A DNA stretch of 64,000 bases from Verrucomicrobiales bacterium (GTDB taxonomy: Bacteria > Verrucomicrobiota > Verrucomicrobiia > Verrucomicrobiales > DEV007), in NCBI GenBank assembly GCA_029213065.1, contig JARGPH010000025.1, positions 1-64,000 on the forward strand, written 5' to 3'. Both the position numbers and the translations under genes were made by a program. Under the pieces are notes generated by a model that saw nothing but the letters and a program-made list of their open reading frames with translations, was not told where the DNA came from and ran no database searches. Numbering within the stretch: position 1 is the stretch's first letter; every line of letters starts with the position of its first letter. Shown here one piece after another: positions 1 through 64,000 of this stretch.

Positions 1-14
1 ACAAGCCCGTGACG

Positions 15-3000
15 CTAGACCTTGCTGAGCTGTTTCTTGAGGCTGAGCCTGAGGAAGAGGAAAGCGACGAGGATGAAAGTTCCCATCGCGAGGAGGTTGA
101 GCCGCAGGGTCTCGATCCGAAGGGAGAAGAGCGGTTTCTCGCTGTTGGGCGGGAAGCGGAACTGACGCTCTTTTCCAAAAAAGACGTTGGGAGGATTGGT
201 CTCTCGCCGGTAGTCCTGTCGTTCGACTTCCGCTCGGTTGAAGAGATCCTGGACCTTCTCGTTCAGGTAGAGGTCTCCGGCGGTGTAGGCTTCTTCGCCT
301 TCGGGGACGGGCTCGAAATACGGCTCGGGATCGAAGGTTCCTCTTTCGAGAGACTTCCGGATATCGGAAACTTTTTTCGCTACGGAAGAGGGGGAGGTGC
401 CCTCGAGACCGTGGACGACAGCGAGCGCCTGCTTGAACTGGTAGAGGCGCTCCTCCTCCTCTTCGGTGAGCTCCTGATCGAGAGGGATCTCACTGAACTT
501 CTGGATCTCGGTCTCGATGAAGTTGGTCAGCAGGCTCGCAGGATTGCGGTCGGCATGTTCGATGATGATGGACTCGTAGCTCCAGCGAAGAGGCATGAAA
601 TGGCAGACTGCGGGCACCTTGAGTCGGCTCGCTTCGTCGTTCTCCGACTCGCTCACAAACCACTGTCGGATGCTCTGGATGATGTCGAGGCTGCGGTTCA
701 TCTCGTCGTATTTGATGAGCGCTCCGCCGAGAATGATGTTCGGAATGAGAATCAGGGGAATGATGTTTACCGCTGTCTTGGGGCTTTTGACGATGCTGGA
801 AACAAAAAGTCCGGCCGCGACTCCGACAAAGGAGGTCGAGAACATCCAGAGGAGATTGGGGAAAAACATCGAGCGAATCCCGAGAATGGCGTCTCCGATG
901 AGGAGGTAGATGACGCACTGAATGAGGGCAAAGAAGCCAAGGGAGAGGTATTTCCCGATGATGTAGCCGGTGATGCGGAAGCCGTGATGGCGCTCCCGCA
1001 TGAGAAGATTGCGGTCGCGGATGATCTCCTCGGCGGAGTTGGTCATCCCGAGAAAGAGGGCCGTGACGAGTCCGAGGAAGAGGTAGGTCGGGATGTGGAA
1101 GGCGTTGGCGTAGCTGTAAGTCCCCGTCTCGGAGTAGCGCATCACCATGCCGATGAGGATCGCGAGGGCGGGCGCTTCGAGGAGAGTGGTGGCGAGGTTG
1201 GCCCGGTTCCGGAGTTTGCTGAAAAAGGCGCGTTTGAACTGGTTGGCGAATCGAACCCAGTCGTGGCGGAGTTTCCTAGGAGCTACCTGAGGCGTTTTCT
1301 GGATGCTCGCGGTCTGAGAGCTCTCGGTCGCGATTTCCCTGACATTGACCTCTTCGAGGAGGCGGTGGGTTTGAAAGCGGTCTGACCAGAACGAGGCGTT
1401 AAAGCGCCGCGCGGGGATGAGATTGTCCCGTGCGTCCCGTTCGAAAATGACATCGCCCCCGAGGTCGCGGAGCGGGGTCTCGAGAACGTCAAAAATGAAG
1501 TCGGGCGTCATCGCCAGATTGCTTTCGAGGTCGGCGTCCGGTGAGATCGGGTTGGTGAAAATACCTTCCTGAGCCTGCGCTTCCTGGAAATACTCCAGCA
1601 TCTGGGTCGGTGTTCCGAAGAAGGCGAGTTTGCCTCCGTTGTCGAGAAGGATCGCCTTGTCGAACATTTGAAAAAGTCGACTGCTCGGCTGGTGGATCGA
1701 GACGAGGGTGATCTTGTTGTGAGTGAGTCCGCGAATCGTTTCGAGAACGTGCTCGGAGTCTTTTGAGGAAAGGCCCGAGGTGGGCTCGTCGAAGAGGTAG
1801 ATGTCGGCGATGCCGATCATGTCCATTCCTGCATTGAGACGTCGTCGCTGGCCGCCGCTGAGGCTTTTGGTTTCCTGATCCCCGGCGAGTCGGTGGCGGA
1901 TTTCATTGAGTCCCAGCTCGATGAGTTTGGAGTCGACGCGGCGCCGGCGCTCCGCGATGGGAAAGTGCGGGGCACGGATCGCGGCGGCGGTATCGAGATT
2001 TTCCTCAACGGTGAGGAGCGGATCGAAGGTTTCGTCCTGAGGAATCAGGGCGATGTAGGATTTGAGGTCGTCGTGGGCGGTGTAGAGGTCGACGCCGTTC
2101 AGGTCGATGCGCCCGCTGCGCGGTTTGAGCTGGCCGCCGACGGCTTTGAGCAGGGTGCTTTTTCCGCAACCGCTCGGCCCCATCACGCAAACCATTTCAC
2201 CCCGCTGGATCGAGAAGGAAATGCCGTCGAGCGCGGAGATCTTCCGGTCGTAGGAGTGGCTCACGTCACGCAGCTTGAGCGTGTTGATGACGTTTCGCTC
2301 CTCTTCGATGATGCCTTCGGAGAAGTGGCAGCGCAGGAACTGGCCGCCTCCGAGCGAGATGACACTGCCATCTTTGAGGGGTGCGGTTCCGCGGACGCGC
2401 TCACCTTCCACGGCGACGGGGCGTTCGGATTCGAGGATCTCGAGGGTGCCCGTTTTTGTGGTGTAGTCGCACTTAATGCTCAGGAGAATGTTTCCGGGAT
2501 TGCCCGGGGTCAGGAGGATATCGCCCGGGGAGAGCTGCGCGGGATCGTTGGAAACGAGGTAGGCGGTCCGGTTGGGCGGCAGGGTGAAACGGCCTCCCAG
2601 TTCGCGGGCTTTGCGTCTCAGGTCGTCGAAGGAAATCTCGGTGTGATCGGGGAAATCGAGGCGGTCGCGGGCGGAAACTTCGAATTCATCGCCTTTGGCG
2701 AGGGCGCGATCACCGATCACGGCGTCGGAGTGATTGATCACCTCCACCTTGATTCGCAGGCCGAAGGTGACCCGCATGTAGCTTTGCTTCGTCTTCGTCT
2801 TTTCAATGAACTGGGTGCCGTTGTTATCCTTGGAGAGATAGAGCTGAACGGTGGAGACGTTTTTCTTGCTGTTGAAGTAGAAGACGAGATTCTCGAAGCT
2901 GAGATTTTCTTCGCCGACAACGATGCGCTGCCCTTCGTAGATGCGGCAGAAATCCCCGGCGTTGACCTGTCGACCTCTGGCCAGAATAGGGTCGGGACCG

Positions 3001-3710
3001 AGGTTTTTGATGAGAACCAGATTTTGAAACCGGAAGGCGACGACGGAATGTTCGCCGTCATCCGCGATGATAGACACATCAGCCGGTTCCTCGGTTGAGA
3101 GGACCAATGACTCGAGGCGGTGAGAGTCGTCGTTGCCGGTGTTTTCGGTGGCGAGGGCGGGGCCGGTTTTTTCCAGCTGAGAGAGCTCGCTGGTGTTGAG
3201 CTGGTAGACGATGTTGATCGCCTCAGAAGCGACGCCGAGCGTCGTCATGAACTGGTAGAAAGTGATGAGGTTCTCCTTTGGCAGTCCGGCCCGGCTGATA
3301 AGCACGTAGAGCTGCACCCCGAGTAGAATCTTGTCCTCGAGCGGGAGGGTGCCCGCGAGATCGCCGGCGATCGCTTCGAGATCCTGACGCCGCCTCAGCG
3401 ACTTCATGAAAAGCTGCTTCAGCTCGGTGTAGACCGTTTCGGGAAAGTCGTAGCGAAGGAATCCGAGAATGGAGTCGATCTCCGCTTCCATGACCTGTCC
3501 GTCGAGCTTGGTGAATCCGGCAAACACCTCGATGAGCATGGGCAGCATCGACTCTTCGGTGCGCGGGGTTTCGCTTTTGAAAAAGGAGCGGTGAAACCGG
3601 TTCCAGAAATGATTGCGCCCGCGGGTGAGACCCGAATCGGCACGGGATTTGGTGCTCCGGCTGGCTCGATCGGAGAGGGATTCGCGTGTGGTGGTGGATG
3701 GTTTTGACAT
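15..3710 (-). CDS. ABCG-type ABC transporter fusion with TerB-like and FHA-like N-terminal modules
   Basis: Full-size 1231-residue protein with ATPase and permease in one chain, ATPase first as in the ABCG/White family. Visible parts: a basic disordered N-terminus (about 1-50), a helical TerB-like region (about 55-170), beta-rich FHA-like stretches (about 220-465), an ATPase with Walker A GPSGCGKST (511-519), signature LSGGQ (617-621), Walker B IYLFDEP (637-643) and H-loop SIHQPS (671-676), then an ABC2-type membrane domain from about 840 with a large loop before a last helix near 1205-1225. ATG start; divergent from the next gene. Probably an inner-membrane exporter, substrate unknown. ABC and ABCG assignment is firm; the TerB and FHA calls are inference from sequence texture. 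Confidence 0.9.
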   Translation of the reverse strand: MSKPSTTTRESLSDRASRSTKSRADSGLTRGRNHFWNRFHRSFFKSETPRTEESMLPMLIEVFAGFTKLDGQVMEAEIDSILGFLRYDFPETVYTELKQLFMKSLRRRQDLEAIAGDLAGTLPLEDKILLGVQLYVLISRAGLPKENLITFYQFMTTLGVASEAINIVYQLNTSELSQLEKTGPALATENTGNDDSHRLESLVLSTEEPADVSIIADDGEHSVVAFRFQNLVLIKNLGPDPILARGRQVNAGDFCRIYEGQRIVVGEENLSFENLVFYFNSKKNVSTVQLYLSKDNNGTQFIEKTKTKQSYMRVTFGLRIKVEVINHSDAVIGDRALAKGDEFEVSARDRLDFPDHTEISFDDLRRKARELGGRFTLPPNRTAYLVSNDPAQLSPGDILLTPGNPGNILLSIKCDYTTKTGTLEILESERPVAVEGERVRGTAPLKDGSVISLGGGQFLRCHFSEGIIEEERNVINTLKLRDVSHSYDRKISALDGISFSIQRGEMVCVMGPSGCGKSTLLKAVGGQLKPRSGRIDLNGVDLYTAHDDLKSYIALIPQDETFDPLLTVEENLDTAAAIRAPHFPIAERRRRVDSKLIELGLNEIRHRLAGDQETKSLSGGQRRRLNAGMDMIGIADIYLFDEPTSGLSSKDSEHVLETIRGLTHNKITLVSIHQPSSRLFQMFDKAILLDNGGKLAFFGTPTQMLEYFQEAQAQEGIFTNPISPDADLESNLAMTPDFIFDVLETPLRDLGGDVIFERDARDNLIPARRFNASFWSDRFQTHRLLEEVNVREIATESSQTASIQKTPQVAPRKLRHDWVRFANQFKRAFFSKLRNRANLATTLLEAPALAILIGMVMRYSETGTYSYANAFHIPTYLFLGLVTALFLGMTNSAEEIIRDRNLLMRERHHGFRITGYIIGKYLSLGFFALIQCVIYLLIGDAILGIRSMFFPNLLWMFSTSFVGVAAGLFVSSIVKSPKTAVNIIPLILIPNIILGGALIKYDEMNRSLDIIQSIRQWFVSESENDEASRLKVPAVCHFMPLRWSYESIIIEHADRNPASLLTNFIETEIQKFSEIPLDQELTEEEEERLYQFKQALAVVHGLEGTSPSSVAKKVSDIRKSLERGTFDPEPYFEPVPEGEEAYTAGDLYLNEKVQDLFNRAEVERQDYRRETNPPNVFFGKERQFRFPPNSEKPLFSLRIETLRLNLLAMGTFILVAFLFLRLSLKKQLSKV

Positions 3711-3900
3711 GCCGGGTGGAATGACGCTGCACAGAGAGACGGGGAACTTATACCATCATCAGAGAGCAAAGAAACTCACGATGCGACGGGACTGAGTAAA
3801 CAAAAAATGCTCAAAAATGAGGATTTTAGTAAGGAAATCTTAAAATTCTCCTTTTAATTATAAAAATTATAGTTATTATATTTATGTCGAAGTCCTGAAT
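3711..3900. promoter_or_regulatory. Divergent AT-rich intergenic region
   Basis: This 190-base spacer separates two divergent starts. Its right half (about 3795-3895) is strikingly AT-rich compared with the flanking genes, with several TATAAT-like stretches, so it probably holds promoters for both directions. No single promoter can be fixed by eye. Confidence 0.4.
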
Positions 3901-4911
3901 ATGAATGCTTTCCTTGAACCTGTCACCCCTGAGTCCGCTCGCGCCCTTTCCCTGATTGGCCGCCATCACGGTGTCGTCAGTCGAAGCGGGGTCGCTGAAT
4001 TTGAAGGAATGGAGAAGAGTGGCACAAAGATTCCCTGGGGGAGAGGTGCCACTGCCAACCATCTCCGGGCGACGCGGCGACGGGTTAAATTCGACGATAT
4101 TCCCAAGAGCGGACTTCCCGCGATTCTTGAGCTCGAAGGAGGAAATCGATTTGTGATTCTCAAGGAGGCCTGTGAGGTCGATCAAGTTCGCGTTCAGTTC
4201 CCCGACTCCCGCGAATCGATGGTCGATCGTGGGCGGCTCAGTGAGTTGTATGCCGGAAGTGCCATTTTTTTCAGCAAGCGGGTTGATTCGACTTCGCAGC
4301 GAACTGCGAGTGGCGGGAATCGCCTTCTCCGCCGCCGAAATTTTTCGTTGAGACGCCTCAGCCGGGAAAAGTCATTCCGGGTCACGCTCGGCTTCAATAT
4401 GATCTTCCTCGCCCTCATGGTGCTCATGGTAGGGGCTCATCAGTATGTGTATCGCGGGTTCAGTCATCAGTCGTTGATGCTTCCTCTTGCGAGCATTGCC
4501 TGCGGGGCGGCGATCAGTCTCGGGTTGCTTCGCCTGCGACGCGAATGGGTCAGAGCAGGGCGGTTTGCGTCGGTCGCGGATTTCATGGCAATCCCGCTTT
4601 TTGTCGGAGCCCTCTCTGTTTTTGCGGGGTGGTCTTCACTTCCTTTTGTGGTCATAGCGCTCAGTGCCGGATTGGGATTTCTGCTTTCCGGTCGCTTGTC
4701 CTTTCTTCCGAATGATTCGAGGCGGAAAAGGGGGCTTTTCCTCTCCGGGGCCTTTTGTGTCAGTTCGATGCTGGCGTGGGTTTTCGCTGCTGAAGGTTCG
4801 CTTTCTCCCGCTGCAATCTCAGGATCGCTGGTGCTTTCCAACTACCTCGTCTACCTCTTGATCAAGAGTGACGAACTCTGGCAGTACCTCGGGCTCCGTT
4901 CCTGGAGTTGA
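3901..4911 (+). CDS. Membrane protein with a degenerate C39 peptidase-like domain
   Basis: 336 residues. The first ~140 resemble the C39-like domain that begins type I secretion ABC exporters (HlyB/LapB type): an ARALSLIGRHHG segment matching the usual helix followed by HHG, then DIPKSGLPAILELEGGNRFV matching the typical 'LPAILLLKDG' strand pair, and a closing LSELYAGSAIFFSKR matching the 'RYTG..LF' end. The catalytic Cys of true C39 peptidases is not visible. A basic linker (about 135-160) leads to about six hydrophobic segments. There is no Walker A or LSGGQ, so this is not a complete exporter. It is divergent from the ABCG-type gene, which may be a partner (inference). The C39-like call comes from reading only. 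Confidence 0.6.
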   Translation: MNAFLEPVTPESARALSLIGRHHGVVSRSGVAEFEGMEKSGTKIPWGRGATANHLRATRRRVKFDDIPKSGLPAILELEGGNRFVILKEACEVDQVRVQFPDSRESMVDRGRLSELYAGSAIFFSKRVDSTSQRTASGGNRLLRRRNFSLRRLSREKSFRVTLGFNMIFLALMVLMVGAHQYVYRGFSHQSLMLPLASIACGAAISLGLLRLRREWVRAGRFASVADFMAIPLFVGALSVFAGWSSLPFVVIALSAGLGFLLSGRLSFLPNDSRRKRGLFLSGAFCVSSMLAWVFAAEGSLSPAAISGSLVLSNYLVYLLIKSDELWQYLGLRSWS

Positions 4912-4964
4912 AACTGCACTAACTTTTTCTCGCGACGAAGAGGCCATCGCGTTAGCGTGGTGAC

Positions 4965-6266
4965 ATGGAAATCATCACGATTCGCGAGCTGAAACAGCAG
5001 GCCGGACCTATCGCCGAAATGGTGCGGTATCACGCTCAGCTCGAGCGTTCCCTGAAGAAAACGACGAAGACGGGCAATCCCTTTTACGAACTGACTTTCT
5101 CGGACGCTGAGGAGAGCCTCGTCCTTCGCGTCTGGAACAACGCGCCGATGTTTGAAACCTGCCCTCAGTTGCAGGCCCGCATGTTTTACGAAGTGTCAGG
5201 GGAATTCGGACTCGCCAATGATGGCCGCTCTGTTGACGGAAAAACCTGGACCGCCCGCGCTCTCAGTGAGGAGGAAGCCGCCGGCGTTCTTGCGGGTTCC
5301 GCGGAGCTTCGGGAAAAACAGACCGCTGATTTTGCCTTCATCGAAGAGGCGGTTGCGAAGATCGCAGATCCCCGTCTCGGCCTCCTGTGTCGTTCTTTTC
5401 TGAACCGTTATGCCGAGCGTTTCAAGCGAACCGCCGCAGCACGGAATTATCATCACGCAAGACGTGGCGGGCTCGTTGAGCACGTTTCTCAAATGATGCG
5501 CAGTGCCGTCCAGATTTGTGAGGCCTATCCGATGCTGAATCGCGATCTTCTCGTGACGGGGGTGCTTTTTCACGACGTCGGTAAGCTGTGGGAAAATGCC
5601 TACACCGCTAAAGGGTTTTCGATGCCTTACACGGAGGTGAGTGAGTTGATCGGCCATATCCCGCTCGGGATGGAGATCGTGAACAAACTCTGGCGGGAGT
5701 TCGTCGGGAACAGCCCTGACAGTGCGAGCTGGGAAACCCTCGAGCCGGATTCGGATCGTGTGCGTCTCCATTTGCTGCACCTCATCGTTTCGCATCATGG
5801 CGAGCTCGAGTTCGGTTCTCCTGTTGTGCCGAAGACACCGGAAGCGCAGGCGCTGCATTACATTGATAATCTCGACGCGAAAATGGAAATGTTTGAGCGT
5901 GGTTATCAGGTCGCGGGAGAGCTCGGGAAGAATGTCTATGACCGCGTCCGTCCGCTGCCGGGACGGCTTATCGCGCCTCTCGCCAAGGTGGAGGCACCTG
6001 TTTCACCGGAGCCCGCGCCTGCACCCGAGCCTGAATCTGCACCTGAATCTGCACCTGAATCTGCACCTGAATCTGCACCTGAATCTGCACCTGAATCTGC
6101 ACCTGATCCTGATCCGGTTGAGCAGGTCGAAGCAGAACAGAAACCGGCCCCTGAACCGGTTCCGGAGCCTCCTGAGGAAGCGCCTGAATCGCTCTCGGTC
6201 GCCGGCGATGGACTGCCTATCCCGCTGCCGGTCGAGGATGACGGGGAGAGACCCGATCCGTTTTAG
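4965..6266 (+). CDS. YhaM-like HD-domain 3'-5' exoribonuclease
   Basis: 433-residue protein with an N-terminal OB-fold-like region (about 1-100) and an HD hydrolase domain. HD residues: HHARRGGLVEH (163-173), FHDVGK (202-207), SHHGELEFGSP (276-286) and DNLDAKM (301-307), the order seen in YhaM/CBF1-type 3'-5' exoribonucleases. The family trims RNA and sometimes DNA with Mn-dependent HD chemistry. The last ~100 residues are a Pro/Glu-rich tail not needed for the fold, with six PESA repeats. The ATG start lies 53 bases after the upstream stop; the gene may be in its own unit. The family call is firm; substrate is inferred from the family. Confidence 0.85.
   Translation: MEIITIRELKQQAGPIAEMVRYHAQLERSLKKTTKTGNPFYELTFSDAEESLVLRVWNNAPMFETCPQLQARMFYEVSGEFGLANDGRSVDGKTWTARALSEEEAAGVLAGSAELREKQTADFAFIEEAVAKIADPRLGLLCRSFLNRYAERFKRTAAARNYHHARRGGLVEHVSQMMRSAVQICEAYPMLNRDLLVTGVLFHDVGKLWENAYTAKGFSMPYTEVSELIGHIPLGMEIVNKLWREFVGNSPDSASWETLEPDSDRVRLHLLHLIVSHHGELEFGSPVVPKTPEAQALHYIDNLDAKMEMFERGYQVAGELGKNVYDRVRPLPGRLIAPLAKVEAPVSPEPAPAPEPESAPESAPESAPESAPESAPESAPDPDPVEQVEAEQKPAPEPVPEPPEEAPESLSVAGDGLPIPLPVEDDGERPDPF
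6030..6101 (+). repeat. 12-bp coding microsatellite, six copies
   Basis: Six near-identical copies of a 12-base unit (cctgaatctgca) encode six PESA tetrapeptides in the acidic tail of the HD exoribonuclease. Because the unit is a multiple of three, slippage would change tail length without shifting frame. Confidence 0.9.
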
Positions 6267-6280
6267 TCAGCCCGGGCAGG

Positions 6281-6796
6281 TCATTCGACATTCAAATCGA
6301 CCATGAGGTCGTCCGAAATCGATTCCACGAGATTGCAGAGAGCTTCGACGTTGGCGTCCTGTGGAATTTCGATGCGGGCGTGGGTTTTGAAAAGGCGCTC
6401 CCCTGACATGGGGGCATCGGTGCAATCGGTCGCGAGTTCGACGATGCCGGCTCCCTGAGCGGCGAGTGTTTTTGAAATCTCACTGACAATGCCCTGTCGA
6501 TCGCTCCCGACGACTTCGAGGAGAATCGTCCTCATCGGTTCATTCACCAAGTCCGCCGTTTCATTGGCGCGGACCACTGATGTTTTCAATCCGACTTCCT
6601 CGAGCGTGGAAAGGGATGACTCCAGTTCACTGAGTGACTCGGGCGGAAGAGAAACCTGCACCATTCCTGAAAACTGTCCTGCCAGTCGAATCATCCGGCT
6701 GCCTTCCCAGTTTCCTGACGCATGACGGATCACTGAGGCAAGGTTTTCGACAAGTCCTTTTCGATCAGGACCAATGATAGAGACGATGACGTGCAT
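6281..6796 (-). CDS. GcvR-like double ACT domain protein
   Basis: 171 residues made of two ACT domains: the first (1-80) starts MHVIVSIIGPDRKGLVENLA, the second (about 90-171) has LLEVVGSDRQGIVSEISKTL. This is the layout of the glycine cleavage system repressor GcvR and its relatives, which bind amino acids and act through protein partners. No DNA-binding domain is present. It is convergent with the HD exoribonuclease and stands alone. No gcv genes are nearby, so the regulatory target is unknown. Confidence 0.8.
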   Translation of the reverse strand: MHVIVSIIGPDRKGLVENLASVIRHASGNWEGSRMIRLAGQFSGMVQVSLPPESLSELESSLSTLEEVGLKTSVVRANETADLVNEPMRTILLEVVGSDRQGIVSEISKTLAAQGAGIVELATDCTDAPMSGERLFKTHARIEIPQDANVEALCNLVESISDDLMVDLNVE

Positions 6797-6859
6797 AAGG
6801 CCAGTCTAACGGAGCCCCGAAATCCCGTCCAGATTTTCGTGGTCGGAATTCAGCTCAGG

Positions 6860-7750
6860 TCAGGTTGCCGGAATGAACCGTTGAGCAACCAGGGTGAGTC
6901 CGAAGCAGGCGAGACAGGCAACGGCGGCCTGCCAGTTCGCGAAGGCGACAATGGAGGCATCGTAGAAAGCGATTCCGGCGATCGCGAAGGCGATTCCTTT
7001 GGGAACTTTTTCATGGAGCGCTTTCAGCATGATGACGAGCCAGGACCAGACCCCGAAAACCCCGACGACGATGAGCGCTATTTTGGCGGGGTTCGGCTCG
7101 GGAGCGAGGAGGCGGGAGCCGAAAAGCGGGAATAAAACCGGGATCATCAGCATGATGCGGGCGCCGAAAGGAAGTCCTCGCGGCGTTTTGAGGTGTTCGG
7201 AGCGAGCCGCAAGCGTCAGCCCCGCGATGTAAAGAACGACTCCGAAGGCGACGATGTAGACCGGCTCGGGCATCTCGATCCCCGCCGTATTGGTGACGAC
7301 GGCACTGCCGGCCCCGAGGTAAACGAGGGAGCGGCAAATTCCCATGATGATGACCGAGCCCGCCCAGCGTTTGTGGAGCCAGTTGTAGAGTAGGATCGCT
7401 AAAATCAATCCGCCGATGAGGAAGGGCTGAACGCCCGTGAAAAGGAAGAGAAGCGCGGCCCCGGCAATCATCTGGATCGATCCTACCGCCCAGACCGCCG
7501 TGACCGAAATATGTCCTGCCGCGATGGGGCGGTCCGGTGCGTTTTCTTTGTCCCAGCCTGCGTCGAAGGCATCATTCAGGGTCATTCCGGCGAGATAAAG
7601 CAGGCTCATTCCCGCGAGAATCCAGAGGAGTTCGATGTTCCAGACACCGCCTGAGAGAAACCAACCGACAGCGACATTGGTCCAGATTGTGGGGAGATTG
7701 GAGATCCGACCGAGAATGAGGAGGGTTCGTAGAATGCTGGATTCCTTCAT
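6860..7750 (-). CDS. UbiA-family prenyltransferase (possibly EboC-like)
   Basis: About 296 residues of almost continuous hydrophobic helices. The first prenyl-diphosphate-binding motif is clear: NDAFDAGWD at about 59-67, followed by APDRPIAAGH. The second Asp-rich motif of canonical UbiA enzymes is not obvious; the corresponding stretch reads LTLAARSEHLKTP. ATG at 7750 is preferred over a TTG two codons upstream. The family transfers prenyl chains to aromatic or other acceptors in the inner membrane; acceptor unknown. The missing second motif and solitary setting fit the EboC-type subgroup better than quinone enzymes (inference). Confidence 0.75.
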   Translation of the reverse strand: MKESSILRTLLILGRISNLPTIWTNVAVGWFLSGGVWNIELLWILAGMSLLYLAGMTLNDAFDAGWDKENAPDRPIAAGHISVTAVWAVGSIQMIAGAALLFLFTGVQPFLIGGLILAILLYNWLHKRWAGSVIIMGICRSLVYLGAGSAVVTNTAGIEMPEPVYIVAFGVVLYIAGLTLAARSEHLKTPRGLPFGARIMLMIPVLFPLFGSRLLAPEPNPAKIALIVVGVFGVWSWLVIMLKALHEKVPKGIAFAIAGIAFYDASIVAFANWQAAVACLACFGLTLVAQRFIPAT

Positions 7751-7806
7751 TTGCAAAAGCTGAAATGGAAATCGACCAGCGTAGCTCGACCGACGTGGCC
7801 GGGAAG

Positions 7807-7880
7807 TGGCAACTCCACAAGGATTCGAACCTTGACAAACAGAACCAAAATCTGTTGTGCTACCGTTACACCATGGAGTT
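7807..7880 (-). tRNA. tRNA-Gln (anticodon TTG), CCA encoded
   Basis: Read on the minus strand this folds as a full tRNA: acceptor AACTCCA/TGGAGTT, D arm with GGTAGCA, anticodon stem ACAGA/TCTGT with loop TTTTGGT (anticodon TTG), T loop GGTTCGAATCC, discriminator G and encoded CCA. The anticodon reads Gln codons CAA and CAG. It lies between the prenyltransferase and the phosphatase gene. Confidence 0.95.
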
Positions 7881-8013
7881 ACACGGGAGGGGACTATTAC
7901 GTGGAAATTTCAGGGAATCAAGTAGCCAGAATGATAATTTTTCACTGAGTTTCCGGAGGAGATAGGGGAATTATTTAATTGGCAATGGTTTAACTCCCTA
8001 TCAGGATTTCTCC

Positions 8014-9597
8014 ATGCTGTCTTCCACGGTCAAAAAACGCTCTGTTCTGATACTCTTATTGGCTCTGTTCTGGGCTTCGAGCGGGTATTCACAGCACGAC
8101 GCGCAACGCAATGCGATGCAGGCGCTTGCGAAGAAAAGTGAAAAGGGATTCTCAAGAGCGTTTCTCAATCCAAAGGTCGACTCGGGCGAAGCGGAAACTT
8201 TATTTGTGGGCATGCTCAAGTTGCTGGCAGAGGATCAGGTTGACGATGCGATCCTTGTCGCCCGGAAAGCGCTGGAGCTCGGCATTCCACCGGGGCGGTT
8301 CTTTGCAGGCCCCTTTAATCTGACTTCGAAATTGCGGGATCATGAGGACTTCGGGAGTTTGCCCGGGATCGACGGGGTCGGGCCCATCATTCACGGACCG
8401 ATGCTGGGTGATATCACCGCTACGGGCGCCAAGGTCTGGGTGAGGACGAAAGGGCCCGAAACCTACCACCTCATCGTCGGTGAGAACTCGAAAGAGGCAG
8501 TGGAAACGGAGCGAATCACGTTCTCTCCGGAGAATAATTTCACCGGGGTCTTTCAAATTGAGAATCTGAAACCGGACACGGAGGTGACCTGTTTCATCCG
8601 CAGCGATGACGTCGCTCTTTTCCCGGGGGAAGAGGCAATCACCTTTCGCACCCGGCCGGCAGTGGGAACTGCTTCTTCATTCAAGGTGGCTTTCGGGGGT
8701 GGGGCCGGGTTTGTCCCCGAGTGGGAATACATGTGGGACACGATCCGCGGATTCAAGCCGGACGCGATGCTCATGTTGGGTGACAACGTCTACATCGATC
8801 AGCCGGAGCACATCCAAACTCACGACTACTGCTACAGTCGTCGTCAGAACCGCCCCGAGTGGCGCCGTTTCATTCGCGAAGTCCCGATCTATTCGATCTA
8901 CGATGATCACGATTTCGGGGTGAATGACTGCATTCCCGGGCCTGAAATCGAAAAGCCGGCCTGGAAGCGCCGGGTATGGAACACCTTTCGGGAGAACTGG
9001 GCGAACCCGGGATACGGCGGGGGCGAAAAGCAGCCCGGTTGCTGGTATGATTTCCCGATCGGTGATGTGCAGTTTTTCATGCTCGATGGCCGCTACTACC
9101 GCGACCTTGAGGGCGGAAGCATGCTCGGACCGGTTCAGAGGCAGTGGCTTCTTGCCGGTCTTTCGAACTCCACGGCAACCTTCAAAGTGGTCGTCTCACC
9201 GGTTCCCTTCACCCCGGACATCAAGCCCGGCAGTAGCGACCCCTGGGACGGATTTCCTGAAGAGCGGGAGAAAATCTTTTCCCACATTGAGACGAATCGT
9301 ATCGATGGGGTTTTTCTGGTCTGCGCTGATCGCCATCGAACTGATCTGAGAAAAACGGAGCGCCCCGACGGCTACACCCTGTATGAGTTCGAAAGCTCGA
9401 GACTGACCAACAAGCACGTCCACGAGGTCGTGAAAACGGACGGTCTCGTCTGGGGATACAACGAGAAATGCTCCTTCGGACTCATGGAGTTCGACACCAC
9501 GAAGGAAGACCCCGAGGTGCGTTTCAAGGCCATCGACATCGACGGGAAGGAGCAGGGGAATTTCCTTCTGAAAGCGAGCGATCTCCAGCTACCATAG
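8014..9597 (+). CDS. Secreted PhoD-like metallophosphatase
   Basis: 527 residues with a Sec signal peptide (about 1-28, KKRSVLILLLALFWASSGYS). A helical N-terminal part (30-115) precedes a beta-rich domain (about 125-215) and the metallophosphatase core: MLGDNVYID (254-262), IYDDHDFGVND (295-305) and a late CADRHRTD. These match PhoD-type alkaline phosphatases and phosphodiesterases, which use a metal centre outside the cytoplasm. An AGGA element lies about 8 bases before the ATG. PhoD enzymes are usually Tat-exported, but no twin arginine is visible here. Substrate not determinable. Confidence 0.85.
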   Translation: MLSSTVKKRSVLILLLALFWASSGYSQHDAQRNAMQALAKKSEKGFSRAFLNPKVDSGEAETLFVGMLKLLAEDQVDDAILVARKALELGIPPGRFFAGPFNLTSKLRDHEDFGSLPGIDGVGPIIHGPMLGDITATGAKVWVRTKGPETYHLIVGENSKEAVETERITFSPENNFTGVFQIENLKPDTEVTCFIRSDDVALFPGEEAITFRTRPAVGTASSFKVAFGGGAGFVPEWEYMWDTIRGFKPDAMLMLGDNVYIDQPEHIQTHDYCYSRRQNRPEWRRFIREVPIYSIYDDHDFGVNDCIPGPEIEKPAWKRRVWNTFRENWANPGYGGGEKQPGCWYDFPIGDVQFFMLDGRYYRDLEGGSMLGPVQRQWLLAGLSNSTATFKVVVSPVPFTPDIKPGSSDPWDGFPEEREKIFSHIETNRIDGVFLVCADRHRTDLRKTERPDGYTLYEFESSRLTNKHVHEVVKTDGLVWGYNEKCSFGLMEFDTTKEDPEVRFKAIDIDGKEQGNFLLKASDLQLP

Positions 9598-9737
9598 CCC
9601 TGCCCTCAGCATGGTCGCGTCCGGATGGAGTGGTGCGATGAATTTGTCCCACGCCGGAAACTCAATGATTTGAATGATTTCTGAGCTCTCTTGCCCATTT
9701 AATTTTATGGAAATTATATTAAAGTATGGTTTATTAA

Positions 9738-11132
9738 GTGGTTTTGAGTGCATCAGCCTCCAGTCATGACTACAAAGCGATACGCAACCGATCCATCAAG
9801 TCGGCTGTGTTGACCTCGTTGGCGTCTAAAATGGGGTCCGCTTTATTGCAATTGGTCTCCCTGCCGCTGGCCGCAAAGGTGCTTGGAAAAACGGAGTTCG
9901 GGATCTACGCGACGATCTCCATGACCATCACCCTGATTGTCCTGTTGGAACTGGGAGTCGGCCCGGCGCTGGCATTGGGGATTTCGAATGCCAATGCGCG
10001 TAAGGATCGGAATACAGAGCGCAAGTATTACACGACGGCGCTGGCGCTCATTGCCGGATTTGCCCTTCTCGGCGCGGCCATCGTGGGCGTGGTGATTTCG
10101 CTGGTTCCGATTGAGGTTCTCTTCGGAGCCAACTACGCGGGACTGGAAAGCGTCATGATTCCGGGACTCGTCGTCGGGCTTTGCCTCTACACCTGCGAGC
10201 TGATTTTGAGCCACACCGATCAAACCCGCGAGGGCTACATGGAATCAAATCATTCCAATGCCTGGGGCGCAGTTGGGAATGTTTTGTCTGCAGCCTGCGT
10301 GGGATATATTGCCGTGTCAGGAGTGGCGACGGTTCAACTTCTTCTCATCGCGGTTTTCGGGCCCCATGTTTTAGTGCGGGTGACCAACACCGTTTTCCTA
10401 CTTCGAAAGCGCGCGTATTTGCTGCCGAAGGTTGAGAACTTCGAGCGGAAGATTGCGGGAAGGATTCTCAAGGATGGTCTTGCCCTTTCCGTTTCCTACG
10501 CGCTCACCGTTATGGTCGAGTTCAACCTCTGTGCTCTCATTGTCGGGCGGATCGCAGGTCCGGATGAGGTGGCAATGTTTCAGGTTTTCGTCTCTGTCAC
10601 GATTGCGCTGAACGGGTTTATTCTCATGATCATGAGTCCGATGCGGCCCGCCGTGATCGATGCCTGGGCCAAGGGGGATCGCTCCTGGATTCTTTCGGCG
10701 GTATCAAAGATTTACATTTACACGCTGGCCTTTGCCCTGCTCGCCGGACTTGGTGCGATTTTTGTCGGTCCATGGGCGTTGCCAAAATGGTATGGCGAAG
10801 CGTTCGCGCCTCCCGCGTCGCTTTTTGTCGCGTTCTCTTTCTACTTTCTGGCGAATGCGTGGCGCCGGTGCAATCAGCCTCTTGTTGTCAGTGTTGGACG
10901 GGTCATTGGGTCCGTGAAATACACTCTGTTTGAAATCGGGCTTACGATTCTGGCGGCCGTTGTCGGAATGTACTATGGCGGTTTGACTGGGTTGTGGCTG
11001 GGCGTCGCTCTCTCTATCACTGCCGCAACCGGCTGGGCATTCCCGATGATTTTCTGGAAGGCAATCCGGTCTGTTTCAGAACGGACAGAGGAAGGTGATC
11101 CCGGCGAAGTTTCCAATCCAGTCACCACCTAG
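9738..11132 (+). CDS. Wzx-type polysaccharide flippase
   Basis: 464 residues, about 12-14 hydrophobic helices, beginning IKSAVLTSLASKMGSALLQL and with LGKTEFGIYATISMTITLI, typical of the polysaccharide-synthesis (MATE/MOP superfamily) flippases that move lipid-linked glycans across the inner membrane. Start is GTG at 9738 (TTG at 9744 is also possible; no ATG lies near the N-terminus). The upstream 140 bases are AT-rich and probably carry the promoter. It is followed after 4 bases by a methyltransferase, so the two are likely co-transcribed. No glycosyltransferases are adjacent, so the substrate is unknown. Confidence 0.85.
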   Translation: MVLSASASSHDYKAIRNRSIKSAVLTSLASKMGSALLQLVSLPLAAKVLGKTEFGIYATISMTITLIVLLELGVGPALALGISNANARKDRNTERKYYTTALALIAGFALLGAAIVGVVISLVPIEVLFGANYAGLESVMIPGLVVGLCLYTCELILSHTDQTREGYMESNHSNAWGAVGNVLSAACVGYIAVSGVATVQLLLIAVFGPHVLVRVTNTVFLLRKRAYLLPKVENFERKIAGRILKDGLALSVSYALTVMVEFNLCALIVGRIAGPDEVAMFQVFVSVTIALNGFILMIMSPMRPAVIDAWAKGDRSWILSAVSKIYIYTLAFALLAGLGAIFVGPWALPKWYGEAFAPPASLFVAFSFYFLANAWRRCNQPLVVSVGRVIGSVKYTLFEIGLTILAAVVGMYYGGLTGLWLGVALSITAATGWAFPMIFWKAIRSVSERTEEGDPGEVSNPVTT

Positions 11133-11136
11133 GCGT

Positions 11137-11820
11137 ATGGAGAAAACTCATTTATCTGCCTCTTCTGAGAAGTCTGCCGTGTCCTCGCTCGTGAAGATGG
11201 TGAAACGCTGTGTGCCGGACTCTGTGAAGCTTGCTTCGAAAGCGCGCTTACGCCCCGGAGGACGTATCGGACTGAATCTTCCTGACCGGATCTTTCTTGA
11301 ACAGGTTTCCATTCCCTGGTTTGCAGAGCAGGAGGAGACCCGTTCCGTTTTAGATGTGGGCACCGATTGGTATACCTGGAAGTACGAGGTGCTTTTTCCG
11401 GGGATGGAGTACCAATCGATCGACTTTGATGCGGCGAAGGCGAAGTTTGCCTCTCCCAATCATGTCGTCGGATCGATTCTCGAGCTGGATCAGTATTTTG
11501 AAGAGAACAGGTTTGATCTCATTATCTGTAACGGCGTTTTCGGATGGGGTGTCGACGATTGCGCTGATATCGAGACAGCAGTGTCTCAGTTTTTCAGGGT
11601 GTTGCGTCCCGGCGGCTACCTCGTCATTGGTTGGAATGATAACGACGATCATCGACCGGAAGGCTTTGAGAAAACGGATGTAAAGGGATTTGAGCGATTT
11701 GTGTTACCTCCCATTGAATCCGATCACTTCAATTCCGCGGGCTCCAATCGGCATCAGTTCCGATTCTACCGCTCGGTGAAATCAGCGTCTGTTTCATCAC
11801 AGCATGAAACGATTCTCTGA
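11137..11820 (+). CDS. Class I SAM-dependent methyltransferase
   Basis: About 227 residues with a Methyltransf_11-like core: VLDVGTDWYTWKYE (motif I region, without the usual GxGxG), SIDFD (motif II acid), FDLIICNGVFGWG and FFRVLRPGGYLVIGW. ATG at 11137 is chosen because it follows the flippase stop by 4 bases; a GTG 14 codons upstream would overlap it. Coupling to the flippase suggests modification of a glycan or its lipid carrier (inference). The unusual motif I is worth noting, but the rest of the fold is convincing. Confidence 0.8.
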   Translation: MEKTHLSASSEKSAVSSLVKMVKRCVPDSVKLASKARLRPGGRIGLNLPDRIFLEQVSIPWFAEQEETRSVLDVGTDWYTWKYEVLFPGMEYQSIDFDAAKAKFASPNHVVGSILELDQYFEENRFDLIICNGVFGWGVDDCADIETAVSQFFRVLRPGGYLVIGWNDNDDHRPEGFEKTDVKGFERFVLPPIESDHFNSAGSNRHQFRFYRSVKSASVSSQHETIL

Positions 11821-11830
11821 CTGATTTTAT

Positions 11831-13624
11831 CTAACGCAGAAATAAGAAATCAGCGGTCGCGAGGAGGGCTCCCACTATCTCTTCAAGCGATTCCTCTTTG
11901 GCTGAGTTTGCCTCCCGCTCGGTCGGTGCCCGGGTCAGGATGCCAAGAAAAAGCGCTTCGATTTGATCTCCTTTCCCGGGAATACTCCGGATTTTGCGCA
12001 GTAGCGCAGAGTAGGGATTCATCACAGCCTCTGCGAGTTCCCCGTTGTGAATCGCGAGTGACTGCGGGATCGAGGCATTTCTATTAGCATTGGCGATGCT
12101 CTGTCGATCCGATTGGCCGAAGGTTCTCAGGAAGTGACCCCGGGGGGCCGGGGAACTCAGTTCGCTGGCGCGGTAGAGTTTTGCGTGAGATGATTTCCAC
12201 TGCAGAAACGTCTTCTTCGGTCCGATCTCTTCGGATCTGATCTTATCCAGCGCACTCCTCATGCTTTTCCGGCGGGCGAGGAGTTCGGCTGCTTCCGGGC
12301 ACGGGGCGCGCCCTCTCCGTCGCGCGAATTCCCGGCCTTCGGAAGTGCGCAGCCATGCCTCTACCGATTCCGTGGATTTTCCGTCAAATTTGGAGGCCCG
12401 GATTCTGAGATCGTCGACAATGAGAGTCACGAAGGTATCCCAAATTTGCTCCGCACTGAGCCGTCGAAGAAAAGGGGCCTCAAAGTAGACCTGGTCTCCC
12501 GGGGAATAGGATCGTGTTAGGGGTTCCCGCTGCCAGGCTTTGGACTTCATGACAGTGGAGAGGAATTGTTTCACATCGTAGTGATTCGTTCTCATCGTCT
12601 CAATCAACTCCGACTCGAGGGCTGGATTGTAAGCGACTGTTTCATCGCGAAGATCGTCAAGAGGCGGGGGGACCAGTCCGGCGCCGAACAGTTGTTCCCA
12701 GAGGCGATTCACAATGACCCGGGTGAACCGGGGATTGGCGGGCGAGGTCAGCCAGTTGGCAAAAGTCTCCATGGGGAGTTCGGCGGGATTTACCCTGACT
12801 GATTCACCAAAAGCTGTGGAGGCGGCGATCTCAGTAAGAGGCTCAGCGTCAGTGTATTGATAGTCGTGTGGAAGTCTAAGAGGATGCTTCCAGCTCGTGA
12901 CGGTTCCAAACCGCATCGGAATCGTCAGTCGGTTGATGTCCGATTTTTCGGGCCCCTTGATCTGAAGGTAAATATCCGGATACTTGCTCGCGCGAACTTT
13001 GTAGGCGAACGCGGCCATCTCGTAGAAATCCTTTTGCGTCCATTGGTCGAAGGGATGGTTGTGGCATTGTGCGCATTCCATCCGCGTTCCCGCAAAGACT
13101 TGCATGAGACCGCTAAAATTCTCCAGTGGCATTCCAAAATCGCGGAGGTAAAATCCCACGGCACCGGCGTTTTCCTTTTCCCAGATATTACCCTGTCGAC
13201 TCAACAGATTCCGAACGAACTGGTCGTAGGGAATATTTTCCTCGAGTGAATCGAGCAGCCACTGTGAATATGCCTGTCCCGTGATGCCGCTCCGTGTAAT
13301 CTCAAGATCCGTCGAGATTCGAAGCAGGTCGGCCCAGAAATGAAACCAGTGTTTCGCGTAGCCTTCGGAGTCGAGGAGGGAGTCGATAAGGCGAGGGCGT
13401 TTCTCAGGATCGGTTGAGCTGAGAAACCGGTTTGCTTCGGTCAGGGTGGGGGCGCGACCGATCGCGGTGAAATAGACGCGTCTCAGAAATGTGGTTTCAG
13501 AGGCGGCCGGGGGAAGCTCGATCTGATGTGCCGAACAATCGTCCGCAATCTTTTCATCGATGCCGGCTTCAACCGGAAGGCTGAAGAGAAATATAAGAAA
13601 GAAAAGTTCGCAGAGGTTGCGCAT
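11831..13624 (-). CDS. DUF1549/DUF1553 secreted protein with CxxCH motif (no DUF1501 partner)
   Basis: About 597 residues starting at the ATG before MRNLCELFFLIFLFSLPVEA, a clear Sec signal peptide (a GTG/TTG extension of 13 codons would bury it). DUF1549 begins near TTFLRRVYFTAIGRAPTLTE; CAQCHNHPFDQW is the CxxCH motif that joins the two halves; DUF1553 follows with FTRVIVNRLWEQLFG. These families are common in Planctomycetota and Verrucomicrobiota and function is not established. Unlike most members it lacks the N-terminal cytochrome-like domain and has no DUF1501 gene beside it. Convergent with the methyltransferase, divergent from the ceramidase-like gene. Confidence 0.85.
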   Translation of the reverse strand: MRNLCELFFLIFLFSLPVEAGIDEKIADDCSAHQIELPPAASETTFLRRVYFTAIGRAPTLTEANRFLSSTDPEKRPRLIDSLLDSEGYAKHWFHFWADLLRISTDLEITRSGITGQAYSQWLLDSLEENIPYDQFVRNLLSRQGNIWEKENAGAVGFYLRDFGMPLENFSGLMQVFAGTRMECAQCHNHPFDQWTQKDFYEMAAFAYKVRASKYPDIYLQIKGPEKSDINRLTIPMRFGTVTSWKHPLRLPHDYQYTDAEPLTEIAASTAFGESVRVNPAELPMETFANWLTSPANPRFTRVIVNRLWEQLFGAGLVPPPLDDLRDETVAYNPALESELIETMRTNHYDVKQFLSTVMKSKAWQREPLTRSYSPGDQVYFEAPFLRRLSAEQIWDTFVTLIVDDLRIRASKFDGKSTESVEAWLRTSEGREFARRRGRAPCPEAAELLARRKSMRSALDKIRSEEIGPKKTFLQWKSSHAKLYRASELSSPAPRGHFLRTFGQSDRQSIANANRNASIPQSLAIHNGELAEAVMNPYSALLRKIRSIPGKGDQIEALFLGILTRAPTEREANSAKEESLEEIVGALLATADFLFLR

Positions 13625-13798
13625 CGGTGGCCGGAATTTACAAAGGTTACCGGCCTGCCGCAAGGATCGTCAACGGTCAATCCCACGTGGTGGCGGTAGG
13701 GGGGGGATCGTGCTGGATGGGGGTATGGCCCTATCTGCGCCACACGGTCGGCTTGTCTTACCGATTTGAGTTTTCTACGCTCACGGTGAATTGGATTC

Positions 13799-15292
13799 AT
13801 GAAGTCACTGTTTGCCGCCATCATTTTCTGCTCCTTTGCCCTCCCTCTTGAGGCGGAAACGATTCTCGGAGGTGTCGCCAAAGTGGATATCACGCGGGCA
13901 GGAGAGGATGCCGGGGAGAACCCTCTCTGGGCGAAAGCGCTCGTTCTCAGTAGGGGAGATACTCACGTTGTTATCGTGACAGTTGACGCGGTCGCAATCG
14001 CAGAAATCGGCTCGATCCGGGATCCGTATTTGGCTAATGTTAGGTCAGAGCTGCAAAAATCGATTGGGGTGCCGCCTCAATCCATTATTATCAATGCGAG
14101 TCATTGCCACGGGATCGTTGCTCCGGATGTGGAGGCCAAAACGATTGAAGCGGTGACGAAGGCCTGGGAGAAAAGGGTCCCGGTGAAGACGGGCGTTGCA
14201 TCGGGAACTGAGAACAGCATTTCAATCAACCGGCGGCTTCGGCTCAAAAGTGGAAGGGAGAGTGATGTGCGTCACGCCTACGCATTGCCGAATGACGAAG
14301 AGGTCGCATCGGTGGGCCCGATTGATCCGGAGATCGGAATTCTCCGCATTGATAGAATGGAGGACGGCGAGCCTCTCGCGCTTGTATACAATTTTGCCTG
14401 CCATCCCATCATGGGGATTCCCAGTGGCGGCAATACAGCGGATCTCTCAGGATTTGCCTCCAATGTGATTGAGCGCAATCTGGGTGACGGGAAGGCGATG
14501 GCGCTCTTTGTTCAGGGTTGCGGGGGCGACATCAATCCGGTTCTCTACAAGTCGGTGACTCAGCCGCGCGACGGGGAGCCGCTTGGAACCCGCCTCGGCC
14601 TGAGTGTTCTCGAAGCAGCGCGGCGGATCGAGACACAACCCGGAGGAGGTTTGTCATTACTTGCCCGAAACGTTTCCCTGCCGAGAGCCGACCTCGCAGA
14701 GCGAATCGCTGAGATGGAGAAAGAGATCGACGAACTCCTTATTTCACTGAAAGGGACGACGCTGAATTTTGAAACCTTTCTCCCGCTATTCGTGAAATAC
14801 CAAATGTCAGGGGAGTATCCCTCGGCGACGTCCTATCGCTATCTCCAGGATGAGCTCCTGCAACGCGAAGATTGGAAGAAGCTCGATTCCGATAACCGGA
14901 AAGCAATGGAAGCTTACCTGAAGAATATCCGCTCGATGGAAGAATTAACCCGGAAGCAGATCAACCTCGCTCTGATACGAAAGCATCAGGCCCGCAATGT
15001 GAAAGCGGGAGAGACGGTCGAAGCTGAGGTCGTGGCTCTCGGCGTGGGGAATTTTAAAATGGTCACTTTTCCCGCCGAGCTGACCGTGCCGATCGGGCTG
15101 AATATTAAGAAGAACTCTCCTCACAAACACACCTATGTCGCGGGATACACCAACGGGTATCTCTATTACGCGCCAACTGCGAGTCAGCTCGAGAATCGGG
15201 GCGGAGCGCAGGAAGACAGTGATTGTCTGCTCGCGCCGGAATGGCAGGCGATATTCGAGGACCTCGCTCTCTCGCTTCTCGAAAAACTTTAG
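13799..15292 (+). CDS. Neutral/alkaline ceramidase-like secreted protein
   Basis: 497 residues with signal peptide MKSLFAAIIFCSFALPLEA. The mature part opens with GGVAKVDIT, has NASHCHGI in the position of the Zn-binding 'TH.H' region of neutral ceramidases, NFACHPIMG, and FVQGCGGDINPV near 240. The family cleaves the amide bond of ceramides or related acyl compounds; many bacterial homologues have unknown substrates. It is followed after 15 bases by a sialidase on the same strand, probably one operon. Weak similarity over the C-terminal third makes the exact activity uncertain. Confidence 0.7.
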   Translation: MKSLFAAIIFCSFALPLEAETILGGVAKVDITRAGEDAGENPLWAKALVLSRGDTHVVIVTVDAVAIAEIGSIRDPYLANVRSELQKSIGVPPQSIIINASHCHGIVAPDVEAKTIEAVTKAWEKRVPVKTGVASGTENSISINRRLRLKSGRESDVRHAYALPNDEEVASVGPIDPEIGILRIDRMEDGEPLALVYNFACHPIMGIPSGGNTADLSGFASNVIERNLGDGKAMALFVQGCGGDINPVLYKSVTQPRDGEPLGTRLGLSVLEAARRIETQPGGGLSLLARNVSLPRADLAERIAEMEKEIDELLISLKGTTLNFETFLPLFVKYQMSGEYPSATSYRYLQDELLQREDWKKLDSDNRKAMEAYLKNIRSMEELTRKQINLALIRKHQARNVKAGETVEAEVVALGVGNFKMVTFPAELTVPIGLNIKKNSPHKHTYVAGYTNGYLYYAPTASQLENRGGAQEDSDCLLAPEWQAIFEDLALSLLEKL

Positions 15293-15307
15293 AAACCTGA
15301 AAACCAC

Positions 15308-16510
15308 ATGAAAACACCCCTCAACAACCCCACGGACCGCCGTCATTTTCTCAAAACAGCAGGAGCGGCAACAGCCGGTGTCATTGTCGCCGTCCCCGGT
15401 TCTGCCCGCGCCGCTGACGGCGCGACGATCATTGAAACCAAAGTGATTTCGCAGCAACCCGAGTATTATCACGGGTGGTCTACCGTGACCCGGCGGAAGA
15501 ACGGTGAGCTTTGGCTGACCTGGTCAGGAGGACGCGTTGCCCATGTTTGTCCGTTCGGCCAGGTCCACGCGATGACTTCGAAGGATGACGGTAAAACCTG
15601 GACGTGGCCCCGCGTGTTACTCGACGGAGCAATCGACGACAGAGACTCGGGTGTTCTCGAGACGGCAAAGGGAACTCTTATTGCGACTACCTTCACGTCG
15701 CTCGCCTATGAGCCTTACATCGAGAAAGGCAAGCGGATGAGTGAACTGGGAGAGGGGGGCTGGCAGACAAAGGACTTTGGTGAAAAGGAGCTGAAGCAGT
15801 GGATGGCGTGCAATGACCGGCTCACTCCGGAAGAGCGGAAGGCGGAACTCGGCGTCTGGGCGATTCGCTCGGAAGACGGTGGAAAAACCTGGGGGGAACG
15901 GCTTCCGACAGTGGTTAACAGTCCACATGGACCGACTCAACTGAAGGATGGTCGTTTGCTCTATGCCGGCAAGATGCTCTGGAGCGAAGGCAAAAAAATA
16001 GGTGTTTGTGAGTCGAAGGACGATGGCAAAACCTGGCAGTGGCTCGCTGATATTCCCGCGAGGGAGGGGGATAATCCCGAAACGCAATATCATGAGCTGC
16101 ACGCCGTTGAAGCGGCGGACGGGACGCTCATTGCCCAGATTCGAAATCACAGCGCCGAGAATAAAAGCTGGACCCTGCAGACCGAGTCAAGTGATGGCGG
16201 AAAGACATGGTCAATTCCGCATCCCATTACTTTCGGGATCCCCTCGCATCTCTTGAAACTGCGCGATGATCGTCTCCTCATGACCTATGGGCATCGTCGT
16301 GCGCCCTATGGAAATCAGGCGCGTATCAGCGCTGACAATGGCAAGACCTGGGGGGAACCGATGATTATTTCCGGTGACGGGGCGGGTGGCGATCTCGGTT
16401 ATCCGAGCACCGTTGAACTCGATGACGGAAGTCTCGTCACGGTTTGGTATGAGAAGATGAAAGGATCGTCACTCGCGGTGTTGCGTCAGGCGCATTGGAG
16501 ACTGGCATAG
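15308..16510 (+). CDS. Tat-exported sialidase (BNR/Asp-box protein)
   Basis: 400 residues. The N-terminus has a twin-arginine signal (DRRHFLKTAGAATAGVIVAV). At least five Asp boxes are visible: SKDDGKTW, SEDGGKTW, SKDDGKTW, SSDGGKTW, SADNGKTW, defining a six-bladed propeller as in exo-alpha-sialidases. The family removes terminal sialic acids or acts on related sugars. The arginine triad cannot be fixed by eye. It follows the ceramidase-like gene in the same direction by 15 bases and is convergent with the POT transporter. Confidence 0.8.
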   Translation: MKTPLNNPTDRRHFLKTAGAATAGVIVAVPGSARAADGATIIETKVISQQPEYYHGWSTVTRRKNGELWLTWSGGRVAHVCPFGQVHAMTSKDDGKTWTWPRVLLDGAIDDRDSGVLETAKGTLIATTFTSLAYEPYIEKGKRMSELGEGGWQTKDFGEKELKQWMACNDRLTPEERKAELGVWAIRSEDGGKTWGERLPTVVNSPHGPTQLKDGRLLYAGKMLWSEGKKIGVCESKDDGKTWQWLADIPAREGDNPETQYHELHAVEAADGTLIAQIRNHSAENKSWTLQTESSDGGKTWSIPHPITFGIPSHLLKLRDDRLLMTYGHRRAPYGNQARISADNGKTWGEPMIISGDGAGGDLGYPSTVELDDGSLVTVWYEKMKGSSLAVLRQAHWRLA

Positions 16511-16511
16511 G

Positions 16512-18419
16512 CTAGTTTCCAATTGCTTCACTGGTCGCTTCGGCTTCCTCTTCGTCGTCGTGGTAGTATTCACGCGGGCGGTAGAGCTTGGCGACGATCA
16601 TGAAGGCCAGCGCTGCGGCGAGCATGAGCCCGGTGAAGAACCAGAAGTAGTGCGCTCCTTCCAGCCGGACTCTCCCTCCCACAAAATAGTCTGTGGAGAT
16701 GGAGGGGCCTTCTTTTGCGGCTTCCGCTTTCGTGGTCACGCCGAGTTCTTTTTTCTTCTTTTCCAACCAGGCTTCTTCAGGCTGGAATTTCTGCATGAAG
16801 GCGGCGAAGCCCGAGGGACTGCTCTCTGTCGGAATCGAAATTGAGATGATCGCTCCCTGATCCCAGGGAGTCAGTTCCTTTCCGTCCGGCCCATCGCTCG
16901 TGACACGCATCCGGTAGCGATCCAACAAGGTGAATTGATAGGGATTGCCCCACGGATCTTTCGCTCCGGCGAGGATCGTATTGCCCTGTTCGGCTGACAA
17001 TGCGGTGTGGCTCTGGGCGGCGGCGGCCTCTGAGATTTTTGAGGCAATGTTAGCGAGGGCTTCTTTTCCGTGAAACCCGAGCTCCGTCCGGCTTCCCTCT
17101 TTATCGAAGGTAACAACAATATCGTCATCGGTTCCTGTCTTCCCGTCGAAGCCGCCGTGTGAAATTTCGGTTCCCGCGCCGGAAAGCTCTGCCGTGGGAT
17201 CTTTGACCTGAATGAAATGGTTGATTTGAGCGGTGACCTGATTGCCCAGGGAAACAGCAAAGAGGAACAGAGCCATCACGACCGATTTCATCGCCTTGGG
17301 AGCCTGCGTGTAACTGAATTCGAGGCAGACAATGGACACCATTACTTCCGAGGCAGTCAGGGCGACGTAGGCGATGAGTTGCCACGAAATGGAAGGGGCT
17401 TCTCCACTGTCGATCTTCATCTGCGCAATGGAAACGAGGGTGAAAGAAATCACCATGATGAAGAGCCCTATCCCAATTTTGCGAAGAGGGGTGAGGGGGA
17501 ATACCCGGTCGACCAGCGGATAGAGAACGTAGGAAAAGAGAGGGATGAAAGTGAGAATGAGGATGGGGTTGAGCGCCTGAATCTGACTGGGGAGCCATTC
17601 CACGCCGAACCAGTTGAGGTCCATATTCCGGGCCTGAAGCACCCAGGATGAACCGCTTTGATCATAGAGGGCCCAGAAGATCGCGACGAAGATGTAGATG
17701 GTGGAAAGTTTCAGAATCGCTCCGATGCCTTCTTTGCTGAAGAGTTCACGATGAAACTGTTTCCCGCCCGGGGGGATGTGGACGAACTTGTGTCGACCGA
17801 TCCAGAAAACCAGCGTTGCGAGAGCCATGAGCACTCCGGGGACACCGAAGGCGAGGTGCGGACCATACCATTCCAGTAGCCAGGGGGTCAGAAGGGTTGA
17901 GAAGAAGGCGCCGAGATTGATCGACCAGTAAAACCAGTTGAAGACGCGGGGAAGGAGGTGGCGGTTTTGAGCTCCGAACTGATCACCGACATGGGCGGAG
18001 ACGCAGGGCTTAATCCCTCCGGAACCGACGGCGATGAGCCAGAGGCCGGCCATGAGCCAGGTTCCCGCTTCGCCTGCCATGCCCATCAATGCGAGGGCAC
18101 CGTGTCCGAGGCAGTAAACCACTGACAGGGTCATAATAATCCGGTATTTCCCGAAAAAGAGGTCGGCGAGGAGTGCGCCGAGGACAGGCGTCAGGTAGAC
18201 CAGCGAGACGAAGTGGTGAAAGCGCTCCGTCGCCTCCGCGTCGGCCATTTGGATGCCGGCTTTATCTCCCATGAGCCACAGGTAGTTCACCATGAAGATG
18301 GTGAGAATCGTCCGCATCCCGTAGAAACTGAAACGTTCCGCCGCTTCGTTCCCGATGATGTAGGGGATGCCGGGTGGCATCTTTTCGGTGCGAAGAGCAG
18401 AAGTCTTGTAATTCGACAT
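16512..18419 (-). CDS. POT-family proton-coupled peptide transporter with a ~190-residue insert
   Basis: 635 residues. The hallmark ExxERFxYG-type motif (NEAAERFSFYG, 24-34), a GSGGIKPCVSA segment (132-142) and FNWFYWSINLG (160-170) identify the POT/PTR2 family, inner-membrane symporters of di- and tripeptides. Helices run to about 400, then an insert of about 190 residues precedes a last helix (590-612). The insert has DGKTGTDDDI (425-434), DPWGNPY (488-494) and SDGPDG (508-513), typical of the C-terminal domain of type II pseudopilin GspG. The Asp/Glu-rich tail is cytoplasmic. Transporter assignment firm; pseudopilin similarity is my reading. Confidence 0.9.
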   Translation of the reverse strand: MSNYKTSALRTEKMPPGIPYIIGNEAAERFSFYGMRTILTIFMVNYLWLMGDKAGIQMADAEATERFHHFVSLVYLTPVLGALLADLFFGKYRIIMTLSVVYCLGHGALALMGMAGEAGTWLMAGLWLIAVGSGGIKPCVSAHVGDQFGAQNRHLLPRVFNWFYWSINLGAFFSTLLTPWLLEWYGPHLAFGVPGVLMALATLVFWIGRHKFVHIPPGGKQFHRELFSKEGIGAILKLSTIYIFVAIFWALYDQSGSSWVLQARNMDLNWFGVEWLPSQIQALNPILILTFIPLFSYVLYPLVDRVFPLTPLRKIGIGLFIMVISFTLVSIAQMKIDSGEAPSISWQLIAYVALTASEVMVSIVCLEFSYTQAPKAMKSVVMALFLFAVSLGNQVTAQINHFIQVKDPTAELSGAGTEISHGGFDGKTGTDDDIVVTFDKEGSRTELGFHGKEALANIASKISEAAAAQSHTALSAEQGNTILAGAKDPWGNPYQFTLLDRYRMRVTSDGPDGKELTPWDQGAIISISIPTESSPSGFAAFMQKFQPEEAWLEKKKKELGVTTKAEAAKEGPSISTDYFVGGRVRLEGAHYFWFFTGLMLAAALAFMIVAKLYRPREYYHDDEEEAEATSEAIGN

Positions 18420-18464
18420 GACTACGTTTTCGCACGTAGGGCGCTGCGATGCAATCGCGCAGAT

Positions 18465-18962
18465 TTAATGCTGCCCTTTCGGCAGAGCGATGTTGCTGGG
18501 CGAGACGTCGGTTTGATAAATTCCGAGGCTCTCCAGTTCACGAATCGCGGCGAGAACCTCGGGCCAATGCTCGCTCCCGAACTGGTTTTCCTTGTCTGAG
18601 TGCCACGCCTGATCGAATGGCGGAAAGTAAGCGGGGAGCTCGTCGAGGTAGGCGCTTGCGAAATCGAGGCAGAAAGGGCGGTCGACGAGTGTCATTTCAA
18701 TGATCTTCTCTTCGGTGTCGAAGTCTATTAATAGAGGAACTGCAAACGACCCGATTCGGATGATTTTGGACTCTTCGAGACGATGGTAAACGGCGAGTTC
18801 TCTTTCAAATGGCGCTTCATCCTCAAACACCTTCGCAGCCGTGAGCCAGTTGCCCGTTCTGCCGATTACCGTGAAAACCCGGCCATGAATTCCGAAGCCG
18901 ATTTGCTTTCCTAAGTCCAAGGTGTTACGCTGACAATATCGTTCTACCGCTTCTCTGGACAT
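18465..18962 (-). CDS. Truncated protein-kinase-like protein
   Basis: 165 residues. It has a kinase-like order of parts: glycine-rich loop GFGIHGRVF (22-30), AAKVF with Lys44, acidic residues FEREL (52-56) as candidate helix-C glutamate, and a catalytic-loop-like YQTDVSPSNIAL (149-160) with Asp152 and Asn157. It ends five residues later, so no DFG segment or C-lobe is present; only 45 bases separate the stop from the POT start, which leaves no room for a frameshifted remainder. Its function is unknown; a pseudokinase or minimal small-molecule kinase is possible. Start ATG shares CATG with the divergent gene. Confidence 0.65.
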   Translation of the reverse strand: MSREAVERYCQRNTLDLGKQIGFGIHGRVFTVIGRTGNWLTAAKVFEDEAPFERELAVYHRLEESKIIRIGSFAVPLLIDFDTEEKIIEMTLVDRPFCLDFASAYLDELPAYFPPFDQAWHSDKENQFGSEHWPEVLAAIRELESLGIYQTDVSPSNIALPKGQH

Positions 18963-19212
18963 GCCCGGTCATTCTGCCATTATTGAAATGAAGTTGCGAA
19001 CCAACAATCGCAATTTTTCAGTTTCCCACTCAGGACGGGATTTTCTGATCCTGAAGGAGCCTGCTTCATTTCCTGCCGGTGCAGCAGTTTTTTCTGTTAC
19101 GATTGATGGTGAGACCACTGAGTATCCTTCTCAGGTGGAGGCTCTGGCTGACGATATTCGAGTCGTTTCGTCCAGGTCGGAACCTTCGGCGCAGATGGTT
19201 GCCGAGCCCTGA
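18961..19212 (+). CDS. Small hypothetical protein
   Basis: 83 residues, no signal peptide or membrane segment, mostly beta-strand-like with alternating hydrophobic residues (FLILKEPASF, VFSVTIDGET). Not recognised. Start ATG at 18961 overlaps the start codon of the divergent kinase-like gene by two bases; an in-frame ATG at 18988 would avoid that. Its end is 9 bases from the convergent ROK gene. Codon use resembles neighbours. Confidence 0.55.
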   Translation: MPGHSAIIEMKLRTNNRNFSVSHSGRDFLILKEPASFPAGAAVFSVTIDGETTEYPSQVEALADDIRVVSSRSEPSAQMVAEP

Positions 19213-19221
19213 GCGCTTCGC

Positions 19222-20214
19222 TTACCCCTCGATCACTTTTCGTGCCCAGGCGGCGGCACCGAGAACGCCGGCGTCGTCTTCGAGTTCGGCGGCTACGATT
19301 CTAAAGCTGTCCTTGTAGGTATTGAGAACCCGGTCCTGCGTCGCCTGACGGACCGTATCGAGGTAGATGTCGGGCATCGCTTCGACGAGCCCTCCCCCTA
19401 ACACGATCACATCCGGTGCCATGAGATGGACGATTGTCGCGACCCCGCAACCAAGGAGACTCGCGGAACGTCTCACGATGTGCTCGATTTCCTCGTCGCC
19501 GGCTTCGATCGCAGCGGCGAGTTTTCCGCTCGTGATTTTTGAAATATTCGTTCCGCAGCTGCTGAGCAGATTGGGAGCGAGACCACGGTAGGCGGCTCTG
19601 GCGGCATCGGTCGCGATCTTGAGACGTGAGCATTCCATTTCCAGAGTGGTTCCATCTTCCCCGTGGCCTGAGGTTTCCGGAAAGAGCGGGATATGACCGA
19701 GCTCCATGCAGGAGAGAGAGGCCCCTTGAAGCATCTTCCCGTTGATAACCGCACCGGCACCGATCCCGGTTCCCGGAAAAATACCGACGGCACAGCGGGC
19801 TTCGCGGGCCGCGCCTTCTTCATATTCGGCGTAAACGCCGGCGTCGACATCGTTGCAGATCACGGCGCGGCAATCGAAGGCCTCCCCGATGCTGTCTTCG
19901 ATGGGCACATTGCGCCAGCCGAGGTTGGGTGCTTCGACGAGGGTTCCCGTTTCCGGATTGATCGGTCCGGGGCAGCCCACCCCGATTCCGGCGATCTGAG
20001 ATGGTTTCGCTCCGGCATCCTCAAGGGCTTCTTCGATGACCGACTCCATCCGTGAGAGCCCGGCCTCGGAGCCTTTTGCCCCCTGCGTTTTCTGTTTCGA
20101 TTTGCCAAGGGTCTGGTAATCGTCGTTGAAAACTTTGGCGAGCATCTTGGTTCCGCCGAGATCGAATCCAACCCATACCCGGCCGGAGTAAGTTTTAACC
20201 TTTTTCTTGCTCAT
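19222..20214 (-). CDS. ROK-family sugar kinase (glucokinase-like)
   Basis: 330 residues. N-terminal ATP-binding VWVGFDLGGTKMLAKVF, then GIGVGCPGPINPETGTL, a catalytic CNDVDAG segment, GTGIGAGAVINGKMLQG and ELGHIPL are the standard ROK blocks. The CxCGxxGCxE zinc motif found in most ROK kinases is absent: the region after GHIPL reads PETSGHGEDGTTLEMECS. Likely phosphorylates glucose or an amino sugar in the cytoplasm. It overlaps dxr by 4 bases, so they are translationally coupled. The sugar cannot be named from sequence. Confidence 0.85.
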   Translation of the reverse strand: MSKKKVKTYSGRVWVGFDLGGTKMLAKVFNDDYQTLGKSKQKTQGAKGSEAGLSRMESVIEEALEDAGAKPSQIAGIGVGCPGPINPETGTLVEAPNLGWRNVPIEDSIGEAFDCRAVICNDVDAGVYAEYEEGAAREARCAVGIFPGTGIGAGAVINGKMLQGASLSCMELGHIPLFPETSGHGEDGTTLEMECSRLKIATDAARAAYRGLAPNLLSSCGTNISKITSGKLAAAIEAGDEEIEHIVRRSASLLGCGVATIVHLMAPDVIVLGGGLVEAMPDIYLDTVRQATQDRVLNTYKDSFRIVAAELEDDAGVLGAAAWARKVIEG

Positions 20215-21374
20215 GAAATAATGCGTTTTGCTTCTTCGCGGGCCCAGAGGTCGGCGTCGATGAGAGTTTCAAGTGTGGGGTGTTCGGCTACCTCGTGATT
20301 CGACATCACGGTCTCCACGGTTTTCCAAATGCCGGGAAAGCTGAGATTGCCTGAAAGAAAAGTGCTTACGGCCACTTCATTGGCCGCGTTGAGAACAGCA
20401 GGAAGAGTGCCGCCGGTGGTGCCGGCTTCTTTGGCGAGGTTGAGCGCGGGAAAGTCTTCGTAGCGCGGTCGTTCGAAGTCGAGTTTTGCGAGTTCGGCAA
20501 AGTCGAGCGGGGTCAGGGTGTTCGGAACCCGCTCCGGCCAGGTGATCGCATACTGAATCGGGAAGCACATATCGGTCGTGCTCAGTTGCGCGAGAATTGA
20601 GCCGTCGATGAATTCGACCATGCTGTGTACGATGCTCTGGGGGTGGACGATGACGTCAACCCGTTCCATTTCGATGTCGAAGAGCCAGCGGGCTTCGATC
20701 ATCTCGAGGCCTTTGTTAAAAAGCGTCGCTGAGTCGATCGAGATCTTCTGACCCATCTCCCAGGTGGGATGCTTGAGGGCGCGCGCGACAGTGACATCGG
20801 AGAGTTCGCTGGAGGGGAGTTCACGGAAAGGGCCTCCTGATGCGGTGAGGATGAGCCGCGATACGTCGCTCGCAGGCTTCCCTTCGAGGCATTGAAAGAT
20901 CGCGTTGTGCTCCGAGTCGACCGGGAGGATTTTGACACCCTTTTCTCTCGCTGCGTTCATGACCTGTTCGCCTGCCATGACCAGAATCTCTTTGCTCGCA
21001 ACCGCGATATCTTTCCCGGCCTCGATCGCAGCGAGGGCGGGCCGGAGTCCTGCCACGCCAACAATGGCGATGAGAACGATGTCGGCCTCGGGCAGGGTGG
21101 CGAGCTCGATGAGCCCTTCTTCACCGGCGTGGAGGGTGACGGAGTCGTCGACCTTCGTTTTGAGGTGACTCAACCCTGTCGGGTCATAGAGGCAACCCTG
21201 TTGAATCCCGAATTCATTGAGTTGATCGGCCAGCGAATCGACGCTGCGATTCGCAGCGAGACCGATCAGTTCGATCCGGTCAGGGAGGTCCCGCGCCACT
21301 TTGAGGCTGCTCTCACCGATCGAGCCGGTAGAGCCGAGGACGACGACTTTTTTTCGAGGCGGGCCTTCAGGCAT
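20211..21374 (-). CDS. dxr: 1-deoxy-D-xylulose 5-phosphate reductoisomerase
   Basis: 387 residues, the usual length. N-terminal NADPH-binding VVVLGSTGSIGESSLKV, then LPVDSEHNAIFQCL, LTASGGPFREL and TWEMGQKISIDSATLFNKGL are the Dxr signatures, including the metal-binding acidic residues and the DSATLFNKG block. It makes 2-C-methyl-D-erythritol 4-phosphate, second step of the MEP isoprenoid pathway, in the cytoplasm. Order cdsA-dxr is common in bacteria and here is followed by the ROK kinase with a 4-base overlap. ATG start; cdsA ends 6 bases upstream. Confidence 0.97.
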   Translation of the reverse strand: MPEGPPRKKVVVLGSTGSIGESSLKVARDLPDRIELIGLAANRSVDSLADQLNEFGIQQGCLYDPTGLSHLKTKVDDSVTLHAGEEGLIELATLPEADIVLIAIVGVAGLRPALAAIEAGKDIAVASKEILVMAGEQVMNAAREKGVKILPVDSEHNAIFQCLEGKPASDVSRLILTASGGPFRELPSSELSDVTVARALKHPTWEMGQKISIDSATLFNKGLEMIEARWLFDIEMERVDVIVHPQSIVHSMVEFIDGSILAQLSTTDMCFPIQYAITWPERVPNTLTPLDFAELAKLDFERPRYEDFPALNLAKEAGTTGGTLPAVLNAANEVAVSTFLSGNLSFPGIWKTVETVMSNHEVAEHPTLETLIDADLWAREEAKRIIS

Positions 21375-21380
21375 ATCAGT

Positions 21381-22310
21381 TCAGCCGAAAATGAGCAGGT
21401 AAATGTAGAGCAGGGGCGCCGTGAAAATGACGGAGTCTATCAAATCCAGAAAGCCGCCGATTCCCGGCATGAGCTGCCCGCTGTCTTTGGCTTCAAGACT
21501 GCGCTTGAGGATCGATTCGGCGAGATCACCGAGAACAGCAACCAGTCCGAGAATAATCGCGAGAATCGCTGCGTGAACAGGGGTGATGATAGGGACGTAG
21601 TCCCCTGCGAGGAAGTAGAAGGAAAAGCTCCCGATGAGGGCGAAAAGGATCGCGCCTCCGAATCCCTGCCAGGTCTTGCCGGGGCTGACGTGAGGCGCCA
21701 TTTTATCCCGACCGATCATCGATCCGACGAGGTAGGCCCCCATATCCGTGAGTTTGGTCACGGCAATGAGAAAGGCGACGTAGAAATGGGCTGAGGGATT
21801 GCCGTTGATATCGGTGAGCGGCAGCATGAGCAGCTTCGGAACGAAGCTGAAGAGAATCACGCAGTAGATGAATCCGAAGATGGTCGCGGCAATTTCGTCG
21901 AGGGTGCGAAATCCTTCGAGCGGGTAGCGCATTCGCTCGAGGACAACAAGGGTGACGAGCAATGAGATCGCCAGTCCGTCCAACTCCGCGAGCCAGGCGG
22001 GCTCGAATCCCCAGAAGGGGGCAAAGAGGAGAATAATGTAGGCAACGGTGACTCCGTAGGTTTGCCAGCGGAAGCGCCGGAAGCCGCGGATGGGGAAGAG
22101 CCTGAAGTATTCAATGAGCGCCCCGAGCATGAGGATCGCAAAGAGCACCGCGTAGAGCCAGTCCTGCGAAGACCAGAATGCCACTGAGACTATCACGAGC
22201 AGACAGACGGTACTGATGAGACGATTCACAAAGGTGCGTCGCTTGGAAATCGCGCCTTTTTCAGCGGGGGGCGATTCGTTGGGTGCTTCGTCGGCTGAAG
22301 AGTCCGGCAT
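21381..22310 (-). CDS. cdsA: Phosphatidate cytidylyltransferase
   Basis: About 309 residues, 6-8 transmembrane helices and the CTP_transf_1 signature near the C-terminus: LKRSLEAKDSGQLMPGIGGF followed by LDLIDS. The usual His of 'PGHGG' is Ile here. It makes CDP-diacylglycerol from phosphatidate and CTP in the inner membrane. ATG at 22310 (MPDSSADE) is preferred because a longer open frame up to 22658 would run through the divergent promoter and into gpmI. Located with dxr as in many bacteria, so it probably shares one transcript with dxr and the ROK gene. Confidence 0.93.
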   Translation of the reverse strand: MPDSSADEAPNESPPAEKGAISKRRTFVNRLISTVCLLVIVSVAFWSSQDWLYAVLFAILMLGALIEYFRLFPIRGFRRFRWQTYGVTVAYIILLFAPFWGFEPAWLAELDGLAISLLVTLVVLERMRYPLEGFRTLDEIAATIFGFIYCVILFSFVPKLLMLPLTDINGNPSAHFYVAFLIAVTKLTDMGAYLVGSMIGRDKMAPHVSPGKTWQGFGGAILFALIGSFSFYFLAGDYVPIITPVHAAILAIILGLVAVLGDLAESILKRSLEAKDSGQLMPGIGGFLDLIDSVIFTAPLLYIYLLIFG

Positions 22311-22442
22311 GGGTCGGGTTCCTGAAAAGTATGAAACAATGCACAAGGGGAGTTGGCAATGAATAAAACGGAAATCCGGTGACTGGTTTGTCCCGTCGAA
22401 AGAGTTGCGAAACTGCCGTTTTGGCCCGATTACTGCCTCATT

Positions 22443-23981
22443 ATGGCCAAAAAACCAGTCGTTCTGATTATTCGTGATGGGTGGGGTGACAACCCCGCAG
22501 GTGCTGAAATGGCAGAAAAAGTGGGGGATTGCCCTCGCCTTGCCAACACGCCGTTTACCGACGAGATGCACGCGAAGTATCCGGTGGCTCACTTGAGCTG
22601 CAGCGGGCTGGACGTCGGGCTTCCCGAAGGTCAGATGGGTAATTCCGAGGTCGGGCACCTCAATTTAGGTGCCGGACGCGTTGTTTATCAGGACTTTACC
22701 CGTATCAATAAGACGATTGATGACGGCGAGCTTTCCTCGAACGCGATTCTCAAAGAAGCTTTCGCAAAGGCATCGGGATCGAGGCTTCACCTTCTCGGGC
22801 TCGTTTCTGACGGTGGGGTTCACAGTCATCAGGACCATCTCTGCGCGCTTGCTTCAGCAGCGAAAGAGGCCGGGGTGAACGATATTATGGTGCACGCCAT
22901 CACCGACGGGCGCGATACTTCACCGACCGGAGGTAAAAAATATTTGAGCTATTGTGAGGACAAACTCGCTGAGTCAGGTGCCAAAATCGTTACCGTGATC
23001 GGTCGCTACTTTGCGATGGATCGCGACAAGCGCTGGGACCGGATCAAGCTCGCCTGGGATGCGATTGTGTATGGGAAAGGTGAGGCGAAGAACATCCTCG
23101 CTTCCGAGGCCGTTGCGGAGAAATACGCGGAGGATGTCACCGACGAATTCATGAAGCCGATGGTTTTCGATGCCGTCGATGAGCAGCGTGTCCGCGATGG
23201 CGATGTCGTACTGTTTTTTAACTTCCGCGCCGACCGGGCCCGCGAGTTGAGTATCGCCTTTTTGAAAGAGGATTTCGACGGGTTTGAGCGCGGAGCGGTT
23301 CCTCAGGTCGGTTATTACACGATGACCGAGTATGACGAGACCTACGGTTGTCCTGCGGTTTTTCCTCCGGAGGAACTTACGAACACACTCGGCGAAGTGG
23401 TTTCGAGAGCGGGTCTGACTCAGCTTCGAATTGCGGAAACGGAAAAATACCCGCACGTGTCCTTTTTCTTCAACGGTGGTATTGAGTTGGAGAATGCCGG
23501 TGAAGATCGGCAGATGCTTCAGTCGCCACAGGATGTTGCGACCTATGATGAGAAGCCGGAGATGTCCGCTGAAGGGGTCACTCAGACGATTCTGGATCGC
23601 ATCGAGAATTACGACATGGCGATCATCAACTATGCAAACCCCGACATGGTGGGACACACCGGCAGTGTTCCCGCTGCGATCAAAGCGGTTGAGTGCATTG
23701 ATGACTGCGTTCGTCGCGTCGTCGAGAAAGTGCTCTCGCTTGGTGGTAAACTCCTTATCACCGCTGACCACGGCAACTGCGAGGAAATGATCAACGCAGA
23801 TGGATCACCCCAGACTGCTCACACCACGAACCTGGTGCATCTCATTTACGTCGGCGACGACGGTGATGATGTGACCCTGAGCAGTGGAAAGCTCGCCGAT
23901 ATTGCTCCGACGATTCTCGGTTTGTTAGGTGTGGATCAGCCGGCAGAGATGACCGGGCATTCGCTCCTTGCCGCGAAGTAG
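22443..23981 (+). CDS. gpmI: 2,3-bisphosphoglycerate-independent phosphoglycerate mutase
   Basis: 512 residues, the family length. MGNSEVGHLNLGAGR carries the catalytic Ser; HAITDGRDTSP, HTGSVPAAIKAVE and ADHGNCEEM hold the Mn ligands and phosphatase-like core. Interconverts 3- and 2-phosphoglycerate in glycolysis and gluconeogenesis. The first Asp of the metal site is in VLIIRDGWGDNP; most members have LDGWG, so an Arg precedes the ligand here. Divergent from cdsA with a 132-base promoter region; the 3' end meets a convergent sulfatase and a REP pair. Confidence 0.97.
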   Translation: MAKKPVVLIIRDGWGDNPAGAEMAEKVGDCPRLANTPFTDEMHAKYPVAHLSCSGLDVGLPEGQMGNSEVGHLNLGAGRVVYQDFTRINKTIDDGELSSNAILKEAFAKASGSRLHLLGLVSDGGVHSHQDHLCALASAAKEAGVNDIMVHAITDGRDTSPTGGKKYLSYCEDKLAESGAKIVTVIGRYFAMDRDKRWDRIKLAWDAIVYGKGEAKNILASEAVAEKYAEDVTDEFMKPMVFDAVDEQRVRDGDVVLFFNFRADRARELSIAFLKEDFDGFERGAVPQVGYYTMTEYDETYGCPAVFPPEELTNTLGEVVSRAGLTQLRIAETEKYPHVSFFFNGGIELENAGEDRQMLQSPQDVATYDEKPEMSAEGVTQTILDRIENYDMAIINYANPDMVGHTGSVPAAIKAVECIDDCVRRVVEKVLSLGGKLLITADHGNCEEMINADGSPQTAHTTNLVHLIYVGDDGDDVTLSSGKLADIAPTILGLLGVDQPAEMTGHSLLAAK

Positions 23982-23991
23982 ATCCGGGTTC

Positions 23992-24054
23992 GTAGCCGCC
24001 GTTGCAAAACGGTGGCCGTCATCCAACGGGCACGTTCTTGCGAACGCGCCTACA
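23992..24054. repeat. Inverted pair of GTAG-headed REP elements
   Basis: Two short hairpins face each other between convergent genes. On the plus strand GTAGCCGCCGTTGCAAAACG continues to GGTGGC (23992-24018); on the minus strand GTAGGCGCGTTCGCAAGAAC continues to GTGCC (24054-24028). Both have the 5' GTAG head of REP sequences and a stem closed by GCAA. The sulfatase stop TAG lies in the second head. Confidence 0.75.
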
Positions 24055-25531
24055 GGTCCTTTTCCGTCGGCGGGAAACGTTTCCGTGCCGCGCTGTCGAG
24101 AGGCTGTCCGTTGCGCATTGTCCACCATTCGGGGGCGCGTTCGGGGTCGTAGTGGGGATTGGGAATCGGCATTCTTGCGGACACTTCGGTCTGCCAGCGT
24201 TGAAGCTTTTTCTTCAAGTCTACGACCCGCCCGGCTTTCTCTTTCGAAAGATCGGTCTTCTCGCCGAGGTCGGATTTGAGATTGTAGAGCTCCACCGTGT
24301 TCGTGTTGTCGAGATACTGGATCAGTTTCCACTCGCCTTCGATGATCGCGGAGGCGGGGCGGTGGTGGTGAAAATGCGGGTAGTGAAAGTGAACTGCGGA
24401 ACGTCCTACTTTTGCACTCGCGTCGCTGAGAACCGGGAGAAGGCTTTTTCCATCGATGGTTTGGTTGGCGGGCAGTTTGGCTCCGGCCAGTTCTACCACG
24501 GTCGGGTAGAAGTCGTAGCTGATCGCGACGGTGGCGGTCTCCGTCGCAGGCTTCACGAGGGGAGGGTATTTGACAATGAGAGGAACACGGATGCCGCCCT
24601 CGTAGAGTTGGCCTTTTTCGCCGCGCAGGGGGGCATTGTCAGTGACGTTGTCGTCCGCTTCGGGAGTGTAGTCGTAGCGACGGTAAAGCCCGCCGTTGTC
24701 GGAGGTGAAAATGATCATCGTCTTCTCGGTGACTCCCGCGGCGTCGACCGCTGTGATGACACTTCCGACGAGATCGTCGAGTTGCTCGGTCATGGCGGCG
24801 TATACGGGATGGGGAAGGTCCCGTTCCATTTCAGTGGCTTTCTTCTTATATTTCTCAACTACGGCCGATTTTGACGCGAGTGGAATGTGAACTGCAAACG
24901 GGGAGACCATGAGGAAGAAAGGCTTCTTCTGATTTTGCTCAACGAAGTTCACCGCAAGGCTCGCTTCGAAGTCGGTTCTGAACTGATCCGCTTCCGGCTG
25001 CACGGACTTGTCGCCGTGTTGGACGCGGAATTTTCCGGGAAGAAAAGCCCCGCCGACGACAGCGGACCAGTCGTAGCCCTGATGCTCGGGCTGAAACGCG
25101 GCATCGGTTCCGAGATGCCATTTTCCGACGTATCCGGTCGTGTAGCCGGCTCCTTTGAGGGACTCGGCGATGGTGACGGTGTCGAGTGGCAGGGCCATCG
25201 TTGTCAGTGGCGTTTGTACGGTTTCAAAGGGGCGCCAGTGCCCTGGAATGTGAGCGGTGATGCCGATGCGTGCCTGATTTTGTCCTGACTGAACCGCGCA
25301 TCGTGTCGGTGAGCAGACCGCACCGGCGGCGTAGAAATCGGTGAAGCGCATCCCGTCTTTGGCGAGGCTGTCGATGTTGGGGGTGTCGATGAAATCATTT
25401 CCGTAGCAGCCGAGGTCGCTCCAGCCGAGGTCGTCGGCCATAATGAGAATGATGTTCGGTTTCGCCTCTTCGGCAAAAGAGGTGGTGAGGAGCGCGAGCG
25501 AACTCAGGAGGGCAAAAAGGTAGTTTCTCAT
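24050..25531 (-). CDS. Secreted FGly sulfatase
   Basis: About 493 residues. Signal peptide MRNYLFALLSSLALLTTSFA, then NIILIMADDLGWSDLGCYG with the metal-binding Asp pair, and CSPTRCAVQSG, the CxPxR motif whose Cys becomes formylglycine; GYVGKWHLG is the second sulfatase signature and FTSDNGG a further metal site. It hydrolyses sulfate esters, probably of glycans, outside the cytoplasm. ATG at 25531 fits the signal peptide; a much longer frame to 26002 runs into the divergent DUF4832 gene. The maturase is not in this window. The stop codon lies in a REP element. Confidence 0.95.
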   Translation of the reverse strand: MRNYLFALLSSLALLTTSFAEEAKPNIILIMADDLGWSDLGCYGNDFIDTPNIDSLAKDGMRFTDFYAAGAVCSPTRCAVQSGQNQARIGITAHIPGHWRPFETVQTPLTTMALPLDTVTIAESLKGAGYTTGYVGKWHLGTDAAFQPEHQGYDWSAVVGGAFLPGKFRVQHGDKSVQPEADQFRTDFEASLAVNFVEQNQKKPFFLMVSPFAVHIPLASKSAVVEKYKKKATEMERDLPHPVYAAMTEQLDDLVGSVITAVDAAGVTEKTMIIFTSDNGGLYRRYDYTPEADDNVTDNAPLRGEKGQLYEGGIRVPLIVKYPPLVKPATETATVAISYDFYPTVVELAGAKLPANQTIDGKSLLPVLSDASAKVGRSAVHFHYPHFHHHRPASAIIEGEWKLIQYLDNTNTVELYNLKSDLGEKTDLSKEKAGRVVDLKKKLQRWQTEVSARMPIPNPHYDPERAPEWWTMRNGQPLDSAARKRFPPTEKDL

Positions 25532-25612
25532 GGTATGAGGAAAGGTTCCTGAATACTGTGTCGGGGGAAAGGGCGTCATGCGGCTACTCTGCCGGCGGCC
25601 TGATATACAAAG

Positions 25613-26902
25613 ATGACTAAATTTGCCCAATTCTGTTTCGTCCTTTTGGCGCTGCCGGTGGTTGGTCTTTCTCAAACCGCGTTGGAATATGCGCCTGCAC
25701 CTGCGGATAATCCGCTCAAGGGATTCGTGCCCTATGTGGAGGCGGATCAGTGGGAGCGATTTCCCCACAGCATGGAGTTTCACTATTTTGCGCTCAATGA
25801 GCTGATGCAGGGATACGAGTCGTTTCACTGGTCCCCGATTGAAAAGATTCTCGCGACCGCGCAGGGGCGGGGCTGCCAGCTCACTTTCCGGGTGATGATG
25901 GAGTATCCGAATCGCGGGGTTCTCGTTCCGCGCTTTCTCATCGACGAAGGGGTGAAGGTTACGAAGTGGGAGTCGAAGGAAAGCGACAGCGGTATTTGTC
26001 ATACCCCGGATTACGAAGATCCCCGGTTGCGGCGTGCCCTCGTGGCATTTGTTGCAGCGTTAGGGGAAAAATATGACGGCGATCCCCGCGTCGCTTATCT
26101 CACGGCGGGGTTGCTGGGGCTGTGGGGCGAGTGGCACAATTATCCGCGAGAGGAGCTCGCGGCCTCGAAAGAAACCGAGGGGCTTGTTCTCGATGCTTAT
26201 GAAAAGGCATTTTCAAAAACGCCGGTTCTTTTGCGGTATCCTGCGGGAGAGGATCATTACGCGCATGCCGCGAATCATCTGCGGCCATTTGGCTATCACG
26301 ATGACTCGTTTAGCTGGGCGACTCTGGATACGGGGCGCCGGCAGGATGACTGGTATTTTATGCCGCTCGTGAAAGCGGCGGGGGCGACCGGGAAATGGAA
26401 GACGCAACCGATCGGGGGCGAGTTGAGGCCGGATCTCTGGGAAAAGAGTTTCACGGAAACGCCGCACCCGCGCTCTCAGGGATTCGAAGCCTGTGTTCGT
26501 GAAACGCATGCGAGCTGGCTGATGGATTCCGGATTGTTCGAGAAACGCTTTCCTCTTTCGGAGAGCCGGAAGGAGAGTGCGACAAAGGCGGTGCAGTTGC
26601 TGGGGTATGAATTTTTCGTGTCGGAATGGCAGATCGTCGGTGGTGAAATTCGAATTACGGTCGAGAACCGCGGCGTCGCTCCTTTCTACCATGACTGGCC
26701 GGTTGAGTTGGAAGCGGGCGGGAAGCGCATCGCAAGGTTCCATCTTCGGGGGATTCTTCCGGGTGATTCGAGAACGTGGACCGCAAAGGTGGTTGCTGAG
26801 GGAGCCGAATATCGGTTGCGGGTCCCGAATCCGATGGAGGGTGGAAAACCGCTTCGCTTCGCCAATGCAGAACAGGGCGATGAGTGGTTGGTATTGCCCT
26901 AG
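25613..26902 (+). CDS. Secreted DUF4832 family protein
   Basis: 429 residues with signal peptide (FCFVLLALPVVGLSQ). The N-terminal ADNPLKGFVPY and LLGLWGEWHNYP segments, with the interspersed FHYFALNEL and FRVMMEYP, are typical of DUF4832/DUF4874 proteins, TIM-barrel-like and probably carbohydrate-active. The C-terminal ~100 residues look like a beta-sandwich (ITVENRGVAPFYHDWPVEL). Divergent from the sulfatase with an 81-base gap, so they may be co-regulated. Enzymatic role not shown. Confidence 0.75.
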   Translation: MTKFAQFCFVLLALPVVGLSQTALEYAPAPADNPLKGFVPYVEADQWERFPHSMEFHYFALNELMQGYESFHWSPIEKILATAQGRGCQLTFRVMMEYPNRGVLVPRFLIDEGVKVTKWESKESDSGICHTPDYEDPRLRRALVAFVAALGEKYDGDPRVAYLTAGLLGLWGEWHNYPREELAASKETEGLVLDAYEKAFSKTPVLLRYPAGEDHYAHAANHLRPFGYHDDSFSWATLDTGRRQDDWYFMPLVKAAGATGKWKTQPIGGELRPDLWEKSFTETPHPRSQGFEACVRETHASWLMDSGLFEKRFPLSESRKESATKAVQLLGYEFFVSEWQIVGGEIRITVENRGVAPFYHDWPVELEAGGKRIARFHLRGILPGDSRTWTAKVVAEGAEYRLRVPNPMEGGKPLRFANAEQGDEWLVLP

Positions 26903-27039
26903 GAAGCCTTCTGGAGTGCTTTTGCCAGGGGATTAAGATTAGGATTTAGAAAAAGAAAAAGAGTTTGGAAACGAAGGGGGCGGGCTAACGCGATCTCGTC
27001 AGGGATCTTTCCGCCTCAGTCTGGCACTATGAAGGTGTT

Positions 27040-28467
27040 ATGAGTGTCAACCGTTTCTGCTCAGGTCCCGTTTCCCGTCGTAGTTTTCTCGAAATCGGAG
27101 GTCTCAGTGCCGCCGGTTTAGGGTTGAGTGATTTCCTGCGTTACGAAGCCAATGCCGCGGCGCACGATGCGAATCACGTTTCCAACGACAACTCGGTGAT
27201 CTTCATCTGGCTGCCCGGTGGGATGCCGCACATGGAGACTTACGACATGAAGCCGGGCGCTCCCATGGAATACCGGGGGGAGTTTGGCCCCATCAAAACG
27301 AATGTTCCCGGGATCGATGTGTGCGAGCTGCTTCCCCTCCACGCGAAGATCGCGGACAAGTTTACAATTGTCCGTTCGCTGCACCACGAATTCTCCGACC
27401 ACGGCGGTGCGCACAAACGCATGATGACAGGGCGCCCTCCCAAGGTTCCGACGGGAACGGTGAATGATGCCCCGGCGGTGACCAACATCGTTAAAGAAAT
27501 TCTCGGAGGGACCGTTGCTGAAACGGGAATGCCTACCTGCGTCGCGGCGGTGGATACGAATCGTCACGCCGTCGATACCTTTGCATTGGGACCGGCTTAT
27601 CTTGGCGCGGCGAAGACTCCGTTCATCGTCGCGGGAGATCCGAGCGATCCGGCCTTCAAGGTGCAGAACATCGGGGTGAAGCAGTCCATGGAGACGCGTC
27701 TGGAAGACAGGCTCGCCATGCTCAAGGGGATGGACCGTTTACGCCGTGAAGTCGACGAGAGCGGAATCATGGAGGCGATGGATTCGTTCAACAACCAGGC
27801 CATGGAAATGCTCACCAGCGAGCAGGTTCGCGATGCCTTTGATCTGACGATGGAAGATATGAAAACCCGTGAGCGATATGGTCATCACGCCTACGGGCAG
27901 CGCGGTCTTCTTGCGCGTCGACTCGTTGAAGCGGGAAGCCGGTTTGTCACTGCTGTGTGGGAGAATCCAACTCCGGGGAAAACGATTCCGAAAAACTGCG
28001 CCTCGAACTGGGATTCGCATTCGGTGAACTGCCACATTTTTGAAGACTGTAAGTGGCGGATGCCGCGATACGATCAGGCGCTCTCAGCGTTGATCGAGGA
28101 CATTTATGATCGCGGTCTCGATGAGAAGGTCATGGTCGTCGTGGCGAGTGATTTCGGCCATACCCCGAAGATCAATCCGGCGCGCGGCAACAAATCGAAG
28201 GTGATGCAGCCGGGGCGCGATCACTGGCCGAAGGCGATGTCGGTGCTGGTCTCAGGGGGCAACGCTCCCATGGGGCAGGTCATCGGGGCAACCGATTCAA
28301 AAGGGGAGCACCCCATCGAAAGGGTCATGACCCCGAACGATCTCTGGGCCACGGTTTATCAGCACCTCGGAATCGACTACAACGATTACCTGCAAAATCT
28401 CGACGGCCTCCCGATGCAGATTCTTCCGTTTGGGAAACCCATTGCCGAGCTCGCTCCGATGGCTTGA
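27040..28467 (+). CDS. DUF1501 family protein, Tat signal
   Basis: 475 residues. Twin-arginine N-terminus (SRRSFLEIGGLSAAGLGLSDF), then VIFIWLPGGMPHMETYDMKP, MTGRPP, and ARRLVEAGSRFVTAVWENP, the layout of the DUF1501 family in Planctomycetota and Verrucomicrobiota, distantly related to the sulfatase/phosphatase superfamily. Function unknown. An AAGG element precedes the ATG by about 5 bases. The stop is 4 bases before the next gene start, so it forms a tight operon with the DUF1549/DUF1553 protein, the usual pairing. Confidence 0.88.
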   Translation: MSVNRFCSGPVSRRSFLEIGGLSAAGLGLSDFLRYEANAAAHDANHVSNDNSVIFIWLPGGMPHMETYDMKPGAPMEYRGEFGPIKTNVPGIDVCELLPLHAKIADKFTIVRSLHHEFSDHGGAHKRMMTGRPPKVPTGTVNDAPAVTNIVKEILGGTVAETGMPTCVAAVDTNRHAVDTFALGPAYLGAAKTPFIVAGDPSDPAFKVQNIGVKQSMETRLEDRLAMLKGMDRLRREVDESGIMEAMDSFNNQAMEMLTSEQVRDAFDLTMEDMKTRERYGHHAYGQRGLLARRLVEAGSRFVTAVWENPTPGKTIPKNCASNWDSHSVNCHIFEDCKWRMPRYDQALSALIEDIYDRGLDEKVMVVVASDFGHTPKINPARGNKSKVMQPGRDHWPKAMSVLVSGGNAPMGQVIGATDSKGEHPIERVMTPNDLWATVYQHLGIDYNDYLQNLDGLPMQILPFGKPIAELAPMA

Positions 28468-28471
28468 TATC

Positions 28472-30961
28472 ATGATTTTTCGATCTTCAGTTTTTGTCGT
28501 CGCTTTCCTTTCCGCTGCAATCCCGGCGGGAGCGGTGGAGTTTTCTCTGCACAGCGGAACCGGAGGCAGCGCGGTTGCGATCGCGGGGCCGGATGAGAGG
28601 GCTCAGGTCATTGCGATGACGAAACAGGATCGCGATTTGACCCGTGAGGTCGTCTTTCGAATTGAGCCTCCCGGGTTCGCTTCGATCGACTCGACCGGCT
28701 ATGTCACTCCCCTGAAAAACGGAAAGGGTTTCATCATCGCGAAGGCGGCGGGTGACGTTCCCGTGGAGGTGAAGACGCCGATCTCGGTCACGAATTTCGA
28801 AAGGCAGCGCCCCGTCAGTTTTCCCAACGATGTCATTCCGGTGATCACGCGGAATCATTGCAACGCCGGCGCGTGCCACGCGAAAGCATCGGGGCAGAAT
28901 GGATTTCAGCTTTCGTTGCTGGGGTATGAGCCGGAGAATGATTTCGAACAGATCACGACTCACTCACGGGGAAGGCGCGTCACCCCGTCGGCGGCGGGTC
29001 ACAGTTTGCTCCTGCAGAAGGCGACCGGCGATCTGCCTCACGAAGGCGGTGCCCGTCTCGATAAGGGCTCAGCTGACTACGCGACGATTCTGCGCTGGAT
29101 TGACGAAGGGCTCAATTACCGGCCCGGGAACGACCCTGACATTGAACGAATTGAAGTATTTCCCAAGTCCATCGTCACAAAGCCGAACTTGGAGCAGCAG
29201 CTAGTTGTGACCGCCTATTTCAGCGACGGAACAAGGCGGGACATCACCCGGCTCGCTCAGTATGAGGCAAATCATCCGGAGCTGGCGGAGGCTGATGAAC
29301 GTGGTCTTGTTGCGATTCAGGAGAAGACGGGGAGCACTGCGGTGCTGGTTCGTTTTCGCGAGCACATCGATACCTTTGTCGCCACGATTCCGCTGGGGAA
29401 TCCGATTGGGGAAATGCCTCAGCCGCGTAATTTTATCGACGGGGAGATTTTTGAACAACTCAGCTTGATGGGGCTGCCGCCGTCGAAGGAAGTCGATGAT
29501 GGCGTTTTTCTGAGACGCGTCACTCTCGACATTGCGGGGCGTCTTCCCACGGTGGAAGAGACGGAGGCTTTTCTTGTTTCAGTCGATCCGGAGAAGCGCG
29601 CTGCGAAGATCGACGCGCTTCTCGCCAGTCCTGATTACGCCGATTATTTTGCGGGGAAGTGGACCGCGATTTTACGGAACAAAGTTGATCGTGGCCGCGA
29701 CTGGGTCGCCCGGGATTCGCATGCTTTCCACGCCTGGGTTCGGACCAGTCTCAATGAGAACAAACCCTTCGATCAGTTTGCCGGTGAGCTCGTCGTCGCC
29801 AGTGGCAAAGCGATCGAGAATCCGGCGGTGAGCTGGTATCGCGTCGTCAAAGATCAGAAGGAGCGGATGGAAAATGTCGCGCAGATTTTCCTCGGGATCC
29901 GGATGCAGTGTGCGCAATGCCACCATCACCCCTACGAGCAGTGGAGCATGGATGACTACTTTTCCTTCACGGCATTTTTCTCGACGATTGAGACGAAGAA
30001 CATCAAGAAACTTCCCGAGGAGGATATCTATTTTCATGGTCGCAAACCGGCCCTGATGAAGAACCCCGCCTCCGGTGAAAATATGAAGCCGAAACTTCTC
30101 GGCGACACGGAGCCGCTTGAGATTCCGGCGATGCAGGACCCCCGCTTTGATCTCGCGAACTGGATGCAGTCGAAAGAGAATCCCTATCTCGCACGTGTCC
30201 TCGTGAACCGCTATTGGAAGCACTTTTTCAGCCGGGGGCTCGTCGAGCCGGAAGATGACATTCGTCCTACCAATCCGGCGACCCATCCTGAATTGCTCGA
30301 AGCGCTCGCCGACTCGTTTCGTGAAAGCGACTTTGATCTAAAGGAACTGATTCGAACGATCTGCAACAGCCGCACCTATCAGCTGAGCTCCGATCCGAAT
30401 GGCGGCAATGCCGACGACGTGCAGAATTACGCCCGCTATTATCCGAAGCGTTTGCCCGCTGAGGTGTTGCTCGATTCGGTCAACGACATCACCGGTGCGG
30501 TGAACACTTTCTCACGTCAGCCCCAGGCGGTGAAGGCAGTCGCGCTCCCGAATGAAAAGGGGACTCAGGAATCGGAATTCCTGATGATGTTCGGACGACC
30601 GACGATGGACACCGCCTGTGAATGTGAACGAACCGGTGAGGCGAATCTGGGCCAGAGCCTCCACCTCTTGAATTCGGACACAATCCAGAAAAAGCTCACC
30701 GCTTCGAACGGGCGGGCCGCGACGCTCGCGAAAGCGAAAGACCAAAGCGATGAAGCGCGCGTTACCGAGCTGTATCTTCAGGCGATGTCCCGGGAGCCGG
30801 ATGACAAAGAGATGGGGATAGCATTGGCTCACTTGAAAAAGAAACGCGAACGATCTGCCGCCGATCCCAAGGTGCTGCCACCGGTTCAGGCGGAGCAGGA
30901 AGCTTTCGAAGACATCATCTGGGTGCTTCTGAATACGAAGGAGTTCATGTTCAACCGATAG
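28472..30961 (+). CDS. Ig-like/cytochrome-like/DUF1549/DUF1553 secreted protein
   Basis: About 829 residues. Signal peptide MIFRSSVFVVAFLSAAIPAG; a Big_2-like domain ending in TGYVTPLKNGKGFIIAKAAG; a cytochrome-like segment with HCNAGACHAKASGQNGF (CxxxxCH rather than CxxCH, as often in this family); DUF1549 from LRRVTLDIAGRLPTVEE; CAQCHHHPYEQW; then DUF1553 with RVLVNRYWKHFFSRGLVEP. Localised outside the inner membrane. Paired with DUF1501 in the same operon; the pair is widely conserved but its biochemistry is not established. ATG at 28472 is preferred over one 14 codons upstream inside the DUF1501 gene. Confidence 0.88.
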   Translation: MIFRSSVFVVAFLSAAIPAGAVEFSLHSGTGGSAVAIAGPDERAQVIAMTKQDRDLTREVVFRIEPPGFASIDSTGYVTPLKNGKGFIIAKAAGDVPVEVKTPISVTNFERQRPVSFPNDVIPVITRNHCNAGACHAKASGQNGFQLSLLGYEPENDFEQITTHSRGRRVTPSAAGHSLLLQKATGDLPHEGGARLDKGSADYATILRWIDEGLNYRPGNDPDIERIEVFPKSIVTKPNLEQQLVVTAYFSDGTRRDITRLAQYEANHPELAEADERGLVAIQEKTGSTAVLVRFREHIDTFVATIPLGNPIGEMPQPRNFIDGEIFEQLSLMGLPPSKEVDDGVFLRRVTLDIAGRLPTVEETEAFLVSVDPEKRAAKIDALLASPDYADYFAGKWTAILRNKVDRGRDWVARDSHAFHAWVRTSLNENKPFDQFAGELVVASGKAIENPAVSWYRVVKDQKERMENVAQIFLGIRMQCAQCHHHPYEQWSMDDYFSFTAFFSTIETKNIKKLPEEDIYFHGRKPALMKNPASGENMKPKLLGDTEPLEIPAMQDPRFDLANWMQSKENPYLARVLVNRYWKHFFSRGLVEPEDDIRPTNPATHPELLEALADSFRESDFDLKELIRTICNSRTYQLSSDPNGGNADDVQNYARYYPKRLPAEVLLDSVNDITGAVNTFSRQPQAVKAVALPNEKGTQESEFLMMFGRPTMDTACECERTGEANLGQSLHLLNSDTIQKKLTASNGRAATLAKAKDQSDEARVTELYLQAMSREPDDKEMGIALAHLKKKRERSAADPKVLPPVQAEQEAFEDIIWVLLNTKEFMFNR

Positions 30962-31021
30962 GGCGCGACGAGGCCTTACCGGTTGACGCGCTGTCTTATT
31001 TAAGATTCCTTAAGTAAGGCG

Positions 31022-32035
31022 ATGGCAGAAAGCACCAGGAAGAAAGCGGAGGGCACGCGGCGTCCACTCGAGCGGGTTCTGCGCATCCATGAAATGGTGA
31101 GTCGCGGCGATCATCCCAATTGCAGTACGATCGCCCGGGAGCTCGAGGTGAATCGAAAGACGATCCAGCGGGATATCAATTTCATGCGCGACGAGCTCGA
31201 TATGCCGATCGCGTATATCGATGAGTCCCACGGGTATGCCTACACAAGACCGGTGAATGAGTTTCCGTTTCTGGAAACGACCGCGGATGATCTCGTCGCT
31301 TTGATTCTCGCCCGCAACGCCCTGAACCCGTTGAAGGGCTCCGCTCTTGAGGCCAATTTGCGAAGCAGCTTTCAGCGTCTTCAGGCGGGCATGAGCGAAC
31401 AGGTCACGATTCCCTGGTCCGATGTTGATCAGGCCTTTTCCGTCAAATCGATGGGCATGACCGAACACGATGTCTTCGTCTTCAATCGGCTCGCCAAAGC
31501 GGTCCTCGAAAGTCGGGAACTCCATTTTGAATATCAGAAGCTGCAGGACTCCGAGTCGATGACCCGTCAGCTTCAGCCCTACCATCTCGTTGAAATCGAC
31601 GGGGGGTGGTACATCATCGGGCACGATTTGAAACGCGGTGCGCGGCGGACTTTTGCGGTCCAGCGAATGACGAGTGTTCATCTCACTTCGAAGCGCTTCG
31701 TCCGGTCGCGCGATTTTAAACTCGAAGACCATTTCGCGGGAAGTTTCGGGGTTTGGTCAGGTGACAGTTCGGGGAGCAATCCTCTCGCGGTTCGCATTCG
31801 CTTCAGCGGGTTTGCCGCGAGGGTCGTCGCTGAGCGCCGCTGGCACCCCAGTCAGGAGATCGAGAAAATCGAGGAGGACGGCAGTGTTATCGAGATCACG
31901 ATGCAACTGACGGCGCTCGAAGATGTTGTCAGGTGGGTTCTCGGATTCGGAGCACAGGCCGAAGCGATCGAGCCGGAAGAATTGCGCGAGCGGGTTCGGA
32001 ACGAACTGTCAGCCGCCTCGGAACGATATCGCTAG
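31022..32035 (+). CDS. WYL-domain transcriptional regulator
   Basis: 337 residues. N-terminal winged helix (HPNCSTIARELEVNRKTIQR, about 30-60), a middle linker, and a WYL domain with LHFEYQKLQDSES, WYIIGHDLKRGARRTFAVQR (about 200-225), then a WCX extension. These regulators sense ligands such as nucleic-acid signals. The gene starts 60 bases after the DUF1549/DUF1553 stop, and a TTGACG box (about 30983) may mark its promoter. Its targets are unknown; a 14-bp palindrome just downstream is a candidate site. Confidence 0.88.
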   Translation: MAESTRKKAEGTRRPLERVLRIHEMVSRGDHPNCSTIARELEVNRKTIQRDINFMRDELDMPIAYIDESHGYAYTRPVNEFPFLETTADDLVALILARNALNPLKGSALEANLRSSFQRLQAGMSEQVTIPWSDVDQAFSVKSMGMTEHDVFVFNRLAKAVLESRELHFEYQKLQDSESMTRQLQPYHLVEIDGGWYIIGHDLKRGARRTFAVQRMTSVHLTSKRFVRSRDFKLEDHFAGSFGVWSGDSSGSNPLAVRIRFSGFAARVVAERRWHPSQEIEKIEEDGSVIEITMQLTALEDVVRWVLGFGAQAEAIEPEELRERVRNELSAASERYR

Positions 32036-32077
32036 GTGGCGCGAAGCCGATTTGTAGCCTTTAAAATAAAGGTTAAG

Positions 32078-32105
32078 ATCTACGAAATTTCGTAAAATCG
32101 TAGAT
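32078..32105. promoter_or_regulatory. Nested palindromes, candidate operator
   Basis: A perfect 14-bp palindrome TACGAAATTTCGTA (32081-32094) sits inside a wider 8-bp inverted repeat ATCTACGA...TCGTAGAT (32078-32085/32098-32105). It is AT-rich, lies between the WYL regulator stop and the next gene start, and could be an operator for either gene. No T tract follows, so it is not a typical terminator. Confidence 0.5.
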
Positions 32106-32156
32106 TTATCGAGAGGTGGGCCGTGGATGTCCCACCCTCCCGCGTAGACTGTGTGC

Positions 32157-32555
32157 ATGAAAAATCGAACTCAGTCTTTCACCTCCATCTCATTCGCCTC
32201 GGAAAACACTCCAAGGCAGTCCAGCCACCTCCGCCAACGGGAGTATTCGGGTCGGCAGGAATCGTCTGCGGCTCCGGGTTTTCCGGCGGAAAAGGCGGGG
32301 AAAGAACTCCTCGAGCTGTGTCAGGAGATCGCCGGCGTTTTAATTCGCCGCTACCTCGTGAGCGACAGCGCGGCAACGGTTCGGGCTGAGACGGCGGCAG
32401 GATTGAGAAATCGCCTTTCCTGCACCGATCGTCAGGCTCAGGCGCTCATTACGCTCGCGTTGGAGATCATCCACGTGAAGTCGTATGGCAAATACCGCGC
32501 CTCTCCCGCGCGACTCGAAAAGTTGATCGCGCTTGCGGGAGGGGTCGCAAAGTAG
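32157..32555 (+). CDS. Hypothetical helical protein
   Basis: About 132 residues; not recognised. The first ~45 residues are Ser/Thr/Gln-rich and probably disordered; the rest is amphipathic helix (AGKELLELCQEIAGVLIRRY, QAQALITLALEIIHV). No membrane segment or signal peptide. ATG at 32157 (MKNRTQ) is chosen over an alternative two codons earlier. It follows the WYL gene after 121 bases and a candidate operator, and is convergent with pspA. Confidence 0.55.
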   Translation: MKNRTQSFTSISFASENTPRQSSHLRQREYSGRQESSAAPGFPAEKAGKELLELCQEIAGVLIRRYLVSDSAATVRAETAAGLRNRLSCTDRQAQALITLALEIIHVKSYGKYRASPARLEKLIALAGGVAK

Positions 32556-32562
32556 GGGAAAA

Positions 32563-32589
32563 GGCGGGCGATGCAGCCCGTTCCGCTAC
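32563..32589. repeat. GTAG-headed REP-like hairpin at a convergent junction
   Basis: On the minus strand GTAGCGGAACGGGCTGCATC continues to GCCCG with stem CGGGC/GCCCG. It has the GTAG head but a different stem from the other copies. The pspA stop TAG lies within the head. Confidence 0.55.
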
Positions 32590-33326
32590 ATCGTTTTCTT
32601 TTCCGACTCAGAAGTAGGTGCTTCGGAATCGTTTTCAGGGCCTTCGTCCATTACGATTCCTGCTTCGGCTGCGAAATCAGCAAGGGCAAGCTCCTGAAGA
32701 GCATCGCGCTCGGTTTCCATTAATTCGAGGTCGGAGGTGTCGATGCTGTCTTTGGCGACGCGGGCACGGCCTTTAGCGACTTCTTTTTCCTCAGAGACCA
32801 TTTGCTCCAGTCGGTTCAGGGTGTCTCCAGCGCCACCGATTTCGTTGATCATTCCGGCGGCCATCTCGTTCAGTTCCGCCGTGGCTTTGGCAATCTGTGT
32901 TTCGCTGATGCCGCGTTTCAGAGATTCGATTTTCTCCCGTGCTGAGGTCACGGCGATATCGCGCGCATTTTTCAGTTCCTCGTAGGTTTTCTCGGCATCC
33001 TCCAGCTGTGCGACATTGGCGGTGTGCTCTTCCTTCACTTTTTGAAGACGCATGGCATACTCACCGGCGAGTTTGCGATTGCCTGCCTTGAGGTGCGCGG
33101 TGGCCTTGGCGGTCAGTTCACGGGTTTCCTTTTCTTCGCGATTCACCTGGGACATGAGTCGCTCGCAAAGGCCGGCGTGCGCGGCGAGACCTTTGTTGTA
33201 TTCCGAGATCTGTTTTCTGAGATTCTCTTTCTCCACTTCAAGGAGAGCTTGAGGATTTTTCTTTTCGAGGCCGGAGACGAAGAGGCCGAAGAAGCCGCGG
33301 ATGAGATTGCCAATGCGATTAAACAT
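32586..33326 (-). CDS. pspA: PspA/IM30 (ESCRT-III-like) family protein
   Basis: 246 residues, almost all coiled coil: N-terminal MFNRIGNLIRGFFGLFVSGL amphipathic helix, then PQALLEVEKENLRKQISEYN and long helices to about 200, with an Asp/Glu-rich C-terminal tail. This is the PspA/Vipp1 family that binds and stabilises the inner membrane under stress. Followed upstream by an AT-rich 165-base region divergent from the UDG-like gene. No pspBC or pspF is near, so control must differ from the enterobacterial system (inference). Confidence 0.88.
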   Translation of the reverse strand: MFNRIGNLIRGFFGLFVSGLEKKNPQALLEVEKENLRKQISEYNKGLAAHAGLCERLMSQVNREEKETRELTAKATAHLKAGNRKLAGEYAMRLQKVKEEHTANVAQLEDAEKTYEELKNARDIAVTSAREKIESLKRGISETQIAKATAELNEMAAGMINEIGGAGDTLNRLEQMVSEEKEVAKGRARVAKDSIDTSDLELMETERDALQELALADFAAEAGIVMDEGPENDSEAPTSESEKKTM

Positions 33327-33492
33327 GTTCCAAGTAGGTTAGATGAGAAGATTAATGTCAGTCTTACATTTCCTGACTCGAAATCAAAAGCGTAAAAGTG
33401 GCAATTTACCATTACAATGCTTTGCAGCATTTCTACCACTCGCCGTTTGATTGGGGGTAGATTGTCGAGGGGACACGGTATAAGATTCGAAA

Positions 33493-34440
33493 ATGGGAAG
33501 TGATCATCCAGTAGCGGCGGGCCTGAAGGTTCTCGCCGGAATTCTCGAAACGCAGAAACAGCGCGGGCATGAGACCGTGAACATTTCGCCGGAGGCAGAG
33601 GCTCTGCTCGGTGGGATGCCCCTGAAATTCATGGAAGCGGGCCGCCGTCCTGCGGTGGTTTCAAAATCCACGGCCGCGGCCGCGTTGCCTGCCTCTTTAC
33701 CTGCTGCTCAACCGGTTGGCGCATCAGCGGGGACACCGGCAACCTCACCTCCTGCGTCTCTGCCGCCGGTGGCCACGACTCCGAAATCGGAGAAAGAAGT
33801 GAGAGCGTGCCTCAATCAGATTTTCAAGGATTTGAGATCGAGTGAAGAGTGCCGTGCTCTCGGATCTCTCTTTGAGAAAGTGGTCTTCGCGACGGGCAAT
33901 CCCACCGCTGATGTCGTCGTCGTGGGCGATGCTCCCGGCTTTGAGGAGGAAAATGCGAAAAAGCCCCTCGTTGGTCCGGCCCGTGACAAGCTGGAGCAGA
34001 TGCTGAAAGCGATGGGTCTCCCCATTGAAGAGGTCTATTTTTCCAATGTCGTCAAATTTCGTCCCAGGAAAGGGGACGGGCGGCTTCAGGGCTCCAGTGA
34101 TCGCAACTGCACGGGTGACGAAATGCGGGTCTGTCTTCCTTTCCTTAAGAGGGAAATCGAAGCGGTCTCTCCGAAAGTGATTCTGGCATTGGGGAAAACC
34201 GCCGCTGAAGGGCTTCTCGAAAAAGGGGGAACCGTGAACGGGTTCCGTCAGGAATTGCCCGTTTTTGCCGGTGTTCCTGTGGTCGTCACCGAAGACCCCC
34301 GGAATCTGCTGCGCGACGAGCGTGAGCTTTCCCCGGATAAGGTGAAGGAAAAGAAACGATTGGTCTGGGAGGACATGTTGAAAGTGATGGAGTTCGCCGG
34401 ACTGGTGATTTCAGAGAAGCAGCGGGGCTATTTCAAGTAG
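33493..34440 (+). CDS. Family-4 uracil-DNA glycosylase-like protein with altered catalytic and Fe-S residues
   Basis: 315 residues: a variable N-terminal part (1-100, Ala/Pro-rich) and a UDG-superfamily domain. VGDAPGFEEENAKKPLVGPA (144-163) corresponds to family-4 'GEAPG..ED..GRPFVG', but Glu is Asp146; the closing motif is TEDPRNLLRD (266-275), where 'HPAxLLR' is expected, so the His is Asp268. Of the four Fe-S Cys, the first is replaced (S117) and the 'KCRP' one is Phe189 (KFRP), while Cys120 and Cys214 remain; Cys206 is extra. Domain family is convincing; glycosylase activity is doubtful. Starts ATG at 33493, followed after 10 bases by the next gene. Confidence 0.8.
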   Translation: MGSDHPVAAGLKVLAGILETQKQRGHETVNISPEAEALLGGMPLKFMEAGRRPAVVSKSTAAAALPASLPAAQPVGASAGTPATSPPASLPPVATTPKSEKEVRACLNQIFKDLRSSEECRALGSLFEKVVFATGNPTADVVVVGDAPGFEEENAKKPLVGPARDKLEQMLKAMGLPIEEVYFSNVVKFRPRKGDGRLQGSSDRNCTGDEMRVCLPFLKREIEAVSPKVILALGKTAAEGLLEKGGTVNGFRQELPVFAGVPVVVTEDPRNLLRDERELSPDKVKEKKRLVWEDMLKVMEFAGLVISEKQRGYFK

Positions 34441-34450
34441 AGGCGTTTCA

Positions 34451-35266
34451 ATGGCTGACGAACTCGACAAGGCACTGGCTGCCGCGCCTGCGAAAACAGG
34501 ATTCCTCGTGAAGCTGTTCGTATTTATCTGTATTCTCGCGGTAGTCGGTCTCGGTGGATTTTTCGGGATCGTCTGGATGACGAAAAATGGAATCAATACC
34601 GCTAAGGAAACCGCGAAAGAGACCATGAAAGAAGTCGTCGCGGTCTTCACTCCGGATGAGGTCGTCGAGACATTCGAGGAGTGGCGGGAAATGAGTGCCT
34701 CGGCGACGGACGGAAATATTCTCGAAATAGCGACAGCGGAAGCGACCGAGAAATTCTCCAGAAAGACGAATCTCGAGATGTTCGGGAAGACGCTGCCCCT
34801 CGGAACGACCGTTTCTGAAATCACGGTGCCGGCAACCTATCGCTTTCACATCGATCTGAACGATGACTGGTTTCTCACTGCGGACGGATCAAAGCTGATC
34901 GTGCTTGCCCCTCAGGTCCGGCCTTCGCTCCCGGTCGCTTTTGACACCGCCGGGGTGGCGAAAAAGACGCAATCCGGCTGGGCCCGCTGGGACGGCGGTG
35001 ACAATCTGGAGGAACTGGAAAAGTCCATCACCTCGAAGTTGGAAGAGCGATCCGGACAGCCTGAGGTGATCGAGAAGATCAGAGGGGAGGGTAGAATCGC
35101 GGTGGCCAGGTTTGTGAAATCCTGGCTCCTCGAAAAGGGAGCCTGGGGAGATCGAAAGTTTACGGAGATCGTCGTTGTGTTCGAAGGTGAGGAAGGCAAG
35201 GCCCTCACTGCGGCGCCGGCGACTTTAAAGCTCGATCCCAAAAGCGGGGAAGCGGTTCTTCCCTGA
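34451..35266 (+). CDS. Hypothetical single-pass membrane protein
   Basis: 271 residues. One transmembrane helix (17-43, GFLVKLFVFICILAVVGLGG), then an amphipathic helix and an extracytoplasmic mixed domain with SEITVPATYRFHIDLNDDWF and KLIVLAPQVRPSLPVAFDT. The arrangement resembles the DUF4230 family, but I cannot confirm it. Ten bases after the UDG-like gene, so likely co-transcribed; convergent with the DPBB-like gene after 10 bases. Confidence 0.6.
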   Translation: MADELDKALAAAPAKTGFLVKLFVFICILAVVGLGGFFGIVWMTKNGINTAKETAKETMKEVVAVFTPDEVVETFEEWREMSASATDGNILEIATAEATEKFSRKTNLEMFGKTLPLGTTVSEITVPATYRFHIDLNDDWFLTADGSKLIVLAPQVRPSLPVAFDTAGVAKKTQSGWARWDGGDNLEELEKSITSKLEERSGQPEVIEKIRGEGRIAVARFVKSWLLEKGAWGDRKFTEIVVVFEGEEGKALTAAPATLKLDPKSGEAVLP

Positions 35267-35276
35267 GCTGATCCGA

Positions 35277-36302
35277 CTATTCGATCGACTCGGTAGGTTC
35301 GGTCACTTCCTTCGTTGCCATGACGAGTCGGTCCCGCAATTCGCGGACCTTGAGAATGCTCTCAGAGGCGCTTCCCTCTGTGTTCTCGGTCATGCTGGAA
35401 TTCGCAAAAGGATTATTGGTGCCCCATTTCTTCCACGGGCCGTCGGGCACTTCGTCGAGATCGACAAATCTCCAGTCGACCGTTCCGTAACCGCCGCCGA
35501 ATCCGAGGTAATCCCGAATCGCCGGTGAAACGTCGAGACCGGCGCCCCGGTTCTTTTTCGTCTTGGGACGCTCGTCTCCGAAAATGTAATTGTAGTCGTC
35601 AGTTTCGAAGGGGCCGACGTCCTCCCACTGCGCGTAGCAAACCTGGTCGCCGCGGCGAATCGCCATCCATTGACCTTTGAGGACGGTTCGTCCGCTTCGA
35701 TAGTAGCGTTTTTTGAACCATGGAATCATCGCTCTCGCAGAAGCTTTTGTCCCGCTTCGAGTGATGTCGTTGTAAGGCAGCGCGTAGTAGAACGGGTTCT
35801 GCGTCGGGGTGAAATCTTTCGGAATGTAGCCGTCACGGGCCGATGGGGCGGGATTGTCGAACCCACCGTAATTCGACGTCCAGCGTCGGTCCCAGGCACT
35901 CACGGTGTTCGGAGTTGGATTGTTGCGAGTCGGCGTTTCACCAATCCAGAAAACGGTCGTCACGATATTCCGCTTCCACGGATAGCGGGTGTAGGTGTCG
36001 CGCGGCTTTGTCGGGGCAAAGACTTTAGGAAGGGAATTCTCAGGTTTCAGCCCCGGAAGGGCTCCCGGGATCAGATGATCGGAGCCACGGGTATTGAGGG
36101 GAAGGATCGCGGTGCGGGGATCGGCGGAAATGCCGCTGTCGCCGATCATGGCAACGTGGAGCTTAACTCCCGGAGCTGCAGAAACCTCGAATTGCGCTTT
36201 GCTTTCACAGGCGAAACCGGTCAACAGCGCTGCCATGGCAATCGCGGCAGCAGTGATGTTAAGGGAGGGGAACACTGATATAATAACGGTTGAAGCGTGC
36301 AA
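35277..36302 (-). CDS. Secreted protein with a DPBB (RlpA-like) region
   Basis: 341 residues by the longest frame, which starts at TTG; GTG 36275 and ATG 36236 are alternatives, and only the two longer starts keep a signal-like stretch (NITAAAIAMAALLTGFA). The core has MAIRRGDQVCYAQWEDVGPF and GAGLDVSPAIRDYLGF, matching the 'R.nDRGPF...DLS.aAA..L' order of double-psi beta-barrel (RlpA-like) domains. RlpA proteins cleave denuded peptidoglycan glycans, but the family is broad and function is not shown. Convergent with the single-pass protein; upstream 172 bases are AT-rich. Confidence 0.6.
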   Translation of the reverse strand: MHASTVIISVFPSLNITAAAIAMAALLTGFACESKAQFEVSAAPGVKLHVAMIGDSGISADPRTAILPLNTRGSDHLIPGALPGLKPENSLPKVFAPTKPRDTYTRYPWKRNIVTTVFWIGETPTRNNPTPNTVSAWDRRWTSNYGGFDNPAPSARDGYIPKDFTPTQNPFYYALPYNDITRSGTKASARAMIPWFKKRYYRSGRTVLKGQWMAIRRGDQVCYAQWEDVGPFETDDYNYIFGDERPKTKKNRGAGLDVSPAIRDYLGFGGGYGTVDWRFVDLDEVPDGPWKKWGTNNPFANSSMTENTEGSASESILKVRELRDRLVMATKEVTEPTESIE

Positions 36303-36474
36303 ATGTTTGCAAATTTTGCGCTATTGAACGGCAGTATACCAGATAATCGGGGGGATTTGTGAAAAATACTAGAAAAATGTTTAATTAACATAGCTTTGCT
36401 AATTTCCACCTTTCCGTAATTTTCAAAAAGCCTGCCCTTTTTCACGGAGCTTTTTCGCAGCCCGGAAGCCGATT

Positions 36475-38070
36475 CTACTTTTTCAGAACCGTATCGTGTT
36501 GCCACGCATCATCCTTCTCCGGATAGTCCAGAGTGTAGTGAAGGCCCCTGCTCTCTTTCCGTCCCGTGGCTGACTCGACCACGAGGCTCGCGACGTCGAC
36601 GAGGTTTCGCAGTTCGAGGAGCTCGGAAGTGATTTTGAAATTCCAGTAAAACTCCTGCACTTCGTTGCGCAGGTTCTGGAGGCGGGTCGCGGCGCGCTGG
36701 AGGCGTTTCGAGGTTCTCACGATGGAAACGTAGTCCCACATGAGTCGGCGGATCTCATCCCAGTTGTGATAGATCACGACGAGCTCATCAACATCGGACA
36801 CGTCTCCCGATTCCCATTCGGGGAGATCGATTGCTTCGCTGGAATGGCTCGCCGGAAAAGTTTCGAGGCAGTTCGCGAGCGCCAGTTTTGAAACGACGAC
36901 ACCTTCGAGCAGTGAGTTGCTCGCAAGCCGGTTCGCTCCGTGGAGACCCGTGCAGGCGACTTCGCCCACCGCCCAGAGTCCTTCGAGGGAAGTCATTCCA
37001 TTCACATCTGTTTTGACACCGCCGCATTGATAATGCGCTGCGGGGACGACGGGGATCGGCTGTTTCGTGATGTCGATATCGACAGAGAGACAGGTTTCGT
37101 AAATGTTGGGGAAACGGTCTTTGATAAACTCCGCCGGCTTGTGGGTGATATCGAGGAACACGCAGGGTCCGCCTGTTTTCTTGATCTCACGGTCAATTGC
37201 TCTCGCGACAATGTCCCTTGGAGCGAGTGAGCCACGCGGGTCATACTCCTTCATGAAATGACGGCCGTCCTTGTCGATCAGTTCAGCGCCTTCGCCTCGC
37301 ATCGCCTCGGTGATGAGAAAGGATTTCAGTTCGTGATGGTAAAGGCAGGTCGGATGGAATTGGACAAACTCCATGTTCGCCACTTCGCAGCCGGCACGCC
37401 ATGCCATCGCGACGCCGTCCCCGGATGCTACCATCGGATTGGTGGTGTAGAGGTAAACCCGCCCGGCGCCACCGGTGCAGAGGAGGACCCGGTCGGATCT
37501 CAGGGTGAGGACATCTCCTGTGGCCTCGTTCAGAGCGTAAATACCAACGCACCGGCTTTCGGAGTCGAGTCCGAGCTTTGTGGTCGTAATCAGATCAATC
37601 GCGAAGTGGTGTTCGAGAAGATCGATCCCTTCGGTTTCGCGGGCCTCTTCGAGAAGCTTGTCTTCGATCTCCCGTCCGGTGGTGTCTTTGTGATGGAGGA
37701 CCCGGCGCTGCGTGTGGCCGCCTTCGCGTCCGAGTGCAGGCTCCAAATCCCCGTCGGCAGCCTTTTTGAGATCGAATTCCACGCCCCAGTCCACGAGCTC
37801 TTGAATTGCTGCGGGGCCGTCGCTCACAATTTTCCGGACGACTGGCTCAGGGCAAAGTCCCGCGCCCGCGTCGAGGGTGTCGGCGACGTGTTGGTCAAAA
37901 GAATCCTCCTCGCTCTGAACACAGGCAATGCCCCCTTGCGCCCACGACGTATTCGTCATCGCCGCCTCTCTTTTAGTTACCACCGCGACAGTGCCGTATT
38001 TGGCAGCGCGTATTGCAAAGCTGAGGCCGGAGATGCCACTGCCAATGACGAGGAAGTCGTATTTTTTCAC
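36475..38070 (-). CDS. nadB: L-aspartate oxidase
   Basis: 531 residues, the usual size. FAD-binding FLVIGSGISGLSFAIRAAKY, then TSWAQGGIACV, ALGREGGHTQRRVLHHKDTT and MRGEGAELIDKDG with HGANRLASNSLLEGVV are the NadB blocks of the succinate-dehydrogenase flavoprotein family. Oxidises aspartate to iminoaspartate for NAD synthesis. Starts with GTG (38070) in a 4-base overlap with the mscS stop, so it is coupled to the upstream gene. nadA and nadC are not in the window. Confidence 0.95.
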   Translation of the reverse strand: MKKYDFLVIGSGISGLSFAIRAAKYGTVAVVTKREAAMTNTSWAQGGIACVQSEEDSFDQHVADTLDAGAGLCPEPVVRKIVSDGPAAIQELVDWGVEFDLKKAADGDLEPALGREGGHTQRRVLHHKDTTGREIEDKLLEEARETEGIDLLEHHFAIDLITTTKLGLDSESRCVGIYALNEATGDVLTLRSDRVLLCTGGAGRVYLYTTNPMVASGDGVAMAWRAGCEVANMEFVQFHPTCLYHHELKSFLITEAMRGEGAELIDKDGRHFMKEYDPRGSLAPRDIVARAIDREIKKTGGPCVFLDITHKPAEFIKDRFPNIYETCLSVDIDITKQPIPVVPAAHYQCGGVKTDVNGMTSLEGLWAVGEVACTGLHGANRLASNSLLEGVVVSKLALANCLETFPASHSSEAIDLPEWESGDVSDVDELVVIYHNWDEIRRLMWDYVSIVRTSKRLQRAATRLQNLRNEVQEFYWNFKITSELLELRNLVDVASLVVESATGRKESRGLHYTLDYPEKDDAWQHDTVLKK

Positions 38071-39506
38071 GTGTCTTTGTCAGGTTGGTTTTGAAGGTCG
38101 CCGAGAGAGTCCGGGATCTCTCTGTCGAGGATGCGCAGGTTAACATCGCGTTGAGGGAATGGAAATTGGATTCCATTTTCGTGGAAGGCATCCCAGACCT
38201 TGAGTAGCACATTGCTCCTCACCGCGCCAATCCCGTTATGCGGATCTTCAATCCAGAAGCGCAATTCGAAGTCGACGCTGCTGTCGCCGAAGCCCATCAG
38301 ATTGCATCGGGGAACGGGGCTGGAAACGACGCGGTCGGTTCCGTTGGCACATTCCTCGGCCAGTTTCATCGCGAGCCGGAGATCGGAGTCGTAGGAAATA
38401 CCGAAGGGCGCGCGGATCCGGACCAGCTTGCTGCTGTAGGACCAGTTGATCACCGGCAGGGTGATGAGATCTTCGTTCGGGATGAGGTGCTCCTTGTTGT
38501 CCCGCGTGATCACCGATGCGTAGCGCAGGTTGAGCGAATTGATCCAGCCGTAGGTTTGCTCGATCTCGATGACGTCGCCGGGTTTGATCGAGCGGTCGAG
38601 CAGGAGAATGATCCCGCTGACGAGATTGGAGATTACTTTTTGAAGACCAAATCCGAGGCCCAGTCCAAGAGCGCCTCCGAAAACGGTCAGGGTTGTGATC
38701 TTCAATCCCATCACTCCCATGGCAATGAGAACCGAAAGGATAAAGAGGCCGATTCGAATTCCCTTGGTGAAGAGCACCTTCACGTTCGGCTCAAGATCCT
38801 GAACGTTGCTGATTCGGTTCGAGATGATTTTTGAAACCAGTCCGGCCGCCCAGAAGAGAATCAGAAAGACTCCCATTCCTTTGATCACATCGAGAGTGCT
38901 GATGCTGGCGCTGCCTAAATCGAGCGAGTGTCTGTCGAGAAAGATGACGGTGTCATCGAGGAGCCCGAGGACATGGAGGACGACGGTGATGAAGAGGACT
39001 GAAGAGACAACACTCATCCACGACTTCCAGTGAAAGAACTTCGAAGGAAGGTTGATGAAAAAGAACCATGTCAGGATCAGTGAGTAGGTCCGGAGAAAAG
39101 GGCAGGAGAGCCCCCCCACATTAGCGGCGAGGAGCGTGAGCCAGGTCACGATAACGAGGCTGACCCGAAAGGGGCGCAGCTTCTGTTTTGAAGGGATCCT
39201 GTTGAAGAGTTTCTGAATCGTGGGGATCTTGCCCGCGTTGAACATCCCGAATATGATTCGGGCGATGATCACAGTAAGGAAAATCAATCCGATATCGATC
39301 CAGAACTCATAGGAACTGAGAAGGTTCACCACCGCCGTTTTGAGCTGTGAAAAATCCTGTGATTTCCAGGCCGCAGAGGCGATGTCGATAATTGCCTCCG
39401 TTTCGGTGTCGGGAACCGGCAGGTCGATTTCCGCAGCCGAAGTCACTTCGATTTCAGCAGGAACCTCCGCAGAGGAGGTCGCGTCGATGGTGGATTCTTC
39501 CGGCAT
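38067..39506 (-). CDS. MscS-family mechanosensitive channel
   Basis: 479 residues with about five N-terminal helices and the MscS core: pore helix LTVFGGALGLGLGFGLQKVI, then SGIILLLDRSIKPGDVIEI and LIPNEDLITLPVINWSY of the beta domain, and a C-terminal alpha/beta part ending FPFPQRDV. Inner-membrane osmotic release channel. ATG start. A cytoplasmic/periplasmic N-terminal extension of about 40 Glu/Ser-rich residues precedes the first helix. Its stop overlaps nadB. Confidence 0.92.
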   Translation of the reverse strand: MPEESTIDATSSAEVPAEIEVTSAAEIDLPVPDTETEAIIDIASAAWKSQDFSQLKTAVVNLLSSYEFWIDIGLIFLTVIIARIIFGMFNAGKIPTIQKLFNRIPSKQKLRPFRVSLVIVTWLTLLAANVGGLSCPFLRTYSLILTWFFFINLPSKFFHWKSWMSVVSSVLFITVVLHVLGLLDDTVIFLDRHSLDLGSASISTLDVIKGMGVFLILFWAAGLVSKIISNRISNVQDLEPNVKVLFTKGIRIGLFILSVLIAMGVMGLKITTLTVFGGALGLGLGFGLQKVISNLVSGIILLLDRSIKPGDVIEIEQTYGWINSLNLRYASVITRDNKEHLIPNEDLITLPVINWSYSSKLVRIRAPFGISYDSDLRLAMKLAEECANGTDRVVSSPVPRCNLMGFGDSSVDFELRFWIEDPHNGIGAVRSNVLLKVWDAFHENGIQFPFPQRDVNLRILDREIPDSLGDLQNQPDKDT

Positions 39507-39527
39507 GGGTTCGGCGATCGATACAGC

Positions 39528-40391
39528 CTATCCGCCGCTTGTCGGTGAGGGCAGGCCTACGTTATCGATCAAACGAGTTTTACCGAAATACGTCGCGGTT
39601 AGCAACCTGACATTTTCATCCGTGAATTCCCCGAGACTGATGAGACTGGAAGCATCGACAATGTCGACGTAATCGATCTTCGCTTCAGGGCACGAGGAGA
39701 TTGCTTCAGTGATTTGCTTTTTCGCTTCGTCAGGGGAACTCAGTTTTCCTTCAGCAATGGCAGCGGCCGCCTCTCTCAGTGCCTTGTAAAGAACCGGTGC
39801 CTCCGATCGTTGTTGCTCTGTCAGGTAGGTGTTTCTCGAACTCATCGCGAGGCCGTCGCTCTCGCGGACGGTCGGCCCGGGAATGATATCGATCGGGAAA
39901 TTAAGGTCGCGGACCATCCGTCGAATCACCGCGAGCTGCTGGAAATCTTTTTCTCCGAAAACGGCTGCCTGCGTCCGCGTGAGATTGAAAAGCTTCGCGA
40001 CGACGGTGCAGACGCCGTCAAAATGGCCGGGGCGACTCGCTCCGCAGAGACGGTGGGAAAGGCTTGCTTCGTGGATCTTGATCGAGGCGTCGTCGTGATA
40101 CATCTCCGCGGCGACGGGAGTGAAGACCGCGTCGACACCGTGAGCACGACACTTTTCCAGATCCGCCTCCATCGGCCGCGGGTAGGCGTCAAAGTCCTCG
40201 TTGGGGCCGAACTGGGTCGGATTCACAAAGATCGTCGCGATGAGATCTGAGTCGGGCCGTGACCTCCGCGCGAGATCGAGGAGGCTGCAATGGCCTTCGT
40301 GGAGCGCCCCCATCGTGGGCACGAGGACGCGGGATCGTGTTGAGCCCGCGAGATATCGTTCAAGCTCCTCTGGAGACTGGAGGACTTCCAT
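39528..40391 (-). CDS. panC: Pantothenate synthetase
   Basis: 287 residues. VLVPTMGALHEGHCSLLDLA holds the HxGH nucleotide-binding motif; PTQFGPNEDFDAYPR, ASRPGHFDGVCTVVAKLFNL and FGEKDFQQLAVIRRMV are specific to PanC. It condenses pantoate and beta-alanine with ATP for CoA synthesis. ATG start; it lies 8 bases downstream of the propeller gene and 21 upstream of mscS, so a run of five same-strand genes may be one transcript. panB and panD are elsewhere. Confidence 0.96.
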   Translation of the reverse strand: MEVLQSPEELERYLAGSTRSRVLVPTMGALHEGHCSLLDLARRSRPDSDLIATIFVNPTQFGPNEDFDAYPRPMEADLEKCRAHGVDAVFTPVAAEMYHDDASIKIHEASLSHRLCGASRPGHFDGVCTVVAKLFNLTRTQAAVFGEKDFQQLAVIRRMVRDLNFPIDIIPGPTVRESDGLAMSSRNTYLTEQQRSEAPVLYKALREAAAAIAEGKLSSPDEAKKQITEAISSCPEAKIDYVDIVDASSLISLGEFTDENVRLLTATYFGKTRLIDNVGLPSPTSGG

Positions 40392-40399
40392 AAAGCGGT

Positions 40400-41662
40400 T
40401 TACTCGCCGTTCCCTTTGATCGAAATGAGATGGGTATCAGTCCGGATGATGACTCGATTCCCCGTGATCGCAGGTGTCGCATTGACCCCGCTCATGAGCT
40501 GGCTGCGACCGAGGATCTCGAATTTAGGACCGGCTGCGACTGCAATGAAACTGCCGTCCCTGCTCGCGCAGCAAATTTTGTCATCGATCACCACAGGCGA
40601 GCTGAAAAAATTTCCCCCGATGCGTTGCTGGTAAACTTCCTCGCCGGTGACGGCATCGCGACAGGTGAGGATGCCACCGTCGCCCCAGAGATAGAGGAGC
40701 CCTTTGTAGAAAAGCGGAGTGGGGACGTATTCCAATCCATCGGTGATCCCGAGGGAATAGAGAACCTCAGGATCTCCCTTGGGCTTCACTTTTAGAGCCG
40801 TCGCCATTTTTCCTTTTCCTCCCGATCCGAAAGTCGCGAAAACGACGTCTTCGTAGGAAGCGATTGAGCCGACGCTGCGCTGATCGTAATCACCCTGATA
40901 GCTCCAGAGAACTTCACCCGTTTTGGGATCGACTCCTTTCCAGCCGTCGTTCGTCTGCAGAACCACAAGAACCGTTTTGCCTCCGACCTCGACGGACGTA
41001 GGTGTGTTGTAAGCGGTAACATGTTTCGCCGCCGGATCTGTCGTGACCCGTTCCAGCTCCCAGAGTGATTCGCCCGTTTTGGGATTCAATCCCATCACGT
41101 AGCTCGTTCTCTTTTCGACATTGTCAGTGTGGAGAATGAGAACGCCATCGACGAGGATCGGAGAGGCACCGAAACCGTGATCGGAAATGAATCCCGACCA
41201 TTTCCGCTGCCAGGCGAGTTTGCCTTCGTGGGTCAGTGCGACCGCTTCGGTGTCGGTTCCCGAACCCCAGACGACGTAGACATGATCGCTGTCGACCGCA
41301 GGAGTCGATGAGGCAAAGTTGTTATACTTGTGCAGATTGTGTTCCTCGACGGGATGATTCCAGGCCCATTTGCGGGTGCCTTCCTCAGAGTGAAAACAGA
41401 GCACCTGGCGGGCCTTTTTCTCTTCGTTGTAAACGGTTAGGAAAAGCTCGTCCGTTCCCACCGCGGGGGAGGAGTGGCCTACGCCGTTGAGCTTGATCGT
41501 CCAATCGTAATCCGCAGGAGAGAACTCTGCGGGGAAGTTGGTAACGGTTCCGTGTCCGCTTCCGTTCGGACCTCTGAATCTGGGCCATTCCTGACCCGTT
41601 GCACTGAGGGTCGCGAGCAGCAGGATCGAATACAAAGCCGGTTTGGGAGATTTTGGCACCAT
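40400..41662 (-). CDS. Secreted PQQ-type beta-propeller protein
   Basis: About 420 residues from ATG 41662, which gives a signal peptide (KPALYSILLLATLSATG); a longer frame to 41704 lacks one. The mature start WPRFRGPNGSG is typical of this group in Planctomycetota and Verrucomicrobiota. Repeated LDPKTGE-like strands (GLNPKTGESLWELE, GVDPKTGEVLWSYQG, DAVTGEEVYQQRIGG) build an eight-bladed propeller like BamB or quinoprotein dehydrogenases. The catalytic Ca/PQQ residues are not visible, so it is probably a binding or scaffold protein. Lies just upstream of panC in the same direction. Confidence 0.8.
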   Translation of the reverse strand: MVPKSPKPALYSILLLATLSATGQEWPRFRGPNGSGHGTVTNFPAEFSPADYDWTIKLNGVGHSSPAVGTDELFLTVYNEEKKARQVLCFHSEEGTRKWAWNHPVEEHNLHKYNNFASSTPAVDSDHVYVVWGSGTDTEAVALTHEGKLAWQRKWSGFISDHGFGASPILVDGVLILHTDNVEKRTSYVMGLNPKTGESLWELERVTTDPAAKHVTAYNTPTSVEVGGKTVLVVLQTNDGWKGVDPKTGEVLWSYQGDYDQRSVGSIASYEDVVFATFGSGGKGKMATALKVKPKGDPEVLYSLGITDGLEYVPTPLFYKGLLYLWGDGGILTCRDAVTGEEVYQQRIGGNFFSSPVVIDDKICCASRDGSFIAVAAGPKFEILGRSQLMSGVNATPAITGNRVIIRTDTHLISIKGNGE

Positions 41663-41938
41663 ACACAAATATTTTCTCACTAACGCTTGGATACTAAAAC
41701 GCATTTGGCAAGGCCGAACCTAAGCGCAGTCAAGTAACCGCGGGGGGCGGCTCCCCGGGGCGGCGTCGGTCAAAAACGGGGGGGGAAGGGGTGGTGAAAG
41801 CCACTCGATGTCGCGTTTGATTGCTTCGCTGGATCCACGATTTTTAACTGACTGTGGAGCCTCGTTTATTCTTTCAGAGACATTTCAAATACGCCCTTGT
41901 AGCCACCTGTCCACGAAGGACAAAGAACCGCAAGAAAG
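41663..41938. other. Non-coding stretch upstream of the SMI1-ankyrin gene
   Basis: Together with the repeat that follows, this fills the gap between the propeller gene and the SMI1-ankyrin gene. It starts with the propeller promoter region, then a G/C homopolymer-rich patch near 41739-41790, then ordinary sequence. I see no gene or convincing RNA in it. Confidence 0.5.
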
Positions 41939-41989
41939 GTCCACTTTTACCCTGAAACTGGACAGTCCACTTTTAGGGTAAAAGTGGAC
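41939..41989. repeat. 51-bp element with nested perfect inverted repeats
   Basis: Outer arms GTCCACTTTTACCCT (41939-41953) and AGGGTAAAAGTGGAC (41975-41989) are perfect reverse complements. A third GTCCACTTTTA copy (41965-41975) pairs with the same right arm around a GGG loop, and CTGGACAGTCCA between them is near-palindromic. The three copies of one 11-base word look like insertion-sequence ends brought together, but no transposase is present. Confidence 0.7.
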
Positions 41990-42019
41990 GGCGGTATAAC
42001 ACGCTGTTCGATGTAAAAA

Positions 42020-42790
42020 ATGAAGCCGTCATCATCGTCGACTCGCTATCTCAGGAATCATTTCGGTTCAATATCCGAAGAAGATATTGTCAGGCTTGAG
42101 CGAGAGTTAGGTAAAGACCTGCCAAGACAGTATCGCAAGTTTTTGCTGCGCGAGAATGGAGGGATTCCAAACGAAGAGGGGAAAGAGCGTTTCAAAATAC
42201 TTTTCGGAATTTACGATGGCTCCAACAATCTTGCGCTGCACTGGCGGGAAACTCGTGAAGAATTGCCGGACGGAATTCTAGCTATTGGAGAAAGTCTCAA
42301 CGAGGATTACATATTCCTAGATATAAATGATGGATCTGTCTATCTGGATGGGGAGAGGATCGCTTCGGGATTTGACGAGTTTACGCGACAAAATTTCATT
42401 TCAACCGAAAGTACCGCCTCAGCCGCAGAATTGATCAACGACCGCAGTTTTGCAGAGCTTGCAGCTAGGATTGATGCTGGCACCCTTGATATAGACGCTG
42501 AGGCTAAGTTCGGTAAGACATTGATTCAATACTCAGCCTGGCTCGGAAAGGACGAAGCAGTCAAATTTTTGGCAGAACGAGGTGCAAATCCTCAGGGTTG
42601 CCTGCACGCCATGCTTGAGAGCGGATTCGGGCACCTTCAGATCATCAAGTGTCTTCTAAAACACGGAGCCGACATCCACCAGGTAAACTCAAAGGAGCAA
42701 CGTGTGTTTGACGTCGAATCACCCTGGACGAAACACATCATCGAACAAGCGGGTGGACACCAATTGCCTACACGAGCCGAGTCGACATGA
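42020..42790 (+). CDS. SMI1/KNR4 domain plus ankyrin-like repeats
   Basis: 256 residues. N-terminal SMI1/KNR4 domain (about 18-125): IVRLERELGKDLPRQYRKFL, ENGGIPNE, ILAIGESLNEDYIFLDI. C-terminal part (about 150-240) has ankyrin-type helices: TLIQYSAWLGKDEAVKFLAE, FGHLQIIKCLLKHGADIHQV. SMI1 domains often act as immunity proteins for polymorphic toxins; ankyrins add protein contacts. Lower GC than neighbours and a flanking inverted-repeat element suggest recent transfer. No toxin gene is adjacent, so an orphan immunity role is only a suggestion. Confidence 0.8.
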   Translation: MKPSSSSTRYLRNHFGSISEEDIVRLERELGKDLPRQYRKFLLRENGGIPNEEGKERFKILFGIYDGSNNLALHWRETREELPDGILAIGESLNEDYIFLDINDGSVYLDGERIASGFDEFTRQNFISTESTASAAELINDRSFAELAARIDAGTLDIDAEAKFGKTLIQYSAWLGKDEAVKFLAERGANPQGCLHAMLESGFGHLQIIKCLLKHGADIHQVNSKEQRVFDVESPWTKHIIEQAGGHQLPTRAEST

Positions 42791-42830
42791 TCTCGGTTAA
42801 CCCTCGCGTCAGGGTAGGAGATTGTATCAA

Positions 42831-43025
42831 CAGGCTGAAAGCCTGATCGCACAAAGCCCCGGGCTTCAGCCCGGGGTATAGCGTCTCCCGACAACGCGAC
42901 CTGAAAGGGCGCTCGAAAATGTTTTCAACAGGGAGGATTTCCGGGCGTCCTTTCAGGGCGCATAAGTTCACTTGATTGCACCCGGGACTGAAGTCCCGGG
43001 CTATGGGCGGTAGGGCTTTCAGCCC
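42831..43025. repeat. Cluster of five palindromes with CTGAA/TTCAG cores
   Basis: Between two genes lie CAGGCTgaaAGCCTG (42831-42845), CCCCGGGCTtcAGCCCGGGG (42857-42876), an inverted pair CCTGAAAGG/CCTTTCAGG (42900-42908, 42949-42957), CCCGGGACTgaAGTCCCGGG (42981-43000) and GGGCTttcAGCCC (43013-43025). All share a CTGAA or TTCAG centre. They look like dispersed REP/TIR-type repeats of this phylum. No gene is seen in 42791-43154. Confidence 0.75.
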
Positions 43026-43154
43026 ATTCTAACTAGTAATTATCGTGGCGCCTATGGGATGGGTGTCTCTACGGCAACCGTTGAAAAAGAGATTCCCGGT
43101 GGCCGCCAACTAAGTGGGATCTCATCAACTCAGCGCTGCGTGCTCTCCGGAAAA

Positions 43155-43655
43155 TCAAAAGAGCAGGTAGACAATCGCTCCTGCCACCGACAGGAGAAAA
43201 ACAGATGAGCCGCAGCCACCTGTCGTGACATTCGGCCGGTCTGAGATCTTTTTCCCTGATGGGCTCTTTGAGGATCTTGCCCCCAAAGATTCGACAAACT
43301 CCTTCGATTCTTTCAATCCCGCGCCGGTGTATTCGCGGTATTGCTTCACCGCTTCGATCTTCCGCCCCGATTCTAAGTTTCCCCTCAACTTAGCTTCTTG
43401 AGATTCCGTCAGCATTCCAACGGAAGCCGCATTGCCGACCTCGTTTGCCGTCATCGCCGCGACGGCTTCCTCCGCTCCGGCGAGACTGGTGCCACTGTAT
43501 TCCCGACACAGGCGGACCGCATCGATGCGCTCACCGTTCGCCAGTTTGTGCCGGATCTCACTCAACTGATTTTCTGTCAGATTCCTCATCGATTCAATTG
43601 GCGGTTCGTTTCCGTTACTCAATGGGGCAGTGCTCTCCTCGTCAAGTGCAGGCAC
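43155..43655 (-). CDS. Membrane-anchored protein with two L7/L12-CTD-like repeats
   Basis: 166 residues from a GTG start; the frame stays open upstream to 43691 without another start, so a start at ATG 43589 or a decayed N-terminus are alternatives. Two similar units: RIDAVRLCREYSGTSLAGAE (about 43-62) and KIEAVKQYREYTGAGLKESK (about 97-116), which match the 'KI.vIK.vRE.TGLGLKEAK' helix of ribosomal protein L7/L12. A Ser/Lys linker and a C-terminal helix (GSSVFLLSVAGAIVYLLF) follow, so it is tail-anchored. Function unknown; it is not a ribosomal protein. Confidence 0.65.
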   Translation of the reverse strand: MPALDEESTAPLSNGNEPPIESMRNLTENQLSEIRHKLANGERIDAVRLCREYSGTSLAGAEEAVAAMTANEVGNAASVGMLTESQEAKLRGNLESGRKIEAVKQYREYTGAGLKESKEFVESLGARSSKSPSGKKISDRPNVTTGGCGSSVFLLSVAGAIVYLLF

Positions 43656-43710
43656 CCACTCCGGCGCCTCTTTCGCGGGCCCCGGTTCATTTCACCGGGC
43701 AGATTTGGAT

Positions 43711-45522
43711 CTATTCAGGGGCGATGGCGCGGATGAAATCACCGCGGGTGTCCGCTTTTTCAGCGGCAGCAAGCCTCTCTTCGGCAACACCTGATTTCCC
43801 TGCGAGAGTCAGCCAACGGGTCAGCAGGGCAGGAGTCAGTTTTTCGGAAAGCTTCACTTCGTGCGCGGGAGCGGCTTCGGAGTACTGCCCGTGGATCTTT
43901 TCTCCGCGAGTATCAATCTCATCACTGCCGGCTACAAGACCATGAAACCCTCCCTGCGTGCCCCACCACTGCACGGCAACAAAATCGGGGTGACCGGGGA
44001 GAACATCGCTCGTGTAAATGGTGGCGGAACCGTCGTTGAGAATCGCGGACTGGAGTTTGGGGAGGGAGATTTCCTGAACCGCCTTTTTCTCTTCGATCGC
44101 GAGGCTGGCAGCATGACCCGCTGCCTGACCGAGTGACATCCAGACCGGCTCCAGCCGGAGTGCGCAGAAGCCCACGTGGGAGGAGGAAGCGGCTACGGGG
44201 ACGAGAAGATTTTTCACCTCCTCCGGGAGCAGGACACCGTAAGGGATCTGGTAGGGCGCCACTTTGTTGTAGAATTCCCCGGTGTGCTTTCCTTTCCAGC
44301 GACCATCCTCGTGACCGGTGCCGTGGCAGTTGTTTCCATAATCGGCCATCGCGATGGCGTCCGGGAAGAGCTTGGCGCGCACGTCGCCTTGAGCACGCTC
44401 CACATCCGCCTGCACGAAAATGTGGACGCCTTGCATGCGCCTCGCCTCGCGCACATACAGCTCGCGGGGGAGGTGATCGTTGTCGATGAACTCATCTCTG
44501 GGGAATCCCCATGAGCGCGCTTCTTCCCGGAATTTCTCCGGAACGGCTTTGTCATTCTGGAGAAAGTAGAGAAGGCCGATCTGATCCATGACATGATGGT
44601 CAAAAATCTCCTGACGGGTTGCTTCATCGCCATCAGACCAGCGGAGATTTTCGCCGGGAAGCGAGAGCCGGATGATCCCTCTCGAAACATCGTTGATGTC
44701 GTATTTGCCGTTCGGCAAGGGGGGCGTTTGCGCTTTGAAGATCGATTTCACTGGAGGGTAGCCGAAAATTTTGTCGATCTTGTCAGCCTCTAAAACAGGC
44801 AGGATCCCTTCGAAGTGGGCGCGATCATAGCCTTCCGGGGCCGTCGCCAAGACGCGATTCTCGGGCACTTGCGTCATGGTGAGGCGAAAGTTGTATGCCT
44901 GGAGCTCGACGTCAGCTTTTTCCGGTGCGAGCGATTCGTCAAAGGCATCCCGGCCCTCTCTTCCAACCGCCCGGGGAACACCGGCAGCGGCCATGAGATC
45001 ACCCTCGTAGCTGCCGTCGATGAAAATCCCAGCCGTCAATTCTTCCTCAGCGCCGCCTTCTTTCTGCAGCGAAACAGCGACGATGCGGTCGTCCTGCAGA
45101 GAAACTTCACGCAGGCGGGTCTCAGTCCGGATCCTGATTTTCGGGAACTCAGCCAACATGGCTTTGAGCACGAGGAGGTTCACTTTCGGCTCGCCGGAGG
45201 TCCCCTTGAAACTGGATTCCACCTGCTCTGAATCCGGTCCATATTCTTCAGCGTAGTATTGCTTCACCCGGTTGGCGAAATCGAGGAAGGTGCCGCTGAG
45301 GCTTTCGAAAGAATGGAAGTCCGGATGACTGAGGCCGTTTGTGAGGAGGCCGCCGATCTCGGATTCAGGAGTGACCAGTTCGACGCTGTTTCCGTTCTTC
45401 GCGGCGGCAAGAGCGGCAGAAATACCACCCGGAGTGGCACCGTACACGAGAACATCCGTTTCGGCGCCCACCGGCAGTAGGGTGAGAAGGAGGGAGGCAA
45501 AAGTGAGATAAAGGCATTTCAT
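43711..45522 (-). CDS. Secreted FAD-dependent oxidoreductase
   Basis: 603 residues. Signal peptide MKCLYLTFASLLLTLLPVGA precedes an FAD-binding Rossmann motif VLVYGATPGGISAALAAAKN (about 24-43). IDGSYEGDLMAAAGV and PYQIPYGVLLPEEVKNLLVP are typical of the FAD_oxidored family (PF12831) that is abundant in Planctomycetota and Verrucomicrobiota and linked to sugar metabolism. The flavoprotein is probably periplasmic, which needs either folded export or cofactor supply there. Divergent from the LysR regulator, which may control it (inference). Confidence 0.85.
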   Translation of the reverse strand: MKCLYLTFASLLLTLLPVGAETDVLVYGATPGGISAALAAAKNGNSVELVTPESEIGGLLTNGLSHPDFHSFESLSGTFLDFANRVKQYYAEEYGPDSEQVESSFKGTSGEPKVNLLVLKAMLAEFPKIRIRTETRLREVSLQDDRIVAVSLQKEGGAEEELTAGIFIDGSYEGDLMAAAGVPRAVGREGRDAFDESLAPEKADVELQAYNFRLTMTQVPENRVLATAPEGYDRAHFEGILPVLEADKIDKIFGYPPVKSIFKAQTPPLPNGKYDINDVSRGIIRLSLPGENLRWSDGDEATRQEIFDHHVMDQIGLLYFLQNDKAVPEKFREEARSWGFPRDEFIDNDHLPRELYVREARRMQGVHIFVQADVERAQGDVRAKLFPDAIAMADYGNNCHGTGHEDGRWKGKHTGEFYNKVAPYQIPYGVLLPEEVKNLLVPVAASSSHVGFCALRLEPVWMSLGQAAGHAASLAIEEKKAVQEISLPKLQSAILNDGSATIYTSDVLPGHPDFVAVQWWGTQGGFHGLVAGSDEIDTRGEKIHGQYSEAAPAHEVKLSEKLTPALLTRWLTLAGKSGVAEERLAAAEKADTRGDFIRAIAPE

Positions 45523-45863
45523 AACAGTGCGTAGGCTCGATCAAGAGAAGTCGGAGTTCATTTTTTATGATGCGTGGTTAGTCCTGAAATCCCGCCAAGA
45601 ATATCCGGAAAGATTCCTTTGGATTATCCCCGGTTTTCAACTTCTGCCGAATTCTGAATTGGAAACAAACCTTCATCTGATTTCCGGGGGCGCAACCAGC
45701 GGGAATAGGGGACCGGGGCATTTGGATTCTTAGATCAGAGTCCGTCGCCGAATCCTCAGAGGCAGTGTGGTCCTAATGGTTCACCCGGAGTTTCTCCACT
45801 TCATAGCGGGAAACCCCGCTTGCCAAAACTTCCCGTCGTGGGTATTCGTGAGTCTTCGCGAGG
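45523..45863. promoter_or_regulatory. Divergent region between FAD oxidoreductase and LysR genes
   Basis: 341 bases without a convincing gene. A short hairpin (AGCGGGaaacCCCGCT, about 45806-45821) lies 40 bases before the LysR start. LysR proteins usually bind such divergent regions, so operator sites are likely here but not identifiable by eye. Confidence 0.4.
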
Positions 45864-46745
45864 ATGAATATCGGGACCTTCCAGATTTTTTGCGATCTTG
45901 TTGAAACGACCAGCTTTTCTGAAGCGGGGGAGCGGAACGGGATCAGCCAGAGTGCGGTCAGTCAGCAGATTGGCGCGCTCGAAAAGCAATACGGTGTCGT
46001 TCTCATCGAACGGGGGCGGAAGAATTTCGCGGTCACGCCGGAGGGTGATGTCTTTTTGAAGGCGGCCCGTCGCATTCTCGATTCTTACTACGGGATTGGA
46101 AATGATCTCGGGGCGATGCGCGACATCGTCGCGGGGAAGCTCACGATCGCGACGGTCTACAGCATCGGGTTTCACGAGCTGCCTCCGTATTTGGAAAAAT
46201 TCAGGGAGCGCTTTCCCGATGTGGATCTGCAGGTCCAGTATCGTCGCGCGAACCAGGTCTATGCCGATGTTTCCGAGAATCTCACCGACCTTGGTTTGGT
46301 CGCTTATCCGCAGGAGAAAAAAGGAGTTGAGATCGACCCCGCCTGGAAGGACAAGCTCGTCGTGATCTGTCCTCCTTCACATGCGTTGGCGAAAAAGAAG
46401 TCGCTTTCGCTCAGTGATATTGACGGACAGCGGTTTATCTCATTCGAGCCGGATTTGCCGACGCGGAAGGCGATCGACGGGATGTTCACCCACGCTGGAA
46501 TCCGAGTCAAAGAGGTCGTCGAATTCGATAACATTGAAACCGTGAAACGGGGCGTCCTCATTGAAAACGCTATTTCGATTGTCCCGAGCGAGAGTGTGAA
46601 ATCCGAGATCGAAGGCGGGACCCTCGTTCAGATTCCCATCGACGGGAAATTCATCTGGCGTCCCCTCGGGATCGTCCGCCGTCGTGCCCGCGCGATCACT
46701 CCCGCGATGCGGGAAATGATTCAGATACTGCAGGAAAAGAAGTGA
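45864..46745 (+). CDS. LysR-family transcriptional regulator
   Basis: 293 residues. N-terminal winged helix (FCDLVETTSFSEAGERNGIS, SAVSQQIGALEKQYGVVLIE), a linker helix and a periplasmic-binding-fold effector domain (LTIATVYSIGFHELPPYL, about 92-290), similar in layout to CysB/CbbR-type regulators. AGGATG overlaps the start; ATG at 45864. It is divergent from the FAD oxidoreductase, a usual LysR arrangement. Its last codons are duplicated 351 bases downstream at the far end of the 112-bp array. Confidence 0.92.
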   Translation: MNIGTFQIFCDLVETTSFSEAGERNGISQSAVSQQIGALEKQYGVVLIERGRKNFAVTPEGDVFLKAARRILDSYYGIGNDLGAMRDIVAGKLTIATVYSIGFHELPPYLEKFRERFPDVDLQVQYRRANQVYADVSENLTDLGLVAYPQEKKGVEIDPAWKDKLVVICPPSHALAKKKSLSLSDIDGQRFISFEPDLPTRKAIDGMFTHAGIRVKEVVEFDNIETVKRGVLIENAISIVPSESVKSEIEGGTLVQIPIDGKFIWRPLGIVRRRARAITPAMREMIQILQEKK

Positions 46746-47090
46746 GTGGGTGGGGGCTTTTATCCTCGACGTGAAAGAAATCCTCACGGATTCCTCTACC
46801 TGAATTGTAGAGAAACTGCGTGAGCATTTCTCCGCTCAGCCTATCCGTTCTTCTCTCTGGTGAACGGGAAGGCGCGATCGACGTGAAAGAAATCCTCACG
46901 GATTCCTCTACCTGGATTGTAGAGAAACTGCGTGAGCATTTCTCCGCGCAGCCTATCCGTTCTTCTTTCTGGTGGGCGGGAAGGCGAGATCGACGTGAAA
47001 GAAATCCTCACGGATTCCTCTACCTGGATTGTAGAGAAACTGCGTGAGCATTTCTCCGCGCAGCCTATCCGTTAGATACTGCAGGAAAAG
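46723..47090. repeat. 17-bp direct repeats bracketing the 112-bp array
   Basis: AGATACTGCAGGAAAAG occurs at 46723-46739, the last codons of the LysR gene, and again at 47074-47090 right after the partial third copy. The segment between, including the LysR stop and the array, may have arrived or expanded by insertion or unequal exchange. Confidence 0.75.
46766..47073. repeat. Tandem array of a 112-bp hairpin-rich unit, 2.75 copies
   Basis: Copies start at 46766, 46878 and 46990, all beginning TCGACGTGAAAGAAATCCTC; the third stops after 84 bases. Each has three hairpins: CGTGA/TCACG, CTCTAC/GTAGAG and GAGAAAcTGC/GCATTTCTC closed by GTGA. 112 is not a multiple of three and copy 1 has a TGA, so it is unlikely to code. 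The copies differ at only a few bases. Confidence 0.9.
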
Positions 47091-47121
47091 GAGTGGGTCC
47101 CCCTCCGTTAGCGCCTCTGCC

Positions 47122-47185
47122 TCTGTGTGAATCCGTAAAATCGATGCTCTATCTGTGCTTGAATCATAAGGATTTTTCACACAGA
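47122..47185. repeat. Inverted repeat with CTGTGTGA arms
   Basis: TCTGTGTGA (47122-47130) and TCACACAGA (47177-47185) flank 46 bases and are followed by CGGATTAATCACCGATAGAC, a degenerate ATCxGTG-type word. Such words are common junk repeats of intergenic DNA in this phylum, so no function is assigned. The stretch 46746-47254 holds no gene. Confidence 0.5.
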
Positions 47186-47254
47186 TGAGAACGGATTAAT
47201 CACCGATAGACACGGATCGGGTAGGCTTTTCCGGCGATTGGCTTGAACGCTTTT

Positions 47255-47797
47255 CTACTCAGCAAACGGACTCGCCGCAAATTTCTCGAACTCGGCTTTC
47301 ATTGCTTCGACGGAAGCCTCCGGTCCGGTCAGCTTGAGGAAAACAGCGCCCTGATCGCTTGGAAGGATCGCCGCGAGCATCATGTAGTTTTCCTTCGGTG
47401 TTTTGTCTCCGGAAAACGGACCGCCCATGGACTCCATGAAAGTGCCTTTGGCAGTGAGAAAGCTGACTTTGCGGCCTCCCATTTCTTTCTCTTCAATCTT
47501 GGACTCAGGGGTGCCCTGGAACTGACCGATCCAACGATCGAGGTTTGCCTGGATGCCGCCACCCTGACCTTGACCGAAGAAATAGAGGACGAGATCAACG
47601 TCGGCGAGATTCTCATCTTCGTGATCGTAAGTGAGCTGGCCGGCCCGCATCGAGCTGGTGACCTGCTGGCGGATCCATGGCTTGCCATACTTGAAGGTGA
47701 ACTCACTCACCGCGAGGGTGTCGGGCTCTTCCGCCTGCGCGAAATGTGGCAGAGCGAAAAAGGAAACGGCAAGAAGAAGACAGAGGGTTGATTTCAT
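47255..47797 (-). CDS. Hypothetical secreted protein
   Basis: 180 residues with signal peptide MKSTLCLLLAVSFFALPHFA. The mature part is mixed alpha/beta with FKYGKPWIRQQVTSSMRAGQ, VDLVLYFFGQGQGGGIQANL and VSFLTAKGTFMESMGGPF. The same arrangement occurs in conserved hypothetical proteins of Planctomycetota and Verrucomicrobiota, but I cannot name a family. No metal or catalytic motif is seen. Divergent from the VHL-zincin gene, with 108 bases between the starts. Confidence 0.65.
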   Translation of the reverse strand: MKSTLCLLLAVSFFALPHFAQAEEPDTLAVSEFTFKYGKPWIRQQVTSSMRAGQLTYDHEDENLADVDLVLYFFGQGQGGGIQANLDRWIGQFQGTPESKIEEKEMGGRKVSFLTAKGTFMESMGGPFSGDKTPKENYMMLAAILPSDQGAVFLKLTGPEASVEAMKAEFEKFAASPFAE

Positions 47798-47905
47798 GGC
47801 GAATAATCTGGTATGGAATTTCGCGGTGACAAGTACCGTCTTTCCTGCGCAAACAGGGTGGCTGAAGAGGGTATAGTCGGTCCGTTAACCCTGTTGAATC
47901 CCCCC

Positions 47906-49075
47906 ATGAAACCCTGTTTGACCCTCCGCCTGACCCTCGTGAATCTCGTGCTCGGAGGTATCCTTGAAGTGGTATCGGCGGAGGTGGTCGCCCCGCCCGG
48001 AGACGAGGTGGCGCGTCTCGCTCTCGATGCACAGTATGAGAAATACCTCAGCGCAGGTGGTTTTCCCATCGTCGCTTCCGCCGGGGTCGAGGACGAAGCG
48101 CTTCTCGAAGCGGCTTTTCTCATCGGGAAAATGATCGGGCACCGGCCGGATATTTTGAAAGCCCTTCGTGAGAACAAAGTCCGGCTGTCGATCATGGCGA
48201 CGGACGAGCTGACGACCGATATTCCCGAGCACGCCACGCTCAAGCCGAAGGTATACTGGGATAGACGAGCGCGCGGACTGGGGGCTTCAAAAGAGCGTCC
48301 CGCGGTATCGGTCGGCGAGGAGAATCTGCTCGCGCTCGAAGGCGATCCCTACAGCACTGAAAGCATCATGGTTCACGAATTCGCTCATGCCATTCATCTC
48401 ATGGGAGTGAATTCGATCGACGATTCATTTCAGACCCGATTGGAGCAGACTTTTAATCGGGCTTCGTTGAAGGGGCTTTGGAAAAGCAAGTATGCGGGAA
48501 CGAACCCCTCTGAATATTGGGCCGAGGGGGTTCAATCGTGGTTCGACACCAATCGCGAAAACGACCACGATCACAACCATGTGAACACGCGTGAAGAGTT
48601 GCTCGAACACGACCCCGGGCTTGCGGCGCTCGTCGAGTCGATCTTCGGGGACTCACCGTGGCGCTACCGGAATCCGAAGCTTCGGAAAGAGCCTGGCCAT
48701 CTCGCGAGCCTTGATCGGGCTGCGGCTCCCGTTTTTGCGTGGCCGCCGGATCTCGAGGCCGCCTACGATGCACTGCAGAGTGGTGAGGATCGAAAGCAGC
48801 TCGAAATGAAACCGGGGAAAGCGCCGGAAGGCAGCGTTTCAGGAAAAAGCGCCGGGGCGGTGCAATTGCGTTTTGATAATCATACCGAAGAAACGGTCCG
48901 GATTTTCTGGATCGATTTCGTGGGGGAAAGAAAAGCCTTCGGCTCGATCGATCCCGGAAGAAATCACGATCAATCGACCTTCAGCGAACATCTCTGGGTC
49001 CTCGTCGGCGAAGGCGGCGACGATCTCGGCTGGATCGCCGCCCCGGAAGAGGATGGTTTGGTCAATGTCAGGTAG
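47906..49075 (+). CDS. Secreted zincin-type metallopeptidase with C-terminal VHL-like domain
   Basis: About 389 residues from ATG 47906, which starts a signal peptide (CLTLRLTLVNLVLGGILEVV). HEFAHAIH (157-164) is the HExxH zinc site and EYWAEG (203-208) supplies a likely third ligand, as in zincin-like metallopeptidases with an EYxxE pair. The C-terminal part (about 319-380), LRFDNHTEETVRIFWIDFVG and SEHLWVLVG, matches the von Hippel-Lindau beta domain pattern, which in eukaryotes binds hydroxyproline peptides. Function of the fusion is unknown. It ends 8 bases into the convergent lnt gene. Confidence 0.75.
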   Translation: MKPCLTLRLTLVNLVLGGILEVVSAEVVAPPGDEVARLALDAQYEKYLSAGGFPIVASAGVEDEALLEAAFLIGKMIGHRPDILKALRENKVRLSIMATDELTTDIPEHATLKPKVYWDRRARGLGASKERPAVSVGEENLLALEGDPYSTESIMVHEFAHAIHLMGVNSIDDSFQTRLEQTFNRASLKGLWKSKYAGTNPSEYWAEGVQSWFDTNRENDHDHNHVNTREELLEHDPGLAALVESIFGDSPWRYRNPKLRKEPGHLASLDRAAAPVFAWPPDLEAAYDALQSGEDRKQLEMKPGKAPEGSVSGKSAGAVQLRFDNHTEETVRIFWIDFVGERKAFGSIDPGRNHDQSTFSEHLWVLVGEGGDDLGWIAAPEEDGLVNVR

Positions 49076-50762
49076 CTGACCTCTTGCGCGATCGGAAAAT
49101 CCCCAACCCTCCCGCGAGCAGCGCGATGAGCCCGAGCGCGATCGAAAAGACGTCGCCGTAGCGGGCGTAGAAAGTCACGGGGGGATTGAGATCGACGAGG
49201 ACATCGCCGGGGAGGCTTCCGCGAATGTAGGTCGATCCGGATTCTTCATCGCGGAGGATGCGGGGGTAGGGCGACATCGAAGTGCGGTCGTAGACGCTGC
49301 CTCTGTCGTCGATGAAAGCGCTCACTCCGGTGTTGGCGGCGCGGATGAGAGGGCGGCGCAACTCGATGCAGCGGAAGATCGCGTTGTTGAAATGCTGGGT
49401 CGGCTCGGCGCTGTCGTAGAACCAGCCGTCGTTGGTTACGTTCACCATGATCTGCGGCTCCGCCTTGATAAATTTCCTCGCGTGACGCGTCACGGTATCC
49501 TCGAAGCAAATCAGCGGGATCACCCCGATGTCGTGCCCGTCTTTTTCAATCGTTAGCGTTTCGTAGGATTCCCCGGGCGTGAAATCAGCGGAGATGATTC
49601 CCCCGGCGATCCACTCGAAAAGCGGGATGACTTTGCGGAAGGGGATGTATTCACCAAAGGGGATCAGGTGGACCTTTCTGTGCATTTGATAGGACTCCGT
49701 CGAGCCCTTCATCAGCGTGACCGTGTTGTAAATTTCGTCGCCTTCGAGGGTGCTGTCTTCGAGACCCGTGAGGAGGTAGAAATCCTCCCCTTTGAGGACG
49801 TGTTCGTTGAAATATTTCTGGACCCAGGGAAAGGCAAAATGTCCCGGCAACGCCGTTTCCGGCCAGAGCACGAGGTCGTGCGGGGAACTCTCGGTGAAGG
49901 TGCGGGTGAGGTCGCGGTAGTCGAAAATCACTTTCTGTCGCAGGCGGATGTCCTCGGACCATTTTTCCTCCAGCGGAATGTTCAGCTGCATGATGCGGGA
50001 CCGGAGCGTGACCGACTCTTCCGGCATCGCCCGCATCCGGTTCGAACCGTAGAGAAAAAGTCCGATGATGATGGATACACCGACTGCGAAATCAAAATGG
50101 GGGCGGAGGCGTTTGTGCTCCTTCGCTTCGTGGCCGAATCGGACAAAGGTGCAGTAAAGAATAATCCCCGAAAACATCATGATGAATCCGTAGCCGGTGA
50201 CGCCGATGGTGTCGGCGAATTGCACGAGGAGAAGCTGTTCTTTCAGGGCGACCCCGAGACCGTTCCAACCGAAGCCGGTGAAGAGGATGCCTCTAAGCCA
50301 TTCGAGTCCGCACCAGCAGGCCCCGTTGAGAAAGGCGATTTTGAGAACGTTGAAGGATTGTTCGAAGAGATCTTTTTTGTCCTTGTCAGGTTCTTTGATC
50401 TCCCATTTTCCAACCGTGATCGCAAAGATCCCGAAGACGCCGAAATAGAGAGCGAGGTAGAGCGTGATCGAAAGAAGCGCGAGGACGCCGGCCCAGATTG
50501 ACTCCGCGACGCGTGAGATTTCGGTGAACCAGTTGAGGCTGAGCACGAAAAAGCTCAGGCCCGAAAGGTAGGCGAGATAGAATCCGCGTTTCCATTCCGC
50601 TTTTTGTGTCGGGCGGGGGTTGGAAAACCATAGTGCGGTGAGGAGCGGGGCCTGCCAGATCCAGACGAGACTTCCGATGTCCCAATGCGGGTAGCAGAGC
50701 GCGAGAAGCACTCCGCTGAGGATCGCGGCCATTTCAGGCCAGTAGAGTTTAAGAAACCGCAT
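49068..50762 (-). CDS. lnt: Apolipoprotein N-acyltransferase
   Basis: 564 residues; about six N-terminal helices, then a nitrilase-type domain with the Glu-Lys-Cys triad: WPETALPGHF, IPFGEYIPFRKVIP region for Lys, and VIPLICFEDTV for Cys; NVTNDGWFYDSAEPTQHF and RAANTGVSAFIDDRG are the usual Lnt blocks. It adds the third acyl chain to lipoproteins at the inner membrane. Larger than the ~510-residue average because of an extended loop (about 140-165). ATG start; the stop overlaps the zincin gene by 8 bases. Confidence 0.93.
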   Translation of the reverse strand: MRFLKLYWPEMAAILSGVLLALCYPHWDIGSLVWIWQAPLLTALWFSNPRPTQKAEWKRGFYLAYLSGLSFFVLSLNWFTEISRVAESIWAGVLALLSITLYLALYFGVFGIFAITVGKWEIKEPDKDKKDLFEQSFNVLKIAFLNGACWCGLEWLRGILFTGFGWNGLGVALKEQLLLVQFADTIGVTGYGFIMMFSGIILYCTFVRFGHEAKEHKRLRPHFDFAVGVSIIIGLFLYGSNRMRAMPEESVTLRSRIMQLNIPLEEKWSEDIRLRQKVIFDYRDLTRTFTESSPHDLVLWPETALPGHFAFPWVQKYFNEHVLKGEDFYLLTGLEDSTLEGDEIYNTVTLMKGSTESYQMHRKVHLIPFGEYIPFRKVIPLFEWIAGGIISADFTPGESYETLTIEKDGHDIGVIPLICFEDTVTRHARKFIKAEPQIMVNVTNDGWFYDSAEPTQHFNNAIFRCIELRRPLIRAANTGVSAFIDDRGSVYDRTSMSPYPRILRDEESGSTYIRGSLPGDVLVDLNPPVTFYARYGDVFSIALGLIALLAGGLGIFRSRKRSAT

Positions 50763-50837
50763 ATCGCCTCAACGGAATCGCCTAAGGACACGAAGTCAAG
50801 GAGATGCGGGTGTCGCTCTGGCCGTTTAGAGATTTTC

Positions 50838-52406
50838 CTACGGCAGCCGCGCATCCAGTTCGTCGAGCTTGAAGCGCGTCGAAACGACGGAGTGTTTCTC
50901 GGGGCCGCCTTGGTATTTGATATAGGTGGTCGCGACGAAAGTCCCGTCAGGGAGGAGTTCGAATCCGGAATAGCCGGTGTCACGTCCTGCATAGCTGTGA
51001 AGAAGTTTGATGCGGTACTGGCCATCACGTCCGTTGAGGATGTCGTCAAAGGTGCCGACCCAGGCCACGAAATGGCCGGCGGTGGGATTGCGGATTTTTC
51101 CGTTCTCGAAATCGGTCGCGGTGTCACGCATCACGACAACGATGCGGCCGTCGGGCGCCCGTTTCACGGCAGGGCGATGTCCTGTCAGGGCGGCGGGGAG
51201 TTGCTTTGCTTCCGACCAGGTTTTGCCGCGGTCGAGGCTGACCGCGAACTGTCCGTAGTCGTTTTGGTTGACCCGCAGCAGCATGATGAGGGTGTCATCT
51301 TTATCCGAGGCGATCACGGCAGGTTGCGCCCAGTGCGAGAGGGTTTTGACGACGACGCGTTCGGGGCCCCAGGTGAGACCACCGTCGAGGGATTCGCTCT
51401 CCCAGACGCAGGCGCCTTTGCTCTCGTTGATTTTTGAATCGGGACCGCGTCGATCACACCACATCACGAGGCGTTTGCCCTCGTCGAAGCTCATGATCGT
51501 TTTGGGAGCGCACTCAGCTTTCAGTCCGGTCTCGGCCATTGCGGTCCAGGTTTTGCCTTCGTCCTCCGAGTAGCTCTGACGAAGTCGTCCCGGAAAATCC
51601 TGTCCTGCAAAAACGAAGAGCCGGGCAACGCCATCCGGATCGACGAGGCGGTGGATCGTCGGTGTTGTCTGGGTTTGTTCCTCCCAGCTGGGGTGAGAGG
51701 GGAGGAGGCCGGACCAGGTTTTCCCGCCGTCTTCGCTTTTGGCGAGGGGTCCGAGATGGCCGGCGTGGTTGATCACCCAGGTCGCCCAGATTGTCTTGCC
51801 GTCGGGCATGAGAACGGTATCGACGTGGCCCTGATAGGTTTCTTTGGTTCCGCGGGCAACGATGGAGTGCCGCTCCGTTTCGCCCGAGATGTCGATTGTC
51901 GGGATTGGGAGAAAGGGATTGTCAGGGTCTTCTTTGACGATGGGCAGAGGCGCGTCGCTCCAGAGGGCGATGCCGTAATAGCCGAAGTCGACGACATCTC
52001 CGGCGACAACCTTCTTTTGAAGAATGTTACAGGAGTTTCCTATCCTCTCCGCGTTGATTCGGTAGGGATGGAAGGGCGGTAGATCGACTCTTTCGAACCC
52101 GTGGAAGAAAGTCAGTTTGTGTTCCTGATTGAACTTTTGATCCTCGGGAGTGAGCACGACAACGTAGCCGGGGCGAAGCACCTCGAGCTTGGTCTTGCCG
52201 ATCGATGAACGGTGGAAAACGCGATGACTGGCAAAGTCCTCCGGCCATTCCGTGAAGGTGTAATCCCGATCCGACCAGACAGCGGTGCCCCGGGAAACCT
52301 CGGCGACCTCACCGTCGTCGAGCGGTTTGATAGGATCGTCTTCGGCGGCGAAGGTCAATGTTCCTGCTAATGTTATGCAGGCGAATAAGGTAGTCAGTGC
52401 TTTCAT
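50838..52406 (-). CDS. Secreted sialidase-like BNR protein
   Basis: 522 residues with signal peptide MKALTTLFACITLAGTLTFA. Asp boxes such as SEDGGKTW, SEDEGKTW, SLDGGLTW and SLDRGKTW define a six-bladed propeller; MWCDRRG and RHSIVARGTKETYQGHVDT lie between. Sialidase family GH33-like or the related BNR-repeat group. It is last in a same-strand series with DUF1552, DUF1592, anti-sigma and sigma genes, so ECF control is plausible. Catalytic residues not verified. Confidence 0.8.
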   Translation of the reverse strand: MKALTTLFACITLAGTLTFAAEDDPIKPLDDGEVAEVSRGTAVWSDRDYTFTEWPEDFASHRVFHRSSIGKTKLEVLRPGYVVVLTPEDQKFNQEHKLTFFHGFERVDLPPFHPYRINAERIGNSCNILQKKVVAGDVVDFGYYGIALWSDAPLPIVKEDPDNPFLPIPTIDISGETERHSIVARGTKETYQGHVDTVLMPDGKTIWATWVINHAGHLGPLAKSEDGGKTWSGLLPSHPSWEEQTQTTPTIHRLVDPDGVARLFVFAGQDFPGRLRQSYSEDEGKTWTAMAETGLKAECAPKTIMSFDEGKRLVMWCDRRGPDSKINESKGACVWESESLDGGLTWGPERVVVKTLSHWAQPAVIASDKDDTLIMLLRVNQNDYGQFAVSLDRGKTWSEAKQLPAALTGHRPAVKRAPDGRIVVVMRDTATDFENGKIRNPTAGHFVAWVGTFDDILNGRDGQYRIKLLHSYAGRDTGYSGFELLPDGTFVATTYIKYQGGPEKHSVVSTRFKLDELDARLP

Positions 52407-52421
52407 CGCGACGGGATGTGC

Positions 52422-53708
52422 CTAAGCGATGATCTCTTTGAGCAAGCCGCTGCTGTCCCCGTGGCGTTCCGCTTTAACGCCGACGCCGTGAAGCATCGAA
52501 AGCCACGCGTTGCAGAGAGGGGTGTCCTTCGGCGCGACGATGTTTTCACCCAGCTTGAGTCCCGCGCCGCCGCCGGTCAAAATGGTGGGGCAGTTGTTCA
52601 GCTCGTGGCCGGTTCGGATGTTGCTGCCGTAAGCGAGGGCGACATGATCGAAGAGGCTCGAGCCGTCGGCTTCTTTGGTTTCCTTGAGGCTGTCAATGAG
52701 GCCGGCGAGGAGTGCACTCTGAGTTTGGTCGCGCTTCTCGGAGGCAGCGAGCTTTTCCCCTTTGGTGGTAATGTAGTGGCTCATGTCGTGGGGATGCACT
52801 TTGATGCCGATACTGGTGAGAAGGGTTTCGACGGGCTGGCGATAGGTCAAAACGCGGGTGCTGTCGGTTTTCATTGCTGCAATCATGAGGTCATACATGA
52901 TCTCGATTTCCTTCTTCCCCGAGAGTCCTTCGCCCGGCTGCGGCATCGTCGTTTCAGGACGGGGAACGCCCATCCACTGCTCGTCTTTGCTGATTTGAGT
53001 TTCGATGTCGCGAATGCTCTGGAAATACTCGTCGAGTTTTGAAGTGTCGTTTTTGCTCAAGCCGCGCTGCATCTCGCGGGCATTTTCCAGCCCCGTATCG
53101 AGAACGCTGCGACGCTCCGCGAGTCGTGCCTTCTGCACTTCGATGGGAGTGGTGTCTTTGGAAAAAAGCCGGTGATAGGCGGCGAGCGGTCCGTCGAGAC
53201 CGGCCATGGGTTTGCCGCTGACATCCCAGGCAAGCGAGAGCCCTTCGCCGTGTCCGGAATTGGTTCGTCCCTTGACGTCATTCAGTTCCAGCGAAGAAAA
53301 ACGGGTGTGAATTCCAAACTCCGCCGCAGCGACCTGATCGGCGGTGATGCTGTTGTGCATGCTCTGTCCAGCCTGGGCGTAGCGGTTTGCACCGGACAAC
53401 CACCAGGTGCTGCCGGCGTGGCCTTCGCTGGAATACTGGTTCCACAATCCCTGAACGACCGAGAAATCCTTCTTGTGTCGTTCGAGCGGTTTTAAGCCGG
53501 AGGGAAGTTCGTAATCCGGTCCCGGTGTTTTGATGTCAGGATACCAGGTCTCGTCGGTGACGCCCCAGCCGAAGCCGAGGAAAATAATGCGCTTTGGCGG
53601 GGTGACGGCTTTGGCGGCGGAAGCGTAGCGTCTGAATCCGAGTGATTCCAGCGCGGGCAGCGCGATCAGCGCGGTGCTGGATTGTAGAAAGTGGCGGCGT
53701 GATTTCAT
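52422..53708 (-). CDS. DUF1552 family protein, Tat signal
   Basis: 428 residues with a twin-arginine start (KSRRHFLQSSTALIALPALE). PPKRIIFLGFGWGVTDETWY, SSEGHAGSTWWLSGANR and SITADQVAAAEFGIHTRFSS are DUF1552 blocks. The family is almost always beside a DUF1592 protein, as here (19 bases apart). Function unknown; both probably act outside the inner membrane. It follows the DUF1592 gene in the same transcript and precedes the sialidase. Confidence 0.9.
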   Translation of the reverse strand: MKSRRHFLQSSTALIALPALESLGFRRYASAAKAVTPPKRIIFLGFGWGVTDETWYPDIKTPGPDYELPSGLKPLERHKKDFSVVQGLWNQYSSEGHAGSTWWLSGANRYAQAGQSMHNSITADQVAAAEFGIHTRFSSLELNDVKGRTNSGHGEGLSLAWDVSGKPMAGLDGPLAAYHRLFSKDTTPIEVQKARLAERRSVLDTGLENAREMQRGLSKNDTSKLDEYFQSIRDIETQISKDEQWMGVPRPETTMPQPGEGLSGKKEIEIMYDLMIAAMKTDSTRVLTYRQPVETLLTSIGIKVHPHDMSHYITTKGEKLAASEKRDQTQSALLAGLIDSLKETKEADGSSLFDHVALAYGSNIRTGHELNNCPTILTGGGAGLKLGENIVAPKDTPLCNAWLSMLHGVGVKAERHGDSSGLLKEIIA

Positions 53709-53726
53709 AAGGAAAACGGGTTCTGA

Positions 53727-56441
53727 TTACTTGGATTGAAATTCTTTGGAATGAACGATGGCGTGGACAAATGATCGCATCGCGAAATTTTCGGATTCCG
53801 CTTTTTCAACGATCTCCTCGATGAGGAATTCGTCACTGAAGCCAATGGGGCGTCCGAGCGCATACTCGCTCATCGCTTCGGTAAATCCGTGGGCGAAATC
53901 TGCTTTCCTTCCCGCGATGATATCCCGCAGTTCCAGATAGTCTTTGAATTCAGGTCCTTTGTAAAGCGCTCCGGCGGGATCGATCTGCCAGGTCTTTTGT
54001 TTGTCCTTCACCGGTTTTCCGTTGTCGTCTTTGACGATGAAGGTGTCTTCTGTCCGCCATGCCCCGACCGCGTCGAAGTTTTCCAATCCCAAACCAATCG
54101 GGTCGATCTTGCGGTGACAGCTCGCGCACTGCGCCTCCTCCTGGTGGGCGAGCAATCGCTCGTCGGTCGTGAGAACCTGACCGGCGAGGCGGGCGATTTG
54201 CGGAATGTTAGCCGGGGCCGGTGGAGGAGGATCGTTGAGCAATTTGCGCAGGACCCAGGTGCCGCGTTCGACCGGGTTGGTTTCGTCACCGTTGCCTCCC
54301 ATGAGACTGACCGCGGCCATTCCCAGCAAACCGCCACGAGGCGAACCTTCGGGAAGAGAGACCTTGCGAAACTCGCTGCCGGTGACGCCTTCGATTCCGT
54401 AATACTCCGCGAGAGTGGCGTCGAGAATCGCGTAGTCCGATTTCAGCAGGTTCGTGACGCTGTCATTTTCCCGCATCAAATGCTTCATCGTTTCGTAGAT
54501 CTCATCCCGCGCTGCCGCCTTGGTCGTGTTGTGAAAACGCGGATGCTTGACGACATCGACCTGAAAGAAATCGAGCCGGTCGAGCCCGAGCCACTGGTAG
54601 GTGAAGGAATGCACCAAATCTTCGGAGCGCGGATCGTCGAGGAGGCGGGTTGTTTCTTTGCGAAGCACTTCCGGTTTTGCCAATTCGCCACTCGCAGCGA
54701 GGGCGAGCAATGCCTCATCCGGCGGCGATCCCCAGATGAAATAGGAAAGTCGCGTCGCCAGTTCCTGCGGGCTGAGAGGTCGCGGTTTTGATTCCAGGTT
54801 CGGCTCGGCGAGGTAGAGAAACATCGGTGAAGACAGGACCACGGCGAGGGTGTCTTTGAGGGCGGTGGCGGGTTTCTCGCCGCTCTTGAGCCGTGTCTCA
54901 TATTTCCGCATGAGCCCGTCGAGGTATTTGGCTGAGGGTTCGCGTCCGCGGAACGCCCCCGTGGCGAAACGGTTCAAGGTTCCGCGCACTTTCTCCAATT
55001 CAGGGGCGGGTGATTTGTCATCGAGAGGCACATCGATCGCGGCGATCCCTTTGGGCAGGGGGCCATCGGATTCCGGAAGGCGTTCGATCTCGATGTAGTC
55101 GATCCAGAGGGCGAATTTCCTCCCGATCCCGTCGTTTTCCTCACGCCCCTTGTTCGCGAGGACGCGGGTTTGCAGGTAGTGATCAAAGACACCTTTTTCG
55201 CGGATGAACAAGGTTCGATCAAGGCGTTCTTTGTGGCCGCTCGTGAAGGTGAAGGGGATTTCAATGATCTCCGGCGCCTCCATCGTTCCGGTGACCTCAT
55301 ACGATTTTTTGGCCTGAGCATTTCGCGGGTTCACTCCGAACTCGATAAAGCGCCGGTCCGGACTTCCGTCGCCGGTTACGGCGGCACGAACGCGGATGAC
55401 GTAGTCTCCGATGGGCCAGCTCCACGGGAAGATGAAATCAAAGGTCGCGTTGTTGAGCACCGAGGGATGCTCATTCGACATCGCTAGATACATCCCGGTA
55501 TCAATCGCGGGCTGTTCCGCGTAGTAGTTGTGATAGGGCAGGTGGTAGGAGCGCAATGCCTGGTTGGCTTTGTCAGAGCTGTTTTCTTTGGACTCAAATC
55601 CGAATGATTCGGGTGAGGGCGCCCCGGGGATCTCAGCCCAGAAACGCCGGAAGATATTGTCATCTTTGGATTTCTTCCGGACTTCAGCGACGATCTCCGC
55701 GTTTTCCGGTTTCGCGGCGGCGGCCTCGACAGCGGCGGCCCATTTTGTGGCGCGCTCCTGCGCATCGGTCTGCCACGCGATGTGTTCGGCGACCTCTTCG
55801 GAAATGACTTCGCCCTCGAACCGCTCGATCCGTTTCTCTGTTGCCGCCTCTTCCGCAGCGGCGGCTAAATGCCATTCGAAGGCCTCATCGAGCGCTTTGC
55901 GTCCGAGATCCAGATACTGCTGGAACTGATTCGCCGAGATAAAAAGATTCGAGCCCACCGTGTCAAAATTACCCGAACCGGTGTCGGAGGGCAGCTCGCT
56001 CACATTGATTTCGACCCCGAGGAGTTCACGCAGGGTGTTGCTGTATTCGCGGCGGTTGAGACGTCGCATCGTGATGACTCCCTTTTGATCGCTCAGCTTC
56101 TTGCGCGTTGAGACCATCAGATTCGAGAGGTCATCGAGGAAATCGGTCTTCGCGTCGTTCGGGAGCGGTTCCTCGTCCTCGGGTGGCATCTCGCCGGAGT
56201 TGAGAGCGTCGAGCACTTTCTGCCAGCGCTCCGCCGACTCGATATCGGAGATCGTAAAGGGGAGGTCGTCGACGCGGAACTTGCCCTTTTTCTTGTCGGC
56301 ATTGTGGCACTGGTGGCAATGTTCTTTGAAGAGGGCGCGATGCTTCTCCGGCATTTCGGAGAGGGATTCTGCGTTCGCGGTGATGGCGAATGCACCGATG
56401 AGGATTACGGAAAACCGTTTTTTGAAAGTGGAAGCAGTCAT
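53727..56441 (-). CDS. DUF1587/DUF1592/DUF1588/DUF1585 cytochrome-like secreted protein
   Basis: 904 residues. Signal peptide, then a cytochrome-like segment HCHQCHNADKKKGKFRVDDL (CxxCH), DUF1587 (MRRLNRREYSNTLRELLGVE), DUF1595 (FATGAFRGREPS), DUF1592 (LATRLSYFIWGSPPDEAL), DUF1588 (EAQCASCHRKIDPIGLGLEN, second CxxCH) and DUF1585 (HGFTEAMSEYALGRPIG). Both CxxCH sites may bind heme. The middle also contains a long helical/beta insert (about 210-480) that is more variable than the flanking domains. Partner of the DUF1552 gene directly downstream. Confidence 0.9.
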   Translation of the reverse strand: MTASTFKKRFSVILIGAFAITANAESLSEMPEKHRALFKEHCHQCHNADKKKGKFRVDDLPFTISDIESAERWQKVLDALNSGEMPPEDEEPLPNDAKTDFLDDLSNLMVSTRKKLSDQKGVITMRRLNRREYSNTLRELLGVEINVSELPSDTGSGNFDTVGSNLFISANQFQQYLDLGRKALDEAFEWHLAAAAEEAATEKRIERFEGEVISEEVAEHIAWQTDAQERATKWAAAVEAAAAKPENAEIVAEVRKKSKDDNIFRRFWAEIPGAPSPESFGFESKENSSDKANQALRSYHLPYHNYYAEQPAIDTGMYLAMSNEHPSVLNNATFDFIFPWSWPIGDYVIRVRAAVTGDGSPDRRFIEFGVNPRNAQAKKSYEVTGTMEAPEIIEIPFTFTSGHKERLDRTLFIREKGVFDHYLQTRVLANKGREENDGIGRKFALWIDYIEIERLPESDGPLPKGIAAIDVPLDDKSPAPELEKVRGTLNRFATGAFRGREPSAKYLDGLMRKYETRLKSGEKPATALKDTLAVVLSSPMFLYLAEPNLESKPRPLSPQELATRLSYFIWGSPPDEALLALAASGELAKPEVLRKETTRLLDDPRSEDLVHSFTYQWLGLDRLDFFQVDVVKHPRFHNTTKAAARDEIYETMKHLMRENDSVTNLLKSDYAILDATLAEYYGIEGVTGSEFRKVSLPEGSPRGGLLGMAAVSLMGGNGDETNPVERGTWVLRKLLNDPPPPAPANIPQIARLAGQVLTTDERLLAHQEEAQCASCHRKIDPIGLGLENFDAVGAWRTEDTFIVKDDNGKPVKDKQKTWQIDPAGALYKGPEFKDYLELRDIIAGRKADFAHGFTEAMSEYALGRPIGFSDEFLIEEIVEKAESENFAMRSFVHAIVHSKEFQSK

Positions 56442-56462
56442 GCAACTGGAGGGAAACTGAAA

Positions 56463-57479
56463 TTAAAGATTCGAGGCGGTTCGGCGGAGGGTGACGCGGA
56501 TGTCGTCGACAAACTGTCCCGAAAACTCGACTGCGGGAGGTTCCTCCCCGCTGGATTGGATCGCATTGCGGTCACTGACTCGGATCCCCAGAACGAGAAA
56601 ACGCGCCTCAGAGGGAATCCGCAATTCGGAACTGCCTTTTTGCCATTCCTTCCCGTTTTCATCGAGAAAAATCCAGCGTTGCGCGGTGGCGAGGCTGTCC
56701 TCCATCAGCTTGTCGCGGGTCTCGAAGAGGTCTTTCCAGCCGCCGGGACTGGCGGGGATCTCCCTGAGTGAATAAATCGAAATGCCGCACTGATATCGGT
56801 TTGGATCTTGAAACGGGATCGACCGGAATCCCGCTTCGACGGAGACGACCGCGTCATTTTTGGCGAGGAGCGATTCAAAGGAGCGCAAATCCACGACCCG
56901 ATAGAGATCGCTGATATACCCCACCGGCTGCTTTTTCTCTTCGTGATCGGCTCGCTGGAACTGAAGCATCTTTTCGCCGTGAACCGGCTGAACTCCGCCC
57001 GTCCCGTTGACGACTTCGGTGAAATCACCACTCCACAATTCCAGTGCCGTGGGAACCCCGGTGACGAGAGGAGAAGGTCCCGACTCAAAACTCTCATGAA
57101 TCAATGTCAGGATTTTCTGACGCCCTGACTCGGAGGCGGCCCAGACCGCGGAGGTGCAGAAAACGCCGATTATCAGTCCCGCAGCAGCGGCGAAAAGAGG
57201 ACGGGCGAAAAGGCCGGAAACGATCGGTGTCACTTTGCGATCAGACAGGGTTGGATCGTCGACCAAAGAGAGTTGGGTCGATGACTCAACAGGGTTGGAT
57301 CGTGATACGGCAGGAAGTTCGGCGAGATCCCGCAGGCCTTCCTCCAGTGTCGCGAGGGCTCGAAACCTGGCGCGGGCTTCGGAGTCGTTTTCGAGGAGGC
57401 TATTCAGCTCTTCGAGATTCTCCGGTGAGATCCGTTCGTCGAGGTAGTCGCGGATGAGTTCGAGGTCGCGGTCGGTCAT
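56463..57479 (-). CDS. Anti-sigma factor, single-pass membrane
   Basis: 338 residues. N-terminal cytoplasmic part (DYLDERISPENLEELNSLLE) like the anti-sigma region of FecR-type proteins, one membrane helix (89-115, ARPLFAAAAGLIIGVFCTSA), and an extracytoplasmic beta-rich domain (about 140-330) not recognised. It overlaps the ECF sigma gene by 4 bases (ATGA) and so is translated with it, the typical sigma/anti-sigma pair. The sensor domain may detect a substrate of the downstream secreted enzymes (inference). Confidence 0.75.
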   Translation of the reverse strand: MTDRDLELIRDYLDERISPENLEELNSLLENDSEARARFRALATLEEGLRDLAELPAVSRSNPVESSTQLSLVDDPTLSDRKVTPIVSGLFARPLFAAAAGLIIGVFCTSAVWAASESGRQKILTLIHESFESGPSPLVTGVPTALELWSGDFTEVVNGTGGVQPVHGEKMLQFQRADHEEKKQPVGYISDLYRVVDLRSFESLLAKNDAVVSVEAGFRSIPFQDPNRYQCGISIYSLREIPASPGGWKDLFETRDKLMEDSLATAQRWIFLDENGKEWQKGSSELRIPSEARFLVLGIRVSDRNAIQSSGEEPPAVEFSGQFVDDIRVTLRRTASNL

Positions 57480-58027
57480 GAGAGTTCAGGGGATTGCTCC
57501 TTGTTCAGTTTTTCCTCAACGCACTGTTCGAGGGAGCGGCGTAGTCGCCAGAGTTGCTGGTAGAGATTGTTCGCTTTCTTCCCCGCCTCGGTGGCGAGTT
57601 GGTCAATCGTCGAGCCGGGTTCGTAAGCGGCGAGGACAAGCTGACGGCTCGCTTCGGGAAGTTTGTTGAGACATTGCTGGAGAAGTGTCAGTCGCTTCTC
57701 ATTCGTCTCCGTTTCCCCGAGCGATTCTTCGAGGAGGAGATCGAACACCTTTTCATTCAAAACGAGACGGTCTCTCGCGTGCGATCGCCGAAAGGTCAGA
57801 ATCTGGTAGCGGGCGATGACGCAGGCCCAGCGGGGAAATTCCTCGATGTTCTCGAGCTGGTCGAACTTTTTCCAGGCGACGAGTGAGACTTCCTGCATGA
57901 TTTCATCGACGTCCTCCGGCCGCAAAATGCCGCTCCCGCGAATGTAGGCGCGAACGATGCGCTCATACTTCGTCAGCGCCCTCACAAAGGGCTCATGGAA
58001 GTTGGAATCTGTGGGGTTTTCCGACAT
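57476..58027 (-). CDS. ECF sigma factor
   Basis: 183 residues. Region 2 RPEDVDEIMQEVSLVAWKKF with IARYQILTFRRSH and region 4 LNKLPEASRQLVLAAYEPGS with YQQLWRLRRSLEQCV identify an ECF sigma of the Planctomycetota/Verrucomicrobiota group often found beside FecR-type anti-sigma genes. ATG start. The order sigma, anti-sigma, DUF1592, DUF1552, sialidase, all on the minus strand with short gaps, suggests one regulon that activates its own promoter. Promoter upstream (58028-58100) not identified. Confidence 0.9.
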   Translation of the reverse strand: MSENPTDSNFHEPFVRALTKYERIVRAYIRGSGILRPEDVDEIMQEVSLVAWKKFDQLENIEEFPRWACVIARYQILTFRRSHARDRLVLNEKVFDLLLEESLGETETNEKRLTLLQQCLNKLPEASRQLVLAAYEPGSTIDQLATEAGKKANNLYQQLWRLRRSLEQCVEEKLNKEQSPELS

Positions 58028-58315
58028 GAAGGTGGCAATGACTGCCGGTGTCTTAATTCTCTTATGAAATTATCTGATCTTTTTTCATGAAGCAGATCAG
58101 GATCCCGCAGTGAGAGGGCTTCCGGCCGGCTCGTATTCTCCTATCCTGATTCGATTTGCGGCGCGGGGCGATGTATTTTGATGGCGTTTATTCGTTAGGT
58201 GGCGGCGCCGGTCCGTAGCTTCGCGAGCACCGGTTTCAGCAGATTACCCTTTAATAGATGAGACGGTTGCTTTTCATCGCGGGGGATGCGGTTACAGTCG
58301 GACGACGAAATCCCC
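58028..58315. other. Intergenic region before the helicase gene
   Basis: 288 bases between divergent genes. It holds GTAGCTTCGCGAGCACCGG (58215-58233), which resembles the REP words of this window only weakly, and no gene. A promoter for the sigma operon should lie near 58030-58100. Confidence 0.35.
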
Positions 58316-60835
58316 ATGGCTACTCTGACTCCAGATCAGGTCACCGATCGCCAATCCAATGATGCGATTTTTGACCAATTCCTCAACTACCTGATCGAAT
58401 CGGGGATCGACCCCTATGATCATCAGGAGGAGGCGATTCTCGAACTCTTCGGCGGGAACAATGTGATTCTCAATACTCCGACCGGTTCGGGGAAAACCCT
58501 CGTGGCGCTCGCGATGCAGTTTCGGGCGGTTTGTCAGGGGCGGCGGAGCTATTACACCGTGCCGGTCAAAGCGCTCGCGAATGAGAAGTTTCTCTCACTC
58601 TGTGCGATTTTCGGCCCCGAGCACGTTGGAATGATCACCGGGGATGCCACCGTGAATTCGGAAGCGCCCGTGATTTGCTGCACTGCTGAGATTTTGTCGA
58701 ACCTCGCCTTACGGGACGGGGCTGAAGCACCGGTCGATGATGTCATCATGGACGAGTTTCACTACTACTCGGATCATGAACGCGGCGTCGCCTGGCAGGT
58801 GCCTCTGTTGACCCTGCCTAAAGCACAATTCTTGCTGATGTCGGCGACACTGGGGGACACCGGATTTTTCGAAGACGAACTCACGAACCTCACGGGACGG
58901 CCCACTGCGCTCGTGAAATCCGAAGATCGTCCTGTCCCGCTCGAATTTGAATTCAGCACCACCGCCCTGGAGGAAAAGGTCGAGGAACTCGTTGTCGCGG
59001 ATCGGGCCCCGATCTACCTCGTGCATTTCACTCAGATGTCCTGCGCGAAAACGGCTCAGAACCTGATGAGCCGGAACTTCTGCACGAAGGAGGAAAAGAA
59101 CGAAATCGCAGATCTCCTCGTCGATGCGGATTTTCGCAGCCCTTACGGAAAGGAAATTAAAAAGCTGCTTCGGCACGGGCTTGGGATTCACCATGCGGGG
59201 CTCCTTCCGAAGTATAGGGTCCTCGTCGAGAAGCTGGCGCAGAAGGGCTTGCTCAAAGTGATTTGCGGGACCGACACGCTCGGGGTCGGGGTGAACGTGC
59301 CGATCCGGACGGTCCTTTTCACGCAGCTTTTTAAATACGGCGGACAGAAAACGAAGACGCTCGCGGTGCGTGACTTCAAGCAGATCAGCGGACGGGCGGG
59401 GCGCCGTGGCTTTGACAATGTCGGCTACGTTGTCGCGCAGGCTCCTGAGCACGTCATCGCCAACATCAAGGCGGAAGAGAAAGCGGAGGCGAAAGGGAAG
59501 AAGAGTCGCGCGGTGAAGAAGAAGCCGCCCGAAAAAGGGTTTGTGAACTGGGATGAAACGACCTTTCAAAAACTGATCGACTCGCCGCCGGAGAAGCTCT
59601 CAACCAGCTTTACGGTAAATCATGGCATGCTCCTCAATGTCCTCAGTCGTACTCATGAGGATGGCTGTGAAGCGCTGCGCGATGTCTTGCGTCGCAGCCA
59701 CGAGACCCCGGTGACGAAGCGCAAGCTCGGGCGTCGGGCCTTTGCCCTTTTCCGCGGTCTTGTCGAAGGCAACGTTTTGAAGATCATCCCGCCGGAAGAG
59801 CGAACCGGTCCCTCGAAGATCGCGCTGAACATTGATCTGCAGGAGGACTTTTCGCTCAACCAGGCGCTCGGTCTTTATTTGCTCGAAGCGATTCCCCAGC
59901 TCGATGAAACCGATCCCGAATACGCGCTGAACGTCATCTCCATCATCGAGGCGATTTTAGAGGATCCGACTGCGGTGATACGACGTCAGGTGGATAAGTT
60001 GAAAACCGCTCTCATGGCGGAGATGAAAGATCAGGGCGTCGAGTTCGATGACCGTCTCGAGCGGCTCGATGAGGTCGAGCATCCCAAGCCGGGGAAGGAT
60101 TTTATCTATAACACCTACAACGAATTTGTGCTTACGAATCCGTGGGCGAAAGAGGCTTCGGTGCGGCCGAAGTCAGTCGCCCGCGAGATGTTCGAGGAAT
60201 GGAAGTCTTTCGAGGATTACGTGAAACTGTACGGGCTCGAGCGGAGCGAGGCCGTGCTCCTGCGTCACCTCTCCGAAGTTTATAAGGTGCTCGATCGCAC
60301 CGTGCCGCCCGCGCTGATGACGGAGGAACTGGAGGAGGCGAGAACCTTCTTCGGGACAATGCTCCGGGGGATTGATTCGAGTCTTCTCGACGAGTGGGAG
60401 CGACTCAGTAATCCCGATGCAGAGCGGACGGCAGGCGAGGACGCTGCCCCCTCGCCCCCGCCTTCGTTTACCCGCGACAAGAGCGCCTTTGAGCGTCATG
60501 TCAGGACCGCAGTGTTCGACCTGCTTAAAGCGATCGAGCAGGGTGACTTTGACCGCGCGGAGGAAATCGCGCCGCCGTTGCCGGGCGACTTGCGGGCGAC
60601 GGTGGAGGAGTTTTTCTCAACGCATCGCGGGTTTCGATTCGATCCCGAAGCGCGAAACCGGAAGCATACCCGGATCAGTGCGGGGGAGGAAAAACGCACC
60701 TGGAAGGTCGAGCAGATCATCGTCGATCAGGAGGATTTCAACGACTGGCGGCTCATTGTTAAAGCGGACCTCGAGGCGAGCGATGAGCAGGAAAAGGCCG
60801 TCCTCGAATGGGTCGAATTCGGCCCGATTGTGTAA
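58316..60835 (+). CDS. Ski2-like DEAD/DEAH-box helicase with DUF3516
   Basis: About 839 residues. Walker A TPTGSGKT (54-61), DEFHYYSD (DExH type), SATLGDT (motif III), GLGIHHAGLLPKYR and SGRAGRRGFD (motif VI) are the superfamily-2 core close to Ski2/Mtr4 and bacterial DUF3516 helicases, followed by a long alpha-helical C-terminal region. It unwinds RNA or DNA in the cytoplasm. ATG at 58316 is preferred; ATG at 58286 adds ten residues but has only a G run directly before it. No exoribonuclease is adjacent. Confidence 0.85.
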   Translation: MATLTPDQVTDRQSNDAIFDQFLNYLIESGIDPYDHQEEAILELFGGNNVILNTPTGSGKTLVALAMQFRAVCQGRRSYYTVPVKALANEKFLSLCAIFGPEHVGMITGDATVNSEAPVICCTAEILSNLALRDGAEAPVDDVIMDEFHYYSDHERGVAWQVPLLTLPKAQFLLMSATLGDTGFFEDELTNLTGRPTALVKSEDRPVPLEFEFSTTALEEKVEELVVADRAPIYLVHFTQMSCAKTAQNLMSRNFCTKEEKNEIADLLVDADFRSPYGKEIKKLLRHGLGIHHAGLLPKYRVLVEKLAQKGLLKVICGTDTLGVGVNVPIRTVLFTQLFKYGGQKTKTLAVRDFKQISGRAGRRGFDNVGYVVAQAPEHVIANIKAEEKAEAKGKKSRAVKKKPPEKGFVNWDETTFQKLIDSPPEKLSTSFTVNHGMLLNVLSRTHEDGCEALRDVLRRSHETPVTKRKLGRRAFALFRGLVEGNVLKIIPPEERTGPSKIALNIDLQEDFSLNQALGLYLLEAIPQLDETDPEYALNVISIIEAILEDPTAVIRRQVDKLKTALMAEMKDQGVEFDDRLERLDEVEHPKPGKDFIYNTYNEFVLTNPWAKEASVRPKSVAREMFEEWKSFEDYVKLYGLERSEAVLLRHLSEVYKVLDRTVPPALMTEELEEARTFFGTMLRGIDSSLLDEWERLSNPDAERTAGEDAAPSPPPSFTRDKSAFERHVRTAVFDLLKAIEQGDFDRAEEIAPPLPGDLRATVEEFFSTHRGFRFDPEARNRKHTRISAGEEKRTWKVEQIIVDQEDFNDWRLIVKADLEASDEQEKAVLEWVEFGPIV

Positions 60836-60840
60836 GGGGG

Positions 60841-60910
60841 GGCGCCACCGTCTTGGGACGGCGGCTACGGATCGCTTGCTGAGGTAGCCGCGTTTGCAAA
60901 AACGTGGCCG
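60841..60910. repeat. Second inverted pair of GTAG-headed REP elements
   Basis: Minus-strand GTAGCCGCCGTCCCAAGACG continues to GTGGC (60868-60841), and plus-strand GTAGCCGCGTTTGCAAAAAC continues to GTGGC (60884-60910). Stems close on CCAA and GCAA. The pair fills the gap between the convergent helicase and DUF1499 genes, the same location type as the pair at 23992. Confidence 0.75.
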
Positions 60911-60911
60911 A

Positions 60912-61373
60912 TCAGAATTTCTTCCTCAGCTCCTCGACCCGTTTCCGGTTCGCTCCCATATCAGAGTATCCGACCCGCGAAGCCGAGCGGACGTGGAATA
61001 TTTTCTTCTCTTCGTTCTGCATGATCTCGAGGTCGTCGACGAAGCCGAAGACTTTGGAAAACGTTTCCGCGTAGAGATAGGGTGGCTCGTTGGTCACAAT
61101 TCGTGTTTTGGGGATGCTTTCGACCGCCTCGATGAGCTCTCCCCAGACCTCGCGTTCATCGGACTGGTAGGCGATCGGGTCGATCTGGTATTTGCGATCC
61201 GTAGAGAAGCTGGAAACGCAGTTGGGTTTTCCGGTGACCTCTCCGATTTTTCCATTGTCGACCGATTCAGGGCGGTTCGCACGAGACCAGGCACCGAGAA
61301 AGAAAAGCGCTCCGAAGAAAGCAAAATCGGCGAGGAAAACAGCGGCAATGATGACGATGAAAGTGGGCTCCAT
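60912..61373 (-). CDS. DUF1499 family membrane protein
   Basis: 153 residues. One N-terminal helix (FIVIIAAVFLADFAFFGALF), then DUF1499 features: GKPNCVSSFSTDRKYQIDPI, SKVFGFVDDLEIM, HVRSASRVGYSDMGANRKRV. The family is widespread and uncharacterised, probably periplasmic. ATG start; its 3' end abuts a REP pair and the convergent helicase. The gene stands alone. Confidence 0.85.
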   Translation of the reverse strand: MEPTFIVIIAAVFLADFAFFGALFFLGAWSRANRPESVDNGKIGEVTGKPNCVSSFSTDRKYQIDPIAYQSDEREVWGELIEAVESIPKTRIVTNEPPYLYAETFSKVFGFVDDLEIMQNEEKKIFHVRSASRVGYSDMGANRKRVEELRKKF

Positions 61374-61433
61374 TCAAAAAATGTGTAAGAATTGTAATTG
61401 GTCTTTTCGCAGACTCTCCTGATAGTAGGAATC

Positions 61434-61865
61434 ATGCAACCCACACACAGCAAAACAATTGGTTATATCCTCTGGATTTTCGGATTCACCGGAGCTCACC
61501 GGTTCTATTTTGGAAAACCTATTTCGGGAACGATCTGGCTCTGCACCCTGGGACTTCTGGGTGTTGGCTGGTTGATCGACCTTTTTCTCATTCCGGGAAT
61601 GGAGCGGAAAGCGGAGCAGCGCTACAAAAGTGGTCCGATCGATTATTCGACGGCCTGGATTCTTCAGACCTTTCTCGGGTATTTCGGCGTTCACCGGATG
61701 TACATGGGCAAATGGATCACGGGAATCATCTATCTCTGCACGGCCGGAATCTTCGGTATCGGCTACATCTACGATTATTTCACCCTCAACGGGCAGATCA
61801 GCGAGCGGAACGGAGCGAAGGCGCCTCCTTTCAAGAAGGCTGAAGTGGGCCTGATCGAAGGCTAA
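61434..61865 (+). CDS. Double TM2-domain membrane protein
   Basis: About 143 residues from ATG 61434, with two TM2 units: SKTIGYILWIFGFTGAHRFY plus WLCTLGLLGVGWLIDLFLI (about 7-51) and YSTAWILQTFLGYFGVHRMY plus IYLCTAGIFGIGYIYDYFTL (about 66-115), so four membrane helices. Each has the GxHRFY-like signature of the TM2 family. Function unknown. Tandem duplication of the domain within one chain is unusual, as most bacterial members have one. Confidence 0.8.
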   Translation: MQPTHSKTIGYILWIFGFTGAHRFYFGKPISGTIWLCTLGLLGVGWLIDLFLIPGMERKAEQRYKSGPIDYSTAWILQTFLGYFGVHRMYMGKWITGIIYLCTAGIFGIGYIYDYFTLNGQISERNGAKAPPFKKAEVGLIEG

Positions 61866-61945
61866 GACCTTCACCCGGGGAGAATTTTGCCTTTTCATCT
61901 CGGGAAATCGGGTGATAGCTACACCGTTCACATTACAAAGAAGAC

Positions 61946-62344
61946 ATGGCTAAAGGTTTTGAAATGGAAGGCACCGTAAAGGTGATAAATGAAGTCCAAA
62001 CATTCGCGAGCGGCTTCTCGAAGCGGGAATTCGTGATTGAAGTGGAGGACGGAAAATTTCCCCAGATGGTGAAATTTGAGTGCCTCAAAGAGAAGACGAC
62101 ACTGATCGATGATTACTCGATCGGTGATTCAGTAAAGGTGTATTTCGATATCCGCGGGAACGAATACAACGGTCGTTATTTCGTGAATTTGAACGCCTGG
62201 AAGCTCGAGAAACCCGGTGGTGGCGGTGCTCCTGCGAATGATGGCTACGCTGATCAGAGCGGGCCTCCTTCTCATTTGAGCGAACCGCCAGCTGATTACG
62301 GAAGTGCTCAAGGCGCTCCTTCAGACGACGATATCCCGTTTTAA
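61946..62344 (+). CDS. DUF3127 OB-fold protein with SSB-like tail
   Basis: 132 residues. N-terminal DUF3127 ([53 protein letters not shown], about 1-88) is a single-domain OB-like family. A Gly/Pro/Ser linker (about 90-125) ends in DDDIPF, the acidic tip that recruits partners in SSB proteins. It may bind single-stranded DNA or mRNA. ATG start; AAAGAAGAC precedes by 7 bases. 180 bases upstream of the RRM gene. Confidence 0.85.
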
Positions 62345-62453
62345 GGCGGCTATTATCGAAAGAGCAGAGGAGGCCTAATCGCTTGCTCATTAGGCGGCCT
62401 GCCTTAGGATGGGGCGCTTCCGGACATCAGGATACGTTAACTGCGGTATTTAT

Positions 62454-62470
62454 CGAAATGCGCGATTTCG
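62454..62470 (+). promoter_or_regulatory. Hairpin in the RRM gene leader
   Basis: CGAAATgcgcgATTTCG, 54 bases before the RRM start, a perfect 6-bp stem with a 5-base loop. It may be part of a temperature- or self-regulated leader, as for other RNA-binding proteins, but this is conjecture. Confidence 0.4.
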
Positions 62471-62524
62471 CCAGAGGCGGACGCGCGCCGCAACCGTCCG
62501 GAAAAATAAGAAACTAAAATTACT

Positions 62525-63535
62525 ATGTCAGAATCATCTTCCTCCGGAAATCAAGGGGATCGCAATCAGGGCTCCAGCAATCGCAGGCAGGGCGGAAATC
62601 GTAATCGCAACCGGAACCGCAGCCAGGGCGAAAACCGCAGTGGCGGTCGGACCAATGCCGAGCGCGCCCGTCGCCCCGCACCAAAGCCAACCGGCTTTCA
62701 GAAACTCATCAAGGCGATCACTTTCGGTCTTGTTGATCTCACCCCCAAGCGCGGTGGCGGGAAAAAAGGCGGAGCGGGCAAGTCGGCCAAGTCCGGCGAA
62801 AAACGCGCCCCGAGACTGATCGAGCCAACTTCTCCCCGTCTCTATGTCGGTAATCTCAATTACGATGCCACCGAAGACGAGCTGAAAGAATATTTCTCCA
62901 GCGTCGGTGAGGTGCAGAGTGCCACCATCATCAGGCAGCCGGGATCGGATCGCTCGAAAGGCTTCGGTTTCATCGAAATGAGCAGCATTGAGGAGGCGAA
63001 AAATGCTTCCTTTAATCTCAACGACAAAGAGTTCAAAGGTCGCAAGATGCTGGTGACCGGTGCCAAGCCTGAGCGGAAGCGTGACAACGATCGCGGTCCA
63101 CGCCAGGAGAGAGAAGGCCGCTCATCCGGCGGACGCCGCGAAGGTGGTCGTGGCCGTGATGGAGGTCGTGGTCGCGACGGTCGTTCCGGTGGACGTGACG
63201 GCGGAGGCCGCAAAGGTTCCGGAGATCGCGTCGAGAAACCGACCCGCACCGTGAAGCCACTCGAAATCGAAGTGGTGACTTCGCCTCAGCTGAAGCTGGG
63301 CCAGATCAATGCCACGGCAACGGATGAGGACATTAACGATCTTTTCAGCGGAATCGGAACCCTTCAAAAGCGTGACGCCATTGGTGAAGCGGCAGAAGGT
63401 GCTGTCACCCGTGATTACACGGTCGAACTGACTGATGTGGCCGAAGCGCAGAAAGCGGTCGAATTTCTTCACGACAAAACCTTCATGGGGCACACCATCA
63501 GCGTGACCGGGGTAGCGGGCGTTCCCGCTGAGTAA
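62525..63535 (+). CDS. RNA-binding protein with RRM domain and RG-rich linkers
   Basis: 336 residues. N-terminal Asn/Arg/Gly-rich tract (1-50), a canonical RRM (about 104-180) with RNP2 LYVGNL (106-111) and RNP1 KGFGFIEM (145-152), an RG/GG tract (about 185-240), and a second divergent RRM-like region (about 245-332). Resembles cyanobacterial and planctomycete RRM proteins that act as RNA chaperones in cold. ATG start, probably a long leader. A clear terminator follows. Confidence 0.88.
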   Translation: MSESSSSGNQGDRNQGSSNRRQGGNRNRNRNRSQGENRSGGRTNAERARRPAPKPTGFQKLIKAITFGLVDLTPKRGGGKKGGAGKSAKSGEKRAPRLIEPTSPRLYVGNLNYDATEDELKEYFSSVGEVQSATIIRQPGSDRSKGFGFIEMSSIEEAKNASFNLNDKEFKGRKMLVTGAKPERKRDNDRGPRQEREGRSSGGRREGGRGRDGGRGRDGRSGGRDGGGRKGSGDRVEKPTRTVKPLEIEVVTSPQLKLGQINATATDEDINDLFSGIGTLQKRDAIGEAAEGAVTRDYTVELTDVAEAQKAVEFLHDKTFMGHTISVTGVAGVPAE

Positions 63536-63570
63536 TTCAGTTACTTTCAATCCAGTATTGGATTTTGAAA

Positions 63571-63599
63571 AACCTCCCTGTTTCGGGGAGGTTTTTTTT
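63571..63599 (+). terminator. Rho-independent terminator of the RRM gene
   Basis: AACCTCCC/GGGAGGTT stem with a 7-base loop followed by a T run, 36 bases after the RRM stop. It also sits before the convergent partial gene. Confidence 0.9.
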
Positions 63600-63638
63600 G
63601 TGCCCGCGAGGAGGGGGCTGTCCTCGATGCGACCGATC

Positions 63639-64000
63639 TTACGGTCGGGAAATGTAACAGCGTAGCAGTCGGATCGCTGCTCGCACCGAGGTGAGAGAGG
63701 CCGTTTCCTCAGCGGTGTGGTAACCCGTGGTCGGGACCTGAAGGGTGGTGCCATTGATTGCTCCGCTGGTCGCGGCGGCGAGCCGGCCCAGCTCGGTTCG
63801 CCCCAGTGACATCGGCGCGGGGCGATCTGCATTTTGAGCCTCTATCCACTCGTCCTTGTAGGTGTGGCGAATCGCGAGACGTTTGCAAATCGAGGCGATC
63901 TCGTCGGTGAATCCGGGATCGAAAAGAGCGGTGGCATCCTTTTTACGAAGGACGAGGTCTTGCGCCGCGGCCGCCTCGGGAGAGGGGTAGGGGCTCGTGT
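63639..64000 (-). CDS. C-terminal part of a metallopeptidase-like gene (partial)
   Basis: About 119 C-terminal residues are inside the window; the 5' part lies beyond 64000. LQVPTTGYHTAEETASLTSV resembles the late His-x-x-Glu zinc-ligand region of M20/M42-type peptidases and deacylases. The rest is too short to place. Reading frame is fixed by the TAA at 63639-63641 and by continuous good codons to the window edge. Confidence 0.45.
   Translation of the reverse strand, partial: TSPYPSPEAAAAQDLVLRKKDATALFDPGFTDEIASICKRLAIRHTYKDEWIEAQNADRPAPMSLGRTELGRLAAATSGAINGTTLQVPTTGYHTAEETASLTSVRAAIRLLRCYISRP

What the first reader, a model, noticed from the sequence alone, without database searches (positions are those of the whole stretch)
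47906..49075. Bacterial zincin fused to a VHL-like beta domain
The C-terminal part, with DNHTEETVRIFWIDF and SEHLWVL at the right spacing, looks like the von Hippel-Lindau beta domain, which in animals recognises hydroxyproline. In the same secreted protein HEFAHAIH and EYWAEG form a zinc site. A secreted peptidase with a possible hydroxyproline- or peptide-reading domain would fit a lifestyle of degrading collagen-like or algal hydroxyproline-rich proteins. The domain reading is direct; the ligand idea is inference.
Basis: partly seen in the sequence, partly recalled or inferred. Interest (0 to 1): 0.65.

Follow-up and report, generated by a model that had tools for sequence, protein, structure and literature searches.

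The report
Bacterial peptidase with VHL-like domain
A secreted-looking bacterial enzyme joins a peptidase of the proline-bond-cutting kind to the protein fold that human VHL uses to recognise hydroxyproline, and related bacterial enzymes sit inside hydroxyproline-degrading gene clusters, so bacteria may read hydroxyproline with the same fold.

Summary
The ORF at 47906-49075 (+, 389 aa) has a signal-like N-terminus, a zincin domain and a C-terminal VHL beta domain. The VHL domain passes Pfam's cut-off (31.8 vs 21 bits); its predicted structure superposes on human pVHL at 1.2 Å over 81 residues. The peptidase half is nearest in fold to Pro-Pro endopeptidases (Z 14.9). VHL domains occur in 53 of 74 genomes of this family against 19 of 288 in a phylum sample, fused to DPP-IV-type peptidases, this zincin (either end), sulfatases, CAP, LRR and esterases. 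New, indirect support for the hydroxyproline idea: VHL-DPP-IV genes lie in trans-4-hydroxyproline catabolic gene clusters in genus g1, two other families and genome G384, and 31 of 33 VHL-DPP-IV domains keep the whole hydroxyproline pocket. Against it for this protein: Tyr98 is Phe, its genome shows no epimerase family member or DPP-IV, and no hydroxyproline genes were detected in the window. Most VHL-DPP-IV genes lie outside such clusters. No binding was tested.

The parts
47906..49075 (+). ORF, 389 aa: signal-like N-terminus, PPEP-like zincin, linker, VHL beta domain
   Evidence: full-length relatives; an in-frame ATG at 47813 would add 31 residues and is judged less likely because the signal-like stretch starts at 47906
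47906..47980 (+). likely signal peptide (residues 1-25, cleavage after VSA inferred by eye)
   Evidence: sequence; helix 4-20 in the model; no signal-peptide predictor was run
47996..48652 (+). zincin domain, residues about 31-249, fold of Pro-Pro endopeptidases
48257..48259 (+). Trp118, invariant in 32 sequences; phmmer places it opposite PPEP-1 Trp103 of the S-loop (position worked out by hand from the printed alignment; lead only)
48374..48388 (+). HEFAH (H157, E158, H161): zinc ligands and general base by analogy
   Evidence: invariant H/E/H; equivalent of the PPEP HEXXH
48491..48526 (+). Y196 (oxyanion Tyr equivalent), E203 (third zinc ligand equivalent, Tyr+7 as in PPEP-3 Y190/E197), E207
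48551..48601 (+). NRENDHDHNHVNTREEL stretch, residues 216-232, 14 of 17 positions invariant or nearly so in 32 sequences
48653..48829 (+). linker between the domains
48830..49072 (+). VHL beta domain, residues 309-389, seven-stranded sandwich
48908..48910 (+). Trp335 = pVHL Trp88
48938..48940 (+). Phe345 = pVHL Tyr98 (departs from pVHL)
48977..48979 (+). Thr358 = pVHL Ser111 (H-bonds the Hyp hydroxyl in pVHL)
48989..48991 (+). His362 = pVHL His115 (H-bonds the Hyp hydroxyl in pVHL)
48995..48997 (+). Trp364 = pVHL Trp117
47255..47797 (-). divergent 180-aa gene, no Pfam family at E 0.001, syntenic in relatives
49068..50762 (-). convergent neighbour, apolipoprotein N-acyltransferase-like (lnt; name from recall, no family scan), syntenic in relatives

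Best explanation
A secreted (or envelope) zinc endopeptidase of the Pro-Pro endopeptidase fold that carries a VHL beta domain as a substrate-reading module. Most likely the VHL pocket docks on proline or 4-hydroxyproline residues of extracellular Hyp/Pro-rich proteins and holds them near the zinc site, which cuts within proline-rich stretches. In better-equipped relatives the products go on to VHL-DPP-IV, aminopeptidase P, peptide import and the 4-Hyp pathway. Shown: the gene, both folds (predicted structures), conserved zinc-site residues, the domain partners, and the Hyp-cluster context of some VHL-DPP-IV relatives. Inferred: Hyp or Pro binding, Pro-specific cleavage, secretion, and the natural substrate.
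For: Both domains. VHL is joined to this zincin at either end (36 of the 80 loci by the session's own profiles: 11 C-terminal, 25 N-terminal), and VHL and DPP-IV are joined in 33 proteins. One protein, L101, joins VHL, zincin and DPP-IV (zincin and DPP-IV by Pfam; VHL by the session's profile only). VHL-DPP-IV lies in 4-Hyp gene clusters in L224-L227, L230 and L229 (the last cut within the VHL gene; one genus), L249 (family f2, with aldehyde dehydrogenase), L256 (family f3, with aminopeptidase P and a POT peptide transporter) and L298. The epimerase, DHDPS and DAO names rest on NCBIfam/Pfam scans of L224 and L228; in the other loci they rest on similarity to those proteins. The DPPs are 46-56% identical between lineages; the enzyme set is the published t4Hyp pathway (PMC4113996, passages). 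By the positions VHL genes lie within 5 kb of PF05544, against 0.16 expected by a uniform model. A zincin of this family without a detected VHL starts a 4-Hyp cluster in L315. Pocket W88/Y98/[ST]111/H115/W117: complete in 31 of 33 VHL-DPP-IV and 11 of 19 zincin-VHL domains; these residues line pVHL's Hyp site (PMC9528729, passages).
Against: This protein has Phe at the Tyr98 place. Its genome (96% complete) has no match to PF05544 or PF00930. None of the 11 C-terminal fusion loci shows Hyp genes in the flanks held. VHL presence and PF05544 presence per genome are only weakly linked (27 of 33 vs 26 of 41, Fisher p 0.12). Only 7 of the 33 VHL-DPP-IV genes, plus truncated L229, are in Hyp clusters; six of the clusters are in one genus and may be one event. 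DPP-IV without VHL occurs there too (L310, L298). VHL is also fused to sulfatases, LRRs and esterases, mostly without His115, so the domain as a whole is not Hyp-specific. N-terminal zincin VHLs mostly lack Tyr98 and Trp117 (0 of 28 pockets complete). Lethal-factor chains come within 2 Z units of the best PPEP, so the fold does not fix proline specificity.
Confidence: 0.5

Rival explanations
1. The VHL domain is a general extracellular adaptor that binds a glycan or a cell-surface partner and tethers many different enzymes; hydroxyproline is not its ligand, and placement in Hyp clusters reflects only the DPP-IV half.
For: Partners include sulfatase (21), LRR (9), CAP (8) and esterase (5) besides peptidases; one sulfatase-VHL (L228) also sits in a 4-Hyp cluster; DPP-IV without VHL is beside 4-Hyp genes in L310 and L298.
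Against: The five Hyp-pocket positions are among the most conserved columns (mean commonest-residue frequency 0.79 vs 0.36 elsewhere, p 0.0009; core packing could contribute) and are complete in 31 of 33 DPP-IV fusions.
Confidence: 0.3
2. The VHL domain here is a Pro (not Hyp) reader: it holds proline-rich stretches for the Pro-Pro type peptidase, for example on the bacterium's own surface proteins, as PPEPs do in Firmicutes.
For: Peptidase fold nearest to PPEPs; Phe in place of Tyr98 in this protein; no 4-Hyp epimerase family or DPP-IV match in its genome. PPEP-1 releases cells by cutting adhesion proteins (PMC11460543, abstract start in the listing).
Against: Thr358 and His362, the equivalents of the two residues that bind the Hyp hydroxyl in pVHL, are kept. 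I did not search the genome for a proline-rich surface substrate.
Confidence: 0.15
3. Chance or purely structural resemblance: an Ig-like sandwich misread as VHL.
For: Only 22% identity to human pVHL.
Against: Over Pfam's curated cut-off, profile E 6.8e-9 against pVHL, Z 12.8 at 1.2 Å over 81 residues, pocket residues matched in register.
Confidence: 0.02

Closest known systems
Human/animal pVHL beta domain (PF01847)
   Same: Fold, register, pocket residues Trp88, Ser/Thr111, His115, Trp117
   Different: Bacterial enzyme with a signal-like N-terminus; ORF ends with the beta domain, so no alpha domain or elongin box; Phe for Tyr98; 22% identity
Pro-Pro endopeptidases PPEP-1/2/3
   Same: Fold (Z 12.5-14.9), HEXXH, Tyr and third-ligand Glu spacing
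   Different: About 17-23% identity; family-specific NDHDHNH stretch; VHL domain added; specificity unknown
ATLF-type gluzincins and M90 (Pfam PF07737, PF06167)
   Same: Sub-threshold sequence match and similar fold; some relatives pass the ATLF cut-off (L063, L074, L023, L315)
   Different: This protein is below both curated cut-offs; one peptidase domain in an environmental bacterium; nothing seen that suggests a toxin
trans-4-hydroxyproline catabolic operons (4HypE/DAAO/DHDPS/KGSADH, PMC4113996)
   Same: Gene set around VHL-DPP-IV in related genomes
   Different: Adds a VHL-carrying proline peptidase; the window's own gene is not in such a cluster
Litorilituus sediminis VHL-domain protein (PMC9002001)
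   Same: A bacterial protein with a VHL beta domain reported in print (passages)
   Different: That paper proposes a tumour-suppressor use; the word peptidase does not occur in its main text

Membership tests
VHL beta domain (PF01847) | Score over the curated Pfam cut-off | tested here: met
   31.8 vs 21 bits
VHL beta domain (PF01847) | Beta-sandwich fold of pVHL residues 62-152 | tested here: met
   Z 12.8, 1.2 Å over 81 residues; predicted structure
VHL beta domain (PF01847) | Hydroxyproline pocket Trp88, Tyr98, Ser111, His115, Trp117 | tested here: inconclusive
   Four of five kept (Thr for Ser111); Tyr98 is Phe345
VHL beta domain (PF01847) | Binding of hydroxyproline | not testable with these tools
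   needs a binding assay
pVHL E3 receptor (full protein) | Alpha domain / elongin C box after the beta domain | tested here: not met
   ORF ends at residue 389 directly after the beta domain
Pro-Pro endopeptidase (PPEP) | HEXXH, oxyanion Tyr, third-ligand Glu seven residues after Tyr | tested here: met
   H157/E158/H161, Y196, E203
Pro-Pro endopeptidase (PPEP) | PPEP fold with N-terminal domain, active-site helix, C-terminal domain | tested here: met
   PPEP-3 Z 14.9, 189 residues; the wider gluzincin fold is shared, lethal-factor chains reach Z 13.2
Pro-Pro endopeptidase (PPEP) | S-loop aromatic (Trp103 in PPEP-1, Tyr113 in PPEP-3) | tested here: inconclusive
   invariant Trp118 aligned there by one gapped phmmer alignment
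Pro-Pro endopeptidase (PPEP) | Cleavage between two prolines | not testable with these tools
   needs an assay
ATLF (PF07737) | Score over the curated cut-off | tested here: not met
   25.4 vs 27.4 bits; four relatives pass it
Peptidase M90 (PF06167) | Score over the curated cut-off | tested here: not met
   19.1 vs 26.2 bits
trans-4-Hyp catabolic operon member | Gene lies with 4HypE, DHDPS, DAO genes | tested here: not met
   none detected in the window; no PF05544 match in the genome; met for some VHL-DPP-IV relatives

The most novel reading that the evidence does not exclude
Hydroxyproline recognition by the VHL fold is not an animal oxygen-sensing invention: bacteria of the Verrucomicrobiota use VHL domains as exo-site readers on secreted proline-specific peptidases (DPP-IV type and PPEP-type zincins) that feed hydroxyproline peptides into a dedicated catabolic operon.
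Probability: 0.45. Interest if true: 0.88.

Novelty: new variant of a known kind. Interest (0 to 1): 0.7.

Why it matters
pVHL's hydroxyproline pocket is the heart of animal oxygen sensing and the anchor of many degrader drugs (recalled, and the subject of PMC9528729). If bacterial VHL domains read hydroxyproline on collagen-, extensin- or algal-type proteins, that gives a plausible non-animal role for the fold, a family of natural Hyp-binding modules, and new enzymes for Hyp-rich proteins. The gene-cluster context makes this directly testable.

Tried and rejected
Chance or unrelated beta sandwich: rejected.

'Zincin' without further identity: refined to a PPEP-like fold. With 32 rows the profile A1 gave weaker PDB hits than the single sequence: best E 0.015, a lethal-factor chain, with PPEP at 0.083, against 4e-4 for PPEP with the single sequence. 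So the peptidase relation rests on fold and active-site residues, not on sequence statistics.

Per-genome association of VHL with PF05544: weak, p 0.12. A VHL-domain tree to ask whether the His115/partner association is independent: 142 rows, 55 columns, 14 starred branches, only one supported independent contrast, and the clade tests did not finish. So the association (DPP-IV- or zincin-fused 77 of 80 keep His115, against 5 of 35 for sulfatase/LRR/esterase, counts) is not phylogenetically secured. Left out of that contrast: CAP fusions (8 of 8 with His), unassigned VHL proteins (7 of 12) and the single multi-domain cases.

N-terminal VHL copies before the zincin: of the five such proteins scanned (L082, L072, L100, L023, L104), Pfam listed VHL for two (L082 13.9, L072 14.4 bits, below cut-off 21) and not for the other three at E 0.1; L068 and L101 had none at E 0.01. 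These domains rest on the session's own iterated profile, E below 1e-4.

NCBIfam gave nothing for P0001. The 4-Hyp epimerase calls are best hits by far (364 and 373 bits vs 149 and 207 for the proline racemase model) but below NCBIfam's cut-offs of 442 and 450. All eight epimerase sequences printed have both Cys: the first in MCGHG (five of eight) or a variant, GCLHG or MCIHG (three), the second in SPCGTG (eight).

The first gene calling missed overlapping ORFs, so the loci were scanned again over all ORFs.

Print: the searches listed no paper on bacterial VHL domains as hydroxyproline readers or on VHL-peptidase fusions. The held library lacks most subscription papers, and only some listed papers were opened.

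Full report
WHAT IS THERE. The ORF 47906-49075 (+) encodes 389 residues. Pfam finds one family over its cut-off, the VHL beta domain at residues 314-371 (E 1.5e-7, 31.8 bits, cut-off 21), and two zincin families below cut-off, ATLF (25.4, cut-off 27.4) and M90 (19.1, cut-off 26.2). NCBIfam gives none. A single-sequence search of the PDB finds Pro-Pro endopeptidases (E 4e-4, residues 69-216) and, weakly, human pVHL (E 0.046). With a profile of 25 related bacterial VHL domains human pVHL comes up at E 6.8e-9. The gene has eleven full-length relatives at 44-64% identity in alignment A1 and lies between a LysR gene, a divergent 180-aa gene and lnt; that order recurs in L033, L034 and L035, so it is an ordinary chromosomal gene. 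The phylum is taken as Verrucomicrobiota because the same-genus genome G020 carries the identical protein of L034, whose record is titled Verrucomicrobiales.

STRUCTURE. The full-length AlphaFold model has pLDDT 92.6 and pTM 0.85. Residues 309-389 match pVHL residues 62-152 at Z 12.8, rmsd 1.2 over 81 residues; residues 31-249 match PPEP-3 at Z 14.9, rmsd 3.6 over 189 residues; other PPEP entries reach 12.5-14.4 and lethal-factor chains up to 13.2. The VHL domain predicted alone (pLDDT 92.1) gives pVHL first by Foldseek and Z 11.7. H157, E158, H161, Y196, E203 and E207 are invariant over 32 sequences; the Tyr-to-Glu spacing of seven equals PPEP-3 Tyr190/Glu197 (PMC12828418, section 9 read). 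Whether it cuts Pro-Pro bonds is unknown. The invariant Trp118 is placed by phmmer opposite PPEP-1 Trp103, the S-loop residue that stacks on the P3' proline (PMC12828418, passages); that alignment is gapped, so this is a lead.

THE DOMAIN IN OTHER PROTEINS. VHL (PF01847) is in 53 of 74 genomes of the same family (84 matches; sum) but in 19 of 288 genomes drawn across the phylum, own genome included. From the loci fetched I collected 140 distinct VHL proteins with an iterated profile and classed their partners by similarity to Pfam-scanned examples: VHL-DPP-IV 33, VHL-zincin 28, sulfatase-VHL 21, zincin-VHL (as here) 19, VHL alone or unassigned 13, LRR-VHL 9, VHL-CAP 8, VHL-esterase 5, and single cases of sulfatase-VHL-VHL-zincin, sulfatase-VHL-zincin, VHL-zincin-DPP-IV and five VHL copies. 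This set is not an even sample: the zincin classes come from searches with P0001. Of the 80 zincin loci, 36 hold VHL in the same ORF, 11 behind and 25 before the peptidase, and 11 others carry a zincin-DPP-IV fusion without a detected VHL. The seven N-terminal VHLs scanned with Pfam stayed below its cut-off or were not listed; that class rests on the session's profile.

THE POCKET. In pVHL the hydroxyproline site is Trp88, Tyr98, His110, Ser111, His115 and Trp117; the Hyp hydroxyl bonds to Ser111 and His115, its carbonyl to Tyr98 (PMC9528729, passages). In this protein positions 88, 98, 111, 115 and 117 are Trp335, Phe345, Thr358, His362 and Trp364. Over 141 domains the set W88/Y98/[ST]111/H115/W117 is complete in 53: 31 of 33 VHL-DPP-IV, 11 of 19 zincin-VHL, 5 of 12 unassigned, 3 of 21 sulfatase-VHL, 3 of 8 VHL-CAP, 0 of 28 VHL-zincin, 0 of 9 LRR-VHL, 0 of 5 VHL-esterase and none of the six domains of the single cases. 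His115 is kept in 33 of 33, 18 of 19 and 26 of 28 of the VHL-DPP-IV, zincin-VHL and VHL-zincin classes and in 8 of 8 CAP fusions, but in 5 of 21 sulfatase, 0 of 9 LRR and 0 of 5 esterase domains. The tree of these short domains is too poor to show that this is more than shared descent.

GENOME CONTEXT. A search for PF05544 (proline racemase / 4-hydroxyproline epimerase) in the 74 genomes (33 with a match) showed it beside VHL genes. In genus g1 the order is AraC-type regulator (divergent) / DHDPS family / 4-Hyp epimerase / VHL-DPP-IV / DAO in L224, L225, L226 and L227; L230 reaches its contig end before any DAO and L229 is cut within the VHL gene; L228 has AraC / 4-Hyp epimerase / sulfatase-VHL / DHDPS / DAO. 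For L224 and L228 NCBIfam's best name for the epimerase is 4-hydroxyproline epimerase, below its cut-off, and Pfam names the neighbours DHDPS, DAO and AraC; in the other loci these labels come from similarity to those proteins. Other lineages repeat it: L249 (family f2) has DAO / AraC / 4HypE / DHDPS / aldehyde dehydrogenase / VHL-DPP-IV / aminotransferase; L256 (family f3) has DHDPS / aminopeptidase P / 4HypE / VHL-DPP-IV / POT peptide transporter / DAO; L298 has DAO / 4HypE / DHDPS / DPP-IV / VHL-DPP-IV. This is the published t4Hyp pathway (4HypE, DAAO, DHDPS, aldehyde dehydrogenase; PMC4113996, passages), though aldehyde dehydrogenase was seen only in L249. The DPPs of these clusters are 46-56% identical between lineages and 64-81% within g1. 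By the positions, seven VHL genes of the family lie within 5 kb of PF05544, against 0.16 expected (uniform model, Poisson 4e-10; if the g1 cases count as two events, 0.011). A zincin of this family without a detected VHL starts a 4-Hyp cluster in L315 (zincin / DHDPS / DUF885 / 4HypE / DAO), and an M90-family gene is divergent from 4HypE in L325.

RESULTS AGAINST. Most VHL-DPP-IV genes are not in such clusters: 2 of the 18 in the phylum sample widened, and 6 of 15 in the own family, L229's truncated gene included; the other nine were scanned with whatever flank was held and show no 4HypE, nor does L314. Of the 51 loci, nearly all taken around 4HypE genes and one place present twice (L313, L330), eight hold a VHL gene in the cluster. 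DPP-IV without VHL also occurs in such clusters (L310, L298). VHL and PF05544 presence per genome are only weakly linked. For the window's own organism no PF05544 and no DPP-IV match was found, and no Hyp gene was detected in the window; the assembly is 96% complete. Its only other VHL match is in a CAP-domain protein.

MECHANISM. Most likely the VHL domain is an exo-site that grips a Pro/Hyp residue of an extracellular protein and presents neighbouring proline-rich sequence to the zinc site. Shown are the two predicted folds, the conserved catalytic residues, the partners and some relatives' gene clusters. Inferred are secretion, ligand, cleavage site and substrate. For this protein the loss of the Tyr98 hydroxyl means weaker or different binding is quite possible.

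PLACE AMONG KNOWN THINGS. It is a member of the VHL beta-domain family by profile and predicted fold, not a pVHL-type E3 receptor (no alpha domain). It has the fold and catalytic residues of a PPEP, but Pro-Pro cleavage is untested and the fold is shared with other gluzincins, so I do not file it as one. I found one paper on a bacterial VHL-domain protein (PMC9002001, passages), and none on VHL-peptidase fusions or on bacterial VHL and hydroxyproline catabolism (listings). A survey of prolyl oligopeptidase architectures has no occurrence of 'VHL' in its main text (PMC4522959).

Noticed in passing
L003:1396-2298 (G000:C21:393801-393947): The same genome has a second VHL protein, fused to a CAP (cysteine-rich secretory) domain; CAP fusions keep His115 in 8 of 8.
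   Followed up: partly
L134:1-1740 (-) from G307: A 580-aa stretch (cut by the locus ends) with five VHL-like repeats by the session's profile; Pfam lists one stretch and no other domain.
   Followed up: no
L256:6311-14897: Apparent hydroxyproline-peptide utilisation cluster: DHDPS, aminopeptidase P, 4-Hyp epimerase, VHL-DPP-IV, POT peptide transporter, DAO.
   Followed up: yes
window 48551-48601: Strongly conserved NRENDHDHNHVNTREEL stretch in this zincin family, rich in His, Asp and Asn; could be a second metal site.
   Followed up: no
L078, L089, L052 and others: Public MAG titles (Klebsiella, Akkermansia, Kuenenia) look doubtful for these sequences; not tested.
   Followed up: no
window 53727-56441 (-) and 52422-53708 (-): PSD/PSCyt multidomain protein beside a DUF1552-like gene (name by recall), a pair common in PVC bacteria by recall.
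   Followed up: no
L139, L140, L150 and six more: Small LRR-VHL proteins of 281-305 aa, all nine with Ala at the His115 position.
   Followed up: partly
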